64,000 nt of DNA from Sphingomonas xinjiangensis. Its GTDB lineage: Bacteria > Pseudomonadota > Alphaproteobacteria > Sphingomonadales > Sphingomonadaceae. The notes under the pieces were generated by a model. That model did not search any database, was not told where the DNA came from, and saw only the letters and a program-made list of their open reading frames with translations. Location: NCBI RefSeq assembly GCF_014199255.1, contig NZ_JACIJF010000003.1:186001-250000 (forward strand), given 5' to 3'. Positions 1 to 64,000 of this stretch are shown piece after piece. The position numbers and the translations under genes are program-made. Every line of letters starts with the position of its first letter. The first letter of the stretch is position 1.

Positions 1-2
1 AA

Positions 3-110
3 TTTCCAGTCACCAGCGCCGCGGCGCTGGGCAAGAACATCGCGCCGGAAGCGTTTGATCAAGCGCTCTCAGCCACATTTATGCCCTTTTTGGAGCTTCT
101 TAATCCTTGA
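3..110 (+). CDS. C-terminal fragment of an unidentified protein, cut by the window edge
   Basis: An open frame enters from the left edge and ends at the TGA at 108-110, giving the last 35 residues of a protein ending in FLELLNP. The codons are GC-rich at third positions, as in real genes here. I do not recognise the family from so short a tail. A weak inverted repeat (CCGAAC at 141-146 with GTTCGG at 160-165) follows 31 bp downstream and could belong to its terminator. Confidence 0.5.
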   Translation, partial: FPVTSAAALGKNIAPEAFDQALSATFMPFLELLNP

Positions 111-220
111 GGACGAAAAATCGTGTCTTGAGAGCGTGCCCCGAACCGTCTAATGTACAGTTCGGTTTGGGTATTAGCGGCGCCTGCGTCGTCCAAATCC
201 ATCATCTAGGGAGCTTTTAC

Positions 221-496
221 ATGCGTGCAGTCATTTCCAAGATCGTTGCGGGTTCGATGATCGCCGGTGCGGCCCTCCTGGCCTCGGCGTGCACCAGCAA
301 CGACTCGACCACCAACGTGACCAACACCACCGAAGTCGTTCCGACCGAGAACGTCGGCGCCACCGACACGATGGTCACCAACATCGACACCGCCGCTCCG
401 ATGGACAACGGCATGATGACCGACACCAACATGTCGGGCGACATGACCGGCAACATGTCGGGCGACATGACCGGCACCACCGGCAACGCAATGTAA
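221..496 (+). CDS. Small repeat-containing lipoprotein
   Basis: A 91-residue exported protein. The N-terminus has a short basic start, a hydrophobic stretch and a lipobox (LLASAC), so it should be lipidated on Cys and anchored in a membrane. The mature part is Thr/Asn/Asp/Met-rich and low in complexity. It ends with a tandem repeat of the unit MSGDMTG, present twice plus a partial copy. The ATG at 221 is chosen because the signal peptide begins there; the frame is open further upstream but that part is unlike a protein. An intrinsic terminator follows. Function unknown; small Met/Asp-rich lipoproteins like this are common in sphingomonads. Confidence 0.75.
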   Translation: MRAVISKIVAGSMIAGAALLASACTSNDSTTNVTNTTEVVPTENVGATDTMVTNIDTAAPMDNGMMTDTNMSGDMTGNMSGDMTGTTGNAM

Positions 497-525
497 TCAA
501 CCCGCGCAAGCGTGTTGAAATGAAC

Positions 526-557
526 AAGGGCCGTCCGGGCGACCGGGCGGCCCTTTT
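526..557 (+). terminator. Intrinsic terminator after the small lipoprotein gene
   Basis: A GC-rich hairpin (GGGCCGtCCGGG pairing with CCGGGCGGCCC around a short GA loop) is followed by TTTT. It lies 30 bp past the lipoprotein stop codon. Confidence 0.8.
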
Positions 558-668
558 CCATGGCTGCGGCCCGCCGAACTCCGGTAATTTCCAGGGGCTG
601 CAAAAAAGGCTTGGGCGCGGACTCGAAAGCCCGTAACCGTGTGAAGGCATAAGGTTAAAGAGGGCGCA

Positions 669-1355
669 ATGCTCGTTCCGCGTATCGCAATCATTGTCGC
701 CGGCGCTGCCGGTCTGTTCGCTGCGGCACCCGCCTCGGCGCAATTCTATCTCAAGGCACCCACGCTTCCCACTGGCCGTGTGACCGGTGCGGAGCCGGGC
801 ATCGTCGCCTCGACGCTGGCCGACGCCAGCCCCACCGAGTTGCGCGCAGCACTGGTGTGGAATCTGCGTGCGGCGTTGAACGTCGCGGCGTTGCAGTGCC
901 AGTTCGAGCCTACGCTTCTCACGCTTCCCAACTACAATGCGCTTATCAAGGATCACGCAGAAGAACTGCGTACTTCCTATGGAACGCTTGAGAAATATTT
1001 TGTTAAAACGGCAAAGAGCGCCAAAGCCGGACAAACAGAACTCGACCGTTTCGGCACGCGCGTCTATTCCAGCTTCTCTGCGGTGTCAGGCCAGCTTTCG
1101 TTCTGCCAGACCGCTGCCGCAATCGGCCATGAGGCGCTGTTCACCAAGCGCGGTGCTTTCGGCGACCTCGCCCACGATCGCATGCGCGAACTACGGGCCA
1201 GCCTGACCGCATGGGGTGACCCGCTGGTGGGTGGCGGGGTGTCCTTCCGCTACCCCGTCCATGGCCCGCTCCCGGTGTTCGGCAACGCCAAATGCTGGAA
1301 GAAGGGTAGCTACCAGACCAAGCGGTGCGGCCCGGTCAACGTCGCCAGCCGCTAA
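669..1355 (+). CDS. Exported protein of unknown function
   Basis: A 228-residue protein with a clear Sec signal peptide (cleavage likely after APASA near residue 25). The mature region has four Cys residues, suggesting disulfides in the periplasm: one near residue 77, FC in the middle, and two in the C-terminal KCWKKGSY-KRCGP segment. The central part is predicted helical. I see no enzyme motif. It is transcribed alone, with a hairpin and T-run about 20 bp after the stop. Confidence 0.75.
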   Translation: MLVPRIAIIVAGAAGLFAAAPASAQFYLKAPTLPTGRVTGAEPGIVASTLADASPTELRAALVWNLRAALNVAALQCQFEPTLLTLPNYNALIKDHAEELRTSYGTLEKYFVKTAKSAKAGQTELDRFGTRVYSSFSAVSGQLSFCQTAAAIGHEALFTKRGAFGDLAHDRMRELRASLTAWGDPLVGGGVSFRYPVHGPLPVFGNAKCWKKGSYQTKRCGPVNVASR

Positions 1356-1376
1356 CCGCGCGCCTCGGACTCTTGC

Positions 1377-1461
1377 GTCATCCCGGCCTTGAGCCGGGAT
1401 CTCGCTTTTTCTTCTTCTGCCGGTCAAAGGCAGCGGGCCCCCGGCTTGAGGCTGGGGTGAC
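1377..1461. repeat. Paired inverted intergenic repeat (CCCGGCnTTGAGCCGGG type)
   Basis: Two oppositely oriented copies of a short palindromic unit lie 35 bp apart. The left copy at 1377-1401 contains CCCGGCCTTGAGCCGGG; the right copy at 1437-1461 is its diverged inverse, ending GGGGTGAC. The left copy is followed by CGCTTTTT and could also end transcription of the exported-protein gene. A related pair lies at 29081-29176. Such units are common between genes in sphingomonads. Confidence 0.65.
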
Positions 1462-1538
1462 AAAGACAAGAGTCCCCGGAATCCCGCCATTCCTTCTCTA
1501 GCCCGCCGCGCTTCTGAGAGAGGCCTCTAGCCTTCCCT

Positions 1539-2171
1539 TCAGCGCAGCCCCAACAGCTTGTGGGTCTGCAACGACAACCGCCAACGGGGGCGCGCCATGG
1601 CCAATGCGATCGCGGCGTCCTGATTCTGCGCCGCCTGCGGATCATCCATCGGCTGAACCAGGAAGTGAGCAAAGCCCCATCCTTCCATCGCCTCGGGATC
1701 GATGCCCGCCTGCGGCCACACCAGCTTCAGTTCATCGCCCGATTGCTGCACGACGGTACTGCCCGCCTTGGGGCTGACGCACACCCAGTCGATGTCGGGA
1801 TGCGCGGCAATCGTTCCGTTGCTTTCGATCGCGATGCGGAAACCACGCGCATGCAGCGCCTCGACCAGCGCACCGTCGACCTGAAGCATCGGCTCGCCGC
1901 CGGTCAGCACCACGAAGCGCCCGGCCCGTCCCGGGCCCCAATGCCCCAGAACCGCATCGACCAGCGCTTCGGCATCGGCAAACTTGCCCCCGCCCAGCCC
2001 ATCCACGCCGACGAAATCCGTGTCGCAAAATCGGCATACGGCAGTGGCCCGGTCCTGTTCGCGCCCCGACCACAGATTGCACCCGGCAAAGCGCACGAAC
2101 ACCGCCCGCGCGCCGGCATTCACGCCCTCACCCTGGAGCGTGAGGAACATTTCCTTGACCGCGTAGCTCAT
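1539..2171 (-). CDS. queE: 7-carboxy-7-deazaguanine synthase QueE
   Basis: A radical-SAM enzyme that converts 6-carboxytetrahydropterin to 7-carboxy-7-deazaguanine, the second dedicated step toward queuosine and preQ0. The 210-residue protein opens with the family start (EMFLTLQGEG). Its [4Fe-4S] cysteines at about 31, 46 and 49 form CX14CX2C, the expanded motif seen in many QueE enzymes in place of CX3CX2C. LTGGEP near residue 90 and SPKAG further on are SAM/substrate-binding signatures. It lies 10 bp downstream of queC in the same direction, so the two are probably co-transcribed. QueD is not in the window. Confidence 0.95.
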   Translation of the reverse strand: MSYAVKEMFLTLQGEGVNAGARAVFVRFAGCNLWSGREQDRATAVCRFCDTDFVGVDGLGGGKFADAEALVDAVLGHWGPGRAGRFVVLTGGEPMLQVDGALVEALHARGFRIAIESNGTIAAHPDIDWVCVSPKAGSTVVQQSGDELKLVWPQAGIDPEAMEGWGFAHFLVQPMDDPQAAQNQDAAIALAMARPRWRLSLQTHKLLGLR

Positions 2172-2181
2172 GCCAAAAACC

Positions 2182-2865
2182 TTATGGAGCCGTCGCGTAG
2201 GCGGTCGGATCGGGGAGTCCCGCTTCCTGATACCCCTTGGACCGCAGCCGACAGCTGTCGCACAGCCCGCAATGCAGTCCCTCCGGCGTCGGATCGTAGC
2301 AGGACCAGCTCTGCCCGGCGTCGAGCCCCAGCCGCTCGGCTTCGCGGGCGATATCGGCCTTCCTCATGTTCTGAAGCGGCGCCTGGATGCGGAAGGGCTT
2401 GCCCTCGACCCCGGCCTTGGTGGCGAGCTCGGCAAGATGCTCGAACGCGGCGATGAACTCGGGCCGGCAATCGGGATAACCCGAATAATCGAGTGCGTTG
2501 ACGCCGATATAGATGTCGCGCGCACCCGCCGCCTCGGCCCAACCGAGCGCCAGGCTCAGGAAGATCGTGTTGCGCGCTGGCACATAGGTGACCGGGATGG
2601 TGTCGCCGACCCCGTCCTTCGGCACCTCGATATCGTCGGTCAGCGCCGATCCGCCGAACGCACGCAGATCGAGCGGGATCACGACGTGGCGCTCGGCGCC
2701 GACCATCTTGGCGACGCGCTTGGCCGCTTCCAGCTCCACTTGGTGGCGCTGCCCATAGTCGAAGGAGAGCGCAAACACGCGGTGGCCGTCCTCGCGCGCC
2801 CGCGCGGCGGACACCATCGAATCAAGCCCACCGGAAACCAGTACAATTGCAACACTGTCAGTCAT
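2182..2865 (-). CDS. queC: 7-cyano-7-deazaguanine (preQ0) synthase QueC
   Basis: An ATP-dependent ligase-like enzyme that converts 7-carboxy-7-deazaguanine to preQ0 with ammonia. The N-terminal PP-loop reads VSGGLDS at residues 10-16. The C-terminal zinc site is visible as the spaced cysteines of [13 protein letters not shown]. The 227-residue length is normal. It is the first gene of a queC-queE pair; the exported protein gene upstream ends up 52 bp before its start and may be part of the same transcript. Confidence 0.96.
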
Positions 2866-2917
2866 GGAGGTCCGCTAGCCGCTTTCGGGCGTCAGGAAAA
2901 CATGGGCCACGCGGCCC

Positions 2918-3328
2918 TTATTGGCACGCGCCGACGCGCCGTGCCTCATATTGCTCGGCGAACGGCGCGCCATCGACGATGCCCGACGTGTCGATAACAA
3001 CGCTGTGTGCGGTCTCCACGGTGATGCTGGTGCGGCCATGGCCGCGCCCGGCGCAGCTATAGCGGATCGTCGCGGAAGTGCCGTCATTCTCGAGCACGAC
3101 ATGCTGGCACTGCGCGCCCCAATGGCGCAGCTGGAGCAGCGCTGAGGGATTGCGCAGGCAAATCTTGCGCACGGCACCCTCGCCATCCCGCAGCTGCCAT
3201 TGACCGCGCTCGACACCGCCCAGCGAGCCAAGGGCCGACTGCCGTGCAACCGCACCGCCACTGCCGGCCGCGATGACCAGCACACCAGCAGCCGCCGCCA
3301 ACCACCTACGCCGAATCATCATCACCAA
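2918..3328 (-). CDS. Exported DUF3617-like protein
   Basis: A 136-residue protein with an N-terminal signal sequence (two Arg-rich residues, then a 20-residue Ala/Val stretch). The mature part has the DUF3617-type pattern: GQWQLRD opening, then a Cys about 25 residues later, a second Cys (QCQHV), RYSC and a C-terminal Cys. These small periplasmic proteins have no known function. Four Cys suggest two disulfides. It precedes queC on the same strand, though a functional link to queuosine synthesis is unlikely. Confidence 0.7.
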   Translation of the reverse strand: MVMMIRRRWLAAAAGVLVIAAGSGGAVARQSALGSLGGVERGQWQLRDGEGAVRKICLRNPSALLQLRHWGAQCQHVVLENDGTSATIRYSCAGRGHGRTSITVETAHSVVIDTSGIVDGAPFAEQYEARRVGACQ

Positions 3329-3385
3329 ATCCCGACCGGCGCCAGGATCGGCACCGGTCGGGCAAATAGTACCGCTCGGTACATT

Positions 3386-4306
3386 TTACAATGTCGGCGT
3401 GGCGAATTCGTCCAGCGCCAAGGGGAAGACCTTGGAGCAAAACGCACAGTCGACGCTGATCATGCCCTGCTCGTCCGCCATCTCGGCACGGTCCTCCGCC
3501 GGGAACTTGGTGAGCACGCCGCGATAATAGTCGGCGCTGCACCGGCATCCGCGCGTCAGGTCGACGCCGCTCAGCACGCGCACCTCTCGCTCCTCGTTGA
3601 ACAGGCGCCACACCAAATTCTCGAGCGGGATCGACGCGTCGCCCAGCTCGTCGTTGCCCATGGTGCTCGCCAGCGCCTCCACGCCGCTCCATTCCGGGTG
3701 ATCCAGGCGCACATGCAGCCGCTCGCGGCCGACCTCGCCCTCCGGCAGATGCTGGAGGAACAGTCCACCCGCCACCAGCTTGCCGTCCGCCCCGCGGCGG
3801 TGCTGCAATCGAATGAGGCTGGGGATCTGCTCGGACTGGAAGAAGTAGCTCTGCGCCGCTTCCGCCAGGCTGTCGCCGTCCAGCGGCACGATGCCCTGGT
3901 ACCGCTCGCCGCTGGTCGTCTGGTCGAAGGTCACCGCCAGATAGCCTTCGTTGAACAGCGACTTCATCGAAGGCTTCTTGCCCAGGCGGCTCAGCCGCTC
4001 GGCATTGTACTGCACATAGCCGCGCAGCGCGCCATTCTTGTAGTCGCATACCAGCAGCTTGATCACGCCGCGCTGCGTCTGCGCCTGGATGGTCAGCTGC
4101 CCCTCGCCGTTCTTCAGCGTCGAGCCGAGCAGCGCCGCCAGCGTCACCGCCTCGGTCAGGATCGCCTCGATCGGCGCGGGGTAATTGTGCGCCGAGAGGA
4201 TCTGCTCCAGCGCCGATCCCAGCCGCACCATGCGCCCGCGCGCATGGCTGTCGGGCAGGGTGAAGCCGATCACGCGGTCGGTGTCATGGACGGGTGCGGT
4301 AGTCAT
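3386..4306 (-). CDS. hslO: Redox-regulated chaperone Hsp33
   Basis: A cytoplasmic holdase activated by oxidation or unfolding. The C-terminal zinc/redox switch is visible as CRC, then 27-30 residues later CAFC; oxidation of these Cys releases zinc and opens the chaperone. The start is set at 4306 (MTTAPVHDTD) because GGAG lies about 9 nt upstream; an in-frame start nine codons earlier gives only a basic tail. 306 residues, normal length. It is the last gene of argD-argF-hslO, an order common in alphaproteobacteria. Confidence 0.95.
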   Translation of the reverse strand: MTTAPVHDTDRVIGFTLPDSHARGRMVRLGSALEQILSAHNYPAPIEAILTEAVTLAALLGSTLKNGEGQLTIQAQTQRGVIKLLVCDYKNGALRGYVQYNAERLSRLGKKPSMKSLFNEGYLAVTFDQTTSGERYQGIVPLDGDSLAEAAQSYFFQSEQIPSLIRLQHRRGADGKLVAGGLFLQHLPEGEVGRERLHVRLDHPEWSGVEALASTMGNDELGDASIPLENLVWRLFNEEREVRVLSGVDLTRGCRCSADYYRGVLTKFPAEDRAEMADEQGMISVDCAFCSKVFPLALDEFATPTL

Positions 4307-4424
4307 CGAACGTCTCCGCCGTCCGCGGCCCACATGGCACGGCCATGCGCGGTCCAGTCGAACGGATATGTTGGGGTCTGAGCAAAGATAGGGCGCGCAC
4401 GCCCGACTTCAACTCAGCCGAGCC

Positions 4425-5342
4425 TCAGCCGATCTGGCCGAACACCCAGCGCAGCACCGACTTCTGCGCATGCAGCCGGTTCTCCGCCTCGCTCCAGATC
4501 AGCGACTGCGGTCCGTCGATCACTGCGTCGACCACTTCCTCACCGCGATGCGCGGGCAGGCAGTGGAGGAACCTGGCGTCGGGCTTGGCCTGCGCCATCA
4601 GCGCTTCGTCCACCTGGAACGGCATCATCGCCTTGAGCTTGGTCTCGGCATGATCCTGGCCCATCGAGATCCAGGTGTCGGTGACGATGATGTCCGCCCC
4701 TTCCACTGCCTCGCGGGCGCTGCCCACCACCCGGGCACGACCCCTGCCCCGCGCAACATCGGCATCGCTCGGCTGGAATCCCTGCGGGCACGCGGCGACA
4801 ACGTCGAACTGCATCAGCCCGCCGGCTTCCATGATCGAAGCGAGCACGTTGTTGCCATCGCCCAGCCACGCGACCTTGAGCCCGGGCAGCGGCTTGCCGC
4901 TCTCGATGATCGTCAGCAGGTCGGCCATGATCTGGCACGGATGCGACGCATCGGTCAGCCCGTTGATCACCGGCACGCTGGCATACTTCGCCATGTCGAC
5001 CAGCTTCTGGTGATCGTCGGTACGGATCATGATCGCGTCGACATAGCCCGACAGCACCCGCGCGGTGTCCGCGATGCTCTCGCCGCGCCCGATCTGCATC
5101 GATCCGGCGTCCATCACGATCGACGTGCCGCCCAGCTGCCGGATTGCCATGTCGAACGACACGCGCGTGCGCGTCGAGTTCTTCTCGAAGATCATCGCCA
5201 ACACGTGCCCGGCCAGCGGCGCGTCGGCGTCGGCCTTGCCCTTGGGGAAGCCCGCGCGCGCCTCCTTGCGCTGCAACGCATCCGCCAGCATCGCCGCGAC
5301 GCCGTCACCCCCGGCGTCGCTCAGGTCCAGAAAGTGCCGCAT
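4425..5342 (-). CDS. argF: Ornithine carbamoyltransferase
   Basis: Transfers the carbamoyl group to ornithine to give citrulline in arginine synthesis. The carbamoyl-phosphate site STRTRVSFD, the central DASHPCQ motif and the ornithine-binding HCLPAHRG are all present. 305 residues. The start is at 5342 (MRHFLDLSD), behind an AGGA ribosome site; the longer open frame reads through an intergenic repeat and is not coding. It lies 150 bp downstream of argD with that repeat between them. Confidence 0.97.
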
Positions 5343-5346
5343 CAAA

Positions 5347-5485
5347 AGATCCTCCCCGGCACGGGGAGGGGGAGCATTCGCGCAGCGAATGGTGGAGGGG
5401 GAGCGCCCCAAGCCACCAGCTCGCGAAGAGCCCCCTCCACCATGCTGCGCATGGTCCCCCTCCCCGAGCACAGCTCGGGAAGGCC
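5347..5485. repeat. Interspersed repeat between argD and argF (CTCCCC / GGGGAG type)
   Basis: An imperfect palindromic element built of CCTCCCCG..CGGGGAGG units around CGCGCAGCG and GAATGGTGGAGGGG segments, with an inverted half at 5430-5485. The same word family (CTCCCC, CGCGCAGCGA, GGGAGGG) recurs at 36884-36992 and 53487-53545. It separates two genes of one operon, so it is transcribed and could fold in the mRNA. Confidence 0.65.
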
Positions 5486-5492
5486 ATTGCAT

Positions 5493-6689
5493 TCAATCAT
5501 CGCTCGGCCCCGCAAAGGTCCGCGCACCTTCGCTGAGCCGTTCAACGCACTCCGCGATGTGGCTTTCGTCGATCACCAGCGGCGGCAGCATGCGGAACAC
5601 ATTCTCGCCCGCCGCCACGGTCAGCAGTCCGTGATTGTCGCGCAGATGCGCTACGAAGTCGCGCGACACCGCCGGCTCCTTCATCTTGATGCCCAGCATC
5701 AATCCGCGCCCGCGGATCTCCTCGAACAAGTGATCATGGTTCGGGATCAGTTGCTCGAAAGCCTGGCGCAGCCGCTCACCCATCCGCTCGACGTTCGGCA
5801 GGAAGTCGGGCTCGAGCATCACGTCGAGCACCGCCTGCCCCGCCGCCATCGCAAGCGGATTGCCGCCATAGGTCGAGCCGTGGGTGCCGATCACCATGCC
5901 CTTGGCGGCTTCCTCGGTCGCCAGGCAGGCGCCGAGCGGAAAGCCCGCGCCGATGCCCTTGGCCACGGTCATGATGTCGGGCTCGATGCCGTAATGCTCA
6001 TACGCCCACATCTTGCCGGTCCGGCCATAACCGCACTGGATCTCGTCCAAAATCAGCAGCAGGCCCTGCTCATCGCATGCCTTGCGCAGCCCGGTGATGA
6101 ACTCGGGCGTACCAGCGGTCATTCCGCCCTCGCCCTGCACCGTCTCCACCAGGAAGCCCGCGGTCTCGTCGTCGATCGCCGCCAGCGCCCCTTCCAGGTC
6201 GTTGAAGCGGACATAGTCGAAGCCGGGCAGCAGCGGCTCGAACCCGTCGCGCATCTTGGCCTGATCGGTCGCCGAGATCGCCCCGAGAGAACGGCCATGG
6301 AAGGCGTTCTTGAAGGTGATCAGCTTGGTCCGCTGCGGGTTGCCATTGGCATAGTGATAGCGCCGCGCCGTCTTGATCGCGCATTCGATCGCCTCGACGC
6401 CCGAATTGGTGAAAAACACCGTGTCGGCGAAGCTGACATCGATGATCCGCTGCGCCAGCGCCTCGCCCTGGGGTGAGCCATACAGGTTCGACACATGCAT
6501 CAGCGTCGCGGCCTGATCGGCGATCGCCTTCACCAGATGCGGATGGCCATGGCCCAGCGCGTTGACCGCGATGCCGGCGGCGAAGTCGAGATACTGCTCC
6601 CCTCGCTCGCCATAGAGGTACACGCCCTCGCCTCGCACCGGCCGCACACCGCACCGCGGGTAAACGGGCATGAGCGGGGTAATCGGCAT
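5493..6689 (-). CDS. argD: Acetylornithine aminotransferase
   Basis: A PLP-dependent class III aminotransferase that converts N-acetylglutamate semialdehyde to N-acetylornithine. 398 residues. Family signatures run in order: DFAAGIAVNALGH near the N-terminus, FFTNSGVEAIE, the LILDEIQCGYGRTG stretch, the PLP lysine in TVAKGIGAGFPLGA, and THGSTYGGNP. It heads the argD-argF-hslO operon. A minus-strand terminator at 6738-6764 separates it from the ABC permease upstream. Confidence 0.97.
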   Translation of the reverse strand: MPITPLMPVYPRCGVRPVRGEGVYLYGERGEQYLDFAAGIAVNALGHGHPHLVKAIADQAATLMHVSNLYGSPQGEALAQRIIDVSFADTVFFTNSGVEAIECAIKTARRYHYANGNPQRTKLITFKNAFHGRSLGAISATDQAKMRDGFEPLLPGFDYVRFNDLEGALAAIDDETAGFLVETVQGEGGMTAGTPEFITGLRKACDEQGLLLILDEIQCGYGRTGKMWAYEHYGIEPDIMTVAKGIGAGFPLGACLATEEAAKGMVIGTHGSTYGGNPLAMAAGQAVLDVMLEPDFLPNVERMGERLRQAFEQLIPNHDHLFEEIRGRGLMLGIKMKEPAVSRDFVAHLRDNHGLLTVAAGENVFRMLPPLVIDESHIAECVERLSEGARTFAGPSDD

Positions 6690-6737
6690 GGTACGGCACT
6701 CCTTGCAGGAAAGGCTGGGGGAAAGCTCCAGAAACGC

Positions 6738-6764
6738 AAAAGGGCGGCCAACCGGACCGCCCGG
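6738..6764 (-). terminator. Intrinsic terminator between the ABC permease and argD
   Basis: Read on the minus strand, GGGCGG pairs with CCGCCC around a 9-nt loop and is followed by TTTT. It lies about 80 bp past the permease stop and about 50 bp before the argD start. Confidence 0.7.
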
Positions 6765-6842
6765 AACGAGTGTTTACGAGGGGGAAGCCGGGCGCGTCAA
6801 CAACCATCAATCCTCCCCGCCAGGGGGAGGATCAGGGCACGC

Positions 6843-7685
6843 TCAGCTCTTGAGCTTCCAGCCCTTACGGATCAGCGTGTAGCACAGCACCGCCAGCAAA
6901 ACGTCCAGCCCCAGGATCACCGCCGTGCCCAGCACCACCGGCGAATCCGCCACGCCCAGAAATCCGTAGCGGAAGCCCGAGATGATGTAGAAAAACGGGT
7001 TGGCATGGCTGATCGCCTCGAAGGTCGGCGCCAGCCGGTCGACCGAATAGAAGGTGCCCGACAGCAGGGTCAGCGGCGACACCACGAAATTGGTCACCGC
7101 CGCGGCATGGTCGAACTTCTCCGCCCAGATCGACGTCAGCACCCCCATCAGCGCCAGGAACACCGATCCCAGCAGCCCGAACCACAGGATCGCCCACAGA
7201 TGCGCCGGGGCGACATGGACGCCGGGCCACAGCGCCATTGCCAGCCACACCGCGCCGCCCACGCAGAACGCCCGCGTCACCGCGCCGCCGACCAGCGCCG
7301 CCAGCACTTCGGAGGTCGACAGCGGCGGCATCAAATAATCGACGATATTGCCCTGGATCTTGCCGACCAGCAGCGAGAAGCTGGCATTGGCGAACGCGTT
7401 GTTGAGCATCCCCATCACGATCAGCCCGGGGGCGATGAAATCGGCGAAGTGGATCTCGTGCCCCTGCAGCGATACCATCCGCCCGCCGCCGCCCAAGGCG
7501 ACGGTGAAGATCACCAAAAACATCAGCGTGGTCACCGCCGGCGCCCAGATCGTCTGGAGCTGCACCTTGAAGAAACGGCGCACCTCCTTCACATAGAGAG
7601 TACGCAAGCCTCCCCAGTTGATGTTTCGGATAACCGGGACACCCGGCTCGGGAAGCGTTTGGCCGCTTGGGGGCTGGCTGGTCAT
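6843..7685 (-). CDS. ABC-2 type transporter permease
   Basis: A 280-residue integral inner-membrane protein of the ABC-2 family, with about six membrane segments and the conserved C-terminal signature region (LSGTFYSVDRLAPTFEAISHANPF). Members export drugs, lipids or polysaccharides together with a separate ATPase, which is not adjacent here. The start is at 7685 (MTSQPPSGQT); the longer frame would run antisense into gcrA. It is transcribed away from gcrA, with 64 bp between the two starts. Substrate unknown. Confidence 0.9.
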   Translation of the reverse strand: MTSQPPSGQTLPEPGVPVIRNINWGGLRTLYVKEVRRFFKVQLQTIWAPAVTTLMFLVIFTVALGGGGRMVSLQGHEIHFADFIAPGLIVMGMLNNAFANASFSLLVGKIQGNIVDYLMPPLSTSEVLAALVGGAVTRAFCVGGAVWLAMALWPGVHVAPAHLWAILWFGLLGSVFLALMGVLTSIWAEKFDHAAAVTNFVVSPLTLLSGTFYSVDRLAPTFEAISHANPFFYIISGFRYGFLGVADSPVVLGTAVILGLDVLLAVLCYTLIRKGWKLKS

Positions 7686-7749
7686 GGCGCGTTCGCGTAA
7701 CTGCTGCCGCCGCCGCCTGCAAGCTGCCGACTCACGAGTAAGGAAGACG

Positions 7750-8472
7750 ATGAGCTGGACCGACGAGCGTATCGATACGCTGAAGAAGATGTGGGACAAG
7801 GGTCTCACCGCTACCCAGATCGCCGAAGAGCTGGGCGGCGTCAGCCGCAACGCGGTGATCGGCAAGGCGCATCGCCTGGGGCTGCAATCGCGCCCCAGCC
7901 CGGTGAAGCAGAACGAGGCCAAGGCCGCAGCCGCGCTTGTCGCGCTCACCGCCGCCGCCGCCGCGACGCCCGAGCCGGCACCCGTGCCAGAGGAAGCCGC
8001 ACCGCCAGCGCCGCCGCCCGCGCCCAAGCCTGCGCCAGCGCCCGCGCCCGTCGTTGAGGCGGAACCCGCCCCGCAGGACGCGCCCGTGGCCGCCGCGCCT
8101 GCCCCGGCGCTCGGACCGCGCCCGGCAAGCGACGGCCCGGTGCTTCGCTCGGTCGGCCCGGGCGGCTTCGTCCGCCAGAATCCCGGCGATCAGGCGCCGC
8201 CCAGCACCCCCGCCCCTCCGCGCCGCCTGGTACCGGCAAAGCCCAGCGAGGCGATCGCCGGCAAGACCAGCCTGCTCGACCTGAACGACCGCATCTGCAA
8301 ATGGCCGCTTGGCCATCCCGGCGAGCCCGATTTTCACTTCTGCGGCGACAAGGTGAATCCAGGCTTCCCCTATTGCGTCGCGCATTGCGGCCACGCCTAT
8401 CAGGCTCAACTGCCCCGACGCGACCGCCGTCCGGCACCGCCGCTTCCCTTTGGCGGCGCCGCCCGCCGCTAA
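7750..8472 (+). CDS. gcrA: GcrA-type cell-cycle regulator
   Basis: An alphaproteobacterial sigma70-associated transcription factor that acts at promoters carrying CcrM-methylated GANTC sites. Residues 1-45 form the helix-turn-helix (WTDERIDTLKKMW, GVSRNAVIGKAHRLGL). The C-terminal RNA-polymerase-binding region has the conserved CKWPLGHPGE, FCGD and YCVAHC. At 240 residues it is longer than the Caulobacter protein because of a Pro/Ala-rich linker of about 90 residues. AGGAAGACG precedes the ATG, and a GANTC site (GACTC) lies at 7729-7733, about 20 bp upstream. Confidence 0.93.
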   Translation: MSWTDERIDTLKKMWDKGLTATQIAEELGGVSRNAVIGKAHRLGLQSRPSPVKQNEAKAAAALVALTAAAAATPEPAPVPEEAAPPAPPPAPKPAPAPAPVVEAEPAPQDAPVAAAPAPALGPRPASDGPVLRSVGPGGFVRQNPGDQAPPSTPAPPRRLVPAKPSEAIAGKTSLLDLNDRICKWPLGHPGEPDFHFCGDKVNPGFPYCVAHCGHAYQAQLPRRDRRPAPPLPFGGAARR

Positions 8473-8489
8473 GAACGGAGGCAGCACGA

Positions 8490-8529
8490 AAAAAGGGGCC
8501 GTCGGCGCGTAGCCGGCGGCCCCTTTTAC
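8490..8529. terminator. Terminator shared by gcrA and the convergent outer-membrane gene
   Basis: AAAA, then GGGGCCGtCGGC, a 5-nt loop, GCCGGCGGCCCC, then TTTT. The symmetry suggests it serves both converging genes. Confidence 0.9.
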
Positions 8530-8539
8530 TTGCGCGCGA

Positions 8540-9367
8540 TCAGAAGCGCAGGCTCGCCGTCACGCGCGCGCTGTGCCAGTCGAACCGGTTGTCGGTGCGG
8601 CGCATGTCGGTGCCGGCGGGGTTGACCAGCAGGAACGGATTGGTGGTCAGCGGCGCGCTGCCGGGGCCGACCGCTACCGTCGGGCTCTCGTCTTTGACGT
8701 TGGTGTAGGTGTAGAGCACGCCGATCGAGAAATTGTCCGCCACGCGCTGCTCGACGCCGCCGCCTGCGGTATAGCCCCAGGCATTGCGCTTGGCATCGTC
8801 CAGCGTGAAGCTGTTGGCCGCGTTGCTGGTCTCGAAGCCGCGGTTCACGCGAACCAGTGCCGCACCGCCCGTGATGTACGGCAGCGTGTTGCCCGTCGCA
8901 TAGCCGGCACGCAGGCGGCCCGCCGCGTTCCAATCCATTTGGCGCGTGAAGGCATAGCGCGCGGGCGTGACGCTGTACGCGCTGGCCGCATCGGAGATGT
9001 TCGACTTGCCGAACTCGCCCACCGCGCCGATTACGATGTTGCCAAGCTGCACGTCATAGCCGACATGCCCGGCATAGCCGAGCCGGTCGCTGTCCTGCTT
9101 GCAGCCGGTTGACGTGGCGCTCACCGCGCGGCCACCGCAAAATCCAGGACCGAACGCATCCAGGCCAGGCCTCGTGCGCACCGTGTCCCCGAACGAGCCG
9201 TCCCGGTTGGTGTCGAACGCGATCGGCGCATCCCGGTCACTGCCCTGAAGGTCCAGTCCGGCGCTGATCCCGACATAGGGGCCGGTCCAGTCACGCTCCT
9301 GCGCGAAAGCCGGGCCAGCCAGCACGAGTGTGGAGGCGCCGAGAAACAGGGGGATAAAGCTGCGCAT
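8540..9367 (-). CDS. Outer-membrane beta-barrel protein (OmpA-like porin family)
   Basis: 275 residues with a signal peptide (cleavage after GPAFA) and then alternating amphipathic strands ending in the barrel-terminal ASLRF. WTGPYVGISAGLD at the mature N-terminus, GYAGHVGYD and LRAGYATGNTLPYITGGAAL are typical of small 8-strand porins of the Omp25/PF13505 kind. Two Cys in an early loop may form a disulfide. The start at 9367 is the signal-peptide ATG. The role could be structural or adhesive. Confidence 0.85.
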   Translation of the reverse strand: MRSFIPLFLGASTLVLAGPAFAQERDWTGPYVGISAGLDLQGSDRDAPIAFDTNRDGSFGDTVRTRPGLDAFGPGFCGGRAVSATSTGCKQDSDRLGYAGHVGYDVQLGNIVIGAVGEFGKSNISDAASAYSVTPARYAFTRQMDWNAAGRLRAGYATGNTLPYITGGAALVRVNRGFETSNAANSFTLDDAKRNAWGYTAGGGVEQRVADNFSIGVLYTYTNVKDESPTVAVGPGSAPLTTNPFLLVNPAGTDMRRTDNRFDWHSARVTASLRF

Positions 9368-9587
9368 GAACGAAAGTCCTGAAATTACATGGATCAGGAA
9401 GGCGCAACGCGCCGGTTTTCTGGCGTCTCCGTTGGACACATAATGTAATACCTCAGCAGCGCCGACTCGGTCGCGGCAGCGGCGCTCGACGCGCGCCAAG
9501 GACGGAGCGCCCTCCTCCGCTTCGCGAAGGAGGCTGACGCGCCGCCAACACTTTGCGCCCCGGCTTCCGGTGTACTATGGTTGTTCC

Positions 9588-11567
9588 ATGGCCGAAGACC
9601 TGTTTGCCGCACCCGGCGTGCCCTCGGGCACCTACGACGCCTCCTCCATCGAAGTACTCGAAGGCCTGGAGCCCGTCCGGCGCCGTCCGGGCATGTATAT
9701 CGGCGGCACCGACGAGCGCGCGCTTCACCATCTCGCCGCCGAAGTGCTCGACAATGCGATGGACGAAGCCGTCGCCGGCCATGCCAACCGCATCGAAATC
9801 CAGCTGGAAGTCGGCAACCGCCTGACCATCGTCGACAATGGCCGCGGCATGCCGATCGATCCGCACCCCAAATTTCCCGACAAGTCGGCACTCGAAGTCA
9901 TCCTGTCGATGCTCCATTCGGGCGGCAAGTTCAGCGGCAAGGCATACGCGACCTCGGGCGGCCTCCACGGCGTCGGCATCAGCGTGGTCAACGCGCTCTC
10001 CACCGACACCGTCATCGAAGTCGCGCGCGACCGCCAACTCTATCGTCAGCGCTTCAGCCGCGGCCAGACGCTCGGCCCGCTCGAGCATCTCGGCGGCACC
10101 CCGAATCGCCGCGGCACCAGCGTCGCCTTCAGCCCCGACGCCGAGATCTTCGGGCCGGACATGATCTTCAAGCCCGCGCGCCTCTACAAGCTCGCGCGCT
10201 CCAAGGCCTATCTGTTCGCCGGAGTCGAGATCCGCTGGCGCTGCGACCCGTCGCTGATCACCGATGATACGCCGGCGGAGGCCGTGTTCCAATTCCCCGG
10301 CGGCTTGGCGGATCATCTCAAGGAGCAGATCGGCAGCCGCGAATGCGCGTCGTCCGAATTCTTCTCAGGCCAGCAGGATTTTCCCGACGGCCAGGGCCGC
10401 GTCGAATGGGCGGTCGCCTGGCCGCTGTGGAGCGACGGCAGCTATAGCTGGTATTGCAACACCATCCCCACCCCCGATGGCGGCACCCATGAACAGGGCC
10501 TGCGCCAGGCACTGGTGCGCAGCATGCGCGGCTTCGGCGACCTGGTCGGCCAGAAAAAGGCCAAGGACATCACCGCCGACGACGTGATGGTCGGCTCCGA
10601 ACTGATGCTCTCGCTGTTCATCCGCGAACCGCAATTCCAGTCGCAGACCAAGGACCGGCTGACCTCACCCGACGCCACTGCACTCGTCGAAAAGGCGGTG
10701 CGCGACCATTTCGACCATTTCCTCACCGACAAGATGGAGCGCGGCAAGGCGTTGCTCGCTTATGTGCTTGAGCGGATGGACGACCGTCTTCGCCGCAAGC
10801 AGGAGCGCGAGGTCAAGCGCAAGACCGCGACCTCGGGCCGCAAGCTCCGCCTGCCCGGCAAGCTCACCGACTGCGCGATCGACAGCCCACAGGGCACCGA
10901 GATGTTCATCGTCGAGGGTGATTCGGCCGGCGGCAGCGCCAAGCAGGCGCGCGACCGCAAGACCCAGGCAATCCTCCCGATCCGCGGCAAGATCCTCAAC
11001 GTGGCGAGTGCGACCAGCGCCAAGATCGGCGCCAATCAGGAGATCGCCGACCTTACCTTGGCACTCGGCTGCGGCACCCGGAAAGACTGCGACACCAGCC
11101 AGCTTCGCTACGAGCGGGTCATCATCATGACCGACGCCGACGTCGACGGCGCCCACATCGCCACACTGCTGATGACCTTCTTCTTTCAGGAAATGCCCGA
11201 TCTGGTGCGGCGGGGGCACCTCTATCTGGCACAGCCGCCGCTTTATCGCCTGACCGTCGGCTCCAAGTCGCTCTACGCCCGCGACGACGCCCACCGCATC
11301 CAGATCGAAAAGACCGCGTTCAAGGGCAAGAAGGTCGAAGTCAGCCGCTTCAAGGGCCTGGGTGAGATGAACCCAAGCCAGCTCAAGGAAACCACCATGG
11401 ACCCCAAGACGCGCGGCCTGCTGCGCGTCACCCTGCCGCAGGAATATGAGGAGCGCGCAGGCGTAAGGGACCTGGTCGACCGCCTGATGGGCAACAATCC
11501 GGCCCACCGCTTCGCCTTCATTCAAGAAAACGCCGCGCGGCTGGACGAGGAAGTCATTGACGCCTGA
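9588..11567 (+). CDS. parE: DNA topoisomerase IV subunit B
   Basis: The ATPase subunit of topoisomerase IV, which decatenates daughter chromosomes together with ParC. The 659 residues show a GHKL ATPase domain (EVLDNAMDEAVAG, DNGRGMP, TSGGLHGVG), a transducer domain, and the TOPRIM domain with EGDSAGG near residue 440 and the metal-binding DADVDGAH near 515. The short length and lack of the extra GyrB insertions favour ParE over GyrB. The ATG at 9588 is preferred to one six codons upstream. It is transcribed alone. Confidence 0.95.
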   Translation: MAEDLFAAPGVPSGTYDASSIEVLEGLEPVRRRPGMYIGGTDERALHHLAAEVLDNAMDEAVAGHANRIEIQLEVGNRLTIVDNGRGMPIDPHPKFPDKSALEVILSMLHSGGKFSGKAYATSGGLHGVGISVVNALSTDTVIEVARDRQLYRQRFSRGQTLGPLEHLGGTPNRRGTSVAFSPDAEIFGPDMIFKPARLYKLARSKAYLFAGVEIRWRCDPSLITDDTPAEAVFQFPGGLADHLKEQIGSRECASSEFFSGQQDFPDGQGRVEWAVAWPLWSDGSYSWYCNTIPTPDGGTHEQGLRQALVRSMRGFGDLVGQKKAKDITADDVMVGSELMLSLFIREPQFQSQTKDRLTSPDATALVEKAVRDHFDHFLTDKMERGKALLAYVLERMDDRLRRKQEREVKRKTATSGRKLRLPGKLTDCAIDSPQGTEMFIVEGDSAGGSAKQARDRKTQAILPIRGKILNVASATSAKIGANQEIADLTLALGCGTRKDCDTSQLRYERVIIMTDADVDGAHIATLLMTFFFQEMPDLVRRGHLYLAQPPLYRLTVGSKSLYARDDAHRIQIEKTAFKGKKVEVSRFKGLGEMNPSQLKETTMDPKTRGLLRVTLPQEYEERAGVRDLVDRLMGNNPAHRFAFIQENAARLDEEVIDA

Positions 11568-11631
11568 TCTTCGGCTTGCAGACTCGAGAAACTTCTGATC
11601 TTTTAGCTATGAAGTAGATCGGAGATCTCCG

Positions 11632-12788
11632 ATGCGCGCGCTGCTGTTACTGCTGTCAACAAGCCTAGCCGCACCTGCTCTCGCGCAGGATATAACCAGC
11701 GAAACGCAAACCGTCGTAATAACGGGTACGCCGCTCAAGGACACTGCAGCGCGGCTCGCTGAATGCATTGCCAGGAAATGCCCGCCAAAGGAGGACATCG
11801 ACGCCTCGCTTGCCCATGCGGAAAATCAGCTTGTCGCCGGAGACTATGCGGGTGGGCGCAGAACGCTCGACAAAGCTCGTGGGCGCAACAGGCAATATGC
11901 AGCCATGTTCCCGACCCAAGTGTCGGATCTTCTGCGCGCTCGGGGGCGCCTCACCAATCTCGACGGGCGTGTGGGTCCAGGAAGATTATCGCAGATTGAG
12001 TCTTTGGAGGCGTTGAAAGCCGGCCTGGATCACGGCGACTCACGCGTATTGATGCAGCGCCTTCTGGTCGGCGATGAGTTCGCGAACGCGGGTAGGGTGA
12101 AAGCCGCCGAGAGCGTCTATCGTAAGGTGGAACGCCAGGCCCGGAAAGCCGGACGGTTGCAGGTCGCCGGCTACGCGATGTTGCGCGACGCGCTCGTGCA
12201 CGGGATCATCGCCAGCGTTGACCCAGCCTATCAGCATACGGCGCGACAGAAACTTGCCAGGATCGAGAACAGCCCTGAGCCGGAGCTAGCGGAGTTCAGG
12301 GAGGCCGCAAAATTGGTGCGTGTCCGCCTCGCCTCGCTGGACAAAGATCCTGCCGCACTCGATCAGGCCATCGCCGCTATTCCGCCGCGTTCACCCGACA
12401 AGCCACTTCTGGTCTATGCGCCGGCTATCTTGGAGGATCAGGCCACCCTTCCTTTCGGTGACGCGCCGCTGACCTCCACCGACAATGGCGCTCCCGAATG
12501 GATAGACATCCAGTTCAGGATCACAGCAGAGGCGCGGTGCGGGACGTGCAGATACTGCGCAACTCCGGCAACATCTCGCGCGCCTGGCCCAGGCTGGTGG
12601 CGGCTTCGATAGCAAAGCGGCGCTATGTGCAGCTTGCGCTGCCGCCCGGATCAGAGGGTCCGCGGCGCGTGGAGCGCTTCTCCTATATCCATGATTTAGA
12701 ACAAAAAACCGGTAGCCGTATATCCGGCCGCAACTATCATGGCCGGATCACCTCGCTCGACATGACGGTGGATCCGGCAACCAGCTAA
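11632..12788 (+). pseudogene. Exported TonB-C-terminal-like protein, frameshifted
   Basis: An exported protein with signal peptide MRALLLLLSTSLAAPALA and a helical, Ala/Arg-rich middle. At about 12531 the frame ends in nonsense, while the +1 frame continues cleanly (AVRDVQILRNSG to a stop at 12788). One extra G in GAGGCGCGG would restore a 385-codon gene reading ITAE-GAVRDVQILRNSGN, the typical start of a TonB-like C-terminal domain. This looks like a single-base deletion in a G run. Left unrepaired, the frame gives a 326-residue product with a meaningless tail. Function unknown. Confidence 0.75.
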
Positions 12789-12920
12789 GCCCGATCATCG
12801 CACGCCCGCCCGACGAGAGCTGGCCAGTGCCCTGAACGCCATTTTACTATTCCTTTGAGGTACTTAGCCTATACCAGCCACGCTTTGCCGCAGCATTTTC
12901 CGCGTCGACCAGATAGTTGC

Positions 12921-13712
12921 CTAGCTTGCCAGCGCCTCGACCAGGGACCGAACCTTCTTCTGCCGCCATTGCGGCAGCGGCGCCACGAACCAGAAGCCGA
13001 ACCGCGCCGCCTTCGGCTCGCCGATCGTCTCCAGCCGCCCCGCGGCAATATCGGCGCGCGCCAGCAGTTCGGGCACCGTCGCCCTGCCCAGTCCCTGCAA
13101 TGCCGCCTCGATCGCCAAGCCCGCATCGGCGACCCGCACCAGTGACGACTCGTCCTCGGCCAGGCAGCCGGCCCATGCGATGGCAGTGTCGATGCCCCCC
13201 CCGGGGCGCTGCACCGTCACCATGCCGTCGCTCTCGATCGCCTCTCCCTCATGCTCGCCCGGCCCTTCACCCCAACGGATCGCCAGGTCCAGATTGGCCT
13301 CGGTGAAGTCCAGCGCTTCATCGGCAGGCACCAGCATGAAGCGCAGATCCGGATCCCGCCGAGCGACCTCGGACAGTTTGGGCATCAGCCATTTGGCGGT
13401 CAGGTCGCGCGGCGCGGCGATGGTCAGCGACTTGGAGGACTGCCCCGCCTGCATCGCGCGCACCGATTCCTCGAACTGAAGAAACCCGGCGCGCAGCGCC
13501 ACCAGTCCGGCCTCGGCCTCCGGCGTCAGTTCCAGCCCCTTGGTCGTGCGGCGGAACAGCACGACCCCCAGCGTATCCTCCAGCGCGCGAATCTGCTGGC
13601 CAACGGCCGCCGGCGTGACCGCCAGTTCGTCGGCCGCGCGAGTGAAGGACAGATGGCGCGCCGCCGCGTCCAGCACGCGGAGACCGTTGAGAGGAAGATG
13701 CGTGCGCTTCAT
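12921..13712 (-). CDS. LysR-family transcriptional regulator (GcvA-like)
   Basis: 263 residues. The N-terminal winged helix-turn-helix (LRVLDAAARHLSFTRAADEL, AVGQQIRALEDTLG) is followed by a periplasmic-binding-like effector domain. The opening RTHLPLNGLRVLDAAARHLSFT resembles the GcvA subgroup. The effector domain seems shorter than usual. Its ATG overlaps the apaG stop (ATGA), so it is the third gene of a metZ-apaG-lysR unit; the target is unknown. Confidence 0.88.
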   Translation of the reverse strand: MKRTHLPLNGLRVLDAAARHLSFTRAADELAVTPAAVGQQIRALEDTLGVVLFRRTTKGLELTPEAEAGLVALRAGFLQFEESVRAMQAGQSSKSLTIAAPRDLTAKWLMPKLSEVARRDPDLRFMLVPADEALDFTEANLDLAIRWGEGPGEHEGEAIESDGMVTVQRPGGGIDTAIAWAGCLAEDESSLVRVADAGLAIEAALQGLGRATVPELLARADIAAGRLETIGEPKAARFGFWFVAPLPQWRQKKVRSLVEALAS

Positions 13713-14110
13713 CCCGCCACCGCCGGTGCGATCAACGCGAATCTGGGAATGGCGACATCGAACGCGGCCCCATCGGCGGCGATCATGTGGTAATTGCCCT
13801 GCATGTTGCCCGTCGGCGTAGAGAGCGGGCATCCAGAGACATAGTCGAAGCTGGCGCCCGGATCGATCACCGGCTGTTCGCCGACAACGCCCTCGCCCTC
13901 GACGGTGTGGCGGATGCCACGCCCATCCGTGATGATCCAGTGTCGCGTGAGCAGCTGGACCGGCGTCATGCCCTCGTTCTCGATACGGATGTGATACGCC
14001 CAGAACCACCGCCCTTGTGCGGGCTCCGACTGTTCCGCCAGATACGAAGCCGAAACCCGCACCACGATGCCGCGGGTTTCCGCCTCCTCCGTGAACAGTG
14101 CCTTCATCAT
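13709..14110 (-). CDS. apaG: ApaG-domain protein (Co2+/Mg2+ efflux protein ApaG)
   Basis: 133 residues forming one ApaG immunoglobulin-like domain: WFWAYHIRIENEG, VQLLTRHWIITDG, GEGVVGEQPVIDPG, FDYVSGCPLSTPTGNMQG. In bacteria apaG is linked to metal homeostasis and Ap4A, but its biochemistry is unsettled. Two consecutive ATGs (14110 and 14107) could start it; the TGA of metZ overlaps them. Its own stop overlaps the lysR start, so the three genes are translationally coupled. Confidence 0.95.
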   Translation of the reverse strand: MMKALFTEEAETRGIVVRVSASYLAEQSEPAQGRWFWAYHIRIENEGMTPVQLLTRHWIITDGRGIRHTVEGEGVVGEQPVIDPGASFDYVSGCPLSTPTGNMQGNYHMIAADGAAFDVAIPRFALIAPAVAG

Positions 14111-15315
14111 AACCCGACGTGTCGCAGTGCTTGATCGAGATCGGCGACCAGGTCGTCCGCATCCTCCAGCCCAACATTCAGGCGCAGCAGGTTTTCGGTA
14201 ACCCCCATTTCGAGCCGCTTCTCTTCGCTTACGCCCGAATGGGTCGTCGAGGACGGATGCGTCATCAGCGACCGCGAGTCCCCGATATTGTTTGAGATGT
14301 CGATCAGTTCCAGCGCGTCGAGCAGGCCGTGCGCCTGACCGCGGCCACCATCGACCTCGAACGAGAAGATCGGGCCTGCCGCGGCCATCTGGCGCATGAA
14401 CAGCGCATGCTGGGGATGACTGGGCAAGGCAGGAAAATTCACCTTCGGCACGCGCCCTTCCAGGAAGGCGCCGACCTTGAGCGCATTCTCGCTCTGTCGG
14501 CGGATGCGCAGGTCGAGCGTTTCCAGCCCTTTGAGCACCACCCATGCGTTGAACGCGCTTAGCGTAGGACCGGTGTTGCGATGGAAGGGGAGCAGCGTGT
14601 TCGTGATAAAGTCCTCGGTTCCCGCGACCGCACCAGCGAGCACGCGGCCCTGCCCGTCCATCATCTTGGTCGCCGAATAGGCGACGATGTCGGCACCCCA
14701 TTCCATCGGCCGCTGCAGCGCCGGCGTGGCGAAGGCGTTGTCGACTACCGTCTTGATGCCGCGCGCGCGGGCAATGCCGCACACCGCTTCAAGGTCGACC
14801 ACGTCCATCGTGGGATTGGCAGGGGTTTCGAAGAAAAACAGCTTGGTATTGTCCTGAACCGCGTCCTGGAACTGCTGCGGATCACGCGCATCGACGATGG
14901 TAGCCTGAATGCCGAACTTGGGCAGCAGCGTGTCGGTCAGCCAGCGGCAAGAGCCGAACGCCGCGCGACCGGCGACGATGTGATCGCCCTGTTCGAGCTG
15001 GCACAGCAGTGCGGCCGTCATCGCCGCCATGCCCGTTGCCATCGAACGGCACGCCTCGGCCCCTTCGAGCAAGGCGATGCGCTGTTCGAGCATCTCGACC
15101 GTCGGGTTCTGAAGCCGGGAATAGGTCATGCCCTGCTGCTCGCCGGCGAAACGCGCCGCAGCGTCGGCGGCACAGTCATAGGCATAGCCTGAGGTGAGGA
15201 ACAGCGCTTCGCTGGTTTCGCCGAATTCGCTACGGGCAGTGCCGCCGCGGACCGCCTGAGTCGCGGGCTTCCAGTTGCGGGTGATGCTCGGGTCTTGTCC
15301 GGTACGGCGCTTCAT
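14107..15315 (-). CDS. metZ: O-succinylhomoserine sulfhydrylase (Cys/Met metabolism PLP enzyme)
   Basis: A PLP enzyme of the Cys/Met gamma-family. The sphingomonad form is expected to make homocysteine from O-succinylhomoserine and sulfide. 402 residues. The PLP lysine is in YSATKMMDGQG near residue 210. The N-terminal YSRLQNPTVE and the GMAAMTAALL stretch match the family. The start at 15315 (MKRRTGQD) is followed by TRNWKPATQAVRGG, a typical opening. Cystathionine gamma-synthase is the alternative. It heads a unit with apaG and a LysR regulator and is divergent from the PMT gene. Confidence 0.9.
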   Translation of the reverse strand: MKRRTGQDPSITRNWKPATQAVRGGTARSEFGETSEALFLTSGYAYDCAADAAARFAGEQQGMTYSRLQNPTVEMLEQRIALLEGAEACRSMATGMAAMTAALLCQLEQGDHIVAGRAAFGSCRWLTDTLLPKFGIQATIVDARDPQQFQDAVQDNTKLFFFETPANPTMDVVDLEAVCGIARARGIKTVVDNAFATPALQRPMEWGADIVAYSATKMMDGQGRVLAGAVAGTEDFITNTLLPFHRNTGPTLSAFNAWVVLKGLETLDLRIRRQSENALKVGAFLEGRVPKVNFPALPSHPQHALFMRQMAAAGPIFSFEVDGGRGQAHGLLDALELIDISNNIGDSRSLMTHPSSTTHSGVSEEKRLEMGVTENLLRLNVGLEDADDLVADLDQALRHVGL

Positions 15316-15397
15316 GTTGCTGCTTTGCCGGGTGCCGCGCGGGTACGTCAACCAAGTCCGGCATGACGGCGGTGAAATGATCGTTTAGTGCCGCCGC

Positions 15398-16696
15398 ATG
15401 CTGGACCGCCTCAAGGCCCTCAGGAGCCGTCCGTTTCTCGTCGCTCTGCTGGTCGGCATCGCCGCGCAGCTGCTGTTCACGGTGCATCTCGACCAGCCGA
15501 GCCGGATCATGTTCGACGAGGTGCATTATGTGCCCGCCGCGCAGGCGCTGCTTGAGTTATCCGGTCCCCGCAACATCGAGCACCCGCTGGTCGGCAAGGA
15601 GTTGATCGCCGCCGGCATTGCGGTCTTCGGTGACAATCCATTTGGCTGGCGTTCGCTCCCGAGCGTCGCCGGCACCGCTTCGGTGCTGGCGGTGTTCGCG
15701 ATGCTTTGGCTGCTGACCGTGTCGATGCGGGCGGCGCTGGTCGGCGCCGTACTGGCGGCGGTCAATCAAACGCTGTTCGTCCAGGCGCGCACAGGCATGC
15801 TGGACATATTCCTCGGCACGTTCCTGCTCTGGGCACTGGTGCTGCTGCTCTGGGCGATGCGCGGCACGCCACGGCAGGCGTGGGCGCGATGGATTGCCGC
15901 AGCGGTACTGCTTGGCCTCGCGACCGGAGTGAAATGGTCGGCGGTGCCCTACATCGCGTTGATCGGAGTGGCGTTCGTCACAATCCGCATCCTCGACGCG
16001 CGGCAGGCTCGGCGCTCGCTCGCCTGGGTCTTGGCAGGCAACGACCAGCCGCACTGGCCGGGAATCGCAACTCTTCCCGGCTTGCTGGTGCTGGGTCTGG
16101 TGAGCGTCGGGATCTACTTCCTGACCTTCCTGCCCGCCTTTTTCTATACGGTGGAACCGCTTACCTTGAGCGGGCTGATCCCGCTGCAACGACAGATGTA
16201 CGCACTACAGACGCAGGTGCTGCCGTCACATAACTACCAGTCCGACTGGTGGAGTTGGCCGTTGATGCTGCGGCCGATCTGGTATTTCTATGAGTGGGAC
16301 CGCGGCGCGCAACGCGGCGTGCTGCTGATCGGCAATCCAGTGGTGATGTGGGGCGGGCTTGCGGCAGTGCTGGCGTGCTTCTGGGCCGGCGTTCGCGAGC
16401 GCTCCAGCACGGCGCTGGGGGTGGCGCTGTTATGGAGCGCATCACTCACGATCTATGCCCTTATCCCCAAGTCACTGGGTTTCTATTATTATTACCACCT
16501 GTCGGGCATCTTCCTGTGCGTCGCGATCCCGGTGGCATTCCTGCACTTCGATCGTGGCCGCGGACGTGGCTGGGAGGAATGGTTCCTCGCCGCCGCCGTG
16601 GTGGGATTCGCTTATTTCTACCCGATTCTTGCCGCGTCTCCGCTGAAGGATGCGCAGGGGTTCCAGCACTGGATGTGGTTTCCCAACTGGCGGTGA
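15398..16696 (+). CDS. Dolichyl-phosphate-mannose protein mannosyltransferase family (GT39)
   Basis: A 432-residue polytopic membrane protein of the PMT family, which transfers mannose from a polyprenyl phosphate to proteins or glycans on the outer face of the inner membrane. The first loop after TM1 has the acidic motif FDEVHYVPAA and HPLVGKELIAAG, the catalytic-loop signature. Later landmarks are NQTLFVQARTGMLD and the C-terminal four-helix part with YYYYHLSGIF. It is monocistronic and converges on a GT2-GtrA gene, with only 3 bp between stops. Confidence 0.9.
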   Translation: MLDRLKALRSRPFLVALLVGIAAQLLFTVHLDQPSRIMFDEVHYVPAAQALLELSGPRNIEHPLVGKELIAAGIAVFGDNPFGWRSLPSVAGTASVLAVFAMLWLLTVSMRAALVGAVLAAVNQTLFVQARTGMLDIFLGTFLLWALVLLLWAMRGTPRQAWARWIAAAVLLGLATGVKWSAVPYIALIGVAFVTIRILDARQARRSLAWVLAGNDQPHWPGIATLPGLLVLGLVSVGIYFLTFLPAFFYTVEPLTLSGLIPLQRQMYALQTQVLPSHNYQSDWWSWPLMLRPIWYFYEWDRGAQRGVLLIGNPVVMWGGLAAVLACFWAGVRERSSTALGVALLWSASLTIYALIPKSLGFYYYYHLSGIFLCVAIPVAFLHFDRGRGRGWEEWFLAAAVVGFAYFYPILAASPLKDAQGFQHWMWFPNWR

Positions 16697-16699
16697 ACC

Positions 16700-17803
16700 C
16701 TAATACCGCCCCCAGGTGAAGCGAGAGGACAGCACGAAGTTCCACACCGCCGCGACCACGATCCCGGCCAGCGCCGAGAGCCGCCAGTCGCCATGCTGCA
16801 CGTTGTGGAGGAAGGCGGCCACGCCGACATTCGCTACTGCGCCGACTGCGCAAACCACACAAAAGCTGACCCAGCCACCCAGCAACTCGCGCGCCCCCTT
16901 CAGCCGCTGCTCGCGATAGGTAAGCGCATTGTTGAGGAAGAAGTTGAACGTCATCGCCACCAGCACGGCGGCGATCGTTGCGGTGACGAACGGGGCAGCG
17001 GCCCATCGGAACAGCAGCTCCAGCACCACAAGGTGGACGCCTGCTCCCAACGCTCCGATCGCCGAAAACATGGCGAAGCGGACCGGCACCACCTTGCCGA
17101 ACATCCGGTCATACAGAGCGATGAGATATTCCATCGCCACAACGTGATCGAGTTTGCTCTCGCCCTGGGTGCGGGTGCGGAAGACATAGGGAAGCTCGAC
17201 GAATTTCAACGGCCGCGGCGATGCCGTCATGATGTCGAGAAGGATCTTGAAGCCGATAGCGGAAAGCGTCGGCACGAGGCTGCGCACGATCTCGGCCCGG
17301 ATCATGAAGAAGCCGCTCATCGGATCGCTGAGCTCGGCCTTGAGTACCCGGCGCGACAGCCTGGTAGCGAAGGCGGATTTAGCCACACGGTCACGGTCCC
17401 ATTCGCCGGTGCCCCCGCCTTCGACGAACCGCGAGCCGACGACCACATCGAGCGAAGCATCGGCGGCGAGCGCTTCCAGCATGCGCGGGAGCAACTGTTC
17501 GTCATGCTGAAGGTCGCCGTCGATCACCGCCACCACCGGCGCGGCGGTGGCGCACATTCCTTCGATGCACGCCGAGGACAGCCCGCGCCGGCCAATGCGC
17601 TGGATCACGCGAACCCGGGGATCGACTCGCGCCAGTTCGCGCGCCGCATCAGCCGTACCGTCGGGGCTGTCATCGTCGACGAAGATCGCTTCCCAATTGC
17701 GCCCTTGAAGTGCCTGGTCGAGCTTGGCGATCAGCGTCGGGACATTCGCCCGTTCGTTGAAGGTCGGGATGATGACCGCAAGTTCGAGCAGCGCCAATGT
17801 CAC
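16700..17803 (-). CDS. Polyprenol-phosphate glycosyltransferase (GT2) fused to a GtrA membrane domain
   Basis: 367 residues from a GTG start at 17803. Residues 1-230 are a DPM1-like GT2 domain: [11 protein letters not shown], the DXD-like VDDDSPDGT, and DGDLQHDE. It is followed by a GtrA domain with four membrane segments (residues 240-360). Such fusions load a sugar, often mannose or glucose, onto a polyprenyl phosphate and may help flip it. The neighbouring PMT enzyme needs exactly such a donor, so the two may act together. The GTGA overlap with leuB's stop indicates co-transcription. Confidence 0.9.
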
Positions 17804-18852
17804 CGCAGCGCCTGAACCACGGCGTCGCCCATCTGCTGGGTGGTATGCGTGCCGCCCAGATCGGGCGTACGCGCGCCGCCGACCAGCGCCTGCGCCACCG
17901 CCGCCTCGATCCGCTGGGCCGAAGCTTCGTTCTCCAGCGAGTGGCGCAGCAGCATCGCCGCGGACAGGATCGCCGCGCACGGATTGGCCTTGCCCTGCCC
18001 GGCGATGTCGGGTGCGCTGCCATGGATCGGCTCGTACATGCCGTTGGCCCCGCTTCCGCCGCTGAGCGAAGCGGAGGGCAGCATGCCGATCGAGCCCGCG
18101 CACATGCTCGCCTGGTCCGACAGGATGTCGCCGAACAGGTTGCCCGTCACGATCACGTCGAACTCGGCCGGGCGGCGGACCAACTGCATCGCGGCATTGT
18201 CGACATACATGTGGGTCAGGTGGACGTCGGGATATTCGGTGCTCAGCTCGTTGACGACGTCACGCCACAGCTGCGAGGTTTCCAGCACATTGGCTTTGTC
18301 GACCGAGCACAGCTTGCGCCGGCGCTTGCGGGCGGTCTCGAACCCGATCCGCGCGATCCGCTCCACTTCGCCCTCGTCATAGCCCATCCAGTCATAGCCC
18401 TGGCGCAGGCCTTCCTGGTTGGTGCGGCGGCCCTTTTCACCGAAATACACGTCGCCGGTGAGTTCGCGGACGATGACCAGGTCAAGCCCGGCGACCACTT
18501 CGGCCTTGAGCGGCGACGCGTCTTCAAGGCCCGGGAACAGCTTAGCCGGACGGATATTGGCGAACAGGCCGAGTTCGCGGCGGATGCCGAGCAGTGCCGC
18601 TTCCGGACGCAGCCGGCGTTCCAGCGCTTCGAAGCGGGGATCGCCAATCGCGCCAAACAGCACCGCATCGGCACGCTTGGCGAGCGCTACCGTTTCGGGC
18701 GGGAGCGGGCGGCCGGACTGGAGATAGGCGGCACCGCCAACGGGCGCTTCTTCGAACGAGAGCCCCAGATCGAGCGCTTCGAGCACGCGGCGCGCTTGGG
18801 TGGTAACTTCGGGCCCGATACCATCACCGGGCAGAACAGCAATCAGCGGCAT
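17800..18852 (-). CDS. leuB: 3-isopropylmalate dehydrogenase
   Basis: Oxidatively decarboxylates 3-isopropylmalate in leucine synthesis, using NAD. 350 residues. [10 protein letters not shown] opens the protein, [13 protein letters not shown] forms the substrate loop, and the C-terminal [14 protein letters not shown] is the dehydrogenase signature; the conserved Asp residues lie in [16 protein letters not shown]. The start at 18852 follows AAGGAG; the longer frame begins in the spacer after recO. It is the fourth gene of a five-gene minus-strand operon. Confidence 0.97.
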
Positions 18853-18898
18853 CCGTGCTCCTTTTCGAAACTTGCCCGCTTTGCCGACCGGGCCGCGC

Positions 18899-19630
18899 TT
18901 ACGCAACCGCCCGCTTGAGCCGGTCGACCAGCCGCACCCGAGTGGAGAGCAGGTCGGCGCCACGCCCGATCAGCAGGTCGCGCTCCAGGAAATGTCCGGT
19001 AAGGCGCAGGCCGTCGAGAATGTCGCTCCATTCCGCCGCCCCGCCCTCCGTCAGGAACTCCGGCAAGCGGAGCAACCGGTCCTCATAGCCGCTGGCACCC
19101 GCCCGGCTGACGGCAATGCCGGACTTGGGGCTGACATAGCCGAGATCCTGCATGGAGCCGGTCGCGGCGCAGCGTTCCAGGTCGAGCCCGAAGCCAAGCT
19201 CGGCGAGCAGCAACAGCTCATAGCGCACCATCGCCGTCGCCCATCCCCGCGCCGCCGGCGCCGCCTCGATCGCCGCGAGCACCCCGTCGAGTGCGGCGTA
19301 GAGGCGCGGATAAGGCTGCGCCTCGGGCAGCGTCGATGCGGTAAGCGCCGTGGCCCATTGCAGCGCGATCGCCGGCAGCGGCTCGCCGAACAGCGGCGCA
19401 CGGCTGTGGATAAGCTCCACCGTCAGGCCCGCCAGTTGCTCCTCGGTGCGGGAACGCCATTCCCCCAGGATCAGGTTGGCAGGCTGAAGCACCGGCCGCA
19501 GCGCCCGTGAACGCCCCCCGCGGACATAGCCGGGCTGAAGTCCGTCCTGCTCGGTCAGCGCGCGGGCGACCGCGCCATGCTCGCCATGCCCGCGCACGCT
19601 CAGGAGAATGGCTTCGGCGCGCAGGTGCAT
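18899..19630 (-). CDS. recO: DNA repair protein RecO
   Basis: Loads RecA on SSB-coated single-stranded DNA in the RecF pathway. 243 residues: an N-terminal OB-fold ([22 protein letters not shown]) and a helical C-terminal domain ([20 protein letters not shown], followed by [11 protein letters not shown]). This alphaproteobacterial type lacks the full four-Cys zinc site, keeping only one Cys here. It lies 9 bp after the GNAT gene and 46 bp before leuB. Confidence 0.95.
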
Positions 19631-19639
19631 GCTGCGGTG

Positions 19640-20587
19640 CTACCCGCGCCGCACTCTTTTGGCGAGATTGCCCAAGCCCGCGGCCTGCACCAGGCGCTTG
19701 GCGGCGGCGACGCTGCGGTCGAAACCGGCCAACGCTGTCATGGTCATGCGGTTGGCGAAAGACGGGCGCAGCAGCAGCAGGTCGACGCAGGAGATGCCGC
19801 CGGTGGCGAACTGGCGCTTGTGCTGCCCCTCGCCTTCGGTGAAGTCGAACGTGGCGAACGCGCCCTCGTCGAACAGGTCGTGCACCGCCTGAAGCTGGAG
19901 CACCGCGCCGGGCGACAACTCGTTGAACGCCGGATCGTGCCCGACATAGGCGTAGATGACCGTGTCACCGACGATCGGGCAATACAGATAGGCCGCAGGC
20001 TCGCCGGCGATATAGAGCAGCCAGGCCCGCACGCGGCCAACCGCTGCCGAGGCATGCATGCTGCGCACGAAATCGGGATTGTCGGGCAGACCGGAGCCGA
20101 GCAGCCGCTCCTGATAGGTGCGCAGTGAGATGCAGCGCGCGGCATCGTAGAACGCTTCCATTTCCGAGGGTCCGGAAAAGGCGCGGATGTCGAGTTCTCC
20201 GCCCGAGGCTGTCGCCACTTTCTTGGCCTTACGGCGCAGGCTCTGGCGGGTGTTGGACGACAGGCTGGCGAACCATCGCTCGAAGCTGAGGGTGAGATCG
20301 AGATAATAGCGGGTGTAGCGCTGACGCACGAACGGCAGCATGTCCCCCGACGCCTTGAGCAGCGGACCGACCAGTCCCTCGGGCAGCGAAGTCACGGCAT
20401 AGCCATGCGCCTCGCGGTCCAGCGGCGGCAGCGCGGGTAACCGTGCGGTGCGGGCGTCCGCCAGGCTCAGCGGCACGCGCACCAACGTGCGATCCACCGT
20501 TATCAGCGTGCGGGCGCCGATCTCGAATTTCAGCTGGGTTTTGCGTGCACGGGAGGGATCGGCGCGCACTTCGCTCATCGCGTTCAC
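19640..20587 (-). CDS. GNAT/FemAB-like acyltransferase (BioF2-like)
   Basis: 315 residues, GTG start at 20587 overlapping the deacetylase stop, or ATG at 20578. The fold is that of the Acetyltransf_6 group of FemAB-like acyltransferases: YLDLTLSFERWFASLSSNTRQSL, then a GNAT core with WLLYIAGEPAAYLY and FDFTEGEGQHKRQF. In other bacteria these modify polysaccharides or lipids. The neighbouring deacetylase suggests the two act on the same glycan; this is inference. Confidence 0.82.
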   Translation of the reverse strand: MNAMSEVRADPSRARKTQLKFEIGARTLITVDRTLVRVPLSLADARTARLPALPPLDREAHGYAVTSLPEGLVGPLLKASGDMLPFVRQRYTRYYLDLTLSFERWFASLSSNTRQSLRRKAKKVATASGGELDIRAFSGPSEMEAFYDAARCISLRTYQERLLGSGLPDNPDFVRSMHASAAVGRVRAWLLYIAGEPAAYLYCPIVGDTVIYAYVGHDPAFNELSPGAVLQLQAVHDLFDEGAFATFDFTEGEGQHKRQFATGGISCVDLLLLRPSFANRMTMTALAGFDRSVAAAKRLVQAAGLGNLAKRVRRG

Positions 20588-21540
20588 GCCGCGCGCTCTT
20601 CGACCCAGTTGGACCAGAGCTGCTCAGCCTGGCGCAGCCGAGTACGAAGAAGGCTGGGGCCCAGAAGCTGATCCTGCGCGTCGAGCGGCAGCGCCGGGCC
20701 GTCGCGGAAATGTGTCGTCACCAAAGTTCCTCGCCGCTCCGCCAGCATGCGGCACAATGATTCGAACCGGCGGACATGCACTGCGTTTGGGCGCGTGCCG
20801 GCCCGGTTGGCAAGCTCGAAGCCATGTCCGACGATCGTCACTGCGACGTGCCGTTCCCTGGCCGCGTGGACAAGCGCGGCACGCATCTCGGCAGCGGACA
20901 GCGCGCAGATCTGGAAGTGGCGAAGGTGCCCCGGGCGATCCTCGATACACGTCACCGGCACTTCGATGATGCCGTTCCGCTCGATCGGGGCGATCTGGCG
21001 CGTGGGCAGGCCGATTGCGCTGGGCCAGGGATGCTCCGAGCCATTGTGGCTGGAATCGTAGCGGAAGCCGAGCGCGGCAAGCGCGCGGAGCGTATCGTCA
21101 TTGGCAGAATAGGAGCCAGACCGGAACGCGGTGAGCGCCCCGGCGCCTGCCTGCGTCAGCAACTCGGCGGCCTGGTCGATCAACGCGCGCTGGCCATCCA
21201 GCCCATAGTCTATCAGCTCGAACAGGCCATAGCTCGCGCCCTTGTCACCGGCGCGGGCGCCGGTCCAGTTTGGGTGCAGGTGCAGTTGCACTTCCTGGCC
21301 GGCGTGCAGGATGCGCTCGACCACGCGCTTCACGGGATCGAGGCCATAGACCAACGCCGGCATCGGATCGACGAAGAAGCACGCCTTCAAACCATGGCGG
21401 TTCAATTGCGCCAGCTGCCACCCGACCCCCACGCCTGCCGGCTCCAGCGAACGCTCGGCAATAGTGGCGATGTCGTGCCCGGCGACATGATGGCGCCACA
21501 TCAGTTCGGTGTCGATCGTGATGAAGACGCGGGTCGGCAT
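20584..21540 (-). CDS. Polysaccharide deacetylase family protein
   Basis: 318 residues with the NodB-like fold: FITIDTEL (catalytic Asp motif), EVQLHLHPNW for the metal-binding HxxxH-like site, and FRSGSYSANDDTLRALAALGF with RYDSSH. It has no signal peptide, so it probably acts in the cytoplasm or needs another route. It leads an operon with the GNAT gene, recO, leuB and a GT2-GtrA gene. Substrate unknown; surface-polysaccharide precursors are a reasonable guess. Confidence 0.85.
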   Translation of the reverse strand: MPTRVFITIDTELMWRHHVAGHDIATIAERSLEPAGVGVGWQLAQLNRHGLKACFFVDPMPALVYGLDPVKRVVERILHAGQEVQLHLHPNWTGARAGDKGASYGLFELIDYGLDGQRALIDQAAELLTQAGAGALTAFRSGSYSANDDTLRALAALGFRYDSSHNGSEHPWPSAIGLPTRQIAPIERNGIIEVPVTCIEDRPGHLRHFQICALSAAEMRAALVHAARERHVAVTIVGHGFELANRAGTRPNAVHVRRFESLCRMLAERRGTLVTTHFRDGPALPLDAQDQLLGPSLLRTRLRQAEQLWSNWVEERAA

Positions 21541-21607
21541 GGGCTGAGTGTAAGGACGCGCAGTGAAGATTGCGTAACGGGTTAACTGTCCGCCTTGCCT
21601 GAAGGGT

Positions 21608-22192
21608 TCAAGGGGCCCCGGGGTCTCCCCGCCTCAATGCCGGCAGCGGGTCGTCGCCCGCGGTGATCGGCTGGGCCTCGGCTGGGGGCACGCGCGGGCG
21701 GTCGCGCAGGCGGATTGCCTCGCGGGACCAACGGCACGCCATGCGTTCATAATGCTCGAACACGCTGGGATGGTATTTCCAACTGCCGTCGGGCTGTTTG
21801 CGCCAGCGCTCCTGCTCGATCCAGGGCGCCGCTTCGTTCCAGTCGCGGACGAATGACTTGCCCATCCAGGCGCGATAGAAGCTCTCGTCCAGCACGCCGC
21901 GGCGAATGCCTAGCGCGATCAGCTCGTAATGATTGAGGTAGTCGTTGATCTGCCGGCGCCGGGTATCGGATGGCGGATCGTCCAGGAGCCCGGCAAAACC
22001 CGCGCCGCTGCGGCGCACCTCGGAAAAGGCGGCGTTTAGGTCGCGGTAATTCGGGGTAGACTCGGTCTTCTCGATCAAGTCGATGGTCGACTTCTTGCGG
22101 GCAAGCTCCCGCGCGCTGAATAGAGCGCGCAACGCCACCAGTGCGGACACCACCGCGACCGCGGGGGTGATATAAAACTGCCAGCCCATCAC
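21608..22192 (-). CDS. DUF4760-like membrane protein
   Basis: 194 residues. One N-terminal membrane segment (residues 5-28) leads into a basic stretch (RELARKKSTID) and a helical cytoplasmic domain. NDYLNHYELIALGIRRGVLDE with a following FYRAWMGKSF and WIEQER is the DUF4760 signature. No function is established for the family. It is transcribed alone, downstream in the same direction as uvrC but 158 bp away. Confidence 0.75.
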   Translation of the reverse strand: MMGWQFYITPAVAVVSALVALRALFSARELARKKSTIDLIEKTESTPNYRDLNAAFSEVRRSGAGFAGLLDDPPSDTRRRQINDYLNHYELIALGIRRGVLDESFYRAWMGKSFVRDWNEAAPWIEQERWRKQPDGSWKYHPSVFEHYERMACRWSREAIRLRDRPRVPPAEAQPITAGDDPLPALRRGDPGAP

Positions 22193-22350
22193 CGGCTATG
22201 CCGCACAGCGCAGGACGATCCCTGGCAGGGATTTGAGCGAACCGCTCAAGGATTTAGTCGCGAACGCCTTCGTACCGCATCATTCGAACTCCTGATGCAG
22301 CCAACATGGCGCCAAAGTGCGAAAAGTCAATGAACGGCCGGCCGGACCCA

Positions 22351-24273
22351 TCACCGTGCGTGGTAGAAGTCGTAGACCTGTTGCGCGACACCCGCCGAAA
22401 CCCCCGGCGCCTTTTGCAGATCCTCCAGGCTCGCATTGCGCACCGCGCGGCCGGTGCCGAAATGCATCAGCAGCGCCTTTTTGCGCGCCGGGCCGATGCC
22501 CGGCACCTCGTCGAGCGGCGAGGCGCCGATCGCCTTGGCGCGCTTGTCGCGATGCGCGCCGATGGCGAAGCGGTGAACCTCGTCGCGCAGCCGCTGGAGG
22601 TAGAACAGCACCGGCGAGTTGACCGGCAGCGTCAGTTCGCGCCCATCCATCAGGTGGAACACTTCGCGCCCGTCCCGGCCATGATGCGGACCCTTGGCCA
22701 CGCCGACCAGACACACATCCTCGATGCCCAGATCTTCGAGCACGCCCTTGACCGCGTTCAACTGCCCGCGACCGCCATCGATCAGCACCAGATCGGGCCA
22801 GTCGCCCTGAGTCCGGTCCGGATCCTCAGCCTGCGCGCGCGCGAAGCGGCGGCCGAACACCTCGCGCATCATCCCGTAATCGTCGCCGGCGATCGTCTCG
22901 GGACGCTTGATGTTGAACTTGCGATACTGGTTCTTGCGGAAGCCCTCCGGCCCCGCCACGACCATCGCCCCCAGCGCATTGGTGCCCTGGATGTGGCTGT
23001 TGTCATAGACCTCGATGCGGTTGGGCGGCTCGGGCAATTCGAACAGGTCGGCCACTTCGGACAGCAGCTTGGCCTGCGTGGTGCTCTCCGCCAGACGCCG
23101 GTCGAGCGCCTCGACTGCATTGCGCTGCGCCTGTTCGAGCAGGCGCCGGCGCGGCCCGCGCTGCGGCACGCCGATCGCGACCTTGTGCCCCGATCGCTCG
23201 GCCAGTGCTTCCGACAGCAGCTTGGCCTCTTCCAGATTGCGGTCGACGAAGATCGTCTTGGGTGGCGGCACTTCCTCATAGAATTGCATGAGGAACTGGG
23301 TGAGCACTTCGTCTTCGGGGACTTCGTTGGTGTGCGCGGGGAAGAAGCTGCGATGCCCCCAATTCTGCCCGCCGCGGATGAAGAACGCCTGGATGCCCAT
23401 CGTGCCCGACTTGCAGGCAAGCGCAAAGATGTCGACGTCGCCGACCCCTTCCGCGTTGATCGCCTGGCTGCCCTGGATAAAGGTCAGCGCCTTGAGCCGG
23501 TCGCGCAGAATCGCCGCCAGCTCGAAGTCGAGCCCTTCCGCGGCGGCTTGCATCTGCTCGCCCAGCTTGGCCTGGACCTGCGTCTTCTTGCCCTGCAGGA
23601 AATTGCGCGCGTCCGACACCAGCTCCGCATAGCCTTCGGTGTCGATCCGCCCCACGCACGGCGCCGAGCAGCGGCGGATCTGGTAGAGCAGGCACGGCCG
23701 GTCGCGCGTCGCGAAGAAGCTGTCGGTGCACGATCGCAGCAGGAACAGCTTTTGCAGCGCGTTGAGCGTCTGGCGCACCTGCCCCGCCCCGGCGAACGGC
23801 CCGAAATAATCGCCCTTGTAGCGCCGCGCGCCGCGATGGAGCTGGACGCGGGCGAAGTCGTGATCGTGGCGCAGCAGGATGAACGGGAACGACTTATCGT
23901 CGCGCAGCAGCACGTTGTACGGCGGGCGATAGCGTTTGATCAGCTGCGCCTCGAGCAGCAGCGCCTCTGCCTCGTTGTTGGTGGTGACGATCGTCATCGA
24001 CCGGGTCTGCGCCACCATCCGCTGAAGCCGCTTCGACAGGCGGGTGACCTGGGTATAGTTGGTGACGCGGTTCTTCAGCGCCCGCGCCTTGCCGACATAC
24101 AGCACGTCGCCGCGCGCATCCTGCATGCGGTACACGCCCGGGCGAATCGGCAGCGTCTGCAACACGTTGCGGATCGCCGCGACCCCCGCTTCCAGGTCGG
24201 GCGTCTCGGCACCGCGAACCGTATAGGTCGCGGTTTCCTCGTTGAATCGATTGGGGGAATTCGGGTCCGACAT
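22351..24273 (-). CDS. uvrC: Excinuclease ABC subunit C
   Basis: Makes both incisions in nucleotide excision repair with UvrAB. 640 residues: GIY-YIG nuclease (GVYRMQDARGDVLYVGKA, residues 40-70), the Cys-containing DRPCLLYQIRRCSAPC, UVR motif, the RNase H-like EndoV domain (VYDNSHIQG, DGGRGQL), and a C-terminal helix-hairpin-helix pair (PGIGPARKK, APGVS). Start at 24273 (MSDPNS). No SOS box was seen upstream, unlike uvrA. Confidence 0.97.
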   Translation of the reverse strand: MSDPNSPNRFNEETATYTVRGAETPDLEAGVAAIRNVLQTLPIRPGVYRMQDARGDVLYVGKARALKNRVTNYTQVTRLSKRLQRMVAQTRSMTIVTTNNEAEALLLEAQLIKRYRPPYNVLLRDDKSFPFILLRHDHDFARVQLHRGARRYKGDYFGPFAGAGQVRQTLNALQKLFLLRSCTDSFFATRDRPCLLYQIRRCSAPCVGRIDTEGYAELVSDARNFLQGKKTQVQAKLGEQMQAAAEGLDFELAAILRDRLKALTFIQGSQAINAEGVGDVDIFALACKSGTMGIQAFFIRGGQNWGHRSFFPAHTNEVPEDEVLTQFLMQFYEEVPPPKTIFVDRNLEEAKLLSEALAERSGHKVAIGVPQRGPRRRLLEQAQRNAVEALDRRLAESTTQAKLLSEVADLFELPEPPNRIEVYDNSHIQGTNALGAMVVAGPEGFRKNQYRKFNIKRPETIAGDDYGMMREVFGRRFARAQAEDPDRTQGDWPDLVLIDGGRGQLNAVKGVLEDLGIEDVCLVGVAKGPHHGRDGREVFHLMDGRELTLPVNSPVLFYLQRLRDEVHRFAIGAHRDKRAKAIGASPLDEVPGIGPARKKALLMHFGTGRAVRNASLEDLQKAPGVSAGVAQQVYDFYHAR

Positions 24274-24307
24274 TGCCAGCCGATCTAGGGAGTCGTGGGC
24301 CTCCGCG

Positions 24308-24511
24308 CTACTTCTGCGCCGCCGCTTTCTCCATGCGCTGCGCCTCGGCCTCGATCTGGTTCATCATCTCCTGCGCGCGCAGGCCGATATCCTCGCGCTC
24401 CCGCTTTTCCTTCGCCTGATGGCGCAGCGCCAGGACGAGCACGGCCGCTGCCAGCACGAGCGTGACGATGCCGGCGATCTGGAGCCAGCGATAGCGGGAG
24501 TTCGGGGCCAT
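24308..24511 (-). CDS. Small single-pass membrane protein
   Basis: 67 residues: a membrane helix at residues 10-28 (IAGIVTLVLAAAVLVLAL) followed by a charged coiled-coil tail rich in Lys/Glu/Gln. It lies between the atp operon terminator and uvrC, reading toward uvrC with a 34-bp gap. No family is recognised; it is likely conserved among close relatives. Confidence 0.6.
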   Translation of the reverse strand: MAPNSRYRWLQIAGIVTLVLAAAVLVLALRHQAKEKREREDIGLRAQEMMNQIEAEAQRMEKAAAQK

Positions 24512-24546
24512 GCGACTGCCTTAGCCGCGCTTCCCGGCCTCGTCAT

Positions 24547-24583
24547 GAAAAATGCCGCCCTCCAGCATCCCGGAGAGCGGCAT
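24547..24583 (-). terminator. Intrinsic terminator of the atp (F0) operon
   Basis: Read on the minus strand, ATGCCGCTCTCC and GGAGGGCGGCAT form a hairpin followed by TTTTT. It lies 25 bp past the atpF stop and ends the atpI-B-E-F'-F transcript. Confidence 0.85.
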
Positions 24584-24607
24584 CTGAACCTTGCGGGACA
24601 GTCGAAC

Positions 24608-25249
24608 TCAGTTGAGCCGGCCAAGCCCCGAAATCGTCCGGTCGACCAGCGGGCGGTCAGCCGCAGCGTCGTGCTTCTGCGCGATGATCGCGGCAGCCGC
24701 CTGAGTCGCGGCGTCGGCAGCCTTGGCGCGGATCGCGTCCACGGCGGCGCGTTCGGCCGCAGCGATCTTGTCCTCGGCCATCTTGGCGCGGCGGGCAGTC
24801 AGCTCGATTGCATCCGCCTCGGCCTTGGCGAGCACGGCCTTGGCCTCCTCGTCGGCATGGGCGATCATCGCCTGTGCCTCGGTCTCGATCGCTGCGATCT
24901 TGCGCGCATATTCGTCACGCAGCGCTTCGGCCTCGGCGCGAAGCTGCTTGGCCTCGTCCAGGCGCGATCGGATCGCCGCGATCTGGCCGTCCAGCCCGCG
25001 GGCGATCGCAGCCGGCACGCGCTTGAACACCAGCACGGCCAGGAACACCGCCATGGCGATAGATACCCAGACGGTCGCATCCAGGCCGAACACCGACGGA
25101 TCGGGATGGTGCGTACCGGTCGGGCCGATGCCGCCCTCTTCGGTCGAGAGTGCATGCTCGCCGGTGTCACGCAGCGGCATGCCCTCGCCGTGACGCGCGG
25201 CGGTCAGGTTATTGTCGGCAGCGACGCCGCCATCCTGTGCCTCAGCCAT
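24608..25249 (-). CDS. atpF: ATP synthase F0 subunit b
   Basis: 213 residues of the b type of the peripheral stalk. A loosely conserved N-terminal extension leads to the single membrane helix (VWVSIAMAVFLAVLVFKRV, residues 60-80), then a long Ala/Glu/Lys coiled coil that reaches F1. It overlaps b' by 8 nt. Alphaproteobacteria carry paired b and b' subunits in one stalk. The F1 genes are not in the window. Confidence 0.93.
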   Translation of the reverse strand: MAEAQDGGVAADNNLTAARHGEGMPLRDTGEHALSTEEGGIGPTGTHHPDPSVFGLDATVWVSIAMAVFLAVLVFKRVPAAIARGLDGQIAAIRSRLDEAKQLRAEAEALRDEYARKIAAIETEAQAMIAHADEEAKAVLAKAEADAIELTARRAKMAEDKIAAAERAAVDAIRAKAADAATQAAAAIIAQKHDAAADRPLVDRTISGLGRLN

Positions 25250-25733
25250 GGAGCACCGCCTTCACTGCATGCTCGGCCTCGATGGCCGAAACTTCGGCGC
25301 CCGACAGGCGTGCGACGATGTCGCGCGCGGCGTCGGCGGCCACTGCCTCGATTTCCGCATTAGCGGCAACGGTTGCGCTGGCGATGCGGGCTTCGGCCGC
25401 GGCGATCTCCGCATCCTGGGCGGCACCAGCCGCCTTGAGCCGTGCTTCCGCAGCCGCAGCACCCTGCGCACGTGCTTCCGCAACGCGCGCGGTCGCCGCT
25501 TCGCGTGCCGCGTTCTCGCGTGTCCGCCACTGCGCTTCCGCCGTGTCGGCAGCCGTGCGTGCGGCTTCCGCCTCCGCCAGGTCGCTTGTCACGGCCTGGT
25601 CGCGCTGGTCGACGGTGGAAAGCACCCGGGGCAACATGCCCAGGCCCACCACGAAGAAGACGAAGCCGAACGCCAGCAACGTCCAGAAGATCTGGGACGC
25701 GTAGGTATCGGCGATCTGTTCTATCTGAGGCAT
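25242..25733 (-). CDS. atpF': ATP synthase F0 subunit b'
   Basis: 163 residues. Starting MPQIEQIADTYASQIFW, it has one membrane helix (TLLAFGFVFFVVGLGMLP) and then an alanine-rich coiled coil typical of the b' half of the stalk. The gene order atpI-atpB-atpE-b'-b is the alphaproteobacterial one, and it overlaps atpF by 8 nt. Confidence 0.93.
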   Translation of the reverse strand: MPQIEQIADTYASQIFWTLLAFGFVFFVVGLGMLPRVLSTVDQRDQAVTSDLAEAEAARTAADTAEAQWRTRENAAREAATARVAEARAQGAAAAEARLKAAGAAQDAEIAAAEARIASATVAANAEIEAVAADAARDIVARLSGAEVSAIEAEHAVKAVLHG

Positions 25734-25753
25734 TGCAATCCCATGCCGAAAAC

Positions 25754-25776
25754 GGGCCGGCGCTTAAGGCCGGCCC
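25754..25776. other. Intergenic hairpin between atpE and the b' gene
   Basis: GGGCCGGC and GCCGGCCC form an 8-bp stem with a 7-nt loop, without a clear T-run. In atp operons subunit c is needed in excess, so this stem may stabilise the atpE message or cut readthrough. Inference only. Confidence 0.55.
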
Positions 25777-25783
25777 GGAACCG

Positions 25784-26011
25784 TTAGGCGACGAAGATCA
25801 GCAGCACTGCAACGACGAACGCGAGCAGGCCGAGAAGCTCGGCAGCCGCGAAGCCGATGAACATGTTGCCCTGCTGGCTGGCAGCGGCACCCGGGTTGCG
25901 CAGCGCGCCCTGGAGATATGCCGAGAAGACGTTGCCCACGCCCAGCGCGGCCAGGCCGGCGCCGATTGCTGCAAGGCCGGCGCCGAGGAGCTTGATCGAG
26001 TCTGCGTCCAT
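25784..26011 (-). CDS. atpE: ATP synthase F0 subunit c
   Basis: 75 residues forming the c-ring monomer: two membrane helices with a polar loop. The first has GLAAIGAGLAALGVGNVF, the second has FIGFAAAELLGLLAFVVAVLL with the proton-binding Glu of AAAELLGL. The Glu rather than Asp is usual here. Its good ribosome site (AGGGAGT) fits high translation. Confidence 0.96.
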   Translation of the reverse strand: MDADSIKLLGAGLAAIGAGLAALGVGNVFSAYLQGALRNPGAAASQQGNMFIGFAAAELLGLLAFVVAVLLIFVA

Positions 26012-26056
26012 TTGAGATACTCCCTAGAAAATTCGAAGTTGGTCAGGAAAAGCGGA

Positions 26057-26848
26057 TCAATGATGGTCGTGCAGGTGCACGGCATCGTTGATGTAGAGCG
26101 AAGTGAGCAGCGCGAAGACATAGGCCTGCACGCCTGCCACCAGCATTTCGAGCGCCGACACACCGGCCATCAGCGCGAAGCTCGGCACGCCGACCAGGAT
26201 GCCCAGCCCTGCGCTGGTGTTGCCCGCGTTGATGATGAAGCCGGCCAGCACCTTTAGCAGGATGTGCCCCGCGGTCATCGCCACGAACAACCGCAGCGCC
26301 AGGCTGAACGGGCGCACCATGAACGAGACGAACTCGATCGGGGCCACGAGCAGCAGCACGGGGATCGGCGTCCCCTTGGGCGCGAACAGCGAAAAGAAGC
26401 GGAAGCCATGCTTCGCGAAGCCGACGACCAGCACGATCGCAAAGCTCAGGATCGCCAGCACGCCGGTGACGGTGAAGTGGCTGGTGACGGTGAAGGGGTG
26501 CACGCCGACAATGCCGAACGGCAGCAGGCCGAGCACGTTGGCGAACAGGATGAACATGAACAGCGAGAACACGTAGGGCGTGAACTTGCGCCCTTCCTTG
26601 CCGATATTCGCCTTGAGCAGATTGTCGATGAAGTTGGTGAAGGTCTCCACCATCATCTGCCAGCGGCCCGGCACGATCGCGCGCTTCATGCCGCCCAGCA
26701 TGAATACCCACAGCGCCACGGCCGCCACGCACATCCACAATGCCGAGTTCGTGAAGGCGATCTGGTGACCGGCCAGGTTGAAGCCGTCCCAGATGGTCTG
26801 CACCTCGAACTGGTGCATTGGATCGATCTTTCCGCCGCCTGCCGCCAC
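26057..26848 (-). CDS. atpB: ATP synthase F0 subunit a
   Basis: 263 residues with five to six membrane helices forming the proton half-channels. The essential arginine is in the RLFVAMTAGH helix (FSLALRLFVAMTAGH). FEVQTIWDGF starts the mature-like N-terminus, and the C-terminus ends in a His-rich DAVHLHDHH. It sits between atpI and atpE. Confidence 0.96.
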   Translation of the reverse strand: MAAGGGKIDPMHQFEVQTIWDGFNLAGHQIAFTNSALWMCVAAVALWVFMLGGMKRAIVPGRWQMMVETFTNFIDNLLKANIGKEGRKFTPYVFSLFMFILFANVLGLLPFGIVGVHPFTVTSHFTVTGVLAILSFAIVLVVGFAKHGFRFFSLFAPKGTPIPVLLLVAPIEFVSFMVRPFSLALRLFVAMTAGHILLKVLAGFIINAGNTSAGLGILVGVPSFALMAGVSALEMLVAGVQAYVFALLTSLYINDAVHLHDHH

Positions 26849-26893
26849 GCTCGTTTACCCTCAAGCCCAGTTAGCCAAAGCGCCCGAAGGTTC

Positions 26894-27211
26894 TCACTTC
26901 GAGCGCTGATTCGAAATCCGTATGATGTTCCTGAAAGCACTGGCTATTCCGAGGAACAGCAGCGTCAACAGGAGCCAGGGTGTCGTGCCGAGCAGCCAAT
27001 CGAGCGTATAGCCGATCACTGCCCCGCCGATCATGCCGCCGATCAGTTCGGCCAGCACCCGATTGCCCAGGCGATAATTGGCATCTGCCTCGCCTGTCGG
27101 TGCGCCGTTTCTGACCGCCTCTTCCGATTTCGCCCGCTTGAGCCGCTCATCGAGCGACGTGATGCGTGCATCCTCCTGAAGGGGTTTAAGCCCGGGCTCT
27201 TCCTCTGCCAT
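26894..27211 (-). CDS. atpI: AtpI/AtpZ-like F0 assembly protein
   Basis: 105 residues: an acidic N-terminal tail, then two membrane helices (VLAELIGGMIGGAVIGYTLD and TPWLLLTLLFLGIASAFRN). This is the AtpZ/AtpI arrangement found upstream of atpB in alphaproteobacteria, where it helps c-ring assembly or Mg2+ uptake. It is the first gene of the operon; the promoter must lie in 27212-27511. Confidence 0.85.
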   Translation of the reverse strand: MAEEEPGLKPLQEDARITSLDERLKRAKSEEAVRNGAPTGEADANYRLGNRVLAELIGGMIGGAVIGYTLDWLLGTTPWLLLTLLFLGIASAFRNIIRISNQRSK

Positions 27212-27511
27212 CTCGCCTCTCCTTTATACCGTTTCCGGAGGCCAGGCGCGATGTGCCGAGGGCGAGCCCGCCAAGGCAAGGGCGCTTTAGGAAGGGCTCT
27301 CCGGCGAGTCAACCTTTGCAACAATTCGGTAAGGCCTCGTTCATCCGCGGCGACGCCCGAAAAAGTCGCGAACGCCTGACCCTATCGCCTGGGTTTATCC
27401 AAAGCGAGACCTCGCAGGATTAACAAAGCGCCGTCATGAGGGGGATGGTATCTTCACAGATCCATCACCCTCCTCCTAATTGGGCCGCGACCGTAACAAC
27501 AAGGAATCAAA
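27212..27511. other. Divergent intergenic region between atpI and the next gene
   Basis: 300 bp with no convincing open frame in the normal codon style. It must carry the atp promoter on the minus strand and one for the next gene on the plus strand, but I cannot point to boxes with confidence. I see no repeat or hairpin of note. Confidence 0.5.
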
Positions 27512-28276
27512 GTGGCAGTCTCGTCCAAGAAGCGGCCGGTTCGCAATATCGTCCTGATTTTCATCAGTGTCTTTATCGGCCTCTTTGCCGCGAAGTTCGG
27601 AATGTACGCCTTCAACAATCGACCCGGCGCGGTCGAAGCGGAGTTCGAGCAGGCGGTGCAGAACGATGCCACTGTCGGCCCGATGTTCCAGGCGATGCAA
27701 CAGTATTTCCCCGCCGACTACGCCGCGCTGAAAACGGAGATGGCGACGCAGCACCGCGCGGGCGCGAGCAACCAGATGCTGACCCAACTTGGTTTCCAGC
27801 GCCTGGCCGCCTTCCGCAGCAGCCACCTTCGCGACCTTGCCCAGGCACCCTCGACCGAATTGGCAGCCTTCCGCAAGAGCCAGGCGGCATTGATCGATCA
27901 GCTTGCCCAGGAATCGCAGAGCATGTGTGCGCGCTTCACCTTCGCCACGCTGTCCCCTACCGACCAACCCTCACCGGCCGGACAGAAGGCGCTGGCAGAG
28001 TTCGGTGCGGTGCAGTTCCGCGCGATCGCCGCGGGGCAGAAGACGCCCGCCAAGCGGCCTACCGACGCGCCCCAGCAGAAGGATGCCCAGGCGTTGGTTG
28101 CGCAGATGAAAGCACAGGGCCTGTCCGAACAGCAGATGAGCGCGTTCCTGAGGGGCGGCACCGGCCTGACCGAGGCCGAGAAGTGCAAGACCGGTGTTAC
28201 GCTGAGCAAGGCCTTGGCAAAGCTGCCGACGGACCAGGCCGACCGCATCACTGCGGTCATGGTGTCGAACTCCTAA
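27512..28276 (+). CDS. Single-pass membrane protein of unknown function
   Basis: 254 residues from a GTG at 27512, preceded by AAGGAATCAA. A basic start (SSKKRPVRN) leads into one membrane helix (IVLIFISVFIGLFAAKFGMY); the rest is a helical, Ala/Gln-rich periplasmic domain. Two Cys, one mid-protein and one near the C-terminus, may pair. No family recognised. It is followed 25 bp later by radC in the same direction. Confidence 0.65.
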   Translation: MAVSSKKRPVRNIVLIFISVFIGLFAAKFGMYAFNNRPGAVEAEFEQAVQNDATVGPMFQAMQQYFPADYAALKTEMATQHRAGASNQMLTQLGFQRLAAFRSSHLRDLAQAPSTELAAFRKSQAALIDQLAQESQSMCARFTFATLSPTDQPSPAGQKALAEFGAVQFRAIAAGQKTPAKRPTDAPQQKDAQALVAQMKAQGLSEQQMSAFLRGGTGLTEAEKCKTGVTLSKALAKLPTDQADRITAVMVSNS

Positions 28277-28301
28277 TCCCCTAGCGCGCAGCAGGAGCCG
28301 G

Positions 28302-29030
28302 ATGGTGGCCGAAGATCCGCGGGATGACAGCACCACTCCCTTAGAGGGTGACACTAGCCCGCCGGACAACAGTGGTCACCGCGGCCGCCTTCGAAAGCGT
28401 TTATTCGAAGGCGGCCCGGACGCGCTGCTCGACCACGAGCTGGTCGAGTATCTTTTAGCACTCGCCATCCCACGGCGCGATACCAAGCCGCTCGCCAAGG
28501 CGCTGCTGCTCGAGTTCGGCGGCATCGCCGGCCTGTTCACCGCGGATGCGGAGGCGATCGCTCGCTTTCCGGGGATGGGCGAGATCAGCACCGCCGCCAT
28601 CAAGGTTCCCCAAGCCGCCGCTTTGCGGCTGCTGCGCGCGCAAGTGGCGGAACGCCCGGTGCTCGCCAACTGGCAGGCGTTGCTCGATTATCTGCGCGCC
28701 GACATGGCGCACCACACGATCGAGCGCGTCCGGGTCCTGCACCTCAATTCCAAGAACATGCTGATCCGCGACGAGCTGATGAACGAGGGCTCAATCGACG
28801 AAGCCCCGGTCTACGTCCGCGAAGTCATCCGCCGCGCGATCGACCCGGGCTCGGCTGCGATCATCCTGGTGCACAACCACCCGTCCGGAGATCCCTCCCC
28901 CTCCCGCGCCGATATCGAGATCACCCGGGCGGTGGCGGAAGCGGGCAAGCGGCTGAACATCGTCGTCCACGATCATGTCATCATCGGTGCGGAAGGCCAT
29001 ACCAGCCTGCGCGCCAAGGGGCTGATCTGA
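28302..29030 (+). CDS. radC: RadC-family protein (JAB/MPN+ domain)
   Basis: 242 residues. The N-terminal helix-hairpin-helix part (GGPDALLDHELVEYLLALAI, FPGMGEIST) precedes a JAMM-like metal site: HNHPSGDPSPSRAD near residue 195 with an upstream Glu. The name is historical; the original radC repair phenotype was traced to another gene and the activity is not settled. The start at 28302 gives a short acidic N-tail. Confidence 0.92.
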   Translation: MVAEDPRDDSTTPLEGDTSPPDNSGHRGRLRKRLFEGGPDALLDHELVEYLLALAIPRRDTKPLAKALLLEFGGIAGLFTADAEAIARFPGMGEISTAAIKVPQAAALRLLRAQVAERPVLANWQALLDYLRADMAHHTIERVRVLHLNSKNMLIRDELMNEGSIDEAPVYVREVIRRAIDPGSAAIILVHNHPSGDPSPSRADIEITRAVAEAGKRLNIVVHDHVIIGAEGHTSLRAKGLI

Positions 29031-29080
29031 CTCCGTAGCCCTCCGGCGTCCTCCGGGCAGCTGCCATGCAACCCTCCACA

Positions 29081-29176
29081 GTTCCCCGGCGAAGGCCGGG
29101 GCCCAGCTTCGGGATGTCCGGTAGGGCGTCCTGCCCCCCGATCCGCCCGCAACTGGCCCCGGCTTCCGCCGGGAAC
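29081..29176. repeat. Paired inverted intergenic repeat (CCCCGGCGAAGGCCGGGG type)
   Basis: The copy at 29081-29105 (GTTCCCCGGCGAAGGCCGGG) is inverted as CCCCGGCTTCCGCCGGGAAC at 29157-29176. It resembles the unit at 1377-1461 and lies between the convergent radC and proline-rich gene, so it might also end transcription. Confidence 0.7.
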
Positions 29177-29204
29177 ACAGCTGCCTTACCTGCCCGCAGG
29201 CACG

Positions 29205-29528
29205 TCACTCCTTCGGGCGGTTCCTGTCCTTCTTGCGCGTCGTCCCCGGCGCCGGCGTGGCAGCCGGCAAGGGCCCGGGCGTCGGCTGCGCAGCCTCGGT
29301 CGCGGGCGGCGGCGTGGGGCTTGGCGTAGGCACTCGCGCGGCCTCGGCTGGATCTCCGGGAGGCGCATCGTCGGTCATCGCCGCCGGGTCTGCCTGGGGC
29401 TGGCTGGGCTGTGGCGGCGTTTGCGGCTGGGTTTCCGGATGCGCGGTCTGCGGGGTTGGCGTCTGCTGCGCCGCTGCGGGAAACGCCAGCGTCAGCGATC
29501 CGGATAGGAGCAATGCCTTCAGCATCAT
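29205..29528 (-). CDS. Exported proline-rich protein
   Basis: 107 residues. A signal peptide (LKALLLSGSLTLAFPAAA) precedes a low-complexity tail rich in Pro, Thr, Gln and Ala, ending in a basic RKKDRNRPKE. Such tails are seen in periplasm-spanning or wall-interacting proteins, but no function can be given. Transcribed toward radC. Confidence 0.65.
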   Translation of the reverse strand: MMLKALLLSGSLTLAFPAAAQQTPTPQTAHPETQPQTPPQPSQPQADPAAMTDDAPPGDPAEAARVPTPSPTPPPATEAAQPTPGPLPAATPAPGTTRKKDRNRPKE

Positions 29529-29711
29529 CTGCTCTCCTCTTTTGCACTCCGCACCGCGTCAGGCGCTGCCGGAGATACCTGCAAAGGAAGGAATGCACCG
29601 CGTCGCGCCGGGTTCCGCCGCCCGGTTTGCGGCCCCTTCCCCTCCCTGCTAGAGGCCCGCCGATCCATTCCGTCGAGCGGTGCGCCCGACGCCCGAGCCA
29701 AGAGGAAAGCC

Positions 29712-31022
29712 ATGGTCCCCCGTTATGCCCGCGCCGAGATGACGGCGATCTGGTCCCCCGAAGCACGCTTCGCCATCTGGTTCGAGATCGAGGCGCATGC
29801 GACCGAGGCGCTGGGCGAACTGGGCGTGGTGCCCAAATCGGCGGCCAAGGCGCTGTGGGACTGGTGGGCGACCAATCCGACCATCGACGTTGCGGCTATC
29901 GACGCGATCGAAGCCGTCACCAAGCATGACGTCATCGCCTTCCTCACCTGGGTCGCCGAGCAGGTCGGCGACGAAGCCCGCTTCATGCACCAGGGCATGA
30001 CCAGCTCGGACGTGCTCGACACCTGCCTGTCGGTCCAGCTCGCCCGTGCCAGCGACATCCTGCTCGCCGATCTCGACCAGCTGCTCGAAACACTCAAGCG
30101 CCGCGCGATCGAGCACAAGCTTACCCCGACCATCGGGCGCAGCCACGGCATCCATGCCGAGCCGGTCACGTTCGGCCTCAAGCTCGCCCAGGCCTATGCC
30201 GAGTTCAAGCGCAACCGCGAGCGCCTGGTCGCCGCGCGTGCCGACATCGCCACGTGCGCCATCTCGGGCGCGGTCGGCACCTTCGCCAATATCGATCCGC
30301 GCGTCGAAGCGCATGTCGCGAATAAGCTCGGCCTCTCCATCGAGCCGGTCTCGACCCAGGTGATCCCGCGCGACCGCCACGCGATGTTCTTCGCCACCTT
30401 GGGCGTCATCGCCTCCTCCATCGAGCGGCTCGCGACCGAAGTCCGTCACTTGCAGCGCACCGAAGTGCTCGAGGCCGAGGAGTATTTCTCGCCCGGCCAG
30501 AAGGGCTCGTCGGCGATGCCGCACAAGCGCAATCCTGTGCTGACCGAGAACCTGACCGGCCTCGCCCGCATGGTGCGCAGCGCCACCGTCCCCGCGATGG
30601 AGAATGTCGCGCTGTGGCATGAGCGCGACATCAGCCACTCCTCGGTCGAGCGCTATATCGGTCCCGACGCGACGATCACCCTCGACTTCGCCCTCGCGCG
30701 CTTGAACGGCGTGATGGACAAGCTGCTCGTCTATCCGGCGCGCATGCAGAAGAATCTGGACCGCATGGGCGGCCTCGTCCACTCGCAGCGCGTGCTGCTC
30801 GCCCTCACCCAGGCCGGCGTAAGCCGCGAGGACAGCTATCGCCTCGTCCAGCGCAACGCGATGAAGGTGTGGGAGAGCGACGGCGAACTCTCGCTGCTCG
30901 AACTGCTCAAGGCCGATCCCGAAGTCACCGCCGCACTGTCGGCGGAGGAACTTGAGGACAAGTTCGACCTGGGCTATCACTTCGCACAGGTCGACACGAT
31001 CTTCGAACGCGTGTTCGGGTGA
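29712..31022 (+). CDS. purB: Adenylosuccinate lyase
   Basis: Cleaves SAICAR and adenylosuccinate in purine synthesis. 436 residues. The fumarate-lyase signature GSSAMPHKRNP lies near residue 265; the two catalytic histidines are in GRSHGIHAEP and the TSSDVLDT region carries the substrate site. ATG at 29712. Heme oxygenase begins within its stop (GTGA), so the two are translationally coupled. Confidence 0.97.
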   Translation: MVPRYARAEMTAIWSPEARFAIWFEIEAHATEALGELGVVPKSAAKALWDWWATNPTIDVAAIDAIEAVTKHDVIAFLTWVAEQVGDEARFMHQGMTSSDVLDTCLSVQLARASDILLADLDQLLETLKRRAIEHKLTPTIGRSHGIHAEPVTFGLKLAQAYAEFKRNRERLVAARADIATCAISGAVGTFANIDPRVEAHVANKLGLSIEPVSTQVIPRDRHAMFFATLGVIASSIERLATEVRHLQRTEVLEAEEYFSPGQKGSSAMPHKRNPVLTENLTGLARMVRSATVPAMENVALWHERDISHSSVERYIGPDATITLDFALARLNGVMDKLLVYPARMQKNLDRMGGLVHSQRVLLALTQAGVSREDSYRLVQRNAMKVWESDGELSLLELLKADPEVTAALSAEELEDKFDLGYHFAQVDTIFERVFG

Positions 31023-31576
31023 ACCCCAGCCACAAGGCGCTACGCGACAACACCCGCGAAGCGCACGAGCGCGTCGACGGGGCCTTTGCCGCTTTCGACC
31101 TGACGCAGCGGAACGAGTATGCCGCGTTCCTCCGCGCGCATGCCGAGGTGCTATTGCCGCTCGAAGCCGCGCTGGATGCAGCCGGTGCGGAGCAGGTCAC
31201 GCCGGACTGGCCCATGCGCAAGCGCGGCGGATTGATCGGCGAGGACCTCGCCTTCTTGCGCGACGCCGGGCGGCACGCGCCGCCCGCCGCACCCGAAGCA
31301 TGGCGGCTCGACACGCTCGAGGCAGCCGCAGGCGCTCTGTATGTGCTCGAAGGGTCGCGGCTTGGCGGCAAGTTCCTCGCCCGGCAATTGCCCCTGAGCT
31401 TCCCGCGCGCCTACCTTGCTCCAGATCAACCGGCTGAAAAATGGCGCAATCTGCTGGATCGCATAGACGCGATCCTGTACGAGCCTGCTCGATTGCAGTC
31501 CGCCCTTGCTGCCGCGCATCTCGCCTTTGCAGCCTTTGAGCGTTCGGCGGTGCGTTGGGTGCAAGTCAAGGACTGA
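31019..31576 (+). CDS. bphO: Biliverdin-producing heme oxygenase (BphO type)
   Basis: Opens heme to biliverdin, CO and iron. 185 residues. The proximal histidine is in NTREAHERVD near residue 15, and the distal-helix glycine motif is in YVLEGSRLGGKF. It starts with GTG overlapping the purB stop. The bacteriophytochrome gene begins 2 bp after its stop, which supports a role in supplying the biliverdin chromophore. Confidence 0.9.
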   Translation: MNPSHKALRDNTREAHERVDGAFAAFDLTQRNEYAAFLRAHAEVLLPLEAALDAAGAEQVTPDWPMRKRGGLIGEDLAFLRDAGRHAPPAAPEAWRLDTLEAAAGALYVLEGSRLGGKFLARQLPLSFPRAYLAPDQPAEKWRNLLDRIDAILYEPARLQSALAAAHLAFAAFERSAVRWVQVKD

Positions 31577-31578
31577 GA

Positions 31579-34158
31579 GTGGCGGATCAGGAACCCGAAT
31601 TCGAAGTCGACCTCACAAATTGTGACCGCGAGCCGATCCACGAACTCGGCGCAATTCAGCCATTTGGGTTTCTGCTGGCGCTTTCCACCGACTGGATGGT
31701 GCGCCGCGCGTCGGCCAATATCGGCGACTTCTTCGGCACCGCCGCCGAGGATCTGCTCGGCATGCCGGCCATCGACCTGTTCGGCGAGCACGCCGTCCAC
31801 ATGATCCGCAACCGGCTCGCCATGCTGCGCGGCCCGGATGCGGTGGAGCGGCTATTCGCGGTAAAGCTCGCCGATAAACGCCGCTTCGACTTCGCACTGC
31901 AGATGGTCGGCGACACCATCATTGTCGAAGGCGAACCGACCAACGAGGAAAGCAGCACCGACGCCGGATCGGCGATCCGCGCGATGATGGCCCGGCTCGA
32001 CGATACGCCGGACACGTCCGCTTTCTACCGCGAAGGCGCACGCCAGGTCCGCGCGCTGACCGGCTTCGACCGCGTCATGGTCTATCGCTTCGAGCCCGAC
32101 GGCGCGGGCGTCGTCGTCGCCGAAGCCGCGCGTGCGGGCATCGGCAGCTTTCTGGACCTGCGCTATCCGGCGTCGGACATTCCCAAGCAGGCGCGGCAGC
32201 TTTACATTCGCACGCCCTTCCGGATCATCGCCGACGTCAATGCCACGCCGGTGCCGATCCTGCCGCGCCTGGACGAAACCGGCGCACCGATCGATCTGTC
32301 GCTTTCGGTGCTTCGCTCGGTGTCGCCGATCCACATCGAGTATCTCAAGAACATGGGGGTGGGCGCCTCCTTGTCCATCTCGATCATCGTCGAGGGCAAG
32401 CTCTGGGGCCTGTTCGCCTGCCACCATTACAGCCATCGCCGCCCGGCCTTTGAGCGCCGCTCGATCGCCGAGCTGTTCGGCCAGATGTTCGCGCTCAAAC
32501 TTGAAAGCCGCGAACGCCGCGACCTCGCCAAGTTCGAGACTGCGGCCCGCGCCAGCAGCGACCGCCTGCTCGCAGCGGTCGCGGGCGACGCTACGCTGCT
32601 CGACAATCCCGAATGGCTCGCCGCGATGCTGCGCGAGACGGTGCCGTGCGACGGCATTGCCATCTGGATCAACGGCAAATGCTCGCACACCGGCCTCACG
32701 CCGCCGCCCGGCGCGCTGCCGGCTCTGGTGCGCCGCCTCAACGCGATGGCAGCGGGCCGCATCTTCGCCACCGACCATCTCGTCGACACGCTGTCCTCCG
32801 CGGCCGACTATCAGGATGTTGCGGCCGGGGTGCTCGCCATTCCCATTTCGCGCAGCCCGCGCGATTATGTGATGCTGTTTCGCCAGGAGCGGGTCCGCAC
32901 AGTTCGCTGGGCAGGCGATCCGCACAAGCCCGCGCAGCTCGGCCCCAACGGCGCGCGCCTCACGCCCCGCCAAAGCTTCGCGCTTTGGAGCCAGGAGGTG
33001 CGCGGCCGCTCCGAGCCGTTCACCGCCGTGGAAGTCCGCGTTGCCGAAATGCTGCGTGTTTCGCTGATCGAGATCGTGCTGCGCCTGTCGGACGAAGCGC
33101 AGGAAGAGCGCAAGCGCTCGTCCGAGCGGCAGGAACTGCTGATCGCGGAGCTCAATCACCGCGTCCGCAACATCCTCAGCCTCATCCGCGGCCTGGTTCG
33201 CCAGTCGCTCGACCCCGAAGCCGACACCCGCAACACCATCGCCCTGCTCGAAGGCCGCATCGAAAGCCTGGCGCGCGCGCACGACCAGATCACCCAGGAT
33301 AATTGGAGCGCCGCCCCGCTCGGCCAGCTGATCGCAACCGAAGCCGCCGCCTTTCTCGCCAGCAAGAGCCAGCGCCTGTCCTGCGAAGGCGTGCCGGTGC
33401 TGCTCGATCCCAATGCCTTCTCCACCTTGGCGTTGGTCTTTCACGAGCTGATGACCAATTCCGCCAAATATGGCGCACTGTCGGACAATGGCACCGTGCA
33501 GGTGACCTGGCGCATCACCGACGATGGCGATCTGCGCATCAGCTGGCGCGAACGCGGCGGGCCGGCGGTGAAGCCGCCCAAGCGCCAGGGCTTCGGCACC
33601 ACCATCATCCAGCGCTCGATCCCCTATGATCTGGGCGGCACCGCGGATGTGCGCTACGTGCTGACCGGGCTGGAAGCTGATTTCTGCATCCCGGCAGGCC
33701 ACATCTCGCGCGAGGAGCCGAGCCGCGCCTCCACGTCCACCTCCAGCGCGGCCATGGCCCTCGTCGCCTCCGGAGAAGTCGCGCCGGGGGTGAAGCCGAT
33801 TGCGGGCGTGGTGTTGTTGGTCGAAGACAGCCTGATCATCGCCATGGACGCAGAGGACATCCTCACTCGTCTGGGCGCCACCCGCGTCGTGACCGCCGCC
33901 ACGCTAGCCCAGGCCCGGCGCGAGCTGGAGGCGGACGCCTTCGAGCTGGCGGTGCTCGACGTCAATCTGGGTTCGGAGACCAGCCTGCCGATCGCCCAGA
34001 TGCTGCGCGACCGTGGCACGCCCTATATCTTCGCCACAGGCTATGGCGAGCAGCTCCGCCTGCCCGATGAGCATGAAGGCGCGACCGTTATCCAGAAGCC
34101 CTACACGTTCGCCAGCCTGGGCAATGCGATCGCACGGACGCTGCGCCCGAACGGCTGA
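31579..34158 (+). CDS. bphP: Bacteriophytochrome with HWE histidine kinase and response-regulator receiver domain
   Basis: A red/far-red photoreceptor of 859 residues, GTG start at 31579. The biliverdin-binding Cys is Cys15 (TNCDREPIH). A PAS domain (IQPFGFL) is followed by a GAF domain with PASDIPKQAR near residue 200 and CHHYSHRRP, then a PHY domain with the tongue motif PRQSF near 463. The kinase is of the HWE type: the phospho-His in ELNHRVRN near 525, the N-box HELMTNSAKYGAL, and WRERGGP. A receiver domain (742-855) has the phospho-Asp in LDVNLG and a Lys in QKPY. HWE kinases often signal to PhyR, the general-stress switch. Confidence 0.93.
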   Translation: MADQEPEFEVDLTNCDREPIHELGAIQPFGFLLALSTDWMVRRASANIGDFFGTAAEDLLGMPAIDLFGEHAVHMIRNRLAMLRGPDAVERLFAVKLADKRRFDFALQMVGDTIIVEGEPTNEESSTDAGSAIRAMMARLDDTPDTSAFYREGARQVRALTGFDRVMVYRFEPDGAGVVVAEAARAGIGSFLDLRYPASDIPKQARQLYIRTPFRIIADVNATPVPILPRLDETGAPIDLSLSVLRSVSPIHIEYLKNMGVGASLSISIIVEGKLWGLFACHHYSHRRPAFERRSIAELFGQMFALKLESRERRDLAKFETAARASSDRLLAAVAGDATLLDNPEWLAAMLRETVPCDGIAIWINGKCSHTGLTPPPGALPALVRRLNAMAAGRIFATDHLVDTLSSAADYQDVAAGVLAIPISRSPRDYVMLFRQERVRTVRWAGDPHKPAQLGPNGARLTPRQSFALWSQEVRGRSEPFTAVEVRVAEMLRVSLIEIVLRLSDEAQEERKRSSERQELLIAELNHRVRNILSLIRGLVRQSLDPEADTRNTIALLEGRIESLARAHDQITQDNWSAAPLGQLIATEAAAFLASKSQRLSCEGVPVLLDPNAFSTLALVFHELMTNSAKYGALSDNGTVQVTWRITDDGDLRISWRERGGPAVKPPKRQGFGTTIIQRSIPYDLGGTADVRYVLTGLEADFCIPAGHISREEPSRASTSTSSAAMALVASGEVAPGVKPIAGVVLLVEDSLIIAMDAEDILTRLGATRVVTAATLAQARRELEADAFELAVLDVNLGSETSLPIAQMLRDRGTPYIFATGYGEQLRLPDEHEGATVIQKPYTFASLGNAIARTLRPNG

Positions 34159-34221
34159 CCGCCGGCTTGCCTTGTGGATTTGCCGGCCTAGCTTCGCCAC
34201 GAATCACAAGGAGAGCAGGCT

Positions 34222-35024
34222 ATGGCGATCGGCGCATCGGTCGGGAGGGACGGCGTCAACGAACTGGCCGATGTCCTGGTCGTCCAGCATCTGCTGAACG
34301 ATTGGCTCAAGACGCACGGCGAAGCGATACTGCAGGCCGATGGCGATGCGGGCGCGCGCACCTTGGCGGCGATCGCGGCGTTCCAACGCCGGGTGCTGCA
34401 AAGCGCGCGTCCCGACGGACGCATCGATCCGGACGGCCGCACCTGGGACGCGCTGTCGAGCTGGTCCCCGCCCCCAGCGTTGCGCAGCGGCGCTGCATGG
34501 TGGCGCGCCCATCAGGGCAAATACCCCAACAGCGCCTTGCCGATCTGGCTCCGGCATTCCGTGCAAAGGTGGATGCGTTCCTCGCGGCGCTCAAGGAAGC
34601 GGGCGCACGGACCGCCATATCCTCGACGCGGCGCGACGCCCGCCGCGCGCAGCTGATGTCGGTCAGTTGGCGCATCGCGCGGGGTGACCTCGCTGCCGAG
34701 GCGGCCCCGGCCATCCCGGGCGTTGCGATCGCGTGGCGCCACGCTACCGCCGCCCGCTCCCGCGCGGCGGCACAGGAGATGGTCGACCTGTTCGACATCG
34801 CCTACGAGCCCTCACTGGCCTCGCTGCATATCGAGGGTCGCGCTATTGATATGACGATCACCTGGGCCGGCACCCTGCGCATCCGTGACAAAACGGGCGC
34901 TCGCCACAGCATCACCACGCCGCGCTCGGGCGACGCCAACCGCGAATTGCACGCGGTGGGTGCCAGCTACGGCGTGATCAAGCTGCTCTCGGACCCACCG
35001 CACTGGAGCGACACGGGACGCTGA
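34222..35024 (+). pseudogene. Peptidoglycan-binding/M15-like peptidase, frameshifted
   Basis: Two frames form one protein. The first (from 34222) has a PG_binding-like domain (LNDWLKTHGE..DGDAGARTLAAIAAFQRR), continuing AWWRAHQGKYPNSA. At about 34538-34541 it derails, while the -1 frame carries on (LADLAPAFRAKVDAFLAALK to a stop at 35024). Adding one G in CCTTGCCG restores a 267-residue protein. The C-terminal part has SSTRR, IEGRAIDM (zinc ligands H..D) and LHAVGASYGVIK, typical of D-Ala-D-Ala/L-Ala-D-Glu carboxypeptidases. Probable cell-wall enzyme, or a sequencing error. Confidence 0.75.
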
Positions 35025-35048
35025 GCGGCGGTCCGGAACAATCGACAG

Positions 35049-35077
35049 GCCGGGGCTTGCCGCCCCGGCCTTGTCAG
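35049..35077. terminator. GC-rich hairpin between the peptidase and stress-protein genes
   Basis: GGCCGGGGC and GCCCCGGCC form a 9-bp stem with a 5-nt loop. It lies between two convergent genes. The flanking T-run is poor, so it is a probable rather than certain terminator. Confidence 0.6.
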
Positions 35078-35079
35078 TC

Positions 35080-35601
35080 TTAGTACGCGGTTGCGCGTGC
35101 CTGGGTCGAGTTGTGGCCGCCGTTGCGGTACAGCACTTCGCGAGCGCGCTCGCCGTCGATGCCGGCGCCCTGCACCGTCACGACCACGCCGCCGTCCTTC
35201 ATGCGGCCGCCATAATAGTCCGCATCTTCATGGCTCACGCCGTGCTTCGTCAGCACTTCGTTGAACGTGCCGGTCAGTGCGCCGATGCCCGCGCCGATCG
35301 CCATTGCTTCGGGCAGTGCCGACGCCGCGATGGCGCCAGCAGCAGCCAACGGCCCGACGCCCGGGATGGCGAGCGCTGCGACGCCCAATCCAGCGCCCAG
35401 TGCGCCGCCGCCCAGGATGCCGCGCAGCACGTTGCGGTGATGCTCGTCGGTGATTTCACCTTCGCCGGACGTCGCCGTGGTGGTGCCGCCATGATGGGCG
35501 ATGATCGAAAGGTCGGTGTCCTGCACGCCCAGGGTGCGGAGCTCGGAAACTGCGCGCTCTGCTTCTGCGTGAGAATCGAAAATTGCCGATGCGTGTACCA
35601 T
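35080..35601 (-). CDS. YflT-like general stress protein with glycine-rich membrane-type core
   Basis: 173 residues. The N-terminal part (FDSHAEAERAVSELRTLGVQDTDLSII) is the general-stress-protein 17M-like ferredoxin fold; the middle is a Gly/Ala stretch (GILGGGALGAGLGVAAL) like a glycine zipper; the C-terminal part repeats the fold (GVVVTVQG). Relatives are stress-induced; the biochemical role is unknown. A CGAAC-N17-GTT element sits upstream at 35646-35670, close to the EcfG promoter type. Confidence 0.8.
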   Translation of the reverse strand: MVHASAIFDSHAEAERAVSELRTLGVQDTDLSIIAHHGGTTTATSGEGEITDEHHRNVLRGILGGGALGAGLGVAALAIPGVGPLAAAGAIAASALPEAMAIGAGIGALTGTFNEVLTKHGVSHEDADYYGGRMKDGGVVVTVQGAGIDGERAREVLYRNGGHNSTQARATAY

Positions 35602-35645
35602 GGGTGATCCTCTGCTTCGGCCACTCCCCGGTGGCCTGCGGGATC

Positions 35646-35670
35646 AACAAAGCTTGGGGCGGGTCGTTCG
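35646..35670 (-). promoter_or_regulatory. Possible EcfG-type promoter upstream of the stress-protein gene
   Basis: On the minus strand CGAAC, 17 nt, GTT, about 45 bp before the start codon at 35601. The first box differs by one base from the GGAAC consensus, so this is weaker than the others listed. Confidence 0.35.
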
Positions 35671-35749
35671 TTCCCCTCCAACCGAACATCACGGGCATGT
35701 TCACGGCAAAGCCTGGCGGCGCGGCGCTCAGCCGCACCGCCAGCGATGC

Positions 35750-36871
35750 TCAGCCCAGAGCGGCCTTCAGCTTGGCAAAGAAACCAGTGGACTCCGGGCA
35801 CTCGTCCCCGGTCTCGGTGGAGCGGAACTCTTCCAGCAGCTCGCGCTGCCGCGGCGTCAGCTTCGTCGGCATCTCCACGGTCAGCTGAACCACCAGGTCA
35901 CCGCGCCCGCGGCCTTGGAGCACCGGCATGCCCACGCCGCGCTGGCGCACTTCGCGGCCTGACTGGGTGCCCGGCAGGATCTTCACGACGTGGCTCTCGC
36001 CATCAAGGCCCGGCAGCGTGATCTCGCCGCCCAATGCTGCGGTGGTGAAGCTGATCGGCGCGCGCGCATAGAGCGTGGTGCCCTCGCGCTCGAAGATCGC
36101 GTGCTTCTTGACGTGGAGGAAGATGTACAGGTCGCCCGCCGGCGCCCCGCGCGCACCCGCCTCGCCTTCGCCGGTCAAGCGGATGCGCGTGCCTTCGTCG
36201 ACACCGGGCGGCACGTTGATGCTCAGCGTCTTGGTCTTGTCGGTGCGGCCTTCGCCGCGGCAGTCGCGGCACGGATCGGCGATCACCTGGCCTGCCCCGT
36301 GGCAGACCGGGCAGGTCCGCTCGACCATGAAGAAGCCCTGCTGCGCGCGCACCTTGCCGTGCCCGGCGCATTGCTGGCAGGTCTTGGCCGCGGTGCCCGG
36401 GGTTGCCCCCGATCCCGTGCAGGTGTCGCATATGGCGGACACGTCGACTGTGATTTCCGTGTTCTTGCCATGGAACGCTTCTTCCAGGCTGATGTCCATG
36501 TCGTAGCGCAAATCCGCGCCGCGCAGGTTCGCGCGGCCGCCGCCGCCGCCGCGCCCGCCCATGAACTCGCCGAACACGCTTTCAAAGATGTCGCTGAAGC
36601 CGCTGAAGTCCTGCGCGCCATGACCGCCGCCACCGCCGCCCTGCTTGAACGCGGCATGGCCGAAGCGGTCATAGGCCGCGCGCTTCTGGGGATCTTTCAG
36701 GCAGTCATAGGCCTCGCTGATCGCCTTGAACTTGGCCTCGGAATCGGTGCACCCCTGGTTCTTGTCGGGGTGATATTTCATCGCGAGCTTGCGATAGGAC
36801 GACTTGATCGTCCCCGCATCCGCGGTGCGCTCGCATTCGAGCAGTTCGTAATAATCGACTTCGGTGGTCAT
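35750..36871 (-). CDS. dnaJ: Chaperone DnaJ
   Basis: 373 residues. The J-domain has HPD (MKYHPDKNQ) near residue 33. A Gly-rich linker ([10 protein letters not shown]) is followed by four CxxCxGxG-type zinc motifs: [32 protein letters not shown]. The C-terminal substrate-binding domain follows. It stimulates DnaK's ATPase and hands over unfolded clients. dnaK lies upstream in the same direction, 133 bp away, with a repeat in the gap. Confidence 0.97.
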
Positions 36872-36883
36872 CTAAAAGCCCTC

Positions 36884-36992
36884 TCCCCGCTCGCGGGAAG
36901 AGGGCCACGAGGAGGCGGGCCGCTGACGAAGCGAACCCGTGTGCCCTCCCGCAATCCCCTCCCCGGCCCTCTCCCCACGCGGAGGAGAGGGA
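36884..36992. repeat. Interspersed repeat between dnaK and dnaJ
   Basis: Two inverted units, CCCTCTCCCCGC..GCGGGAAGAGGG (36884-36905) and CCCCTCCCCGGCC..GGAGAGGGAGGG (36955-36992), form hairpins of the same CTCCCC/GGGGAG family as at 5347-5485 and 53487-53545. It lies inside a probable operon. Confidence 0.65.
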
Positions 36993-37004
36993 GGGAAGTT
37001 CGAG

Positions 37005-38915
37005 TTACGCCTTGTTGTCGTCCACCTCGGAGAATTCGGCGTCGACGACTTCTTCGCCGCCAGCCTCGTTCCCCGCAGCCGCACCCGCATTCGGCGATGC
37101 ATTCTCGGCCGACTGCTTTTCGTAGATCGCCTGGCCCAGCTTCATCGCCACCTGGGCGAGGTTCTGTGCCTTGGCCTGCATCTCGTCGGCGTCGCCGCCT
37201 TCGATCGCAGTCTTGGTCTCGGCGATCGCGGCCTCGATCTCGCCCTTCAGCGAAGCATCGACCTTGTCGCCATTTTCCTGCAGCTGGCGCTCGGTGGTGT
37301 GCACCAGGCTTTCTGCGTTGTTCTTGGCTTCGGCTGCGGCGCGGCGCTTCTTGTCCTCTTCGGCAAAGCTCTCGGCGTCGCGGACCATCTGGTCGATGTC
37401 GCTGTCCGAAAGACCGCCCGAGGCCTGGATGCGGATCTGCTGCTCCTTGCCGGTGCCCTTGTCCTTGGCCGACACATTGACCAGGCCGTTGGCGTCGATG
37501 TCGAAGGTCACTTCGATCTGCGGCACGCCGCGCGGCGCGGGCGGGATGCCGATCAGGTCGAACTGGCCCAGCATCTTGTTGTCGGCCGCCATTTCGCGCT
37601 CGCCCTGGAAGACGCGGATGGTCACTGCCTGCTGATTGTCGTCAGCGGTGGAGTAGACCTGCGACTTCTTGGTCGGGATCGTGGTGTTGCGGTCGATCAT
37701 GCGGGTGAACACGCCACCCAGCGTCTCGATGCCCAGCGACAGCGGAGTCACGTCGAGCAGCAGCACGTCCTTGACGTCGCCCTGGAGCACGCCGGCCTGG
37801 ATCGCGGCACCGATCGCCACGACTTCGTCGGGGTTCACGCCAGTGTGCGGCTCCTTGCCGAAGAACGACTTCACGATGTCGCGCACTTTGGGCATGCGGG
37901 TCATGCCGCCCACCAGCACCACTTCATCGATCGCATCGGCCTTCAGGCCCGCATCGGCCAGTGCCTTGCGGCATGGCTCCAGCGTGCGCTGGATCAGGTC
38001 GTCGACCAGACGCTCCAGCTCGGCGCGGCTGATCGACTTCACCAGGTGCTTCGGCCCATTGGCGTCGGCGGTGATGAAGGGCAGATTGACTTCGGTGGTC
38101 TGCGCCGAGGAAAGCTCGATCTTGGCCTTTTCGGCGGCTTCCTTCAGCCGCTGAAGCGCCAGCTTGTCCTTGGTGAGGTCAATGCCTTCCGCCTTGCGGA
38201 ACTCGTCGGCCAGATACTGGACGATCTTGGAGTCGAAGTCCTCGCCGCCCAGGAAGGTGTCGCCGTTGGTCGCCTTCACTTCGAACACGCCGTCGCCGAT
38301 TTCCAGCACCGAGATGTCGAACGTGCCGCCGCCAAGGTCATAGACCGCGATGGTCTTGTTGCTGTCCTTGTCCAGGCCATAGGCCAGCGCCGCTGCGGTC
38401 GGCTCGTTGATGATGCGCAGCACTTCGAGCCCTGCGATCTTGCCGGCGTCCTTGGTCGCCTGGCGCTGGGCGTCGTTGAAATAGGCCGGGACGGTGATAA
38501 CCGCCTGGCTGACCGTCTCGCCCAGATAGCTCTCGGCGGTTTCCTTCATCTTCTGCAGGATGAAGGCAGAGATCTGCGAGGGGCTGTACTCTTCGCCACC
38601 GGCTTTCACCCAGGCGTCGCCGTTCGGGCCGCGCGCGATCGCATAGGGCACCAGCTCGGTGTCCTTCTTGGTCACGGGATCGTCGAAGCGGCGGCCGATC
38701 AGGCGCTTCACTGCAAAGATGGTATTGTCGCCGTTCGTCACTGCCTGGCGCTTGGCCGGCTGGCCGATCAGCCGCTCGCCGTCCTTGGCGAAGGCGACGA
38801 TCGACGGGGTAGTGCGCGCACCCTCCGCATTCTCGATAACCTTGGGCTTGCCGCCCTCCATCACAGCTACGCAGCTGTTGGTCGTCCCCAGATCAATACC
38901 GATTACTTTAGCCAT
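37005..38915 (-). CDS. dnaK: Chaperone DnaK (Hsp70)
   Basis: 636 residues. The ATPase domain starts [17 protein letters not shown] and contains [16 protein letters not shown] and [12 protein letters not shown]. The substrate-binding domain follows near residue 390 and the lid ends in an acidic [15 protein letters not shown]. An upstream heat-shock promoter is expected in 38916-39080 but I cannot point to clear boxes. It is divergent from the copper-chaperone gene. Confidence 0.98.
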
Positions 38916-39080
38916 GGTCCCTCAGTGGCCCCCAGTTCAAAAAGATTAAGCGCGATGGCTCTCCGCAGCCCTTTATTAGGCACTGCGGGGAACCGTTTCC
39001 GGGCAGGGATATAGGTGGCCCTGCGCTTGCCGCAAGAAGGACAAGATTCTACGACGCTTCCCGAATTGGGAGGACGGCGG

Positions 39081-39518
39081 ATGCGAGGGATTTCAGGGAT
39101 TGTTGCGGGGGCGCTGCTCGTATCCGCCTGTCACCAGCAGCCCGCGGAGCCGACGATCGAAAAGGCGTGGGCACGCCTCCCCGCGGTCTCCGGAAACCCG
39201 GGCGCGGCCTATTTCACGCTGAAGGGCGGATCCCAGCAGGACAAGCTGGTCGCCATCGCCTCCTCCGCCACCAGCCGGGCCGAGCTGCACGAGACGATGC
39301 ACCACGGCCAGATGAGTGCCATGCAGCCGCTGCGCGACGTCGCAGTCGACGTCGACAAGAAAGTCGACTTCGCGCCCGGCGGCAGGCACGTCATGCTGTT
39401 CGGCCTGTCGCCAAGCCTCAAGCCGGGCCACCGCATCCCGCTGGTGCTGACGCTCGCCAGCGGCAAGAAGCTCGAAACCCAGGCCCAGCTCGTCGGCGCC
39501 GGCGACCCCCAGCCTTAA
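39081..39518 (+). CDS. PCuAC-family copper chaperone
   Basis: 145 residues. The start at 39081 is chosen over an upstream in-frame codon because GGGAGG precedes it and it begins a lipoprotein signal (GALLVSAC). The mature part has the PCu(A)C fold: AWARLPAVSGNPGAAYF, then the copper ligands in HETMHHGQMSAM (His and Met). Such proteins deliver Cu(I) to the CuA site of cytochrome oxidase in the periplasm. No oxidase genes lie nearby. Confidence 0.88.
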   Translation: MRGISGIVAGALLVSACHQQPAEPTIEKAWARLPAVSGNPGAAYFTLKGGSQQDKLVAIASSATSRAELHETMHHGQMSAMQPLRDVAVDVDKKVDFAPGGRHVMLFGLSPSLKPGHRIPLVLTLASGKKLETQAQLVGAGDPQP

Positions 39519-39524
39519 TCGTTC

Positions 39525-39824
39525 TCAGTCGAACCGGTTGTGCGACGGCGGGTCGCTTGCCGGAAAAGACTCGTCCACGCCTTCATCGACTTCATCCCAC
39601 ACGTCGTCGTCGTCATGGTCGCGCATATGTTCGGGTCCCGCATCGCGCGTCTGATCGAAGCCGCCCTTCACACCGGCCGGCTGCGCAAAGGCCGCAGGAA
39701 TCACTTCTTCCTCGTCTTCCACCCGCCGCAGGTAGCGCCCCAGCAGGAATGCGCCGCCCGCCACCGCGGCCACGCCGATCCACGCGCCGCTGCCGATTCT
39801 GCGTCTGCGATCATTCCCCGACAT
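39525..39824 (-). CDS. Small membrane protein with acidic C-terminal tail
   Basis: 99 residues from the ATG at 39824, with GGAG upstream. A basic N-terminus (NDRRRR), one membrane helix (AWIGVAAVAGGAFLLGRYL) and an acidic tail (DHDDDDVWDEVDEGVDESF). The ending DESFPASDPPS is a widespread motif in small alphaproteobacterial proteins of unknown role. Transcribed toward the copper-chaperone gene, 6 bp between stops. Confidence 0.65.
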   Translation of the reverse strand: MSGNDRRRRIGSGAWIGVAAVAGGAFLLGRYLRRVEDEEEVIPAAFAQPAGVKGGFDQTRDAGPEHMRDHDDDDVWDEVDEGVDESFPASDPPSHNRFD

Positions 39825-39916
39825 CCTATGCTCCACCTTCTTGGTTCTTCATGACCTGAACGTATCTGCGGCGCGGCGGCTGCATGCCGGCTGCATTTTG
39901 TGCGTCGCGCTGCGGC

Positions 39917-40072
39917 TTATTTGGTCTGCTCGATTGCCGTCGTCTGGCCGCTCTCATGCTTTCGAGTGGCGAAGAACAGCACCAGCACCGCCACGATGAA
40001 GGCAATCAGGATGTACGTGGCGAGTGCCGTCGCCGGTTTCTTTGAAGAAAGCTGCTTGTCAGGTTTGGGCAT
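39917..40072 (-). CDS. Short single-pass membrane protein
   Basis: A 51-residue frame, MPKPDKQLSSKKPATALATY at the start, then one membrane helix (ILIAFIVAVLVLFFATRK) and a polar tail. The codon use matches the neighbours. It lies between the acidic-tail gene and the hxlR-type gene, all on the minus strand. Unknown function; the ATG at 40072 is the only plausible start. Confidence 0.5.
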   Translation of the reverse strand: MPKPDKQLSSKKPATALATYILIAFIVAVLVLFFATRKHESGQTTAIEQTK

Positions 40073-40146
40073 GATGGCTCCGGAACGTCGGGGGCTGCGA
40101 AAACGCGCCAGAACCGCTTTCGGTGCGGCCGCGCCCGATCAAATGT

Positions 40147-40527
40147 TCAGGTCCGGCGCGCGGTCGGACGGCTGCCGAGCTGGTCGAGCGCATCGGCATT
40201 ATCGCGCGCCCAAGCGTAAAGCATCTCCACCGGCTCGACGAGGCGCATGCCAAGCGCGCTCAGTCGATACTCGACCGCCGGGGGAACCGCGCTTTGCACA
40301 TGGCGGGTGAGGAGGCCGACCTCCTCCATTTCGCGCAGCGTCTGGGTGAGCATTTTCTTGGAGATGCCCGGCAGGCTGCGATGCAGCACACCGGTTCGCG
40401 CTGTGCCGCCGTGGCGGGCATGCAGCGTGTGCAGCACCATGCTGGTCCATTTGGTCGCGAACAGCGCCAGCACGCGCCGTGGCGCACAATCCTCCCGCCA
40501 TTCCTCGTCGGCCGAGCCCGGCTGCAT
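40147..40527 (-). CDS. HxlR-family winged-helix transcriptional regulator
   Basis: 126 residues. CAPRRVLALFATKW near residue 14 is the HxlR opening with its redox-capable Cys; the wing region has LPGISKKMLTQTLREMEEVGLL and the C-terminal EYRLSALGMRLVEPVEMLYAWA. HxlR regulators sense electrophiles or oxidants. It is divergent from the reductase at 40621, with 93 bp between starts, and probably controls that gene. Confidence 0.9.
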   Translation of the reverse strand: MQPGSADEEWREDCAPRRVLALFATKWTSMVLHTLHARHGGTARTGVLHRSLPGISKKMLTQTLREMEEVGLLTRHVQSAVPPAVEYRLSALGMRLVEPVEMLYAWARDNADALDQLGSRPTARRT

Positions 40528-40534
40528 CGCTGGG

Positions 40535-40567
40535 TACCTCCTGGTGCCTAGGTTCCTGTTTGGTGCC
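40535..40567. promoter_or_regulatory. Candidate operator in the hxlR/reductase divergent promoter
   Basis: GGTACC TCCT GGTGCC forms an imperfect inverted repeat, and TGGTGCC is repeated 20 bp apart. The position between the divergent starts fits a regulator-binding site, but no motif is established. Confidence 0.35.
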
Positions 40568-40620
40568 GTCTAGAAGCCTTCCCTCGCATTGCCTAGCTTT
40601 TCGCCATCAATGGATATGGG

Positions 40621-41691
40621 ATGAAGAACATGGCGAAGACTGCATTGGTCGTCGGGGCGAGTGGCATCGTCGGCAGCGCGACGGCGACATTGCTGATCGA
40701 ACAGGGGTGGGGTGTCCACGGCCTCGCGCGCCGCCCGGCCGCCCAGAACGGCGTGCAGCCGGTAGCCGCCGACCTGCAGAATGCCGCTGCCACAGCGCAG
40801 GCGTTACAGGGCATCCACCCCGATGCGGTGTTCATCACCACCTGGCTGCGCCAGGATAGTGAGGCAGAGAATATCCGCGTCAACGCCGCCATGGTGCGCA
40901 ATTTGCTTGATAGCCTGCCCAAGCCAACCGGGAGGCGCCACGTCGCGCTGGTGACCGGCCTCAAACACTATCTCGGGCCGTTCGAAGCTTACGGTAAAGG
41001 CGTGCTGCCCCAGACTCCGTTCCGCGAGGAGCAGGGCCGGCTCGACGTCGAGAATTTCTATTATGCCCAGGAGGACGAAGTATTCGCCGCGGCGGCACGC
41101 GACGGCTTCACCTGGAGCGTCCATCGCCCGCACACTGTGATCGGTAAGGCCGTGGGCAACGCCATGAATATGGGTACGACGCTCGCGGCTTATGCGACGC
41201 TGTGCCGGGAGACCGGGCGCCCCTTCACCTTTCCCGGCTCCGCGGCGCAGTGGAGCGGACTCACCGACATGACCGATGCTCGCCAGCTCGCCCGCCAGCT
41301 CCTTTGGGCGGCCGAAACCGAAGCGGCGCACAACGAGGACTTCAACATCGTCAATGGCGACGTCTTCCGCTGGCAGTGGATGTGGAGCCGCATCGCCAAC
41401 TGGTTCGGGATCAAGCCCGCGCCCTTTGACGGTACCGTTCGCCCGCTCGAGCAGCAGATGGCGAACGATGCCGATCTATGGCGGCGGATCGCCGAACGCG
41501 AGGGTTTGGCAGAGGCCGATCTCAGCCGGCTGGCCTCAGCCTGGCATACCGACGCCGATCTTGGCCGGCCGCTGGAAGTGGTGACCGACATGTCCAAGAG
41601 CCGCCGCCTGGGGTTCACCGGCTACCAGCCGACCGACGACGCGTTCTTCCAGCTGTTCGAGCGGCTGCGCGCCGATCGCTTGATCCCCTGA
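40621..41691 (+). CDS. SDR-family oxidoreductase, PRISE-like (progesterone 5-beta-reductase type)
   Basis: 356 residues (353 if started at 40630). The NAD(P)-binding motif is VVGASGIVGSA at residues 9-19. FITTWLRQ, LVTGLKHYLGPFEAYGKG and the tyrosine pair in FYYAQEDEVF match the PRISE group, which reduces enones using NADPH; in bacteria the substrates are mostly unknown. The HxlR gene next door suggests induction by a reactive compound such as a quinone or enone. Confidence 0.82.
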   Translation: MKNMAKTALVVGASGIVGSATATLLIEQGWGVHGLARRPAAQNGVQPVAADLQNAAATAQALQGIHPDAVFITTWLRQDSEAENIRVNAAMVRNLLDSLPKPTGRRHVALVTGLKHYLGPFEAYGKGVLPQTPFREEQGRLDVENFYYAQEDEVFAAAARDGFTWSVHRPHTVIGKAVGNAMNMGTTLAAYATLCRETGRPFTFPGSAAQWSGLTDMTDARQLARQLLWAAETEAAHNEDFNIVNGDVFRWQWMWSRIANWFGIKPAPFDGTVRPLEQQMANDADLWRRIAEREGLAEADLSRLASAWHTDADLGRPLEVVTDMSKSRRLGFTGYQPTDDAFFQLFERLRADRLIP

Positions 41692-41744
41692 GCATCGGGA
41701 CCGACGGCGGTGACAAACCCATCGCCGTCGGCCATGACACCGCG

Positions 41745-42206
41745 ATGTCCGCATCGCGCCCGCTCACCCCCGGGGAGACCCGCCTCGCCGCATCGGTCCT
41801 TGGTGAGGCCGTCGATTATGCCAGAGCGCGCGTGGCAAACACCAAATGGGCATTCTTTCAACCGCGCAACACCACCATGGCGCCCCGCGGCACGATCCAC
41901 TTTCACCCGAAAAGCGGTATGTATCATGAGGATTTCAGCCTTGCGCCGCTTGGGGTGCAGGGGCTGTTCGTCCATGAGATGGTGCATATATGGCAGCATC
42001 AGCAGGGCATCTTCCTGCCGCTGAAGCGCCATCCATTCTGCCGTTACACCTATGCGATGAAGCCAGGCCAAGCCTTCGCCCGCTATGGGCTGGAGCAGCA
42101 GGCGGAGATCGTTCGCCACGCCTTCCTGCTGCGTCACCGCGCGGTCATCCCCGGCGCACCGCCGCTTGCGCAATATGAGACCCTGCTACCCTTCAGGCCC
42201 GCCTGA
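41745..42206 (+). CDS. Small HExxH metalloprotein
   Basis: 153 residues from ATG at 41745. FVHEMVHIWQHQQG carries HExxH (HEMVH) near residue 75, suggesting a zinc-binding, peptidase-like fold. The rest (RGTIHFHPKSGMYHEDFSLA) is unlike known families I can name; some databases call such proteins vgr-related. No signal peptide. It follows the reductase by 53 bp, in the same direction. The ribosome site is weak, so the start is not certain. Confidence 0.6.
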   Translation: MSASRPLTPGETRLAASVLGEAVDYARARVANTKWAFFQPRNTTMAPRGTIHFHPKSGMYHEDFSLAPLGVQGLFVHEMVHIWQHQQGIFLPLKRHPFCRYTYAMKPGQAFARYGLEQQAEIVRHAFLLRHRAVIPGAPPLAQYETLLPFRPA

Positions 42207-42270
42207 TCGTTATCGGCGCAGCAACGCCCGCCCGGCCGCTAGGCCGAACGGGGCGCTGCATCTTCATCCG

Positions 42271-42405
42271 TTACTTATGCCCGCCGCCGCCCGCATTCTG
42301 CTTTGACGCTGTTCGGCTGTTGTCGGCATCCTTCTCGTGCTGCTTTTCGCTGCCACCTTGCGTTTCGCGGCCGCTCTTGCCGTCATGATCACCTTTTTCA
42401 GCCAT
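42271..42405 (-). CDS. Small hydrophilic stress-type protein
   Basis: A 44-residue frame, Lys/Glu/Gly/Ser-rich and without hydrophobic segments, ending in GGGGHK, preceded by AGGAG. An EcfG-type promoter (GGAAC-N18-GTT) sits directly upstream at 42436-42461, giving a short leader. Such basic, glycine-rich small proteins resemble stress-induced hydrophilins. Unknown function. Confidence 0.55.
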   Translation of the reverse strand: MAEKGDHDGKSGRETQGGSEKQHEKDADNSRTASKQNAGGGGHK

Positions 42406-42435
42406 GTCGCTCTCCTGCACTCGTGATGCGGGAAG

Positions 42436-42461
42436 AACCGGGGGAAGCGGCGACCCGTTCC
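42436..42461 (-). promoter_or_regulatory. EcfG-type promoter of the small hydrophilic gene
   Basis: On the minus strand GGAAC, 18 nt, GTT (GGTT with N17). The -10-like box lies about 31 bp from the ATG at 42405. It matches the general-stress sigma consensus. Confidence 0.5.
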
Positions 42462-42474
42462 GGCAAACCGTCGC

Positions 42475-42894
42475 TTACTCAGACCCGACCAGCTTCTTCG
42501 CCTTGTCCACCATCTTGTGGATCACGCCTTCCTCGGCAGCCTCGGCCTTTTCCTTGGTCTTGAAGGCTACGCCAGCGGGCTCGGCAGGCGGCGCATAGAT
42601 GGAGAACAGCTTGAGCGGCTCGCTGCCCTTGTTGATGATATTGTGCTTGGCACCTTTGGGGATCACGATCAGCCGGTTGGCCACCACCTTGGTGCGGCTG
42701 CCGTCGACCACGGCCTGGCCCTCGCCCGAGACGAAGAACGTCGTCTGATCGGCGGGATGCGTTTCTTCGCCGATCTCTTCGCCTGGTTGAAGATGCATCA
42801 GCACGATCTGGATATTGTCGTCGAGATACACTTCCTTCTGGAAGAAGTTGTTCTTGCCCGCGGCTTCCAGCAGGTCCTTGTTGAATACGGCCAT
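42475..42894 (-). CDS. Cupin-domain protein
   Basis: 139 residues with one cupin barrel: GEEIGEETHPADQTTFFVSGEG for the first motif (His) and GAKHNIINKG for the second, so a metal site is likely. The C-terminus is a Lys/Glu-rich tail. Enzyme or binding function unknown. It carries a GGAAC-N17-GTT element upstream, so it is probably part of the general-stress response. Confidence 0.8.
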   Translation of the reverse strand: MAVFNKDLLEAAGKNNFFQKEVYLDDNIQIVLMHLQPGEEIGEETHPADQTTFFVSGEGQAVVDGSRTKVVANRLIVIPKGAKHNIINKGSEPLKLFSIYAPPAEPAGVAFKTKEKAEAAEEGVIHKMVDKAKKLVGSE

Positions 42895-42926
42895 GTCGCG
42901 CTTGCTCCCATCCTAGGCGCTTCCAG

Positions 42927-42951
42927 AACCGGTGCCGTTGGTCACGGTTCC
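42927..42951 (-). promoter_or_regulatory. EcfG-type promoter of the cupin gene
   Basis: On the minus strand GGAAC, 17 nt, GTT, about 33 bp before the start codon at 42894. It matches the GGAAC-N16/17-CGTT-like consensus. Confidence 0.5.
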
Positions 42952-43158
42952 ATCGCCCGCTGTTGGCGCGGGTTTATCGCCCGCCGTTGCCGGTGCTTCC
43001 GTAGAACTACGCAGCAGGCACGCATTCCGGCCAAGCAGCACGCGCTCCCTCTATAATGGGCACAGATCCGCAACAGGCGGACGAACTCGGGGCGTCGGGG
43101 GCAATCCTCAAAGACCTTTCAAGGTCGCCAGGGGCGCTCCCCTGAATTGGAACTCGGC

Positions 43159-44706
43159 ATGCGTTTTCTTCTCTCCACCGCGCTGACTGCCCCGATGCTT
43201 CTTTGTGCCATGACTGCGTCGGCAGCGGAGGTCCGCAAGGACGGCGACGTGGCCAAGGAAGGCGAAGCCGCCAAGGAAGGCGACAAGGCCGCGCAGAACT
43301 TCCCGGAAAGCGCCGCCGCCAAGCCTGCCGTGCGCACGCCCTTTGCCTACCCGACCGAAGCGGCCGGCGAAGGCACCACCACCGAAGGCTTCAACGCGCA
43401 CCGCTGGGTCGAGGATTGGCGCAGCTACAAGGATCCCGCCAAGCGCGACGACATCTTCGATCGCCTGAAGTACCTGCCGCTCGCCGCCGACGGGGATGTG
43501 TACCTCACGCTCAGCGGCGAGGTCCGAGCCCGTTTCAATCACGTGACCAATCCCGGCCTGACGCGCGGTCCTGCCCAGGACCAGGAGCTGCTGCGCCTTG
43601 TCGGCGGCGCCGACCTCCACATCGGCAAGCATTTCCGCCTGTTCGGCGAGCTCGCCAGCGGTCAGATCACCGGCGAAAATATCGGCGTGCCGGCAAACAA
43701 CCTGCACAACGACCTGTTCGCGCAGCAATATTTCGCCGAAGCCACAGCCGATATCGGCCCTGCGGCGGTCGGCGTGCGCTATGGCCGCCAGGAATTTGCC
43801 GACGGCGCGGCGCAGCTGGTATCGCAGCGCGACAACAACAGCCTCGCCTTCGTGCTGAACGGCATTCGCGGCTGGGCCCGCACGTCCAACCTTCGCGCCG
43901 ACGTCTTCGACCTCAAGTTCACGACGCTGGGCTCTCACGGCCTGCGCGACGACAAGATCGATGACGGCCACCGCTTCTCAGGCGTCACGTTCGGCTATGC
44001 CCTGCCCAAGACGCTGTTCGGCAAGTCCAAGCTCTACTTCGATCCCTTCATCTGGCGCTTCCGCAGCAGCGGCCAGCGCTGGGGCGTCACCACCGCAACC
44101 GAAGTGCGAAATTATCTGGGCGCGCGGCTCTGGGGCAGCGCCGGCGACTACACGATCGACTGGACCGTGACGCATCAGACCGGCGAGTTCGGCACGCGCA
44201 ATATCGACGCGACTCAGATCTTCATGGGCCAGAACGTGCTGCTGTCGAAATCGGCACTCAAGCCGCGGCTGGGCTTCCACTTCGATTATGGCACCGGCGA
44301 CAACAGCCAGGGCACCGGCACGCTCGGTACCGCGGCAGCGCCGTTCGGCAACACGATCTACTTTGCCTATACCACTGCGATCGGGCCGACCAATCTCCGG
44401 ATGATCGCCCCCACCTTTGCCTTTTCACCGACCAAGACCATCAAGGTCTCGACCGAGTATAGCTGGGCGATGCGCGACAATTTGTCGGAGCCGGTCTATC
44501 GCGGCAACGCCACGGCCTATGCCCGCACCGCCAATGTCGAGGGCCGCGACGTCGCCCAGCTCGCCCGCCTTCAGGTCGTGTGGACGCCCACCCGCCGCTT
44601 GTCCTTCACCGGCCGCTACGAGCATATGTTCACCGGCGAAGTGTTCGAGCGCGCCGGCTATACCGACTATGACTATCTCGCGCTCTGGACGAACTGGCGC
44701 TTCTAA
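43159..44706 (+). CDS. Alginate-export-family outer-membrane porin
   Basis: 515 residues. The start at 43159 begins the signal peptide (cleavage after TASA); an upstream in-frame TTG is ignored. After a Lys/Glu/Ala-rich linker, the protein is built of beta strands: HRWVEDWRSYKD, GEVRARFNH, LHIGKHFRLFGELASGQ, and the last strand ends in WTNWRF. This matches the alginate_exp family, which forms large outer-membrane channels. A solitary gene with a terminator directly after. The substrate may be another polymer. Confidence 0.88.
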   Translation: MRFLLSTALTAPMLLCAMTASAAEVRKDGDVAKEGEAAKEGDKAAQNFPESAAAKPAVRTPFAYPTEAAGEGTTTEGFNAHRWVEDWRSYKDPAKRDDIFDRLKYLPLAADGDVYLTLSGEVRARFNHVTNPGLTRGPAQDQELLRLVGGADLHIGKHFRLFGELASGQITGENIGVPANNLHNDLFAQQYFAEATADIGPAAVGVRYGRQEFADGAAQLVSQRDNNSLAFVLNGIRGWARTSNLRADVFDLKFTTLGSHGLRDDKIDDGHRFSGVTFGYALPKTLFGKSKLYFDPFIWRFRSSGQRWGVTTATEVRNYLGARLWGSAGDYTIDWTVTHQTGEFGTRNIDATQIFMGQNVLLSKSALKPRLGFHFDYGTGDNSQGTGTLGTAAAPFGNTIYFAYTTAIGPTNLRMIAPTFAFSPTKTIKVSTEYSWAMRDNLSEPVYRGNATAYARTANVEGRDVAQLARLQVVWTPTRRLSFTGRYEHMFTGEVFERAGYTDYDYLALWTNWRF

Positions 44707-44710
44707 GCTC

Positions 44711-44741
44711 GCAAGGGCCCTCCCCGCACGGGAGGGCCTTA
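44711..44741 (+). terminator. Intrinsic terminator after the porin gene
   Basis: GGGCCCTCCCC, a 4-nt loop and GGGAGGGCC followed by TT. It lies 7 bp past the porin stop codon. Confidence 0.75.
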
Positions 44742-44904
44742 CAGCGTCAACGCCGCCTTGCGCCCGACCGCGCCGGCATCGCCAAACGCGGGACTGCCAG
44801 GAAGTTGCCACCGCGTAACGAACACGAACCGCTATGCGCCGGCGTTCGTCGGGCACCGCAAATGACTTGCTGAGTGGCCGTCGCGCGCTGTAGGTGACAG
44901 TCCG

Positions 44905-45771
44905 ATGACAGTTCCTCCGCCGGACCGGTCAAGGGATCGCCGGATCGAGGATCCGACCAATCTCTGGATCATTCATCCCGCAGGGCGTGCGCTCCTGCCG
45001 GGGTTCCTGGCGCGCGGGATTTCGGCAAACGCGGTGTCGTTCGGCGGACTCGCGCTGGGCACTTGCGCCGCGCTCGCCTACAGCCAATGGCATGCCTGGC
45101 CGTTCGCGCTGCTCGGGCTGCTGTTTTCGGTCGGCTGGCTGATCGCCGACGGGCTTGACGGGATGATCGCCCGCGCCACCGGCACCGCCAGCCCACTCGG
45201 CCGCGCGCTCGACGGGCTGTGCGACCACGGCGTGTTCGCGCTGATCTACACCGTGCTGGCGATCTCGGTCGGCGCGGTCGAGGGCTGGGTACTCGCCTGG
45301 GCCGCCGGCGCCGCCCACGCGGTGCAGTCCAACCTCTACGAAAGCGAACGCGCCCGCTTCCACCGCCGGTGCAAGGGCATCGCGCTCGCCCCGCCCCCGG
45401 CGCCCAGCCGCAACCCGCTAGTCCGCCTCTACGACTCCGCGGCCGGCATGCTGGACCGCTTCGCTTATCCCTTTGACGACGCCCTGCGGCGCCAGAGCGA
45501 CTCGGCCCGTCTCGCCGGCGCCTATGGCGCGCAGGCCACCGCGCCGATGCGGCTGCTGAGCCTGCTCACCGCCAATGTCCGCGTCGTCGCGATCTTCCTC
45601 GCCTGCCTCGCCGGCAATCCGCGGCTGTTCTGGTGGTTTGAGCTGGCACCGCTGACCGCAGTCCTCGTCATCGGCCTCATCTGGCACCGCGTCGTGGAGG
45701 CTCGGCTCATCCGCAGCCTCGCCGCCGTGCCGCCCATGAATTCTGACCAATCACCCACGCAAAGGACGTGA
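44905..45771 (+). CDS. CDP-alcohol phosphatidyltransferase family protein
   Basis: 288 residues, about five membrane segments. The family signature is present with all conserved acidic residues: DGLDGMIARATG, then GRALDGLCD (pattern DG-x2-AR-x8-G-x3-D-x3-D). These enzymes transfer the phospho-alcohol of a CDP-activated donor to an alcohol. The two following genes are myo-inositol-1-phosphate synthase and a nucleotidyltransferase, so the donor is probably CDP-inositol, or CDP-DAG with inositol phosphate as acceptor. 7 bp separate it from the next gene. Confidence 0.85.
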   Translation: MTVPPPDRSRDRRIEDPTNLWIIHPAGRALLPGFLARGISANAVSFGGLALGTCAALAYSQWHAWPFALLGLLFSVGWLIADGLDGMIARATGTASPLGRALDGLCDHGVFALIYTVLAISVGAVEGWVLAWAAGAAHAVQSNLYESERARFHRRCKGIALAPPPAPSRNPLVRLYDSAAGMLDRFAYPFDDALRRQSDSARLAGAYGAQATAPMRLLSLLTANVRVVAIFLACLAGNPRLFWWFELAPLTAVLVIGLIWHRVVEARLIRSLAAVPPMNSDQSPTQRT

Positions 45772-45778
45772 AGTAGTA

Positions 45779-46870
45779 ATGTCGAGCATCAACATCGCCG
45801 TAGTCGGCATCGGCAATTGCGCCAGTTCCCTCGTTCAGGGCCTTTCTTACTATCGCGAAGGCGCGAACGACACGGTCGGCCTGATGCACTGGGAGCTGGG
45901 CGGCTACCGCCCCAGCGACATCCAGGTCGTCGCCGCGTGGGACGTGGACAAGCGCAAGGTCGGCAAGGACGTCGCCGAGGCGATCTTCGCCAAGCCGAAC
46001 AACACCGCCATCTTCTGCTCTGCGATCGAGCCGACCGGCGCCACCGTCCGCATGGGCAAGATCCTCGACGGCGTCGCCGAGCACATGTCGGAATATAATG
46101 ACGACCGCACCTTCGTCGTTGCGCAGGAAAAGGAGCCGACCAAGGAAGAGGTCGTCGCCCTGCTGCGTGAGACCAAGACCGACGTGCTGATGAACTATCT
46201 GCCGGTCGGCTCGCAGGCGGCGTCCGAATTCTACGCCGAATGCGCGCTCGAAGCCGGGGTCGCCTTCGTCAACAACATCCCCGTGTTCATCGCCAGCAAC
46301 CCTGAATGGGCACAGCGCTTCGTTGATGCCGGCGTGCCGATCATCGGCGATGACATCAAGGCCCAGCTCGGCGCGACCATCGTTCACCGCGTGCTGACCG
46401 ATCTGTTCGCCAAGCGCGGCGTGAAGCTGGAGCGCACCTACCAGCTCAACACCGGCGGCAACACCGACTTCCTCAACATGTCGAACCACCGCCGCCTGGC
46501 GTCCAAGAAGATCTCGAAGACCGAGGCCGTTCAGTCGGTCGCGGCCGAGCGCCTGGATGACGAGAACGTCCATATCGGCCCGTCCGATTATGTGCCGTGG
46601 CAGAACGACAACAAGGTGTGCTTCCTGCGCATGGAAGGCTCGATGTTCGGCGGCGTGCCGATGAACCTCGAACTGCGTCTCTCGGTTGAGGACAGCCCGA
46701 ACTCCGCCGGCGTCGCGATCGACATGATCCGCTGCGCCAAGCTTGCCAAGGATCGCGGGCTTGCCGGCCCGATCGACGCCGCCTCGGCCTATTTCTGCAA
46801 GCACCCGCGCACACAGATGACCGACGATCTCGCCCAGCTCGCGGTCGAAGACTTCATCGCCGCCGCATAA
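45779..46870 (+). CDS. ino1: Myo-inositol-1-phosphate synthase
   Basis: 363 residues of the short bacterial class. NAD binding is at VVGIGNCASSLVQGL near residues 8-22. LMNYLPVGSQAASEFYAECAL, NTGGNTDFLN and the lysine of SKKISKTEAV are the usual landmarks. It isomerises glucose 6-phosphate to myo-inositol 1-phosphate, the entry to inositol lipids and solutes. Middle gene of the inositol operon. Confidence 0.93.
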   Translation: MSSINIAVVGIGNCASSLVQGLSYYREGANDTVGLMHWELGGYRPSDIQVVAAWDVDKRKVGKDVAEAIFAKPNNTAIFCSAIEPTGATVRMGKILDGVAEHMSEYNDDRTFVVAQEKEPTKEEVVALLRETKTDVLMNYLPVGSQAASEFYAECALEAGVAFVNNIPVFIASNPEWAQRFVDAGVPIIGDDIKAQLGATIVHRVLTDLFAKRGVKLERTYQLNTGGNTDFLNMSNHRRLASKKISKTEAVQSVAAERLDDENVHIGPSDYVPWQNDNKVCFLRMEGSMFGGVPMNLELRLSVEDSPNSAGVAIDMIRCAKLAKDRGLAGPIDAASAYFCKHPRTQMTDDLAQLAVEDFIAAA

Positions 46871-46871
46871 G

Positions 46872-47576
46872 GTGATCGACACCGCGATCCTGCTCGCGGC
46901 GGGGGAAGGCAGCCGCCTTCGCTCCGCCGCGCCGTTCAAGCCTTTGTGCCGGGTCGGCGGGCACACTCTGCTCGCCCACGCCCTGTACGGACTGGCGCAA
47001 GCGGGGCTCACGCGAGCAGTGATCGTGCTGGGCTATGGCGCCTCGGAGATCGAGGCGCACCTGGCCGCCCGCCAATGGCCGCTCGTGGTGGAGACGGTGC
47101 GCACCGACCACCGCCTGCCCAATGGCAGCTCGGTGCTCGCCGCCGCGCCGCGCGTGCCCGGCGAAGCGCTGCTGGCGATGTGCGACCACCTCGTCGATCC
47201 GAGCCTGTACCGCCGCATGGCGCAGGTCGGCGCGGGCGGCGGCACCCGCCTGGGCATAGACCGCCGCATCGGCAGCGACTGGGTCGACCTCGACGACGTC
47301 ACCCGCGTGCAGTCCGATGGCGAGCGCATCGTCGCGATCGGCAAGGGGCTGGAGCCCTATGACTGCTTCGACACCGGCGTCTTCGCCACCGGCCCGGCGC
47401 TCTTCGCCGCGCTGCGCCAGCTCGAAGCCCCCTCGCTGACCGAAGGCATGCGCATCCTCGCCGCCACGGGCCAGGCCTACCTCACCGACTGCAGCGACCT
47501 CGACTGGATCGACGTCGACGACCAATGGGCGCTGGATAAGGCCGAGCGCTGGCGGAGCATAAGCGCACGCGCCTGA
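46872..47576 (+). CDS. Nucleotidyltransferase, probable CTP:inositol-1-phosphate cytidylyltransferase
   Basis: 234 residues, GTG start one base after the ino1 stop. LLAAGEGSRLRSAAPFKPL is the GxGxR...KP nucleotide-sugar pyrophosphorylase signature. MCDHLVD for the metal site, IGKGLEPYDCFDTGVF and the terminal DWIDVDDQWALDKAE match the IPCT proteins of hyperthermophiles, which make CDP-inositol. In those organisms it is fused to a CDP-alcohol transferase; here the two are separate genes in one operon. The biological product is inferred. Confidence 0.75.
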   Translation: MIDTAILLAAGEGSRLRSAAPFKPLCRVGGHTLLAHALYGLAQAGLTRAVIVLGYGASEIEAHLAARQWPLVVETVRTDHRLPNGSSVLAAAPRVPGEALLAMCDHLVDPSLYRRMAQVGAGGGTRLGIDRRIGSDWVDLDDVTRVQSDGERIVAIGKGLEPYDCFDTGVFATGPALFAALRQLEAPSLTEGMRILAATGQAYLTDCSDLDWIDVDDQWALDKAERWRSISARA

Positions 47577-47714
47577 TCCGCGCGGCGTCTCGGTAGCCAG
47601 TTTGTTCAGACGCAGACCCAGGCTTAGCGGCCACGCGATGCACGACAGACCGGCGTTGAGTGGAGATCCTCCCTCGCGCATGAGGCCCGCCAGAATATTC
47701 CTGGCCGATCTACC

Positions 47715-48842
47715 TCAAACCTTCGCCCGCACGACGCACTTCTGCAGCTTAACTTGCAACATTTCTACTTCGTTCGACGTCTTCGCCTGGCGGAACTCGT
47801 CGGTCCCTGGCGTGAGCGTCTTGTTGCCGCCGCCTGGCGCCTTACCCGCATCTATGGCCCTCTTTTCGTCCTTCGCGTCTTCTTCCTGCCCGCTCAATTT
47901 CTCAAATTCGGCGGCGATGCCTGCCGAGTCGAAACTGCCGATATTGCTCAGCCGCTGTGCCAGGACACGTTCAATCGAGAACAAAGCGGTGGAAACAATC
48001 TCATAGTGGATGCGCGGCAGGTCGAAGCTGCTGCGAAGCGCGGCGAGTTGCTGTTGTGCCGCTTCCTTCTGGTCCTGCGCCGACACCAAGTCCTGCCTAG
48101 CCTTGTTCAGCCCGGCCTGAAGATTGGCCTTGTTCGGCGCCGCCCGGCCGCTGCCGAGGCGCTGCCCCAGCAATACGGACAGGCCGTTCCTTTGAGCAGG
48201 CGACACTTCCTGCTGCTGCTGAACACGCGACAAGGCCTCCGTGAGCCGCGAAACCTCCCCCTGCACCTGGATCAGCGAGCTCGTGGCTTTCTGCACGTCG
48301 TTTTCAGCCGTCTGAATCTCCGCTGGAGTCGCGCGGAGGCCAGCTGTGGTGTCGAACGAGTCGAACCCCACGGCGCCGGCCTTGACGCACAGCACCGCGT
48401 CCAGCGCGGTATCAACTACAGCCGCTTTTTCCTTCGGCGCTTAATAGCTGTTTGCGCGTCCATAGACCGCAGCTCCGGTGGCGGCGACCAGCGCGCCGTT
48501 TGCGTTAAGCCCCAGCGCCGGTCCGACGCCAGCCGCTACGAGGGCCAACATCGATGGAACTTCGAAAACTTGCCTCCCGTCGGCGGCTTCATGAGAGGCG
48601 CATCGGTACGCGCGTATATAGTTGTTTATCAGATCTATGGACCCATAAAGATCCTTGTTTATCTCATCGTCTGTACCACGATCTATCTGGTTGCAGCTAA
48701 ACATCCGTCCAGCGGTGATTTTCCGATCGACCTGTACTTCTGGCGGTGCGAAACTGGCCGTAGCGCATCCTGACACTGTCGCTGTCACCAACAAGGACAT
48801 CACAATGCTCCGGATGTGCAGAGCAGACTTAACCCCATTCAT
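47715..48842 (-). pseudogene. Lipoprotein/coiled-coil protein split by an in-frame stop
   Basis: Two frames lie end to end in the same reading phase, separated by one TAA at 48441-48443. The first half (from ATG 48842) is a lipoprotein: MNGVKSALHIRSIVMSLL, then the lipobox TVSGC, and ends ALVAATGAAVYGRANSY. The frame continues APKEKAAVVDTALDAVLC into an alanine/glutamine-rich coiled coil that ends at 47715. Without the stop it is a 376-codon gene. The second half alone has only a GTG at 48395. A nonsense mutation is likely; two genes with a very short gap is the alternative. Confidence 0.6.
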
Positions 48843-49144
48843 CGTGAATTTCCTCCCCCAAGGAGGTGGGATGCTATCATGCAATAACAAACGTTGCACC
48901 TCGTTACTTTCTCAACGCATAATTCCGCTCAGGGACGAACGGCCAGTCTCCGCGCGCTTGTAACCGTGAACTCCGACAGCACCTCAAGCATGCGGAACTC
49001 TCAAGCAGATCGGGAGCAACTCTATGGCACGTCCCGCCTTTTCGTCAGCGGGTGCGCGACGATAGGCGAGGTCACGTCGACGGGTAAGCGGTGGCTTTGG
49101 CACATTCTGATCGAAATCGGGTCGTCACAGCAGCAACGCCCTTC
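48843..49144. other. Non-coding stretch upstream of the split lipoprotein gene
   Basis: 302 bp without a frame in the normal codon style. It lies between two minus-strand genes and is somewhat AT-richer than its surroundings. I see no repeat or hairpin. Confidence 0.4.
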
Positions 49145-49843
49145 CTAAAACCCCACTTCCTTCCCCTCAAAATCAAACAGCTTCCCGCTATCCCGCGCCC
49201 GCAGTTCCTCGATCACGTCGAGCAGCTGCATCGCCGCGCGGTCGGGGGTGAACAGCCACCCCGGCTGGACATTGCCCTGGAACGGCTTCGACAAGGCCGT
49301 GTCCACCGTGCCCGGGTGCAGCGTCACGACGATGGAACTGCTGTTGCGCCGCCGTTCCTCGATCGCCAGCGTGCGGACCAGCATGTTGAGCGCCGCCTTG
49401 GACGCGCGATAGCCATGCCAGCCGCCCATCACATTGTCGCTGATCGACCCCACCCGTGCCGACAGCGCCGCAAACACCGTGCGCCCGCTCTTGGGCATCA
49501 GCGGCAGGAAATGCTTCGCCACCAGCGCCGGGCCGATCGCGTTGACGGCATGGACCTGCGCCAGCCAGGCCGGGTCCAGATCGCGCATCGCCTTTTCCGG
49601 CTCGCTGCCACCGGCGTGCAGCACCCCCGTCGCGACGATCACCAGCCCCGGCGCCGGCCCCTTGGCGACCTGCGCCGCCGCCGCGGCGATGCTCGCCTCG
49701 TCCGTCAGGTCGAGATGCTGTGCCCCACTGCGCGACCGGGCAAAGCCGTGCACCGCGGCGAAAACGCCTTCTTCCACCAATGCCGTTTCGAGTGCGCCGC
49801 CGATGCCGCCGGAAGCGCCGATGATGACTGCTGAGCTATCCAT
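49145..49843 (-). CDS. SDR-family oxidoreductase
   Basis: 232 residues from the ATG at 49843. NAD(P) binding at VIIGASGGIGGAL, the catalytic SARVG...GYRASKAALN (Ser, YxxxK), and the LHPGTVDT motif are all present; the usual NAG motif is replaced by ATGVLH. It is the classical short type, most like C-factor proteins. Substrate unknown. It ends with GKLFDFEGKEVGF. No clear operon partner. Confidence 0.88.
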   Translation of the reverse strand: MDSSAVIIGASGGIGGALETALVEEGVFAAVHGFARSRSGAQHLDLTDEASIAAAAAQVAKGPAPGLVIVATGVLHAGGSEPEKAMRDLDPAWLAQVHAVNAIGPALVAKHFLPLMPKSGRTVFAALSARVGSISDNVMGGWHGYRASKAALNMLVRTLAIEERRRNSSSIVVTLHPGTVDTALSKPFQGNVQPGWLFTPDRAAMQLLDVIEELRARDSGKLFDFEGKEVGF

Positions 49844-49914
49844 CCCGCGCGCATACGCGGCTATCGCCCTTGTGGGTAGGCGCCCCACCCCTCAGGCAGG
49901 CGAGCCGCCCGCTT

Positions 49915-50472
49915 TCAAGCGCCTTGCAGCATCCCCTCGCCGCGCTCCAGCGCCGCGTACAGTTCCACCCAGCGCGGCGTGATCGCATCCAGCCGCGCCT
50001 GGTCCTCGGGCGTGATCGCATGCGCCACCCCCGGCTCGCCATAGGCGTTCAGGATCGCCGCCCGCTCGCGGGCCAGCGCGACATACTCCTCGGCTACGGC
50101 GTTCCCCGCTTCCGCACCCAGGATGTTCGCCCGAAACCGCGCGGGATCGAACACCGCTTGCGGATCGCTCAGGAACAGCGTGCGCGTCTGGCCGTAGAAC
50201 ATCGGCGTCACGTCGATCAGCGTGCCGTCGGGCCGCCGCCAGATGCCATGATGCTCCGCCTCGAAATAGCGCCCCGCCCAGCGCCAGATCGCCCAGCCAT
50301 GCGCCACTTCGCCCCCGCCGCGTGCCACCGCCGCCGCGGCATTGTCGAAGCAATAGGCGACGCGCGCCGCCTCGCCCGGCACCACCTCGACATATTGGGG
50401 CACGCCCGGCGCCACCGTGGCGCAGAACGCCAGCACCGCCGCGTCGATCGTTTCCGGGGTGTCGGTTGCCAA
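49915..50472 (-). CDS. Conserved hypothetical protein
   Basis: 185 residues from a TTG at 50472, chosen because AGGAG lies 8 bp upstream; no ATG fits. Motifs visible are YFEAEHHGIWRRPDGTLIDVTP and RTLFLSDP. The composition is soluble, with His and Glu in the first motif that could be a metal site. Divergent from uvrA, 81 bp apart, sharing the region that holds the SOS box. No family recognised. Confidence 0.6.
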   Translation of the reverse strand: MATDTPETIDAAVLAFCATVAPGVPQYVEVVPGEAARVAYCFDNAAAAVARGGGEVAHGWAIWRWAGRYFEAEHHGIWRRPDGTLIDVTPMFYGQTRTLFLSDPQAVFDPARFRANILGAEAGNAVAEEYVALARERAAILNAYGEPGVAHAITPEDQARLDAITPRWVELYAALERGEGMLQGA

Positions 50473-50528
50473 AGTCTTGCTCCTGCCTCGCTGCGCCCCA
50501 TGTAAGGCCGGGCGCGCTTGAAACCAGC

Positions 50529-50543
50529 GAACAAATCTGGAAC
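50529..50543 (+). promoter_or_regulatory. SOS box (LexA site) of uvrA
   Basis: GAAC-N7-GAAC, the alphaproteobacterial LexA direct repeat, is exact, at 10 bp before the uvrA start codon. It should repress uvrA until DNA damage inactivates LexA. It also lies 57 bp upstream of the divergent gene. Confidence 0.8.
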
Positions 50544-50553
50544 AGATCACTCT

Positions 50554-53484
<2,931 letters not shown>

Positions 53485-53486
53485 CC

Positions 53487-53545
53487 TTGCCCTCTCCCCG
53501 CGGGGGAGAGGGAGGGACCCGTCGCGCAGCGATGGGAGGGAGAGG
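53487..53545. repeat. Interspersed repeat after uvrA (CTCTCCCC / GGGGAGAG type)
   Basis: CCCTCTCCCCGC..GGGGGAGAGGGAGGG forms a hairpin, followed by CGCGCAGCGATGGGAGGGAGAGGGG. Same family as at 5347-5485 and 36884-36992. It lies just before the next gene's start. Confidence 0.7.
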
Positions 53546-53548
53546 GGC

Positions 53549-53884
53549 ATGACCGACTCACCGGACACAGAGCAGGAACTGCAAGCCCAGTTCGAAGCCG
53601 AGGACACCCGCCTCCGCGTCCAGATCGCCGGCTATGCCGGCATGGCGGTGGTGGTGCTGCTGATAGCACTCGGCCCACTGCTTTCCGGCCTGAACATCGG
53701 CGAGGGAAGTTGGCGACTGTTCGTCTGGGCAATCGTTTCGCTGCCGCTGCTGACCGTCACCGGCCTCGCCTGGAAACGCGGTCGCTTCCGCATGGCGAGT
53801 GGCCATGTTCATCGCGGCTGGATCGTGTGTGCTGCGGCAGTGTTGGCGGTCGCGTTGTCGCTCGGGTTCTTCTGTTTAGGATAA
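53549..53884 (+). CDS. Small three-helix membrane protein
   Basis: 111 residues: an acidic N-terminus (DTEQELQAQFEAED), then three membrane helices (GMAVVVLLIALGPLL, LFVWAIVSLPLLTVTG, IVCAAAVLAVALSLGFFC). No family recognised. It directly follows uvrA (64 bp) and precedes the AT-rich islet; its stop is at the left edge of that islet. Confidence 0.6.
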   Translation: MTDSPDTEQELQAQFEAEDTRLRVQIAGYAGMAVVVLLIALGPLLSGLNIGEGSWRLFVWAIVSLPLLTVTGLAWKRGRFRMASGHVHRGWIVCAAAVLAVALSLGFFCLG

Positions 53885-53891
53885 CGCAAAC

Positions 53892-53937
53892 AACTCGCCC
53901 GCCGCACCACCGGCCAGACCCTCTATATCCTCGACGA
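53892..53937 (+). pseudogene. 46-bp diverged copy of an internal uvrA segment
   Basis: Matches uvrA 53150-53195 at 42 of 46 positions, in the same orientation. Three of the four differences fall at third codon positions, so the segment keeps the encoded [13 protein letters not shown]. It is too short to be a gene and lies at the left edge of the AT-rich TIR islet. Probably a remnant of a uvrA gene from another strain, left by recombination. Confidence 0.75.
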
Positions 53938-53975
53938 CACGGCGGAGACCGAAGCCACGGTCGCAAAGTTAATCC

Positions 53976-54732
53976 CTATATTGCTCCGTATCTCTTCAAC
54001 AACGCCAGATGTTTTTCGAGTTTATCACTATCCAAACTCGCATCTAAGTTGACATTGACATGAAAAATCGCCTTCGAAGAGCGTTTCTCCGCGGCTTCAC
54101 GCATATCGGTTAGTGAATCTCCGTCTTCACTATTTCGCTCTTCGGTTGATTCCTCATTGGCGTCCTGTTCATCGCCTGAAAGAAGAGCGCCGGCGCTTGC
54201 TGCAGTCTTATGTGATATTTTATCTCCGTCTACGAACAGCAGCCCTCCTACTGTCAACGAGGACACATAAACGCTTATGGCAGCTTCTAGATTGTCTGGA
54301 TGAACATTCAGTTCTGCCGCCCGCTGTTTTAGCTTTGCGGCTGTAACAGTGTCCCCGTGGAACGTGTCAAATAAAGATTTAAATAGAACAGGCGCTAAGG
54401 CAGCTTTAGATAACAGTTGATCCAGTTCTTCACGGGGGGGGGGCGACTACAATATCTTTTGCAAGTCGTGTAGCGAAATATGCGTCTTTCGAACCATCCA
54501 TCAAATTGAACTGTTTCAACGCCGACGCCTTTATTTTGCCTCTAGGCCCCTTGGATTCGACCACGCTAGCATAAATAATCTCAGCCGACTGTGGGCCATT
54601 ATGAGTTTTAGCGACTAGCTTTCTCGCCCATTCGACGGCCTCTTTTAAGCCGTAACGCGGAAATCGAGTGCCGCCTTTCGGTGGGCTGCCCTTCGGTGGC
54701 TGCCGCTTCGTTCCAGTTGCACTGTCTGCCAT
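53976..54732 (-). pseudogene. Partner protein of the TIR gene, interrupted by a C10 tract (possibly phase-variable)
   Basis: Starts with ATG at 54732, 2 bp after the TIR gene's stop. The first 100 residues have a basic, Pro/Lys/Gly-rich N-tail, then PRYGLKEAVEWARKLVAKT and GKIKASALKQFNLMDG. At the C tract (54434-54443 on the plus strand as G10) the frame ends in TGA. With nine C it would run on as APPREELDQLLSKAAL to a stop at 53976, a 251-residue protein ending NVNLDASLDSDKLEKHL. The first half has the look of a small nucleic-acid-binding or winged-helix protein; no family is recognised. Length and phase fit an on/off tract or a homopolymer error. Confidence 0.65.
54434..54443 (+). repeat. 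Homopolymer tract (G10 on plus, C10 on the coding strand)
   Basis: Ten G in a row inside the partner gene. The reading frame is closed at 10 and open at 9. A tract this long is rare elsewhere in the window; slipped-strand mispairing or a sequencing error are both possible. Confidence 0.8.
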
Positions 54733-54734
54733 TG

Positions 54735-55673
54735 TTAGTTGCCCTTCATCGCAGAAACGAGATCAGCTAAGCCAGCCTTGTAAGATAAAGAAAAATCGGC
54801 ATATTTTTTATCAGAAATGGGCGCCGGCATCTTGGTATCGTCGAGTTTAAGGGGGAGGATATGAACCGCCCGTCGTTGAACTTCGTTGATTAGCGCACCG
54901 TTAAGCTCTTTTTTCACCCATTCGCTATCAACGGATGCTTTACTCACTGCCAAGAGAAAAAAATCAGACTCTGCTAATCCTTGGCTTATCCGCTCTGGGA
55001 TAGACTCCCCAACGCGAATTCGCTGCTCATCAAGCCAAACATCTATTCCAGCCGCCTTTAGGTCGGCCGCCAATTGCCTTACGAATGGCTTGTCGCTTGA
55101 ACTATGAGAAAGGAACGCAACTCGGCTATCTTTATTTGCTCCGTGACGCTCCACCTTTGCTGCCGCAGCAGAGTCTACAAGATCCTCTTGAACCAGTCCC
55201 GGTTTTAAGGCGTTTAGCGCCTCTGCCCACGCTAACATCGGCGCGTAATCGGCAATGTTAAAAGGGACGATTCGGTTAACGGTCGCTGCTTTTCTCATCG
55301 CGGCGTCCAGTGGATCTCCCAGGCTCATGAACTGCCGAGCGCTAACCAGTATTGGCAGACGAACCAGCGCCTCTCTGACGACATCTCTCTTCTGATCACC
55401 AGTGCCTTGGTAAGGATAAGATGTCAGCAATATATATCCCGTACCCCGCCTGTCGACGATGCCTAAATGATTTGCGTTCTTTAGAAGTTTACCAGCCGTC
55501 CTCGGATCTATACCTGCAAACTGCGCGATCTGGGCCGTAGAAGCCTCGTCCATCCACGCGACAGCGTCCAGTACGGGAAACAAGCTCTCGACCTTGGCTG
55601 ACTCGAACCGGACAGTCGGATCGTTCTCGTTCCTAGTGGTCGACTTCTTGGCTGTGCTCTTATTCAGCGCCAT
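54735..55673 (-). CDS. Winged-helix and TIR-domain protein (candidate anti-phage effector)
   Basis: 312 residues. Residues 30-85 look like a winged-helix (VAWMDEASTAQIAQFAGIDP, LKNANHLGIVDRRGTGYIL). The C-terminal TIR domain (residues 184-310) has SRVAFLSHSSSDKPFV, VWLDEQRIRVGESI and the catalytic-type Glu256 in the WVKKE segment. Bacterial TIR domains cleave NAD+ in Thoeris and other immune systems, so this is a plausible abortive-infection effector. The gene is AT-richer and uses more AAA/TTT codons than its neighbours, a sign of transfer. First gene of a two-gene islet with the partner 2 bp downstream. Confidence 0.8.
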   Translation of the reverse strand: MALNKSTAKKSTTRNENDPTVRFESAKVESLFPVLDAVAWMDEASTAQIAQFAGIDPRTAGKLLKNANHLGIVDRRGTGYILLTSYPYQGTGDQKRDVVREALVRLPILVSARQFMSLGDPLDAAMRKAATVNRIVPFNIADYAPMLAWAEALNALKPGLVQEDLVDSAAAAKVERHGANKDSRVAFLSHSSSDKPFVRQLAADLKAAGIDVWLDEQRIRVGESIPERISQGLAESDFFLLAVSKASVDSEWVKKELNGALINEVQRRAVHILPLKLDDTKMPAPISDKKYADFSLSYKAGLADLVSAMKGN

Positions 55674-55803
55674 TTCAAATCCCTATGATCCGGCCATCGT
55701 AAGCACGGTTCGTCGCGTCCGCAACGAATAGCATCCGCCAGCCCCTTTTAGCTTGTATGCGGCGCTGGATTTAACGTTGGCTGCATCCTAGCGTTCGCGC
55801 GTC

Positions 55804-56199
55804 ATGCCCCACCTCCCCACCAACCCCGCCCATCTCGGCCTCGGCGCCACCGCATCGGTCGAGCCAGAGTTCACCGACGAAAGCTGGTACGCCGCCTACT
55901 CGGCGCGCCACGCCGCCGACGGGATCGAGGGCCGGCTCGTCTCGCAATACAGCTTCGATCAAAGCTGGGACTCGTGGGAGGTCCACCCGCACGGCGGTGA
56001 ACTGGTGATCTGCACCGCCGGCACGCTGACGCTCCACCAGGAGCATCCCGACGGCAGCACCCACACCATCATCCTCCACGCCAACGACTATGCCATCAAC
56101 CCGCCCGGCACCTGGCACACCGCCGATGTGCCCCCGGGCACCACCGCCACCGCGATCTTCATCACGCCCGGCGAAGGCACCACCCATCGCCGGCGCTGA
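55804..56199 (+). CDS. Cupin-domain protein
   Basis: 131 residues, one cupin barrel. WEVHPHGGELVICTAG is the first metal-binding motif (His..His..Glu) and INPPGTWHTADVP the second, with one further His. It marks the return to GC-rich DNA right of the islet. Probably a small enzyme or binding protein of unknown substrate. Confidence 0.8.
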   Translation: MPHLPTNPAHLGLGATASVEPEFTDESWYAAYSARHAADGIEGRLVSQYSFDQSWDSWEVHPHGGELVICTAGTLTLHQEHPDGSTHTIILHANDYAINPPGTWHTADVPPGTTATAIFITPGEGTTHRRR

Positions 56200-56204
56200 T
56201 CCGG

Positions 56205-56427
56205 GCTTCAAGAAGAAAGCGGTTCGCGCAGAGGCGCGGAGGCGCAGAGGAGGAGATGGCCTGCCGCAAGCGCCGCCGCCGCTCGGGCGGCAGGAAAGAA
56301 CGCGTGCCGCTTATTCTGCCGCTGCGCGGCTTGACCCACTCTCCGCGCCTTCGCGCCTTCGCGTGCACACCCCGCTTCTCCGCGTCCTCTCTGCGCCTCT
56401 GCGCCTCTGCGCGAACCCTTCTCTTCA
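56205..56427. repeat. Inverted-repeat element with GCGCAGAGGCGC units
   Basis: The left arm (56205-56252) contains GGTTCGCGCAGAGGCGC and repeats of GGCGCAGAGG; the right arm (56386-56427) is its inverse, CCTCTGCGCCTCTGCGCGAACC, giving a 223-bp element with short direct repeats inside. It resembles REP/MITE-like intergenic elements and carries no transposase. A looser relative lies in 57734-57860 on the other side of the next gene. Confidence 0.7.
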
Positions 56428-56587
56428 ACTCGCCCCGAAGAAAGAACATATCATGAACTTTCGCTTTCCTACCGCCCACGAACCGGCATAGGGGAAGAGT
56501 CGCATTGCAACCGAACAGGGGGAGCAACCGACTCATGGGGAACCGTCTCACGCCGCCGATCCGCGCCACGCATGCAGGAGCGCCGCG

Positions 56588-57733
56588 ATGAACGCGCCTG
56601 CCAACCTTCCCGAGCATACCGCCGCCGCGCGCCAGCGGGCGCAGCGGCACGATGGCTGGACCCCCGATCGCCAGCGCTTCTTCCTCGAAGCCATTGCCGA
56701 GGGTCAGACGGTCGATGCCGCCGCGCGGCTGGTCGGCATGTCTGCCGCCTCGGCCTACGCCTTTCGCCGCCGCGCGCCCGCGACGACCTTTGCGGTCGGC
56801 TGGTCCGGCGCGAACCTGCTGGCGCGTGAGCGGCTGGCGGCAATGCTGTTCGCCCGCGCGGTGGAGGGCCAGGTGGAAACGCTCACCCGTCCCGATGGCA
56901 GCACCATCGCCCGCCACAAATATGACAATCGCCTCGCGGCAACCATGCTCGCCCGGCTCGATCGCCAGGCCGAGGCGCCCGAATGCGGCGCCGCGCTCGA
57001 AGCCGCGCGGCTGGTCGCGCAGGAGTTCGACGCGTTCCTCGACGTGCTCGAACGCAACGAGGGGCCGGCGCGCACCGGGCTGTTCCTTGGCACCCGCGCC
57101 GCCAGCGACGCCGATCTCGCGCCGATCGTCAGCCTGGCGCGCGCCGACCGCTATTGCCGCACCGGCGTGGCGCTGGCGGGCGAGGTCGACACCACCGATC
57201 TCGACATCGTCGACCGCGCGCAATGGACCGCCGAGCGATGGCAGCGCGCCGAAGCCGCCGGGCTGCTCGTGCTCGGCCGCAAGCCCGCGGACGAAACCGC
57301 GACAGGATCGCAACTTCCTCAACTTCACGACGATGCGGGCGAGGAAGAAGAGGACGATTGGGGCCCCGAGCCGCGCGTATTCTGGGATGGTGGCGAATGG
57401 CGCACCAACTTCCCGCCGCCCGAAGATTATTGGGGGTTCGAGGACGGCGTGTTCGGCAGCCCCGATTATTCCCGCTCGCTCACTGAAGAGGAGCTGAAGG
57501 CCCACCGCGCGATGGAGGAAGGCGCCCCGGAAGAAGAACGCGAGGCCGACGCCCGCCAGCGCGACCTGTATTTCGGCTTCATCCAGGAAGAGCCGGCACC
57601 CGCGGGCGCCGGCGCCGAACCCGCGGCGCCAGCCTTGGCCCTGCCGCCTCCCGGCTCCGCGCAGGACGATGACGGCCTCGCCGAGTTCGAGCAGTTCATC
57701 GCCGAGATGGACCGCGTGTTGGACTCCGGCTGA
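56588..57733 (+). CDS. HTH-containing protein of unknown function
   Basis: 381 residues. The N-terminal part (TPDRQRFFLEAIAEGQTVDA, GMSAASAYAFRRR) is a helix-turn-helix of the type found in terminase-small-subunit-like and sphingomonad regulatory proteins. The middle (EDDWGPEPRVFWDGGEWRTN) is acidic with several Trp and Asp; the C-terminus is Pro/Ala-rich and ends in EFEQFIAEMDRVLDSG. It is flanked on both sides by repeat elements. No firm function; a DNA-binding role is plausible. Confidence 0.7.
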   Translation: MNAPANLPEHTAAARQRAQRHDGWTPDRQRFFLEAIAEGQTVDAAARLVGMSAASAYAFRRRAPATTFAVGWSGANLLARERLAAMLFARAVEGQVETLTRPDGSTIARHKYDNRLAATMLARLDRQAEAPECGAALEAARLVAQEFDAFLDVLERNEGPARTGLFLGTRAASDADLAPIVSLARADRYCRTGVALAGEVDTTDLDIVDRAQWTAERWQRAEAAGLLVLGRKPADETATGSQLPQLHDDAGEEEEDDWGPEPRVFWDGGEWRTNFPPPEDYWGFEDGVFGSPDYSRSLTEEELKAHRAMEEGAPEEEREADARQRDLYFGFIQEEPAPAGAGAEPAAPALALPPPGSAQDDDGLAEFEQFIAEMDRVLDSG

Positions 57734-58119
57734 GCCAGCGCGCCTCGCCTTCGCGCAACGCCGGGAGCCCCATGCTCCGCCGGCCGGGCTGGCACGCGCT
57801 TGCCGCCGGCACCCGTCTTCGCGCCTCCGCGCGAGCTCCAACCTTCTTCGCACCTTCGCGTGCCAAAAATCACCGCACAGCTCAGCCGCGAAAAAAGACG
57901 CCTTGTCCCAAATCCCGCGAAAATCGCCGAACCCGTCCTCGCGCGATGTCCCCAAAGCCACCCGCGCCCTTGTAAGTTCAACACCATAGGTCCATATCCG
58001 GTTTGCTTCAGTCGCAATTGACGGTCTTCGGCGCTTTGCGGCCCTTCTTCCTTCTCTCTGCCTTGCAGCACGAGGTTCGTCCAAACTCGGGCGCGCCGAC
58101 CACAGAAGGAATATTTCCC
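57734..58119. other. Repeat-containing region and cspA leader
   Basis: 386 bp. The left part has TTCGCG/GCGCCTCCGCG-type units, a degenerate relative of the element at 56205-56427. The right part (roughly 57960-58119) is the upstream region and 5' leader of the cold-shock gene; long leaders are common for cspA and can act as thermosensors, but I see no clear structure. Confidence 0.4.
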
Positions 58120-58335
58120 ATGAGCAGCAACATCGGCACCGTTAAGTTCTTCGACGCCACCAAGGGTTATGGCTTCATCGCCCCCGACAATGGCGGCCAG
58201 GACGCATTCGTGCACATCAGCGCCGTCGAGCGTTCGGGCATGGGCACGCTGAACCAGAACCAGCGCGTCAGCTACGACCTTGAGAACGACAAGCGCGGCC
58301 GCGCATCGGCCGTGAACATCGATTCCGCTGAATAA
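58120..58335 (+). CDS. cspA: Cold-shock protein (CspA family)
   Basis: 71 residues, one OB-fold: RNP1 is KGYGFIAP and RNP2 is DAFVHIS. IGTVKFFDATKG starts the domain; AVNIDSAE ends it. A nucleic-acid chaperone that melts RNA structure. The start at 58120 is preceded by AGAAGGA about 10 bp upstream; the longer frame is in the leader. Confidence 0.95.
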   Translation: MSSNIGTVKFFDATKGYGFIAPDNGGQDAFVHISAVERSGMGTLNQNQRVSYDLENDKRGRASAVNIDSAE

Positions 58336-58406
58336 TCCTTCCCTCTTACCGGCGCGCTTTGTTCGCGGGGCGCGCCATTCTATCCTCATCGACGGGAGCT
58401 TCGCTC

Positions 58407-58595
58407 ATGGGTAACCAACCCGATTATCGCGGTCAGGCCGCCAAGTGCCGCGCCGACGCCGATGCTTCCACGCTCGACAATGTCCGCGACCGCAATCTGC
58501 GTGCAGAGGCCGCTTGGCTCGAAATGGCCGTGCGTCAGGACCGCGTCAGCGCGTCGCGCCGCGATCGTGAAGCAACCCAGGCCGAGCTCGCCTGA
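58407..58595 (+). CDS. Small hydrophilic protein
   Basis: 62 residues with ATG at 58407 and GGGAG just upstream. Contains RGQAAKCRADADAST and LRAEAAWLEMAVRQDR, a helical, charged protein of the type common in sphingomonads. It follows cspA by 71 bp. Function unknown. Confidence 0.6.
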   Translation: MGNQPDYRGQAAKCRADADASTLDNVRDRNLRAEAAWLEMAVRQDRVSASRRDREATQAELA

Positions 58596-58631
58596 GCGGC
58601 GCAACGCCGGCTCCCCTCCCTCTTACCGTTT

Positions 58632-58652
58632 TTCGGGGGCGCTTCGCCCCCG
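58632..58652 (-). terminator. Hairpin after the small hydrophilic gene
   Basis: CGGGGGCG and CGCCCCCG form an 8-bp stem with a 3-nt loop, preceded by TTTTT on the plus strand and followed by none. On the minus strand the run is A-rich, so direction is uncertain. Confidence 0.4.
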
Positions 58653-58891
58653 GCTGCGCGCCGATAAATCCTGCACATGCTTGCAGACGGCTTGCGCGCA
58701 TCCTATAATGACTTCAGGGCGCCGGCCGTATTCGGCGCGTTCCTTTTGGAACCTTTCGCGCCCTTCGTCACTTCCGATGCTTGCACAGGCGCGCGGCCGA
58801 TAAGGCTGTTCCGCTGGTGCGTTCGCCGATCGGAAAACCGTCGCCAGCCTTCGGGCCGTGGCGCTTTCGTCAAACCCAACACAGGACACCA

Positions 58892-59044
58892 ATGAACTTC
58901 TTTACCAATATCGAACAAATGCAGATCACGCGTAGCAACAACCACTCGTTCTCGGCCTTTGTGCCGGTTCACCGCCGCCTCTTCCCGATTGAACCCTGCC
59001 CGCGCGAAGTCGCGCGCGCCGCGGTCCGCGAAATACTCGGCTAA
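58892..59044 (+). CDS. Small protein of unknown function
   Basis: 50 residues: MNFFTNIEQMQITRSNNHSF, then a basic, Arg/Val-rich region ending AVREILG. The ATG at 58892 follows AGGACACC. Codon use fits the neighbours, but the length is short enough that chance cannot be excluded. No family recognised. Confidence 0.45.
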   Translation: MNFFTNIEQMQITRSNNHSFSAFVPVHRRLFPIEPCPREVARAAVREILG

Positions 59045-59118
59045 AGCCCTAGGCGGGCGCTTCGACGCGCTTTTCAAAGCCACCGAACCGCCCGCGCTCC
59101 GGCACGATTTCCGGGTCG

Positions 59119-59143
59119 GGAACACCACCCCACCCCGCCCGTT
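59119..59143 (+). promoter_or_regulatory. EcfG-type promoter before the DUF3597 cluster
   Basis: GGAAC, 17 nt, GTT on the plus strand, about 36 bp before the start at 59179. It fits the general-stress sigma consensus and would drive the next genes together. Confidence 0.5.
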
Positions 59144-59178
59144 AAGCCAGCAACCCCCAATCATCACGGGATTGCAAC

Positions 59179-59679
59179 ATGGCAGCCAAGACCCCCCGCA
59201 AGCGCGCGTCCAATGACGGCGCCACTTCCACCACACCACCCAAGGCCGAGCAGGCTTCGGCGACCAGGCCCAGCGGCCGCTCGCTCGCCATCGGCACGCT
59301 GTCGGCTGGCGCCTTGATCGGCGCCGTCGTCGCCGCGCTGTTCGGCGCGAGCAAGCTCGGCAAGCGCAGCTACACCGACGGCCAGCCCCTCGCTCCCGGC
59401 GCCCAGCCCGATCCCGCACCGACGCCTGCTGAGGGCCCCGCCGCGGCGCAGACGGCGCAGACCCCCGGCTCGGCCGAGCATGTCCCCACCGATCTGATGA
59501 GCGACAAGCATCCCGGCTTCGAAGACCGCGCAGTCGACGCCTTCCGCCCTGATCCGACCGCACCCATTCCAGACGGCGAACGCGACGCCTTCCGTCCCGC
59601 GCTCGCCGGATCGCAGGCGCCTACGCTGGTCGCCGGCCAGGCGCAGGACAACCAGCGCCTCAACGCAATGCCGTCCTGA
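59179..59679 (+). CDS. Membrane-anchored proline/alanine-rich protein
   Basis: 166 residues. A basic, low-complexity N-terminus (KTPRKRASNDG) leads to one membrane helix (GTLSAGALIGAVVAALFG, near residues 38-57), followed by a Pro/Ala/Gln-rich outer part that ends with QDNQRLNAMPS. Unknown function; first gene of the cluster 59179-61084, which has an EcfG-type promoter upstream. Confidence 0.6.
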   Translation: MAAKTPRKRASNDGATSTTPPKAEQASATRPSGRSLAIGTLSAGALIGAVVAALFGASKLGKRSYTDGQPLAPGAQPDPAPTPAEGPAAAQTAQTPGSAEHVPTDLMSDKHPGFEDRAVDAFRPDPTAPIPDGERDAFRPALAGSQAPTLVAGQAQDNQRLNAMPS

Positions 59680-59696
59680 GATTGGGAGACGAAGCA

Positions 59697-60161
59697 ATGA
59701 GCATCTTCGGCAAGATCAAGGACGCAATCTTCGGCAAGGGCGGCGGCCCGTTCGGTGACAATTATCTCGGCCACAGCAACAATCGCCGCGACACGCCCAG
59801 CCCGACACCTTCGGCGCAGCCCGCGCCAACTGTCCCGGCGGCGCAGACGCCTGCCGGACCCCAGGCACAACAGCCCGCGGCACCCACGCCCGCACAACAG
59901 CCTGTTGATGTCGAACAGGTGCTGAGCGGCATCGCCTCGAGCAAGGGCAGTCCGGACCTCAACTGGCGCACGTCGATCGTCGATCTGATGAAGCTGCTCG
60001 ACCTGGATTCGAGCCTCGACAACCGCAAGGAACTCGCCACCGAGCTTGGCTATACCCGCGAGAAGAACGGCTCGGCGGAAATGAACATCTGGCTGCACAA
60101 GGCAGTGATGCAGCAGCTCGAAAAGAGCGGCGGCAAGGTTCCCGCTTCGCTGAAGGATTGA
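59697..60161 (+). CDS. DUF3597 domain protein
   Basis: 154 residues, ATG at 59697 behind GGGAG. MSIFGKIKDAIFGK opens the domain; a Pro/Ala/Gln linker (residues 40-75) connects to the DUF3597 core VDVEQVLSGIASS, NWRTSIVDLMKLLDLDS, LATELGYT. The family is bacterial, often stress- or osmotically-induced, and the function is unknown. It follows the membrane-anchored gene by 17 bp. Confidence 0.85.
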   Translation: MSIFGKIKDAIFGKGGGPFGDNYLGHSNNRRDTPSPTPSAQPAPTVPAAQTPAGPQAQQPAAPTPAQQPVDVEQVLSGIASSKGSPDLNWRTSIVDLMKLLDLDSSLDNRKELATELGYTREKNGSAEMNIWLHKAVMQQLEKSGGKVPASLKD

Positions 60162-60164
60162 GGG

Positions 60165-60635
60165 ATGCGCGCCGACTACAAGCAACTCTCCAAGGGGCTT
60201 GGCTGGTTTTCGCTCGCGCTTGGCGCCGCCGAACTGCTTGCACCGCGTAAGATCACCCAGGCGCTCGATGCGCAGGGGCATGAAACCTTGGTAAAGGCAT
60301 TCGGCGCGCGCGAAATCGCCGCCGGGCTCGCCATTCTCGGCGCACCTGCCCATGCCGAGCGCGTGGGCTCGCGCGTCGCCGGTGACGCCCTGGATCTCGG
60401 CGCGCTCGCACTCGCCGCGCGCAACTCGCCGCGCAATCCTTGGGTCTGGGGCGCGATCGGCTTCGTGGTCGGCGCTACGATTGCCGATGTGCTGGTGGCT
60501 CGCGGGCTGAAGCAAGTGCCCGATGCCGAGGAGACCGCGGGCGCCGAACTTGCGCTTCCCCGCGCCGGGTCCGGCCGCGCCACCTCTGCCGAGCCTGCGC
60601 ACACCGCCAGGGGCGTTGCCCCGGTCGTCGGCTAA
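60165..60635 (+). CDS. Membrane protein of unknown function
   Basis: 156 residues. LGWFSLALGAAELLAPRKIT and AFGAREIAAGLAILG lie in the N-terminal half; the third hydrophobic segment is NPWVWGAIGFVVGATIADVLVA. This resembles the membrane part of cyclase/dehydrase-associated proteins. No signature residues. It starts 3 bp after DUF3597 and ends 20 bp before the OsmC gene. Confidence 0.65.
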   Translation: MRADYKQLSKGLGWFSLALGAAELLAPRKITQALDAQGHETLVKAFGAREIAAGLAILGAPAHAERVGSRVAGDALDLGALALAARNSPRNPWVWGAIGFVVGATIADVLVARGLKQVPDAEETAGAELALPRAGSGRATSAEPAHTARGVAPVVG

Positions 60636-60655
60636 CCAAACGCGAGGAGAACCAC

Positions 60656-61084
60656 ATGACTACCCGCACCGCCATCGCCCGCTACGAAGGGTTCGGCAAA
60701 GAAGGCAAGGGCCAGCTGACCAGCCCATCTGGCGTGCTTGAAGCAACGCCGTACAGCTTCAACACCCGCTTCGGCGATGAGAAGGGCACCAATCCTGAAG
60801 AGCTGATCGCTGCCGCGCATGCCGGATGCTTCACCATGGCGCTCAGCTTCGCGCTGGCACAGGCTGGGTTCAACGGCGGCTCGCTGGAAACCAAGGCGGC
60901 GGTGAAATTGGAGCAGGATGGCGCTGGCGGCTTCAAGATCACTCGGTCCGACCTGACGTTGGCCGCCAGCGTTCCTGGTATCTCCGAAGAGCAATTCGAG
61001 GCGCTCGCACGCGGTGCCGAACAGAATTGCCCGGTATCCAAGCTGATGAACGCCGAGATCAATTTGGACTACACACTTGCCTGA
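60656..61084 (+). CDS. osmC: OsmC-family peroxiredoxin
   Basis: 142 residues, ATG at 60656 with GAGGAG upstream. The two redox-active cysteines are in HAGCFTMALS and QNCPVSKL, the OsmC pattern. OsmC proteins detoxify organic peroxides under osmotic or oxidative stress. It ends the small-gene cluster 59179-61084 and converges on the DUF985 gene, overlapping by 16 bp. Confidence 0.92.
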   Translation: MTTRTAIARYEGFGKEGKGQLTSPSGVLEATPYSFNTRFGDEKGTNPEELIAAAHAGCFTMALSFALAQAGFNGGSLETKAAVKLEQDGAGGFKITRSDLTLAASVPGISEEQFEALARGAEQNCPVSKLMNAEINLDYTLA

Positions 61085-61518
61085 TCGTCATCCGCGCCCG
61101 GGCTCCAGCCCGGAGCGGCTAGTTCGAACCCGGCGAAATCGAAGCCCGGGACCACGACGCAACTAACCAGCGCCCACCCGGCTCCGGCCGTGGCCGCCTG
61201 CCACGCCCCTGCTGGCACGCGGGCCTGGGGCACTTGCTCCGCCAGGACGTCGCCGCCCAGAACGATCGTCTGAATATCGGCTGCTTCACCTTCGGCGATC
61301 TCCAGCGTCAAAGGGGTACCGGCATGCCAAAGCCAAAGTTCGTCGGCATCCACGCGGTGCCAGTGCGACCGCTGTCCTGCCTCCAACAGGAAATGGATCG
61401 CGGTGCCCGCGGACCGCTCGCGCTCAGCTGCTTCGGCCCGCCAGGTCTCCCGGTACCACCCTCCCTCCGGGTGCGGCGCCAGCCCGAGTTGGTCGATGAT
61501 GGCTCGTGCTTCGCTCAC
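61069..61518 (-). CDS. Cupin_5 (DUF985) family protein
   Basis: 149 residues: HPEGGWYRETWRAEA, FLLEAGQRSHWHRVDADELW and LWHAGTPLTLEI give a cupin with the DUF985 motifs; metal ligands are the His residues of SHWHR. The C-terminal half is WALVSCVVVPGFDFAGFEL. The family is widely distributed and of unknown activity. Start near GTG or ATG in the same place; here the frame begins MSEARA. Confidence 0.88.
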   Translation of the reverse strand: MSEARAIIDQLGLAPHPEGGWYRETWRAEAAERERSAGTAIHFLLEAGQRSHWHRVDADELWLWHAGTPLTLEIAEGEAADIQTIVLGGDVLAEQVPQARVPAGAWQAATAGAGWALVSCVVVPGFDFAGFELAAPGWSPGADDDQASV

Positions 61519-61625
61519 CCTAACCTCCGCTGACCATGTTGTAGTTCTGGGTTCATGAAACCCGCGGTAGAGGCGGGACGTTTCGTTACCGGTTCCGAAA
61601 AGTGAATATCAAGGGAGTACATTAA

Positions 61626-61967
61626 ATGCGTAATTTCATGCTCGCTGCTGGCGCATTGTCGCTGCTGGCCCCCGTTTCGATGGCGCTGCCGACTGCAAAG
61701 GCAGAAGCCAAGTCGTACAGCTACAAGGATGATCAGCGCCGCTCGCGCTATCGTGAATGGCGCGGCCGCGATGGCCGGACCTACTGCAAGAAGTCCAACG
61801 GCACCACCGGACTGGTCGTCGGTGGCATCGGCGGTGCGCTGGTCGGCCGCACGATCGACACGCGTGGCGACCGCACTGGCGGCACCGTTCTGGGTGCAGT
61901 CGCCGGCGCGCTGGCTGGCCGTGAGATCGACCGCGCCAACAGCAACAACCGTCGCCGCTGCCGCTAA
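61626..61967 (+). CDS. Glycine-zipper protein
   Basis: 113 residues. A signal peptide (LAAGALSLLAPVSMALPTAKA) is followed by a basic stretch with WRGRDGRTYCKK, then the glycine-zipper region GLVVGGIGGALVGRTIDTRGD, repeated as GTVLGAVAGALAGREID. Such proteins sit in the outer membrane or periplasm. Two Cys are present, one near the C-terminus. Transcribed alone, with GGGAG upstream. Confidence 0.85.
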   Translation: MRNFMLAAGALSLLAPVSMALPTAKAEAKSYSYKDDQRRSRYREWRGRDGRTYCKKSNGTTGLVVGGIGGALVGRTIDTRGDRTGGTVLGAVAGALAGREIDRANSNNRRRCR

Positions 61968-62025
61968 AGGCTGCTGATCTCGCGCGGAGCATGGAGTTAA
62001 CGCTTGGGCGCTTATAAACGCCGCC

Positions 62026-63252
62026 ATGCTCCGCGTGCTGGTCCTCTCCACACTCTTTCCTGACGCGTCCCGACCCAATTTCGGCATATTCGTCGAACGT
62101 CAGACGCAGGCGCTTGCTGGGCACGGCGATGTCGACGTTCGCGTGGTCGCCCCCAGAGGCATTCCGCCCTGGCCGCTCTCCCGCCTTCCCCGCTACGCGC
62201 CGCTTGCCGCGCTCCCGGCCAAAGAGCGCTGGAACGGCCTGCAGCTTTACCGCCCCGTCTTCATGAATCTCCCAGGAACCGGTGGCCGTTGGCACGCTGC
62301 TGAAATGGTGCGCGGCGTGACGCCGACGCTCGATCGGATCCGAGACGAGTTTCCATTCGATGTGATCGCCGCCGAATTTTTCTTCCCAGACGGGGTGGCA
62401 GCAGTCGCACTTGGCAAGCGCTACCGCGTGCCGGTATCGATAAAAGCGCGCGGATCCGACATTCACCGCTGGACTCGAAAACCTACCATTCGTCGCCAGA
62501 TTGTAGCAGCGGGCTGCGCCGCGAACGGCATGATTGCCGTGTCTGAAGCACTTCGCGACGACATGGCTGGCTTGGGTATGCCGCGCGAGCGAATCCGCTG
62601 CATCGTCACGGGCGTAGATCTCTCCCGGTTCGCACCGGCCGACCGCAGCGCCGCCAAGTCGGCACTCGGCATACAAGGTCCGCTGGTCCTCTCGGCTGGC
62701 GCGCTGATCCCGCTTAAAGGGCATGAGATCGTCATTGACGCCGTTGCCACGCTGCCCGGCACCCCGCTGTGGATCGCCGGCGAAGGCCCGCATCGGCCGC
62801 AGCTTGAACGACGCATCGCCAGGCTGGGCGTGGGCGATCGCGTTCGGCTACTCGGATCGGTGCCGCACGACACCGTTGCCGATCTGCTTGCCGCCGCTGA
62901 TGTTATGGCCCTCGCCTCCGAGCGTGAGGGCTTGGCCAATGCGTGGACCGAGGCACTCGCCAGCGGCACGCCCATCGTCGTTCCCGATGTCGGGGGCGCG
63001 CGCCAGATTGTTCGCACGCCCACCGCCGGGAGGATCGTCGCCCGCACCGCTGCGGATTTCGCCGAGGCGATACAATCCTTGATCGCAGCACCGCCACATG
63101 CCGAAGCAGTGCGCGCAACGGTGGAGCCCTTCAGTTGGGAGGCCAACAGCCAGAACCTGCGCGACTTCCTCCAGGCTCTGGTCGACGGGCACCAGCGCGC
63201 CACCGCTGACGGAACGCTCGCGCCGCTCCCCCGTTCGATCAGCGGGGGCTGA
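62026..63252 (+). CDS. Glycosyltransferase family 4 protein
   Basis: 408 residues of the GT-B fold. LVLSTLFPDASRPNFGIFVERQ is the first domain's opening; the donor site is in the second domain: LSAGALIPLKGHEIVIDAVA, EGPHRPQLERRIA, LGSVPHDTVADLLAAADVMALAS and EREGLANAWTEALASGTPIVV with the ExxxxxxxE pattern. Probably adds a sugar to a surface polysaccharide or lipid. ATG at 62026. The next small gene starts in its stop (TGATG). Confidence 0.92.
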   Translation: MLRVLVLSTLFPDASRPNFGIFVERQTQALAGHGDVDVRVVAPRGIPPWPLSRLPRYAPLAALPAKERWNGLQLYRPVFMNLPGTGGRWHAAEMVRGVTPTLDRIRDEFPFDVIAAEFFFPDGVAAVALGKRYRVPVSIKARGSDIHRWTRKPTIRRQIVAAGCAANGMIAVSEALRDDMAGLGMPRERIRCIVTGVDLSRFAPADRSAAKSALGIQGPLVLSAGALIPLKGHEIVIDAVATLPGTPLWIAGEGPHRPQLERRIARLGVGDRVRLLGSVPHDTVADLLAAADVMALASEREGLANAWTEALASGTPIVVPDVGGARQIVRTPTAGRIVARTAADFAEAIQSLIAAPPHAEAVRATVEPFSWEANSQNLRDFLQALVDGHQRATADGTLAPLPRSISGG

Positions 63253-63455
63253 TGGAGACGGCGATGGAAGACGATACGCGGCCTCAGCATGGCGAGACAA
63301 CGCGCGGCAGGGATGCCGATGCACTCGCCGAGCAGCTGAACCAGACGACCACGCCGGATGCAGGCGGAAACGTGTCGGGCACGAAGCCGGAGGATGCTCC
63401 GGGCGGATTAGACATCGTGTTCGAAGCCGAAGAGGACGCACATGCCGGCCATTGA
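63252..63455 (+). CDS. Small acidic protein
   Basis: 67 residues; ATG overlaps the GT4 stop. Rich in Asp, Glu, Thr and Gly (RGRDADALAEQLNQTTTPDAG, EEDAHAGH) with no hydrophobic segment. Probably co-translated with GT4. Unknown function. Confidence 0.5.
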   Translation: METAMEDDTRPQHGETTRGRDADALAEQLNQTTTPDAGGNVSGTKPEDAPGGLDIVFEAEEDAHAGH

Positions 63456-63544
63456 ACCGGCGACGGAACTGACGCCCCCCCTGTCGACGTTGATCAGGGA
63501 AGATGCTGGCGGTCAGGATGCCGTCGAGCGGCATGGAGGATTGC

Positions 63545-64000
63545 ATGGCGAGTAAAAAGAAAAAGGCCGAGGAACGCACAGCCAAACCGGCGAAGGGCGC
63601 CAAGCCAGAGAAGACCAAGGGCGTGCTGCCGAAGAGCATAAATGGCGCGAAGCTGCCAAAGGACGTTCGTGAAAAGCTGACCGACCTGGCGAAGCATCCT
63701 GTGGTCGCCGATCTGATCGCCGCCGGGCTGGTCGCGCTCGCGGCGCGCCTCAAGAACGAACCCAAGGTGAAGGAAGGCGCGTCCAAGGCAGTAAGCAAGG
63801 CGCTCGATGCCGGCGCAGGCACCGGCCAAGATATGGCGCACCTCGCGGCCAACATCGCAACCGCTGTGGTCGCTCCCGTGGTGAAGCGAATTCGCACCGC
63901 CGCAACTGAGGCGGCGACTGTACCCGCCGACAACGGGGAAGCGGCGGCGCCTGCCGCCCCCAACCCCGTACCGGCGAACACATCAACGCCGCCCGTACGG
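63545..64000 (+). CDS. Basic, Lys/Ala-rich protein, cut by the right window edge
   Basis: The frame opens at ATG 63545, with GGAGGA 6 nt upstream, and is still open at the window end (152 codons). Lys-rich start (MASKKKKAEERTAKPAK), a helical middle (KHPVVADLIAAGLVALAARL, LAANIATAVVAPVVKRIR) and a Pro/Ala-rich end. Reminiscent of small histone-like or DNA-associated proteins, but that is only by composition. Confidence 0.55.
   Translation, partial: MASKKKKAEERTAKPAKGAKPEKTKGVLPKSINGAKLPKDVREKLTDLAKHPVVADLIAAGLVALAARLKNEPKVKEGASKAVSKALDAGAGTGQDMAHLAANIATAVVAPVVKRIRTAATEAATVPADNGEAAAPAAPNPVPANTSTPPVR

Follow-up and report, generated by a model that had tools for sequence, protein, structure and literature searches.

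Switching of bacterial defence genes by poly-C tracts is already known in kind. For the brxX gene of BREX, phase variation through a homopolymer has been suggested (PMC6326788), and homopolymer switching has been described for restriction-modification genes of types I and III, the 'phasevarions' (PMC12707154). In the excerpts of both reports, the rationale given is a mixture of on and off cells (PMC6326788, PMC12707154). According to the excerpted text of another report, C/G tracts longer than 8 bases were above chance in two Bordetella genomes under a second-order Markov model, and the tracts under study included the G10 of bapC (PMC1891110). In Helicobacter canadensis, poly-G was described as a cause of truncation and C-terminal switching, and homopolymer indels were described in M. 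tuberculosis, as stated in partial texts of those reports. Among the papers listed in literature searches, none dealt with a phase-variable TIR pair, going by titles and the openings of abstracts.

The DNA analyzed here is a stretch of 64,000 nucleotides of Sphingomonas xinjiangensis (contig NZ_JACIJF010000003.1, positions 186,001 to 250,000), referred to as the window. It includes a tract of ten C within a gene that lies next to a TIR gene and that we call the TIR partner. The tract, its effect on the reading frame and the full-length frame were observed. The leading reading, which we hold to be about evenly balanced between right and wrong, is that a slippage-prone poly-C tract in the second gene of a two-gene TIR operon turns the full-length partner on and off reversibly.

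The C10 tract and the reading frame of the partner

The features of the locus are listed in Table 1, together with the tracts of the same assembly that were used as controls. An earlier note on this DNA had claimed that ten C lie inside the partner gene with a TGA right after them, and both points were confirmed: the plus strand has G10 at this position, within a minus-strand gene that begins at 54732, and the translated ten-C frame ends in ...VVAPPP, followed by the TGA. The 251-residue protein claimed for nine C was also obtained, with its stop codon at 53976-53978. The claim that nine C is the full-length state stood in part, since nine is not the only such length. A script that varied the tract from 6 to 13 bases yielded products of 250, 251 and 252 amino acids for C6, C9 and C12, of 99, 100 and 101 amino acids for C7, C10 and C13, and of 111 and 112 amino acids for C8 and C11. 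The full-length product came from one tract length in three, and in silico a change of one base in length toggles between the full-length and the truncated partner. Past the tract, the partner frame is open for 151 codons, a length reached by simulated sequence in 30 of 20,000 cases, and the other two frames have 11 and 14 stops.

Table 1. Features of the TIR locus, in window coordinates, and control tracts of the same assembly, by locus.
Feature	Position or locus	Strand	Basis or detail
uvrA, convergent with the TIR pair	50518..53484	+	NCBIfam equivalog, 1574.8 bits
46-base stretch at the island edge, sharing 91% identity with a segment inside uvrA	53892..53937	+	Sequence comparison
TIR partner gene, nine-C reading, 251 aa, without Pfam, PADLOC or NCBIfam match	53976..54732	-	ORF and homology
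TIR partner gene, assembled ten-C form, 100 aa, TGA directly after the tract	54430..54732	-	Sequence
C10 tract, homopolymer that decides the frame of the TIR partner	54434..54443	- (G10 on +)	Sequence
TIR gene, 312 aa, TIR_2 at residues 187-305	54735..55673	-	Pfam
Control tract, 9 bases, in frame	L001 (G000 C2)		PAS histidine kinase, PAS domain spans the tract
Control tract, 10 bases, in frame	L002 (G000 C4)		GspD secretin, matched residues 26 to 648, tract at 331
Control tract, 10 bases, in frame	L004 (G000 C9)		Y-family polymerase-like protein, domain begins after the tract
Control tract, 9 bases, in frame	L010 (G000 C25)		462-residue frame without family match

The steps of the leading reading would be as follows. 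Slipped-strand mispairing during replication would add or remove one C, and cells with nine, six or twelve C would make the full-length partner (about 251 residues). The sequenced copy, in which the ten C of the assembly lead to a stop after 100 residues, would represent the truncated state, and loss of one C by slippage would yield the 251-residue form. Most likely, the partner would be needed for the action of the TIR effector as a sensor, adaptor or activator, most simply as a sensor or activator. Ten-C cells would then be defence-off and able to revert.

The nucleotides at the end of the tract could also permit a programmed event, either a +1 shift of the ribosome within the prolines that precede the TGA or slippage by RNA polymerase, through which both the 100- and the 251-residue proteins would be made. 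The run ends CCC CCG TGA, and a stop that follows codons where a +1 shift costs little pairing favours recoding. However, no stable structure was found after the tract (z 0.67), and the 11 homologs described below have open frames without a C run at the site. We regard recoding as very improbable.

The TIR protein, its partner and their relatives

The stop codon of the TIR gene lies 2 bases ahead of the ATG of the partner. The TIR_2 domain of the encoded protein was matched with an E value of 2.5e-28 (Pfam), and the similarity of its N-terminal part to HTH domains stayed below the cut-off (E 0.05). A W-x3-E motif is present, in which W252 and E256 align with the W and E found in three TIR chains of known structure, including that of AbTIR; the aligned glutamate is presumably the catalytic residue of the domain. 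The protein carries the signature of bacterial TIR NADase effectors, and NAD cleavage is its putative activity. The TIR domain is the one feature from which we infer a candidate defence role for the pair, including the 'costly defence' of which the earlier note spoke. A relative of the N-terminal part was found in its own genome only, among 397 genomes of the family, 398 of the phylum and 376 of the class, a sampling that may omit the Qipengyuania genome described below. The TIR protein had no match in phage records and no relative in viral contigs scanned by two short patterns. A plasmid of Salmonella (NZ_CP045959.1, positions 4001-4335) holds an unannotated, broken remnant in two pieces that is 61.8% identical to TIR residues 85-211, and the same match was found in a second Salmonella plasmid.

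The nine-C protein had matches in 4 of 396 genomes of the order, that of the window included. Its close ortholog is an intact partner of 245 amino acids in Qipengyuania xiamenensis 1XM1-15A, also of the Sphingomonadales, with 42% identity. The Qipengyuania partner overlaps the end of a 303-amino acid TIR gene, which is intact and 56% identical to the TIR protein of the window over 290 residues. Because of the position of the partner and its pairing with a TIR gene in two genera, the two proteins probably function together. When the partner was compared with this ortholog, 41 of 88 aligned residues were identical before the tract (residues 1-97) and 59 of 148 after it (101-251), and the pattern of change by codon position was alike in both parts. 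The similar identity and codon-position pattern on either side of the tract give no sign of decay. Judged by its sequence, the full-length partner frame is a real gene.

More distant relatives of the partner were found in 10 other genomes of the 295 searched in the genus, one per species, and in 2 further genomes from the search of the order; no second close copy was present among the 295 genus genomes. The 12 distant stretches (3.1-7.5 kb) had no frame of at least 90 amino acids that was TIR-like at E 1, and the partner family is therefore broader than the pair. The related proteins at these loci (L030-L041) have 238-345 amino acids in the 11 with a phmmer hit, and no convincing Pfam or PADLOC family was found in the 10 that were scanned. 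An alignment (A5) was made of 12 rows, namely the window, Qipengyuania and 10 of the 12 distant loci, which are 17-20% identical to the protein of the window; the loci left out were L037 (345 amino acids) and L038 (without a phmmer hit). At the site of the tract, 10 of the 11 homologs agree in length with the nine-C reading, and the Qipengyuania protein is shorter by one residue. A C run is present at the site in none of these 11, of which only one is a close ortholog; G/C runs there do not exceed 3 bases, or 5 elsewhere in the gene, and one homolog has A6 at the site. As far as this alignment goes, C10 is not a conserved switch.

The partner had no family match in Pfam, PADLOC (E 1) or NCBIfam. 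Among the rows of A5, one member matched PEP_mutase in Pfam (E 0.0033) and another an AAA lid (E 0.055), both of which were taken as chance, and no PADLOC family was found for the 12 rows at E 0.1. The structure predicted for the full partner, together with its one close ortholog, was poor (mean pLDDT 43) and mostly helical. Paralogy of the two proteins was not supported: hhalign, with shallow profiles, gave the partner a probability of 0.2% in comparisons with the whole TIR protein or with the N-terminal part. Searches with the partner gave no match in plasmids and phages and no relative in viral contigs scanned by two short patterns, and the DNA had no match in E. coli genomes.

The Qipengyuania pair is also convergent with uvrA, 18 bases from the uvrA stop codon, and insertions may have occurred repeatedly at the 3′ end of uvrA. 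The gene at 55804-56199 of the window was searched in 120 relatives and matched in 14 genomes, its own included; uvrA was in none of 15 stretches (2.0-3.4 kb) around it, and hence no empty site was found.

Chance, control tracts and the length of the tract

The claim that the gene is AT-richer proved correct, with a GC content of 0.485 in the partner vs 0.652 in the window. The TIR gene has 0.51, the island of 1704 bases has 0.50, and third-position GC is 0.90 in uvrA vs 0.40-0.52 in the genes of the TIR pair. The G10 exceeds every other G/C run in the window, where the sole other run of at least 8 is one C8; the second-longest G/C run in the island has 5 bases. Runs of at least 9 occurred in 7, 0 and 4 of 3000 islands simulated with Markov models of order 1, 2 and 3, respectively. 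The C10 is well above chance for this AT-richer island, and it stands out because its surroundings are AT-richer.

Across the genome, 20 overlapping pattern matches were merged into 12 G/C tracts of at least 9 bases, of which 6 are 10 or 11 long. With models trained on the window, the expected numbers at orders 0, 1, 2, 3 and 5 were 250, 46, 9.1, 11.4 and 0.3 for tracts of at least 9, and 82, 12, 1.9, 2.4 and 0.02 for tracts of at least 10. At orders 2 and 3 there was no genome-wide excess of tracts of at least 9 (12 vs 9.1 and 11.4), and those of at least 10 were about threefold over expectation (Poisson 0.012 and 0.037). Three simulated genomes for each of these two orders had 4-12 tracts of at least 9 and 1-3 of at least 10. 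Whether a genome-wide excess is seen depends on the Markov order.

The earlier note had called the tract a classical phase-variation signature, and this description holds to a degree. The tract lies in the gene, is above chance locally and decides between a truncated protein and a full one that has an intact ortholog; however, it is shared by none of the homologs, and the number of tracts of at least 9 across the genome is close to the order-2 and order-3 predictions. In the one assembly available, the sequence claim is confirmed and phase variation is plausible, with little support for selection for switching beyond the tract itself. The same two observations, a tract that is not conserved and a genome without an excess of tracts of at least 9, speak for a plain recent frameshift, in which this strain would have lost the partner and its tract would be only a mutational hot spot rather than a selected switch. 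Acquired defence genes are commonly lost. Yet the 251-codon reading and the 312-codon TIR gene contain no other lesion, so that any loss must be recent, and a ten-base tract is still mutable and could revert. Such a loss seems to us distinctly improbable.

Base calling and assembly are error-prone at long homopolymers, and the true tract may have nine C and the partner be intact. A miscalled length would agree with the rest of the partner gene being clean and the full frame otherwise intact. Against it, the other tracts of 9-10 bases that lie in long coding frames elsewhere in the assembly, two of each length, all keep the frame (4 of 4; Table 1), a small number in which the polymerase-like protein is family-matched only after its tract. 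The part of that frame before the tract is supported by the codon score, and its start is one that we recognise as ImuB-like. A change of frame was found at only one of five coding tracts, that of the TIR partner. The four in-frame controls speak mildly against assembly errors being general and in favour of a correct length, and we consider a miscall somewhat unlikely.

The remaining 7 of the 11 other tracts were kept outside this frame control on the codon score and as frames without clear coding across the tract; for five of these seven, the frame was scanned against Pfam and no match was found. L006 was rejected as a frame-changing tract since it sits between two genes in opposite directions, the right-hand one of which we take to be thymidylate synthase. 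At L005 (G000:C9:76842), a G9 is located just upstream of a minus-strand open stretch that contains MKKILAAF close to its beginning, and this G9 may be a promoter or leader tract. The frames of the PAS kinase, GspD, the polymerase-like protein and the protein without a family are further candidates for variation in tract length.

If the ten C are true, the cell is alive although its TIR gene is intact and the partner truncated, which speaks against the full partner being an essential antidote. Should reads turn out to be mixed in length, as the reading of reversible slippage would have it, the locus would provide a case of stochastic on/off control acting on a TIR defence pair, and the partner would be what decides whether the TIR protein is armed. 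The wider proposal, an undescribed TIR defence pair of the Sphingomonadales with a poly-C switch in the partner, an intact effector and coexisting armed and disarmed cells, is doubtful at present.

Comparison with known systems

Among TIR systems, the pair resembles Thoeris in that a TIR protein belongs to a two-gene unit, and there was a weak match to ThsB_TIR (21.6 bits against a cut-off of 21.2). It differs in that the TIR domain is C-terminal here, after a different N-terminal part, and in that the partner matches no ThsA or other PADLOC model. Identity with Thoeris was ruled out by the partner, for lack of a ThsA match. NCBIfam ThcB4 scored 44.5 bits against the TIR protein, far under its cut-off of 220. 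The best PADLOC match of the TIR protein was the candidate system PDC-S66 (E 1.2e-24), in the second half of the model (147-240 of 282); this match spans only the TIR part (182-275 of 312), and the partner has no PADLOC match. No curated defence system that matches both genes of the pair was found.

With regard to the tract, the likeness to bapC of Bordetella is a coding tract of ten bases. In the excerpt of that study nine tracts were genotyped in 90 isolates (PMC1891110), and here the comparison is with one assembly. The likeness to brxX of BREX and to the restriction-modification phasevarions, as these are presented in the excerpted reports, is an in-gene homopolymer whose length eliminates or restores the product (PMC6326788, PMC12707154). 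Unlike those systems, the gene concerned here is a TIR partner, the second gene of its pair, and the tract is found in 0 of 11 homologs and in one assembly. By its mechanism, a switch in the partner would join the known homopolymer-switched defence genes.
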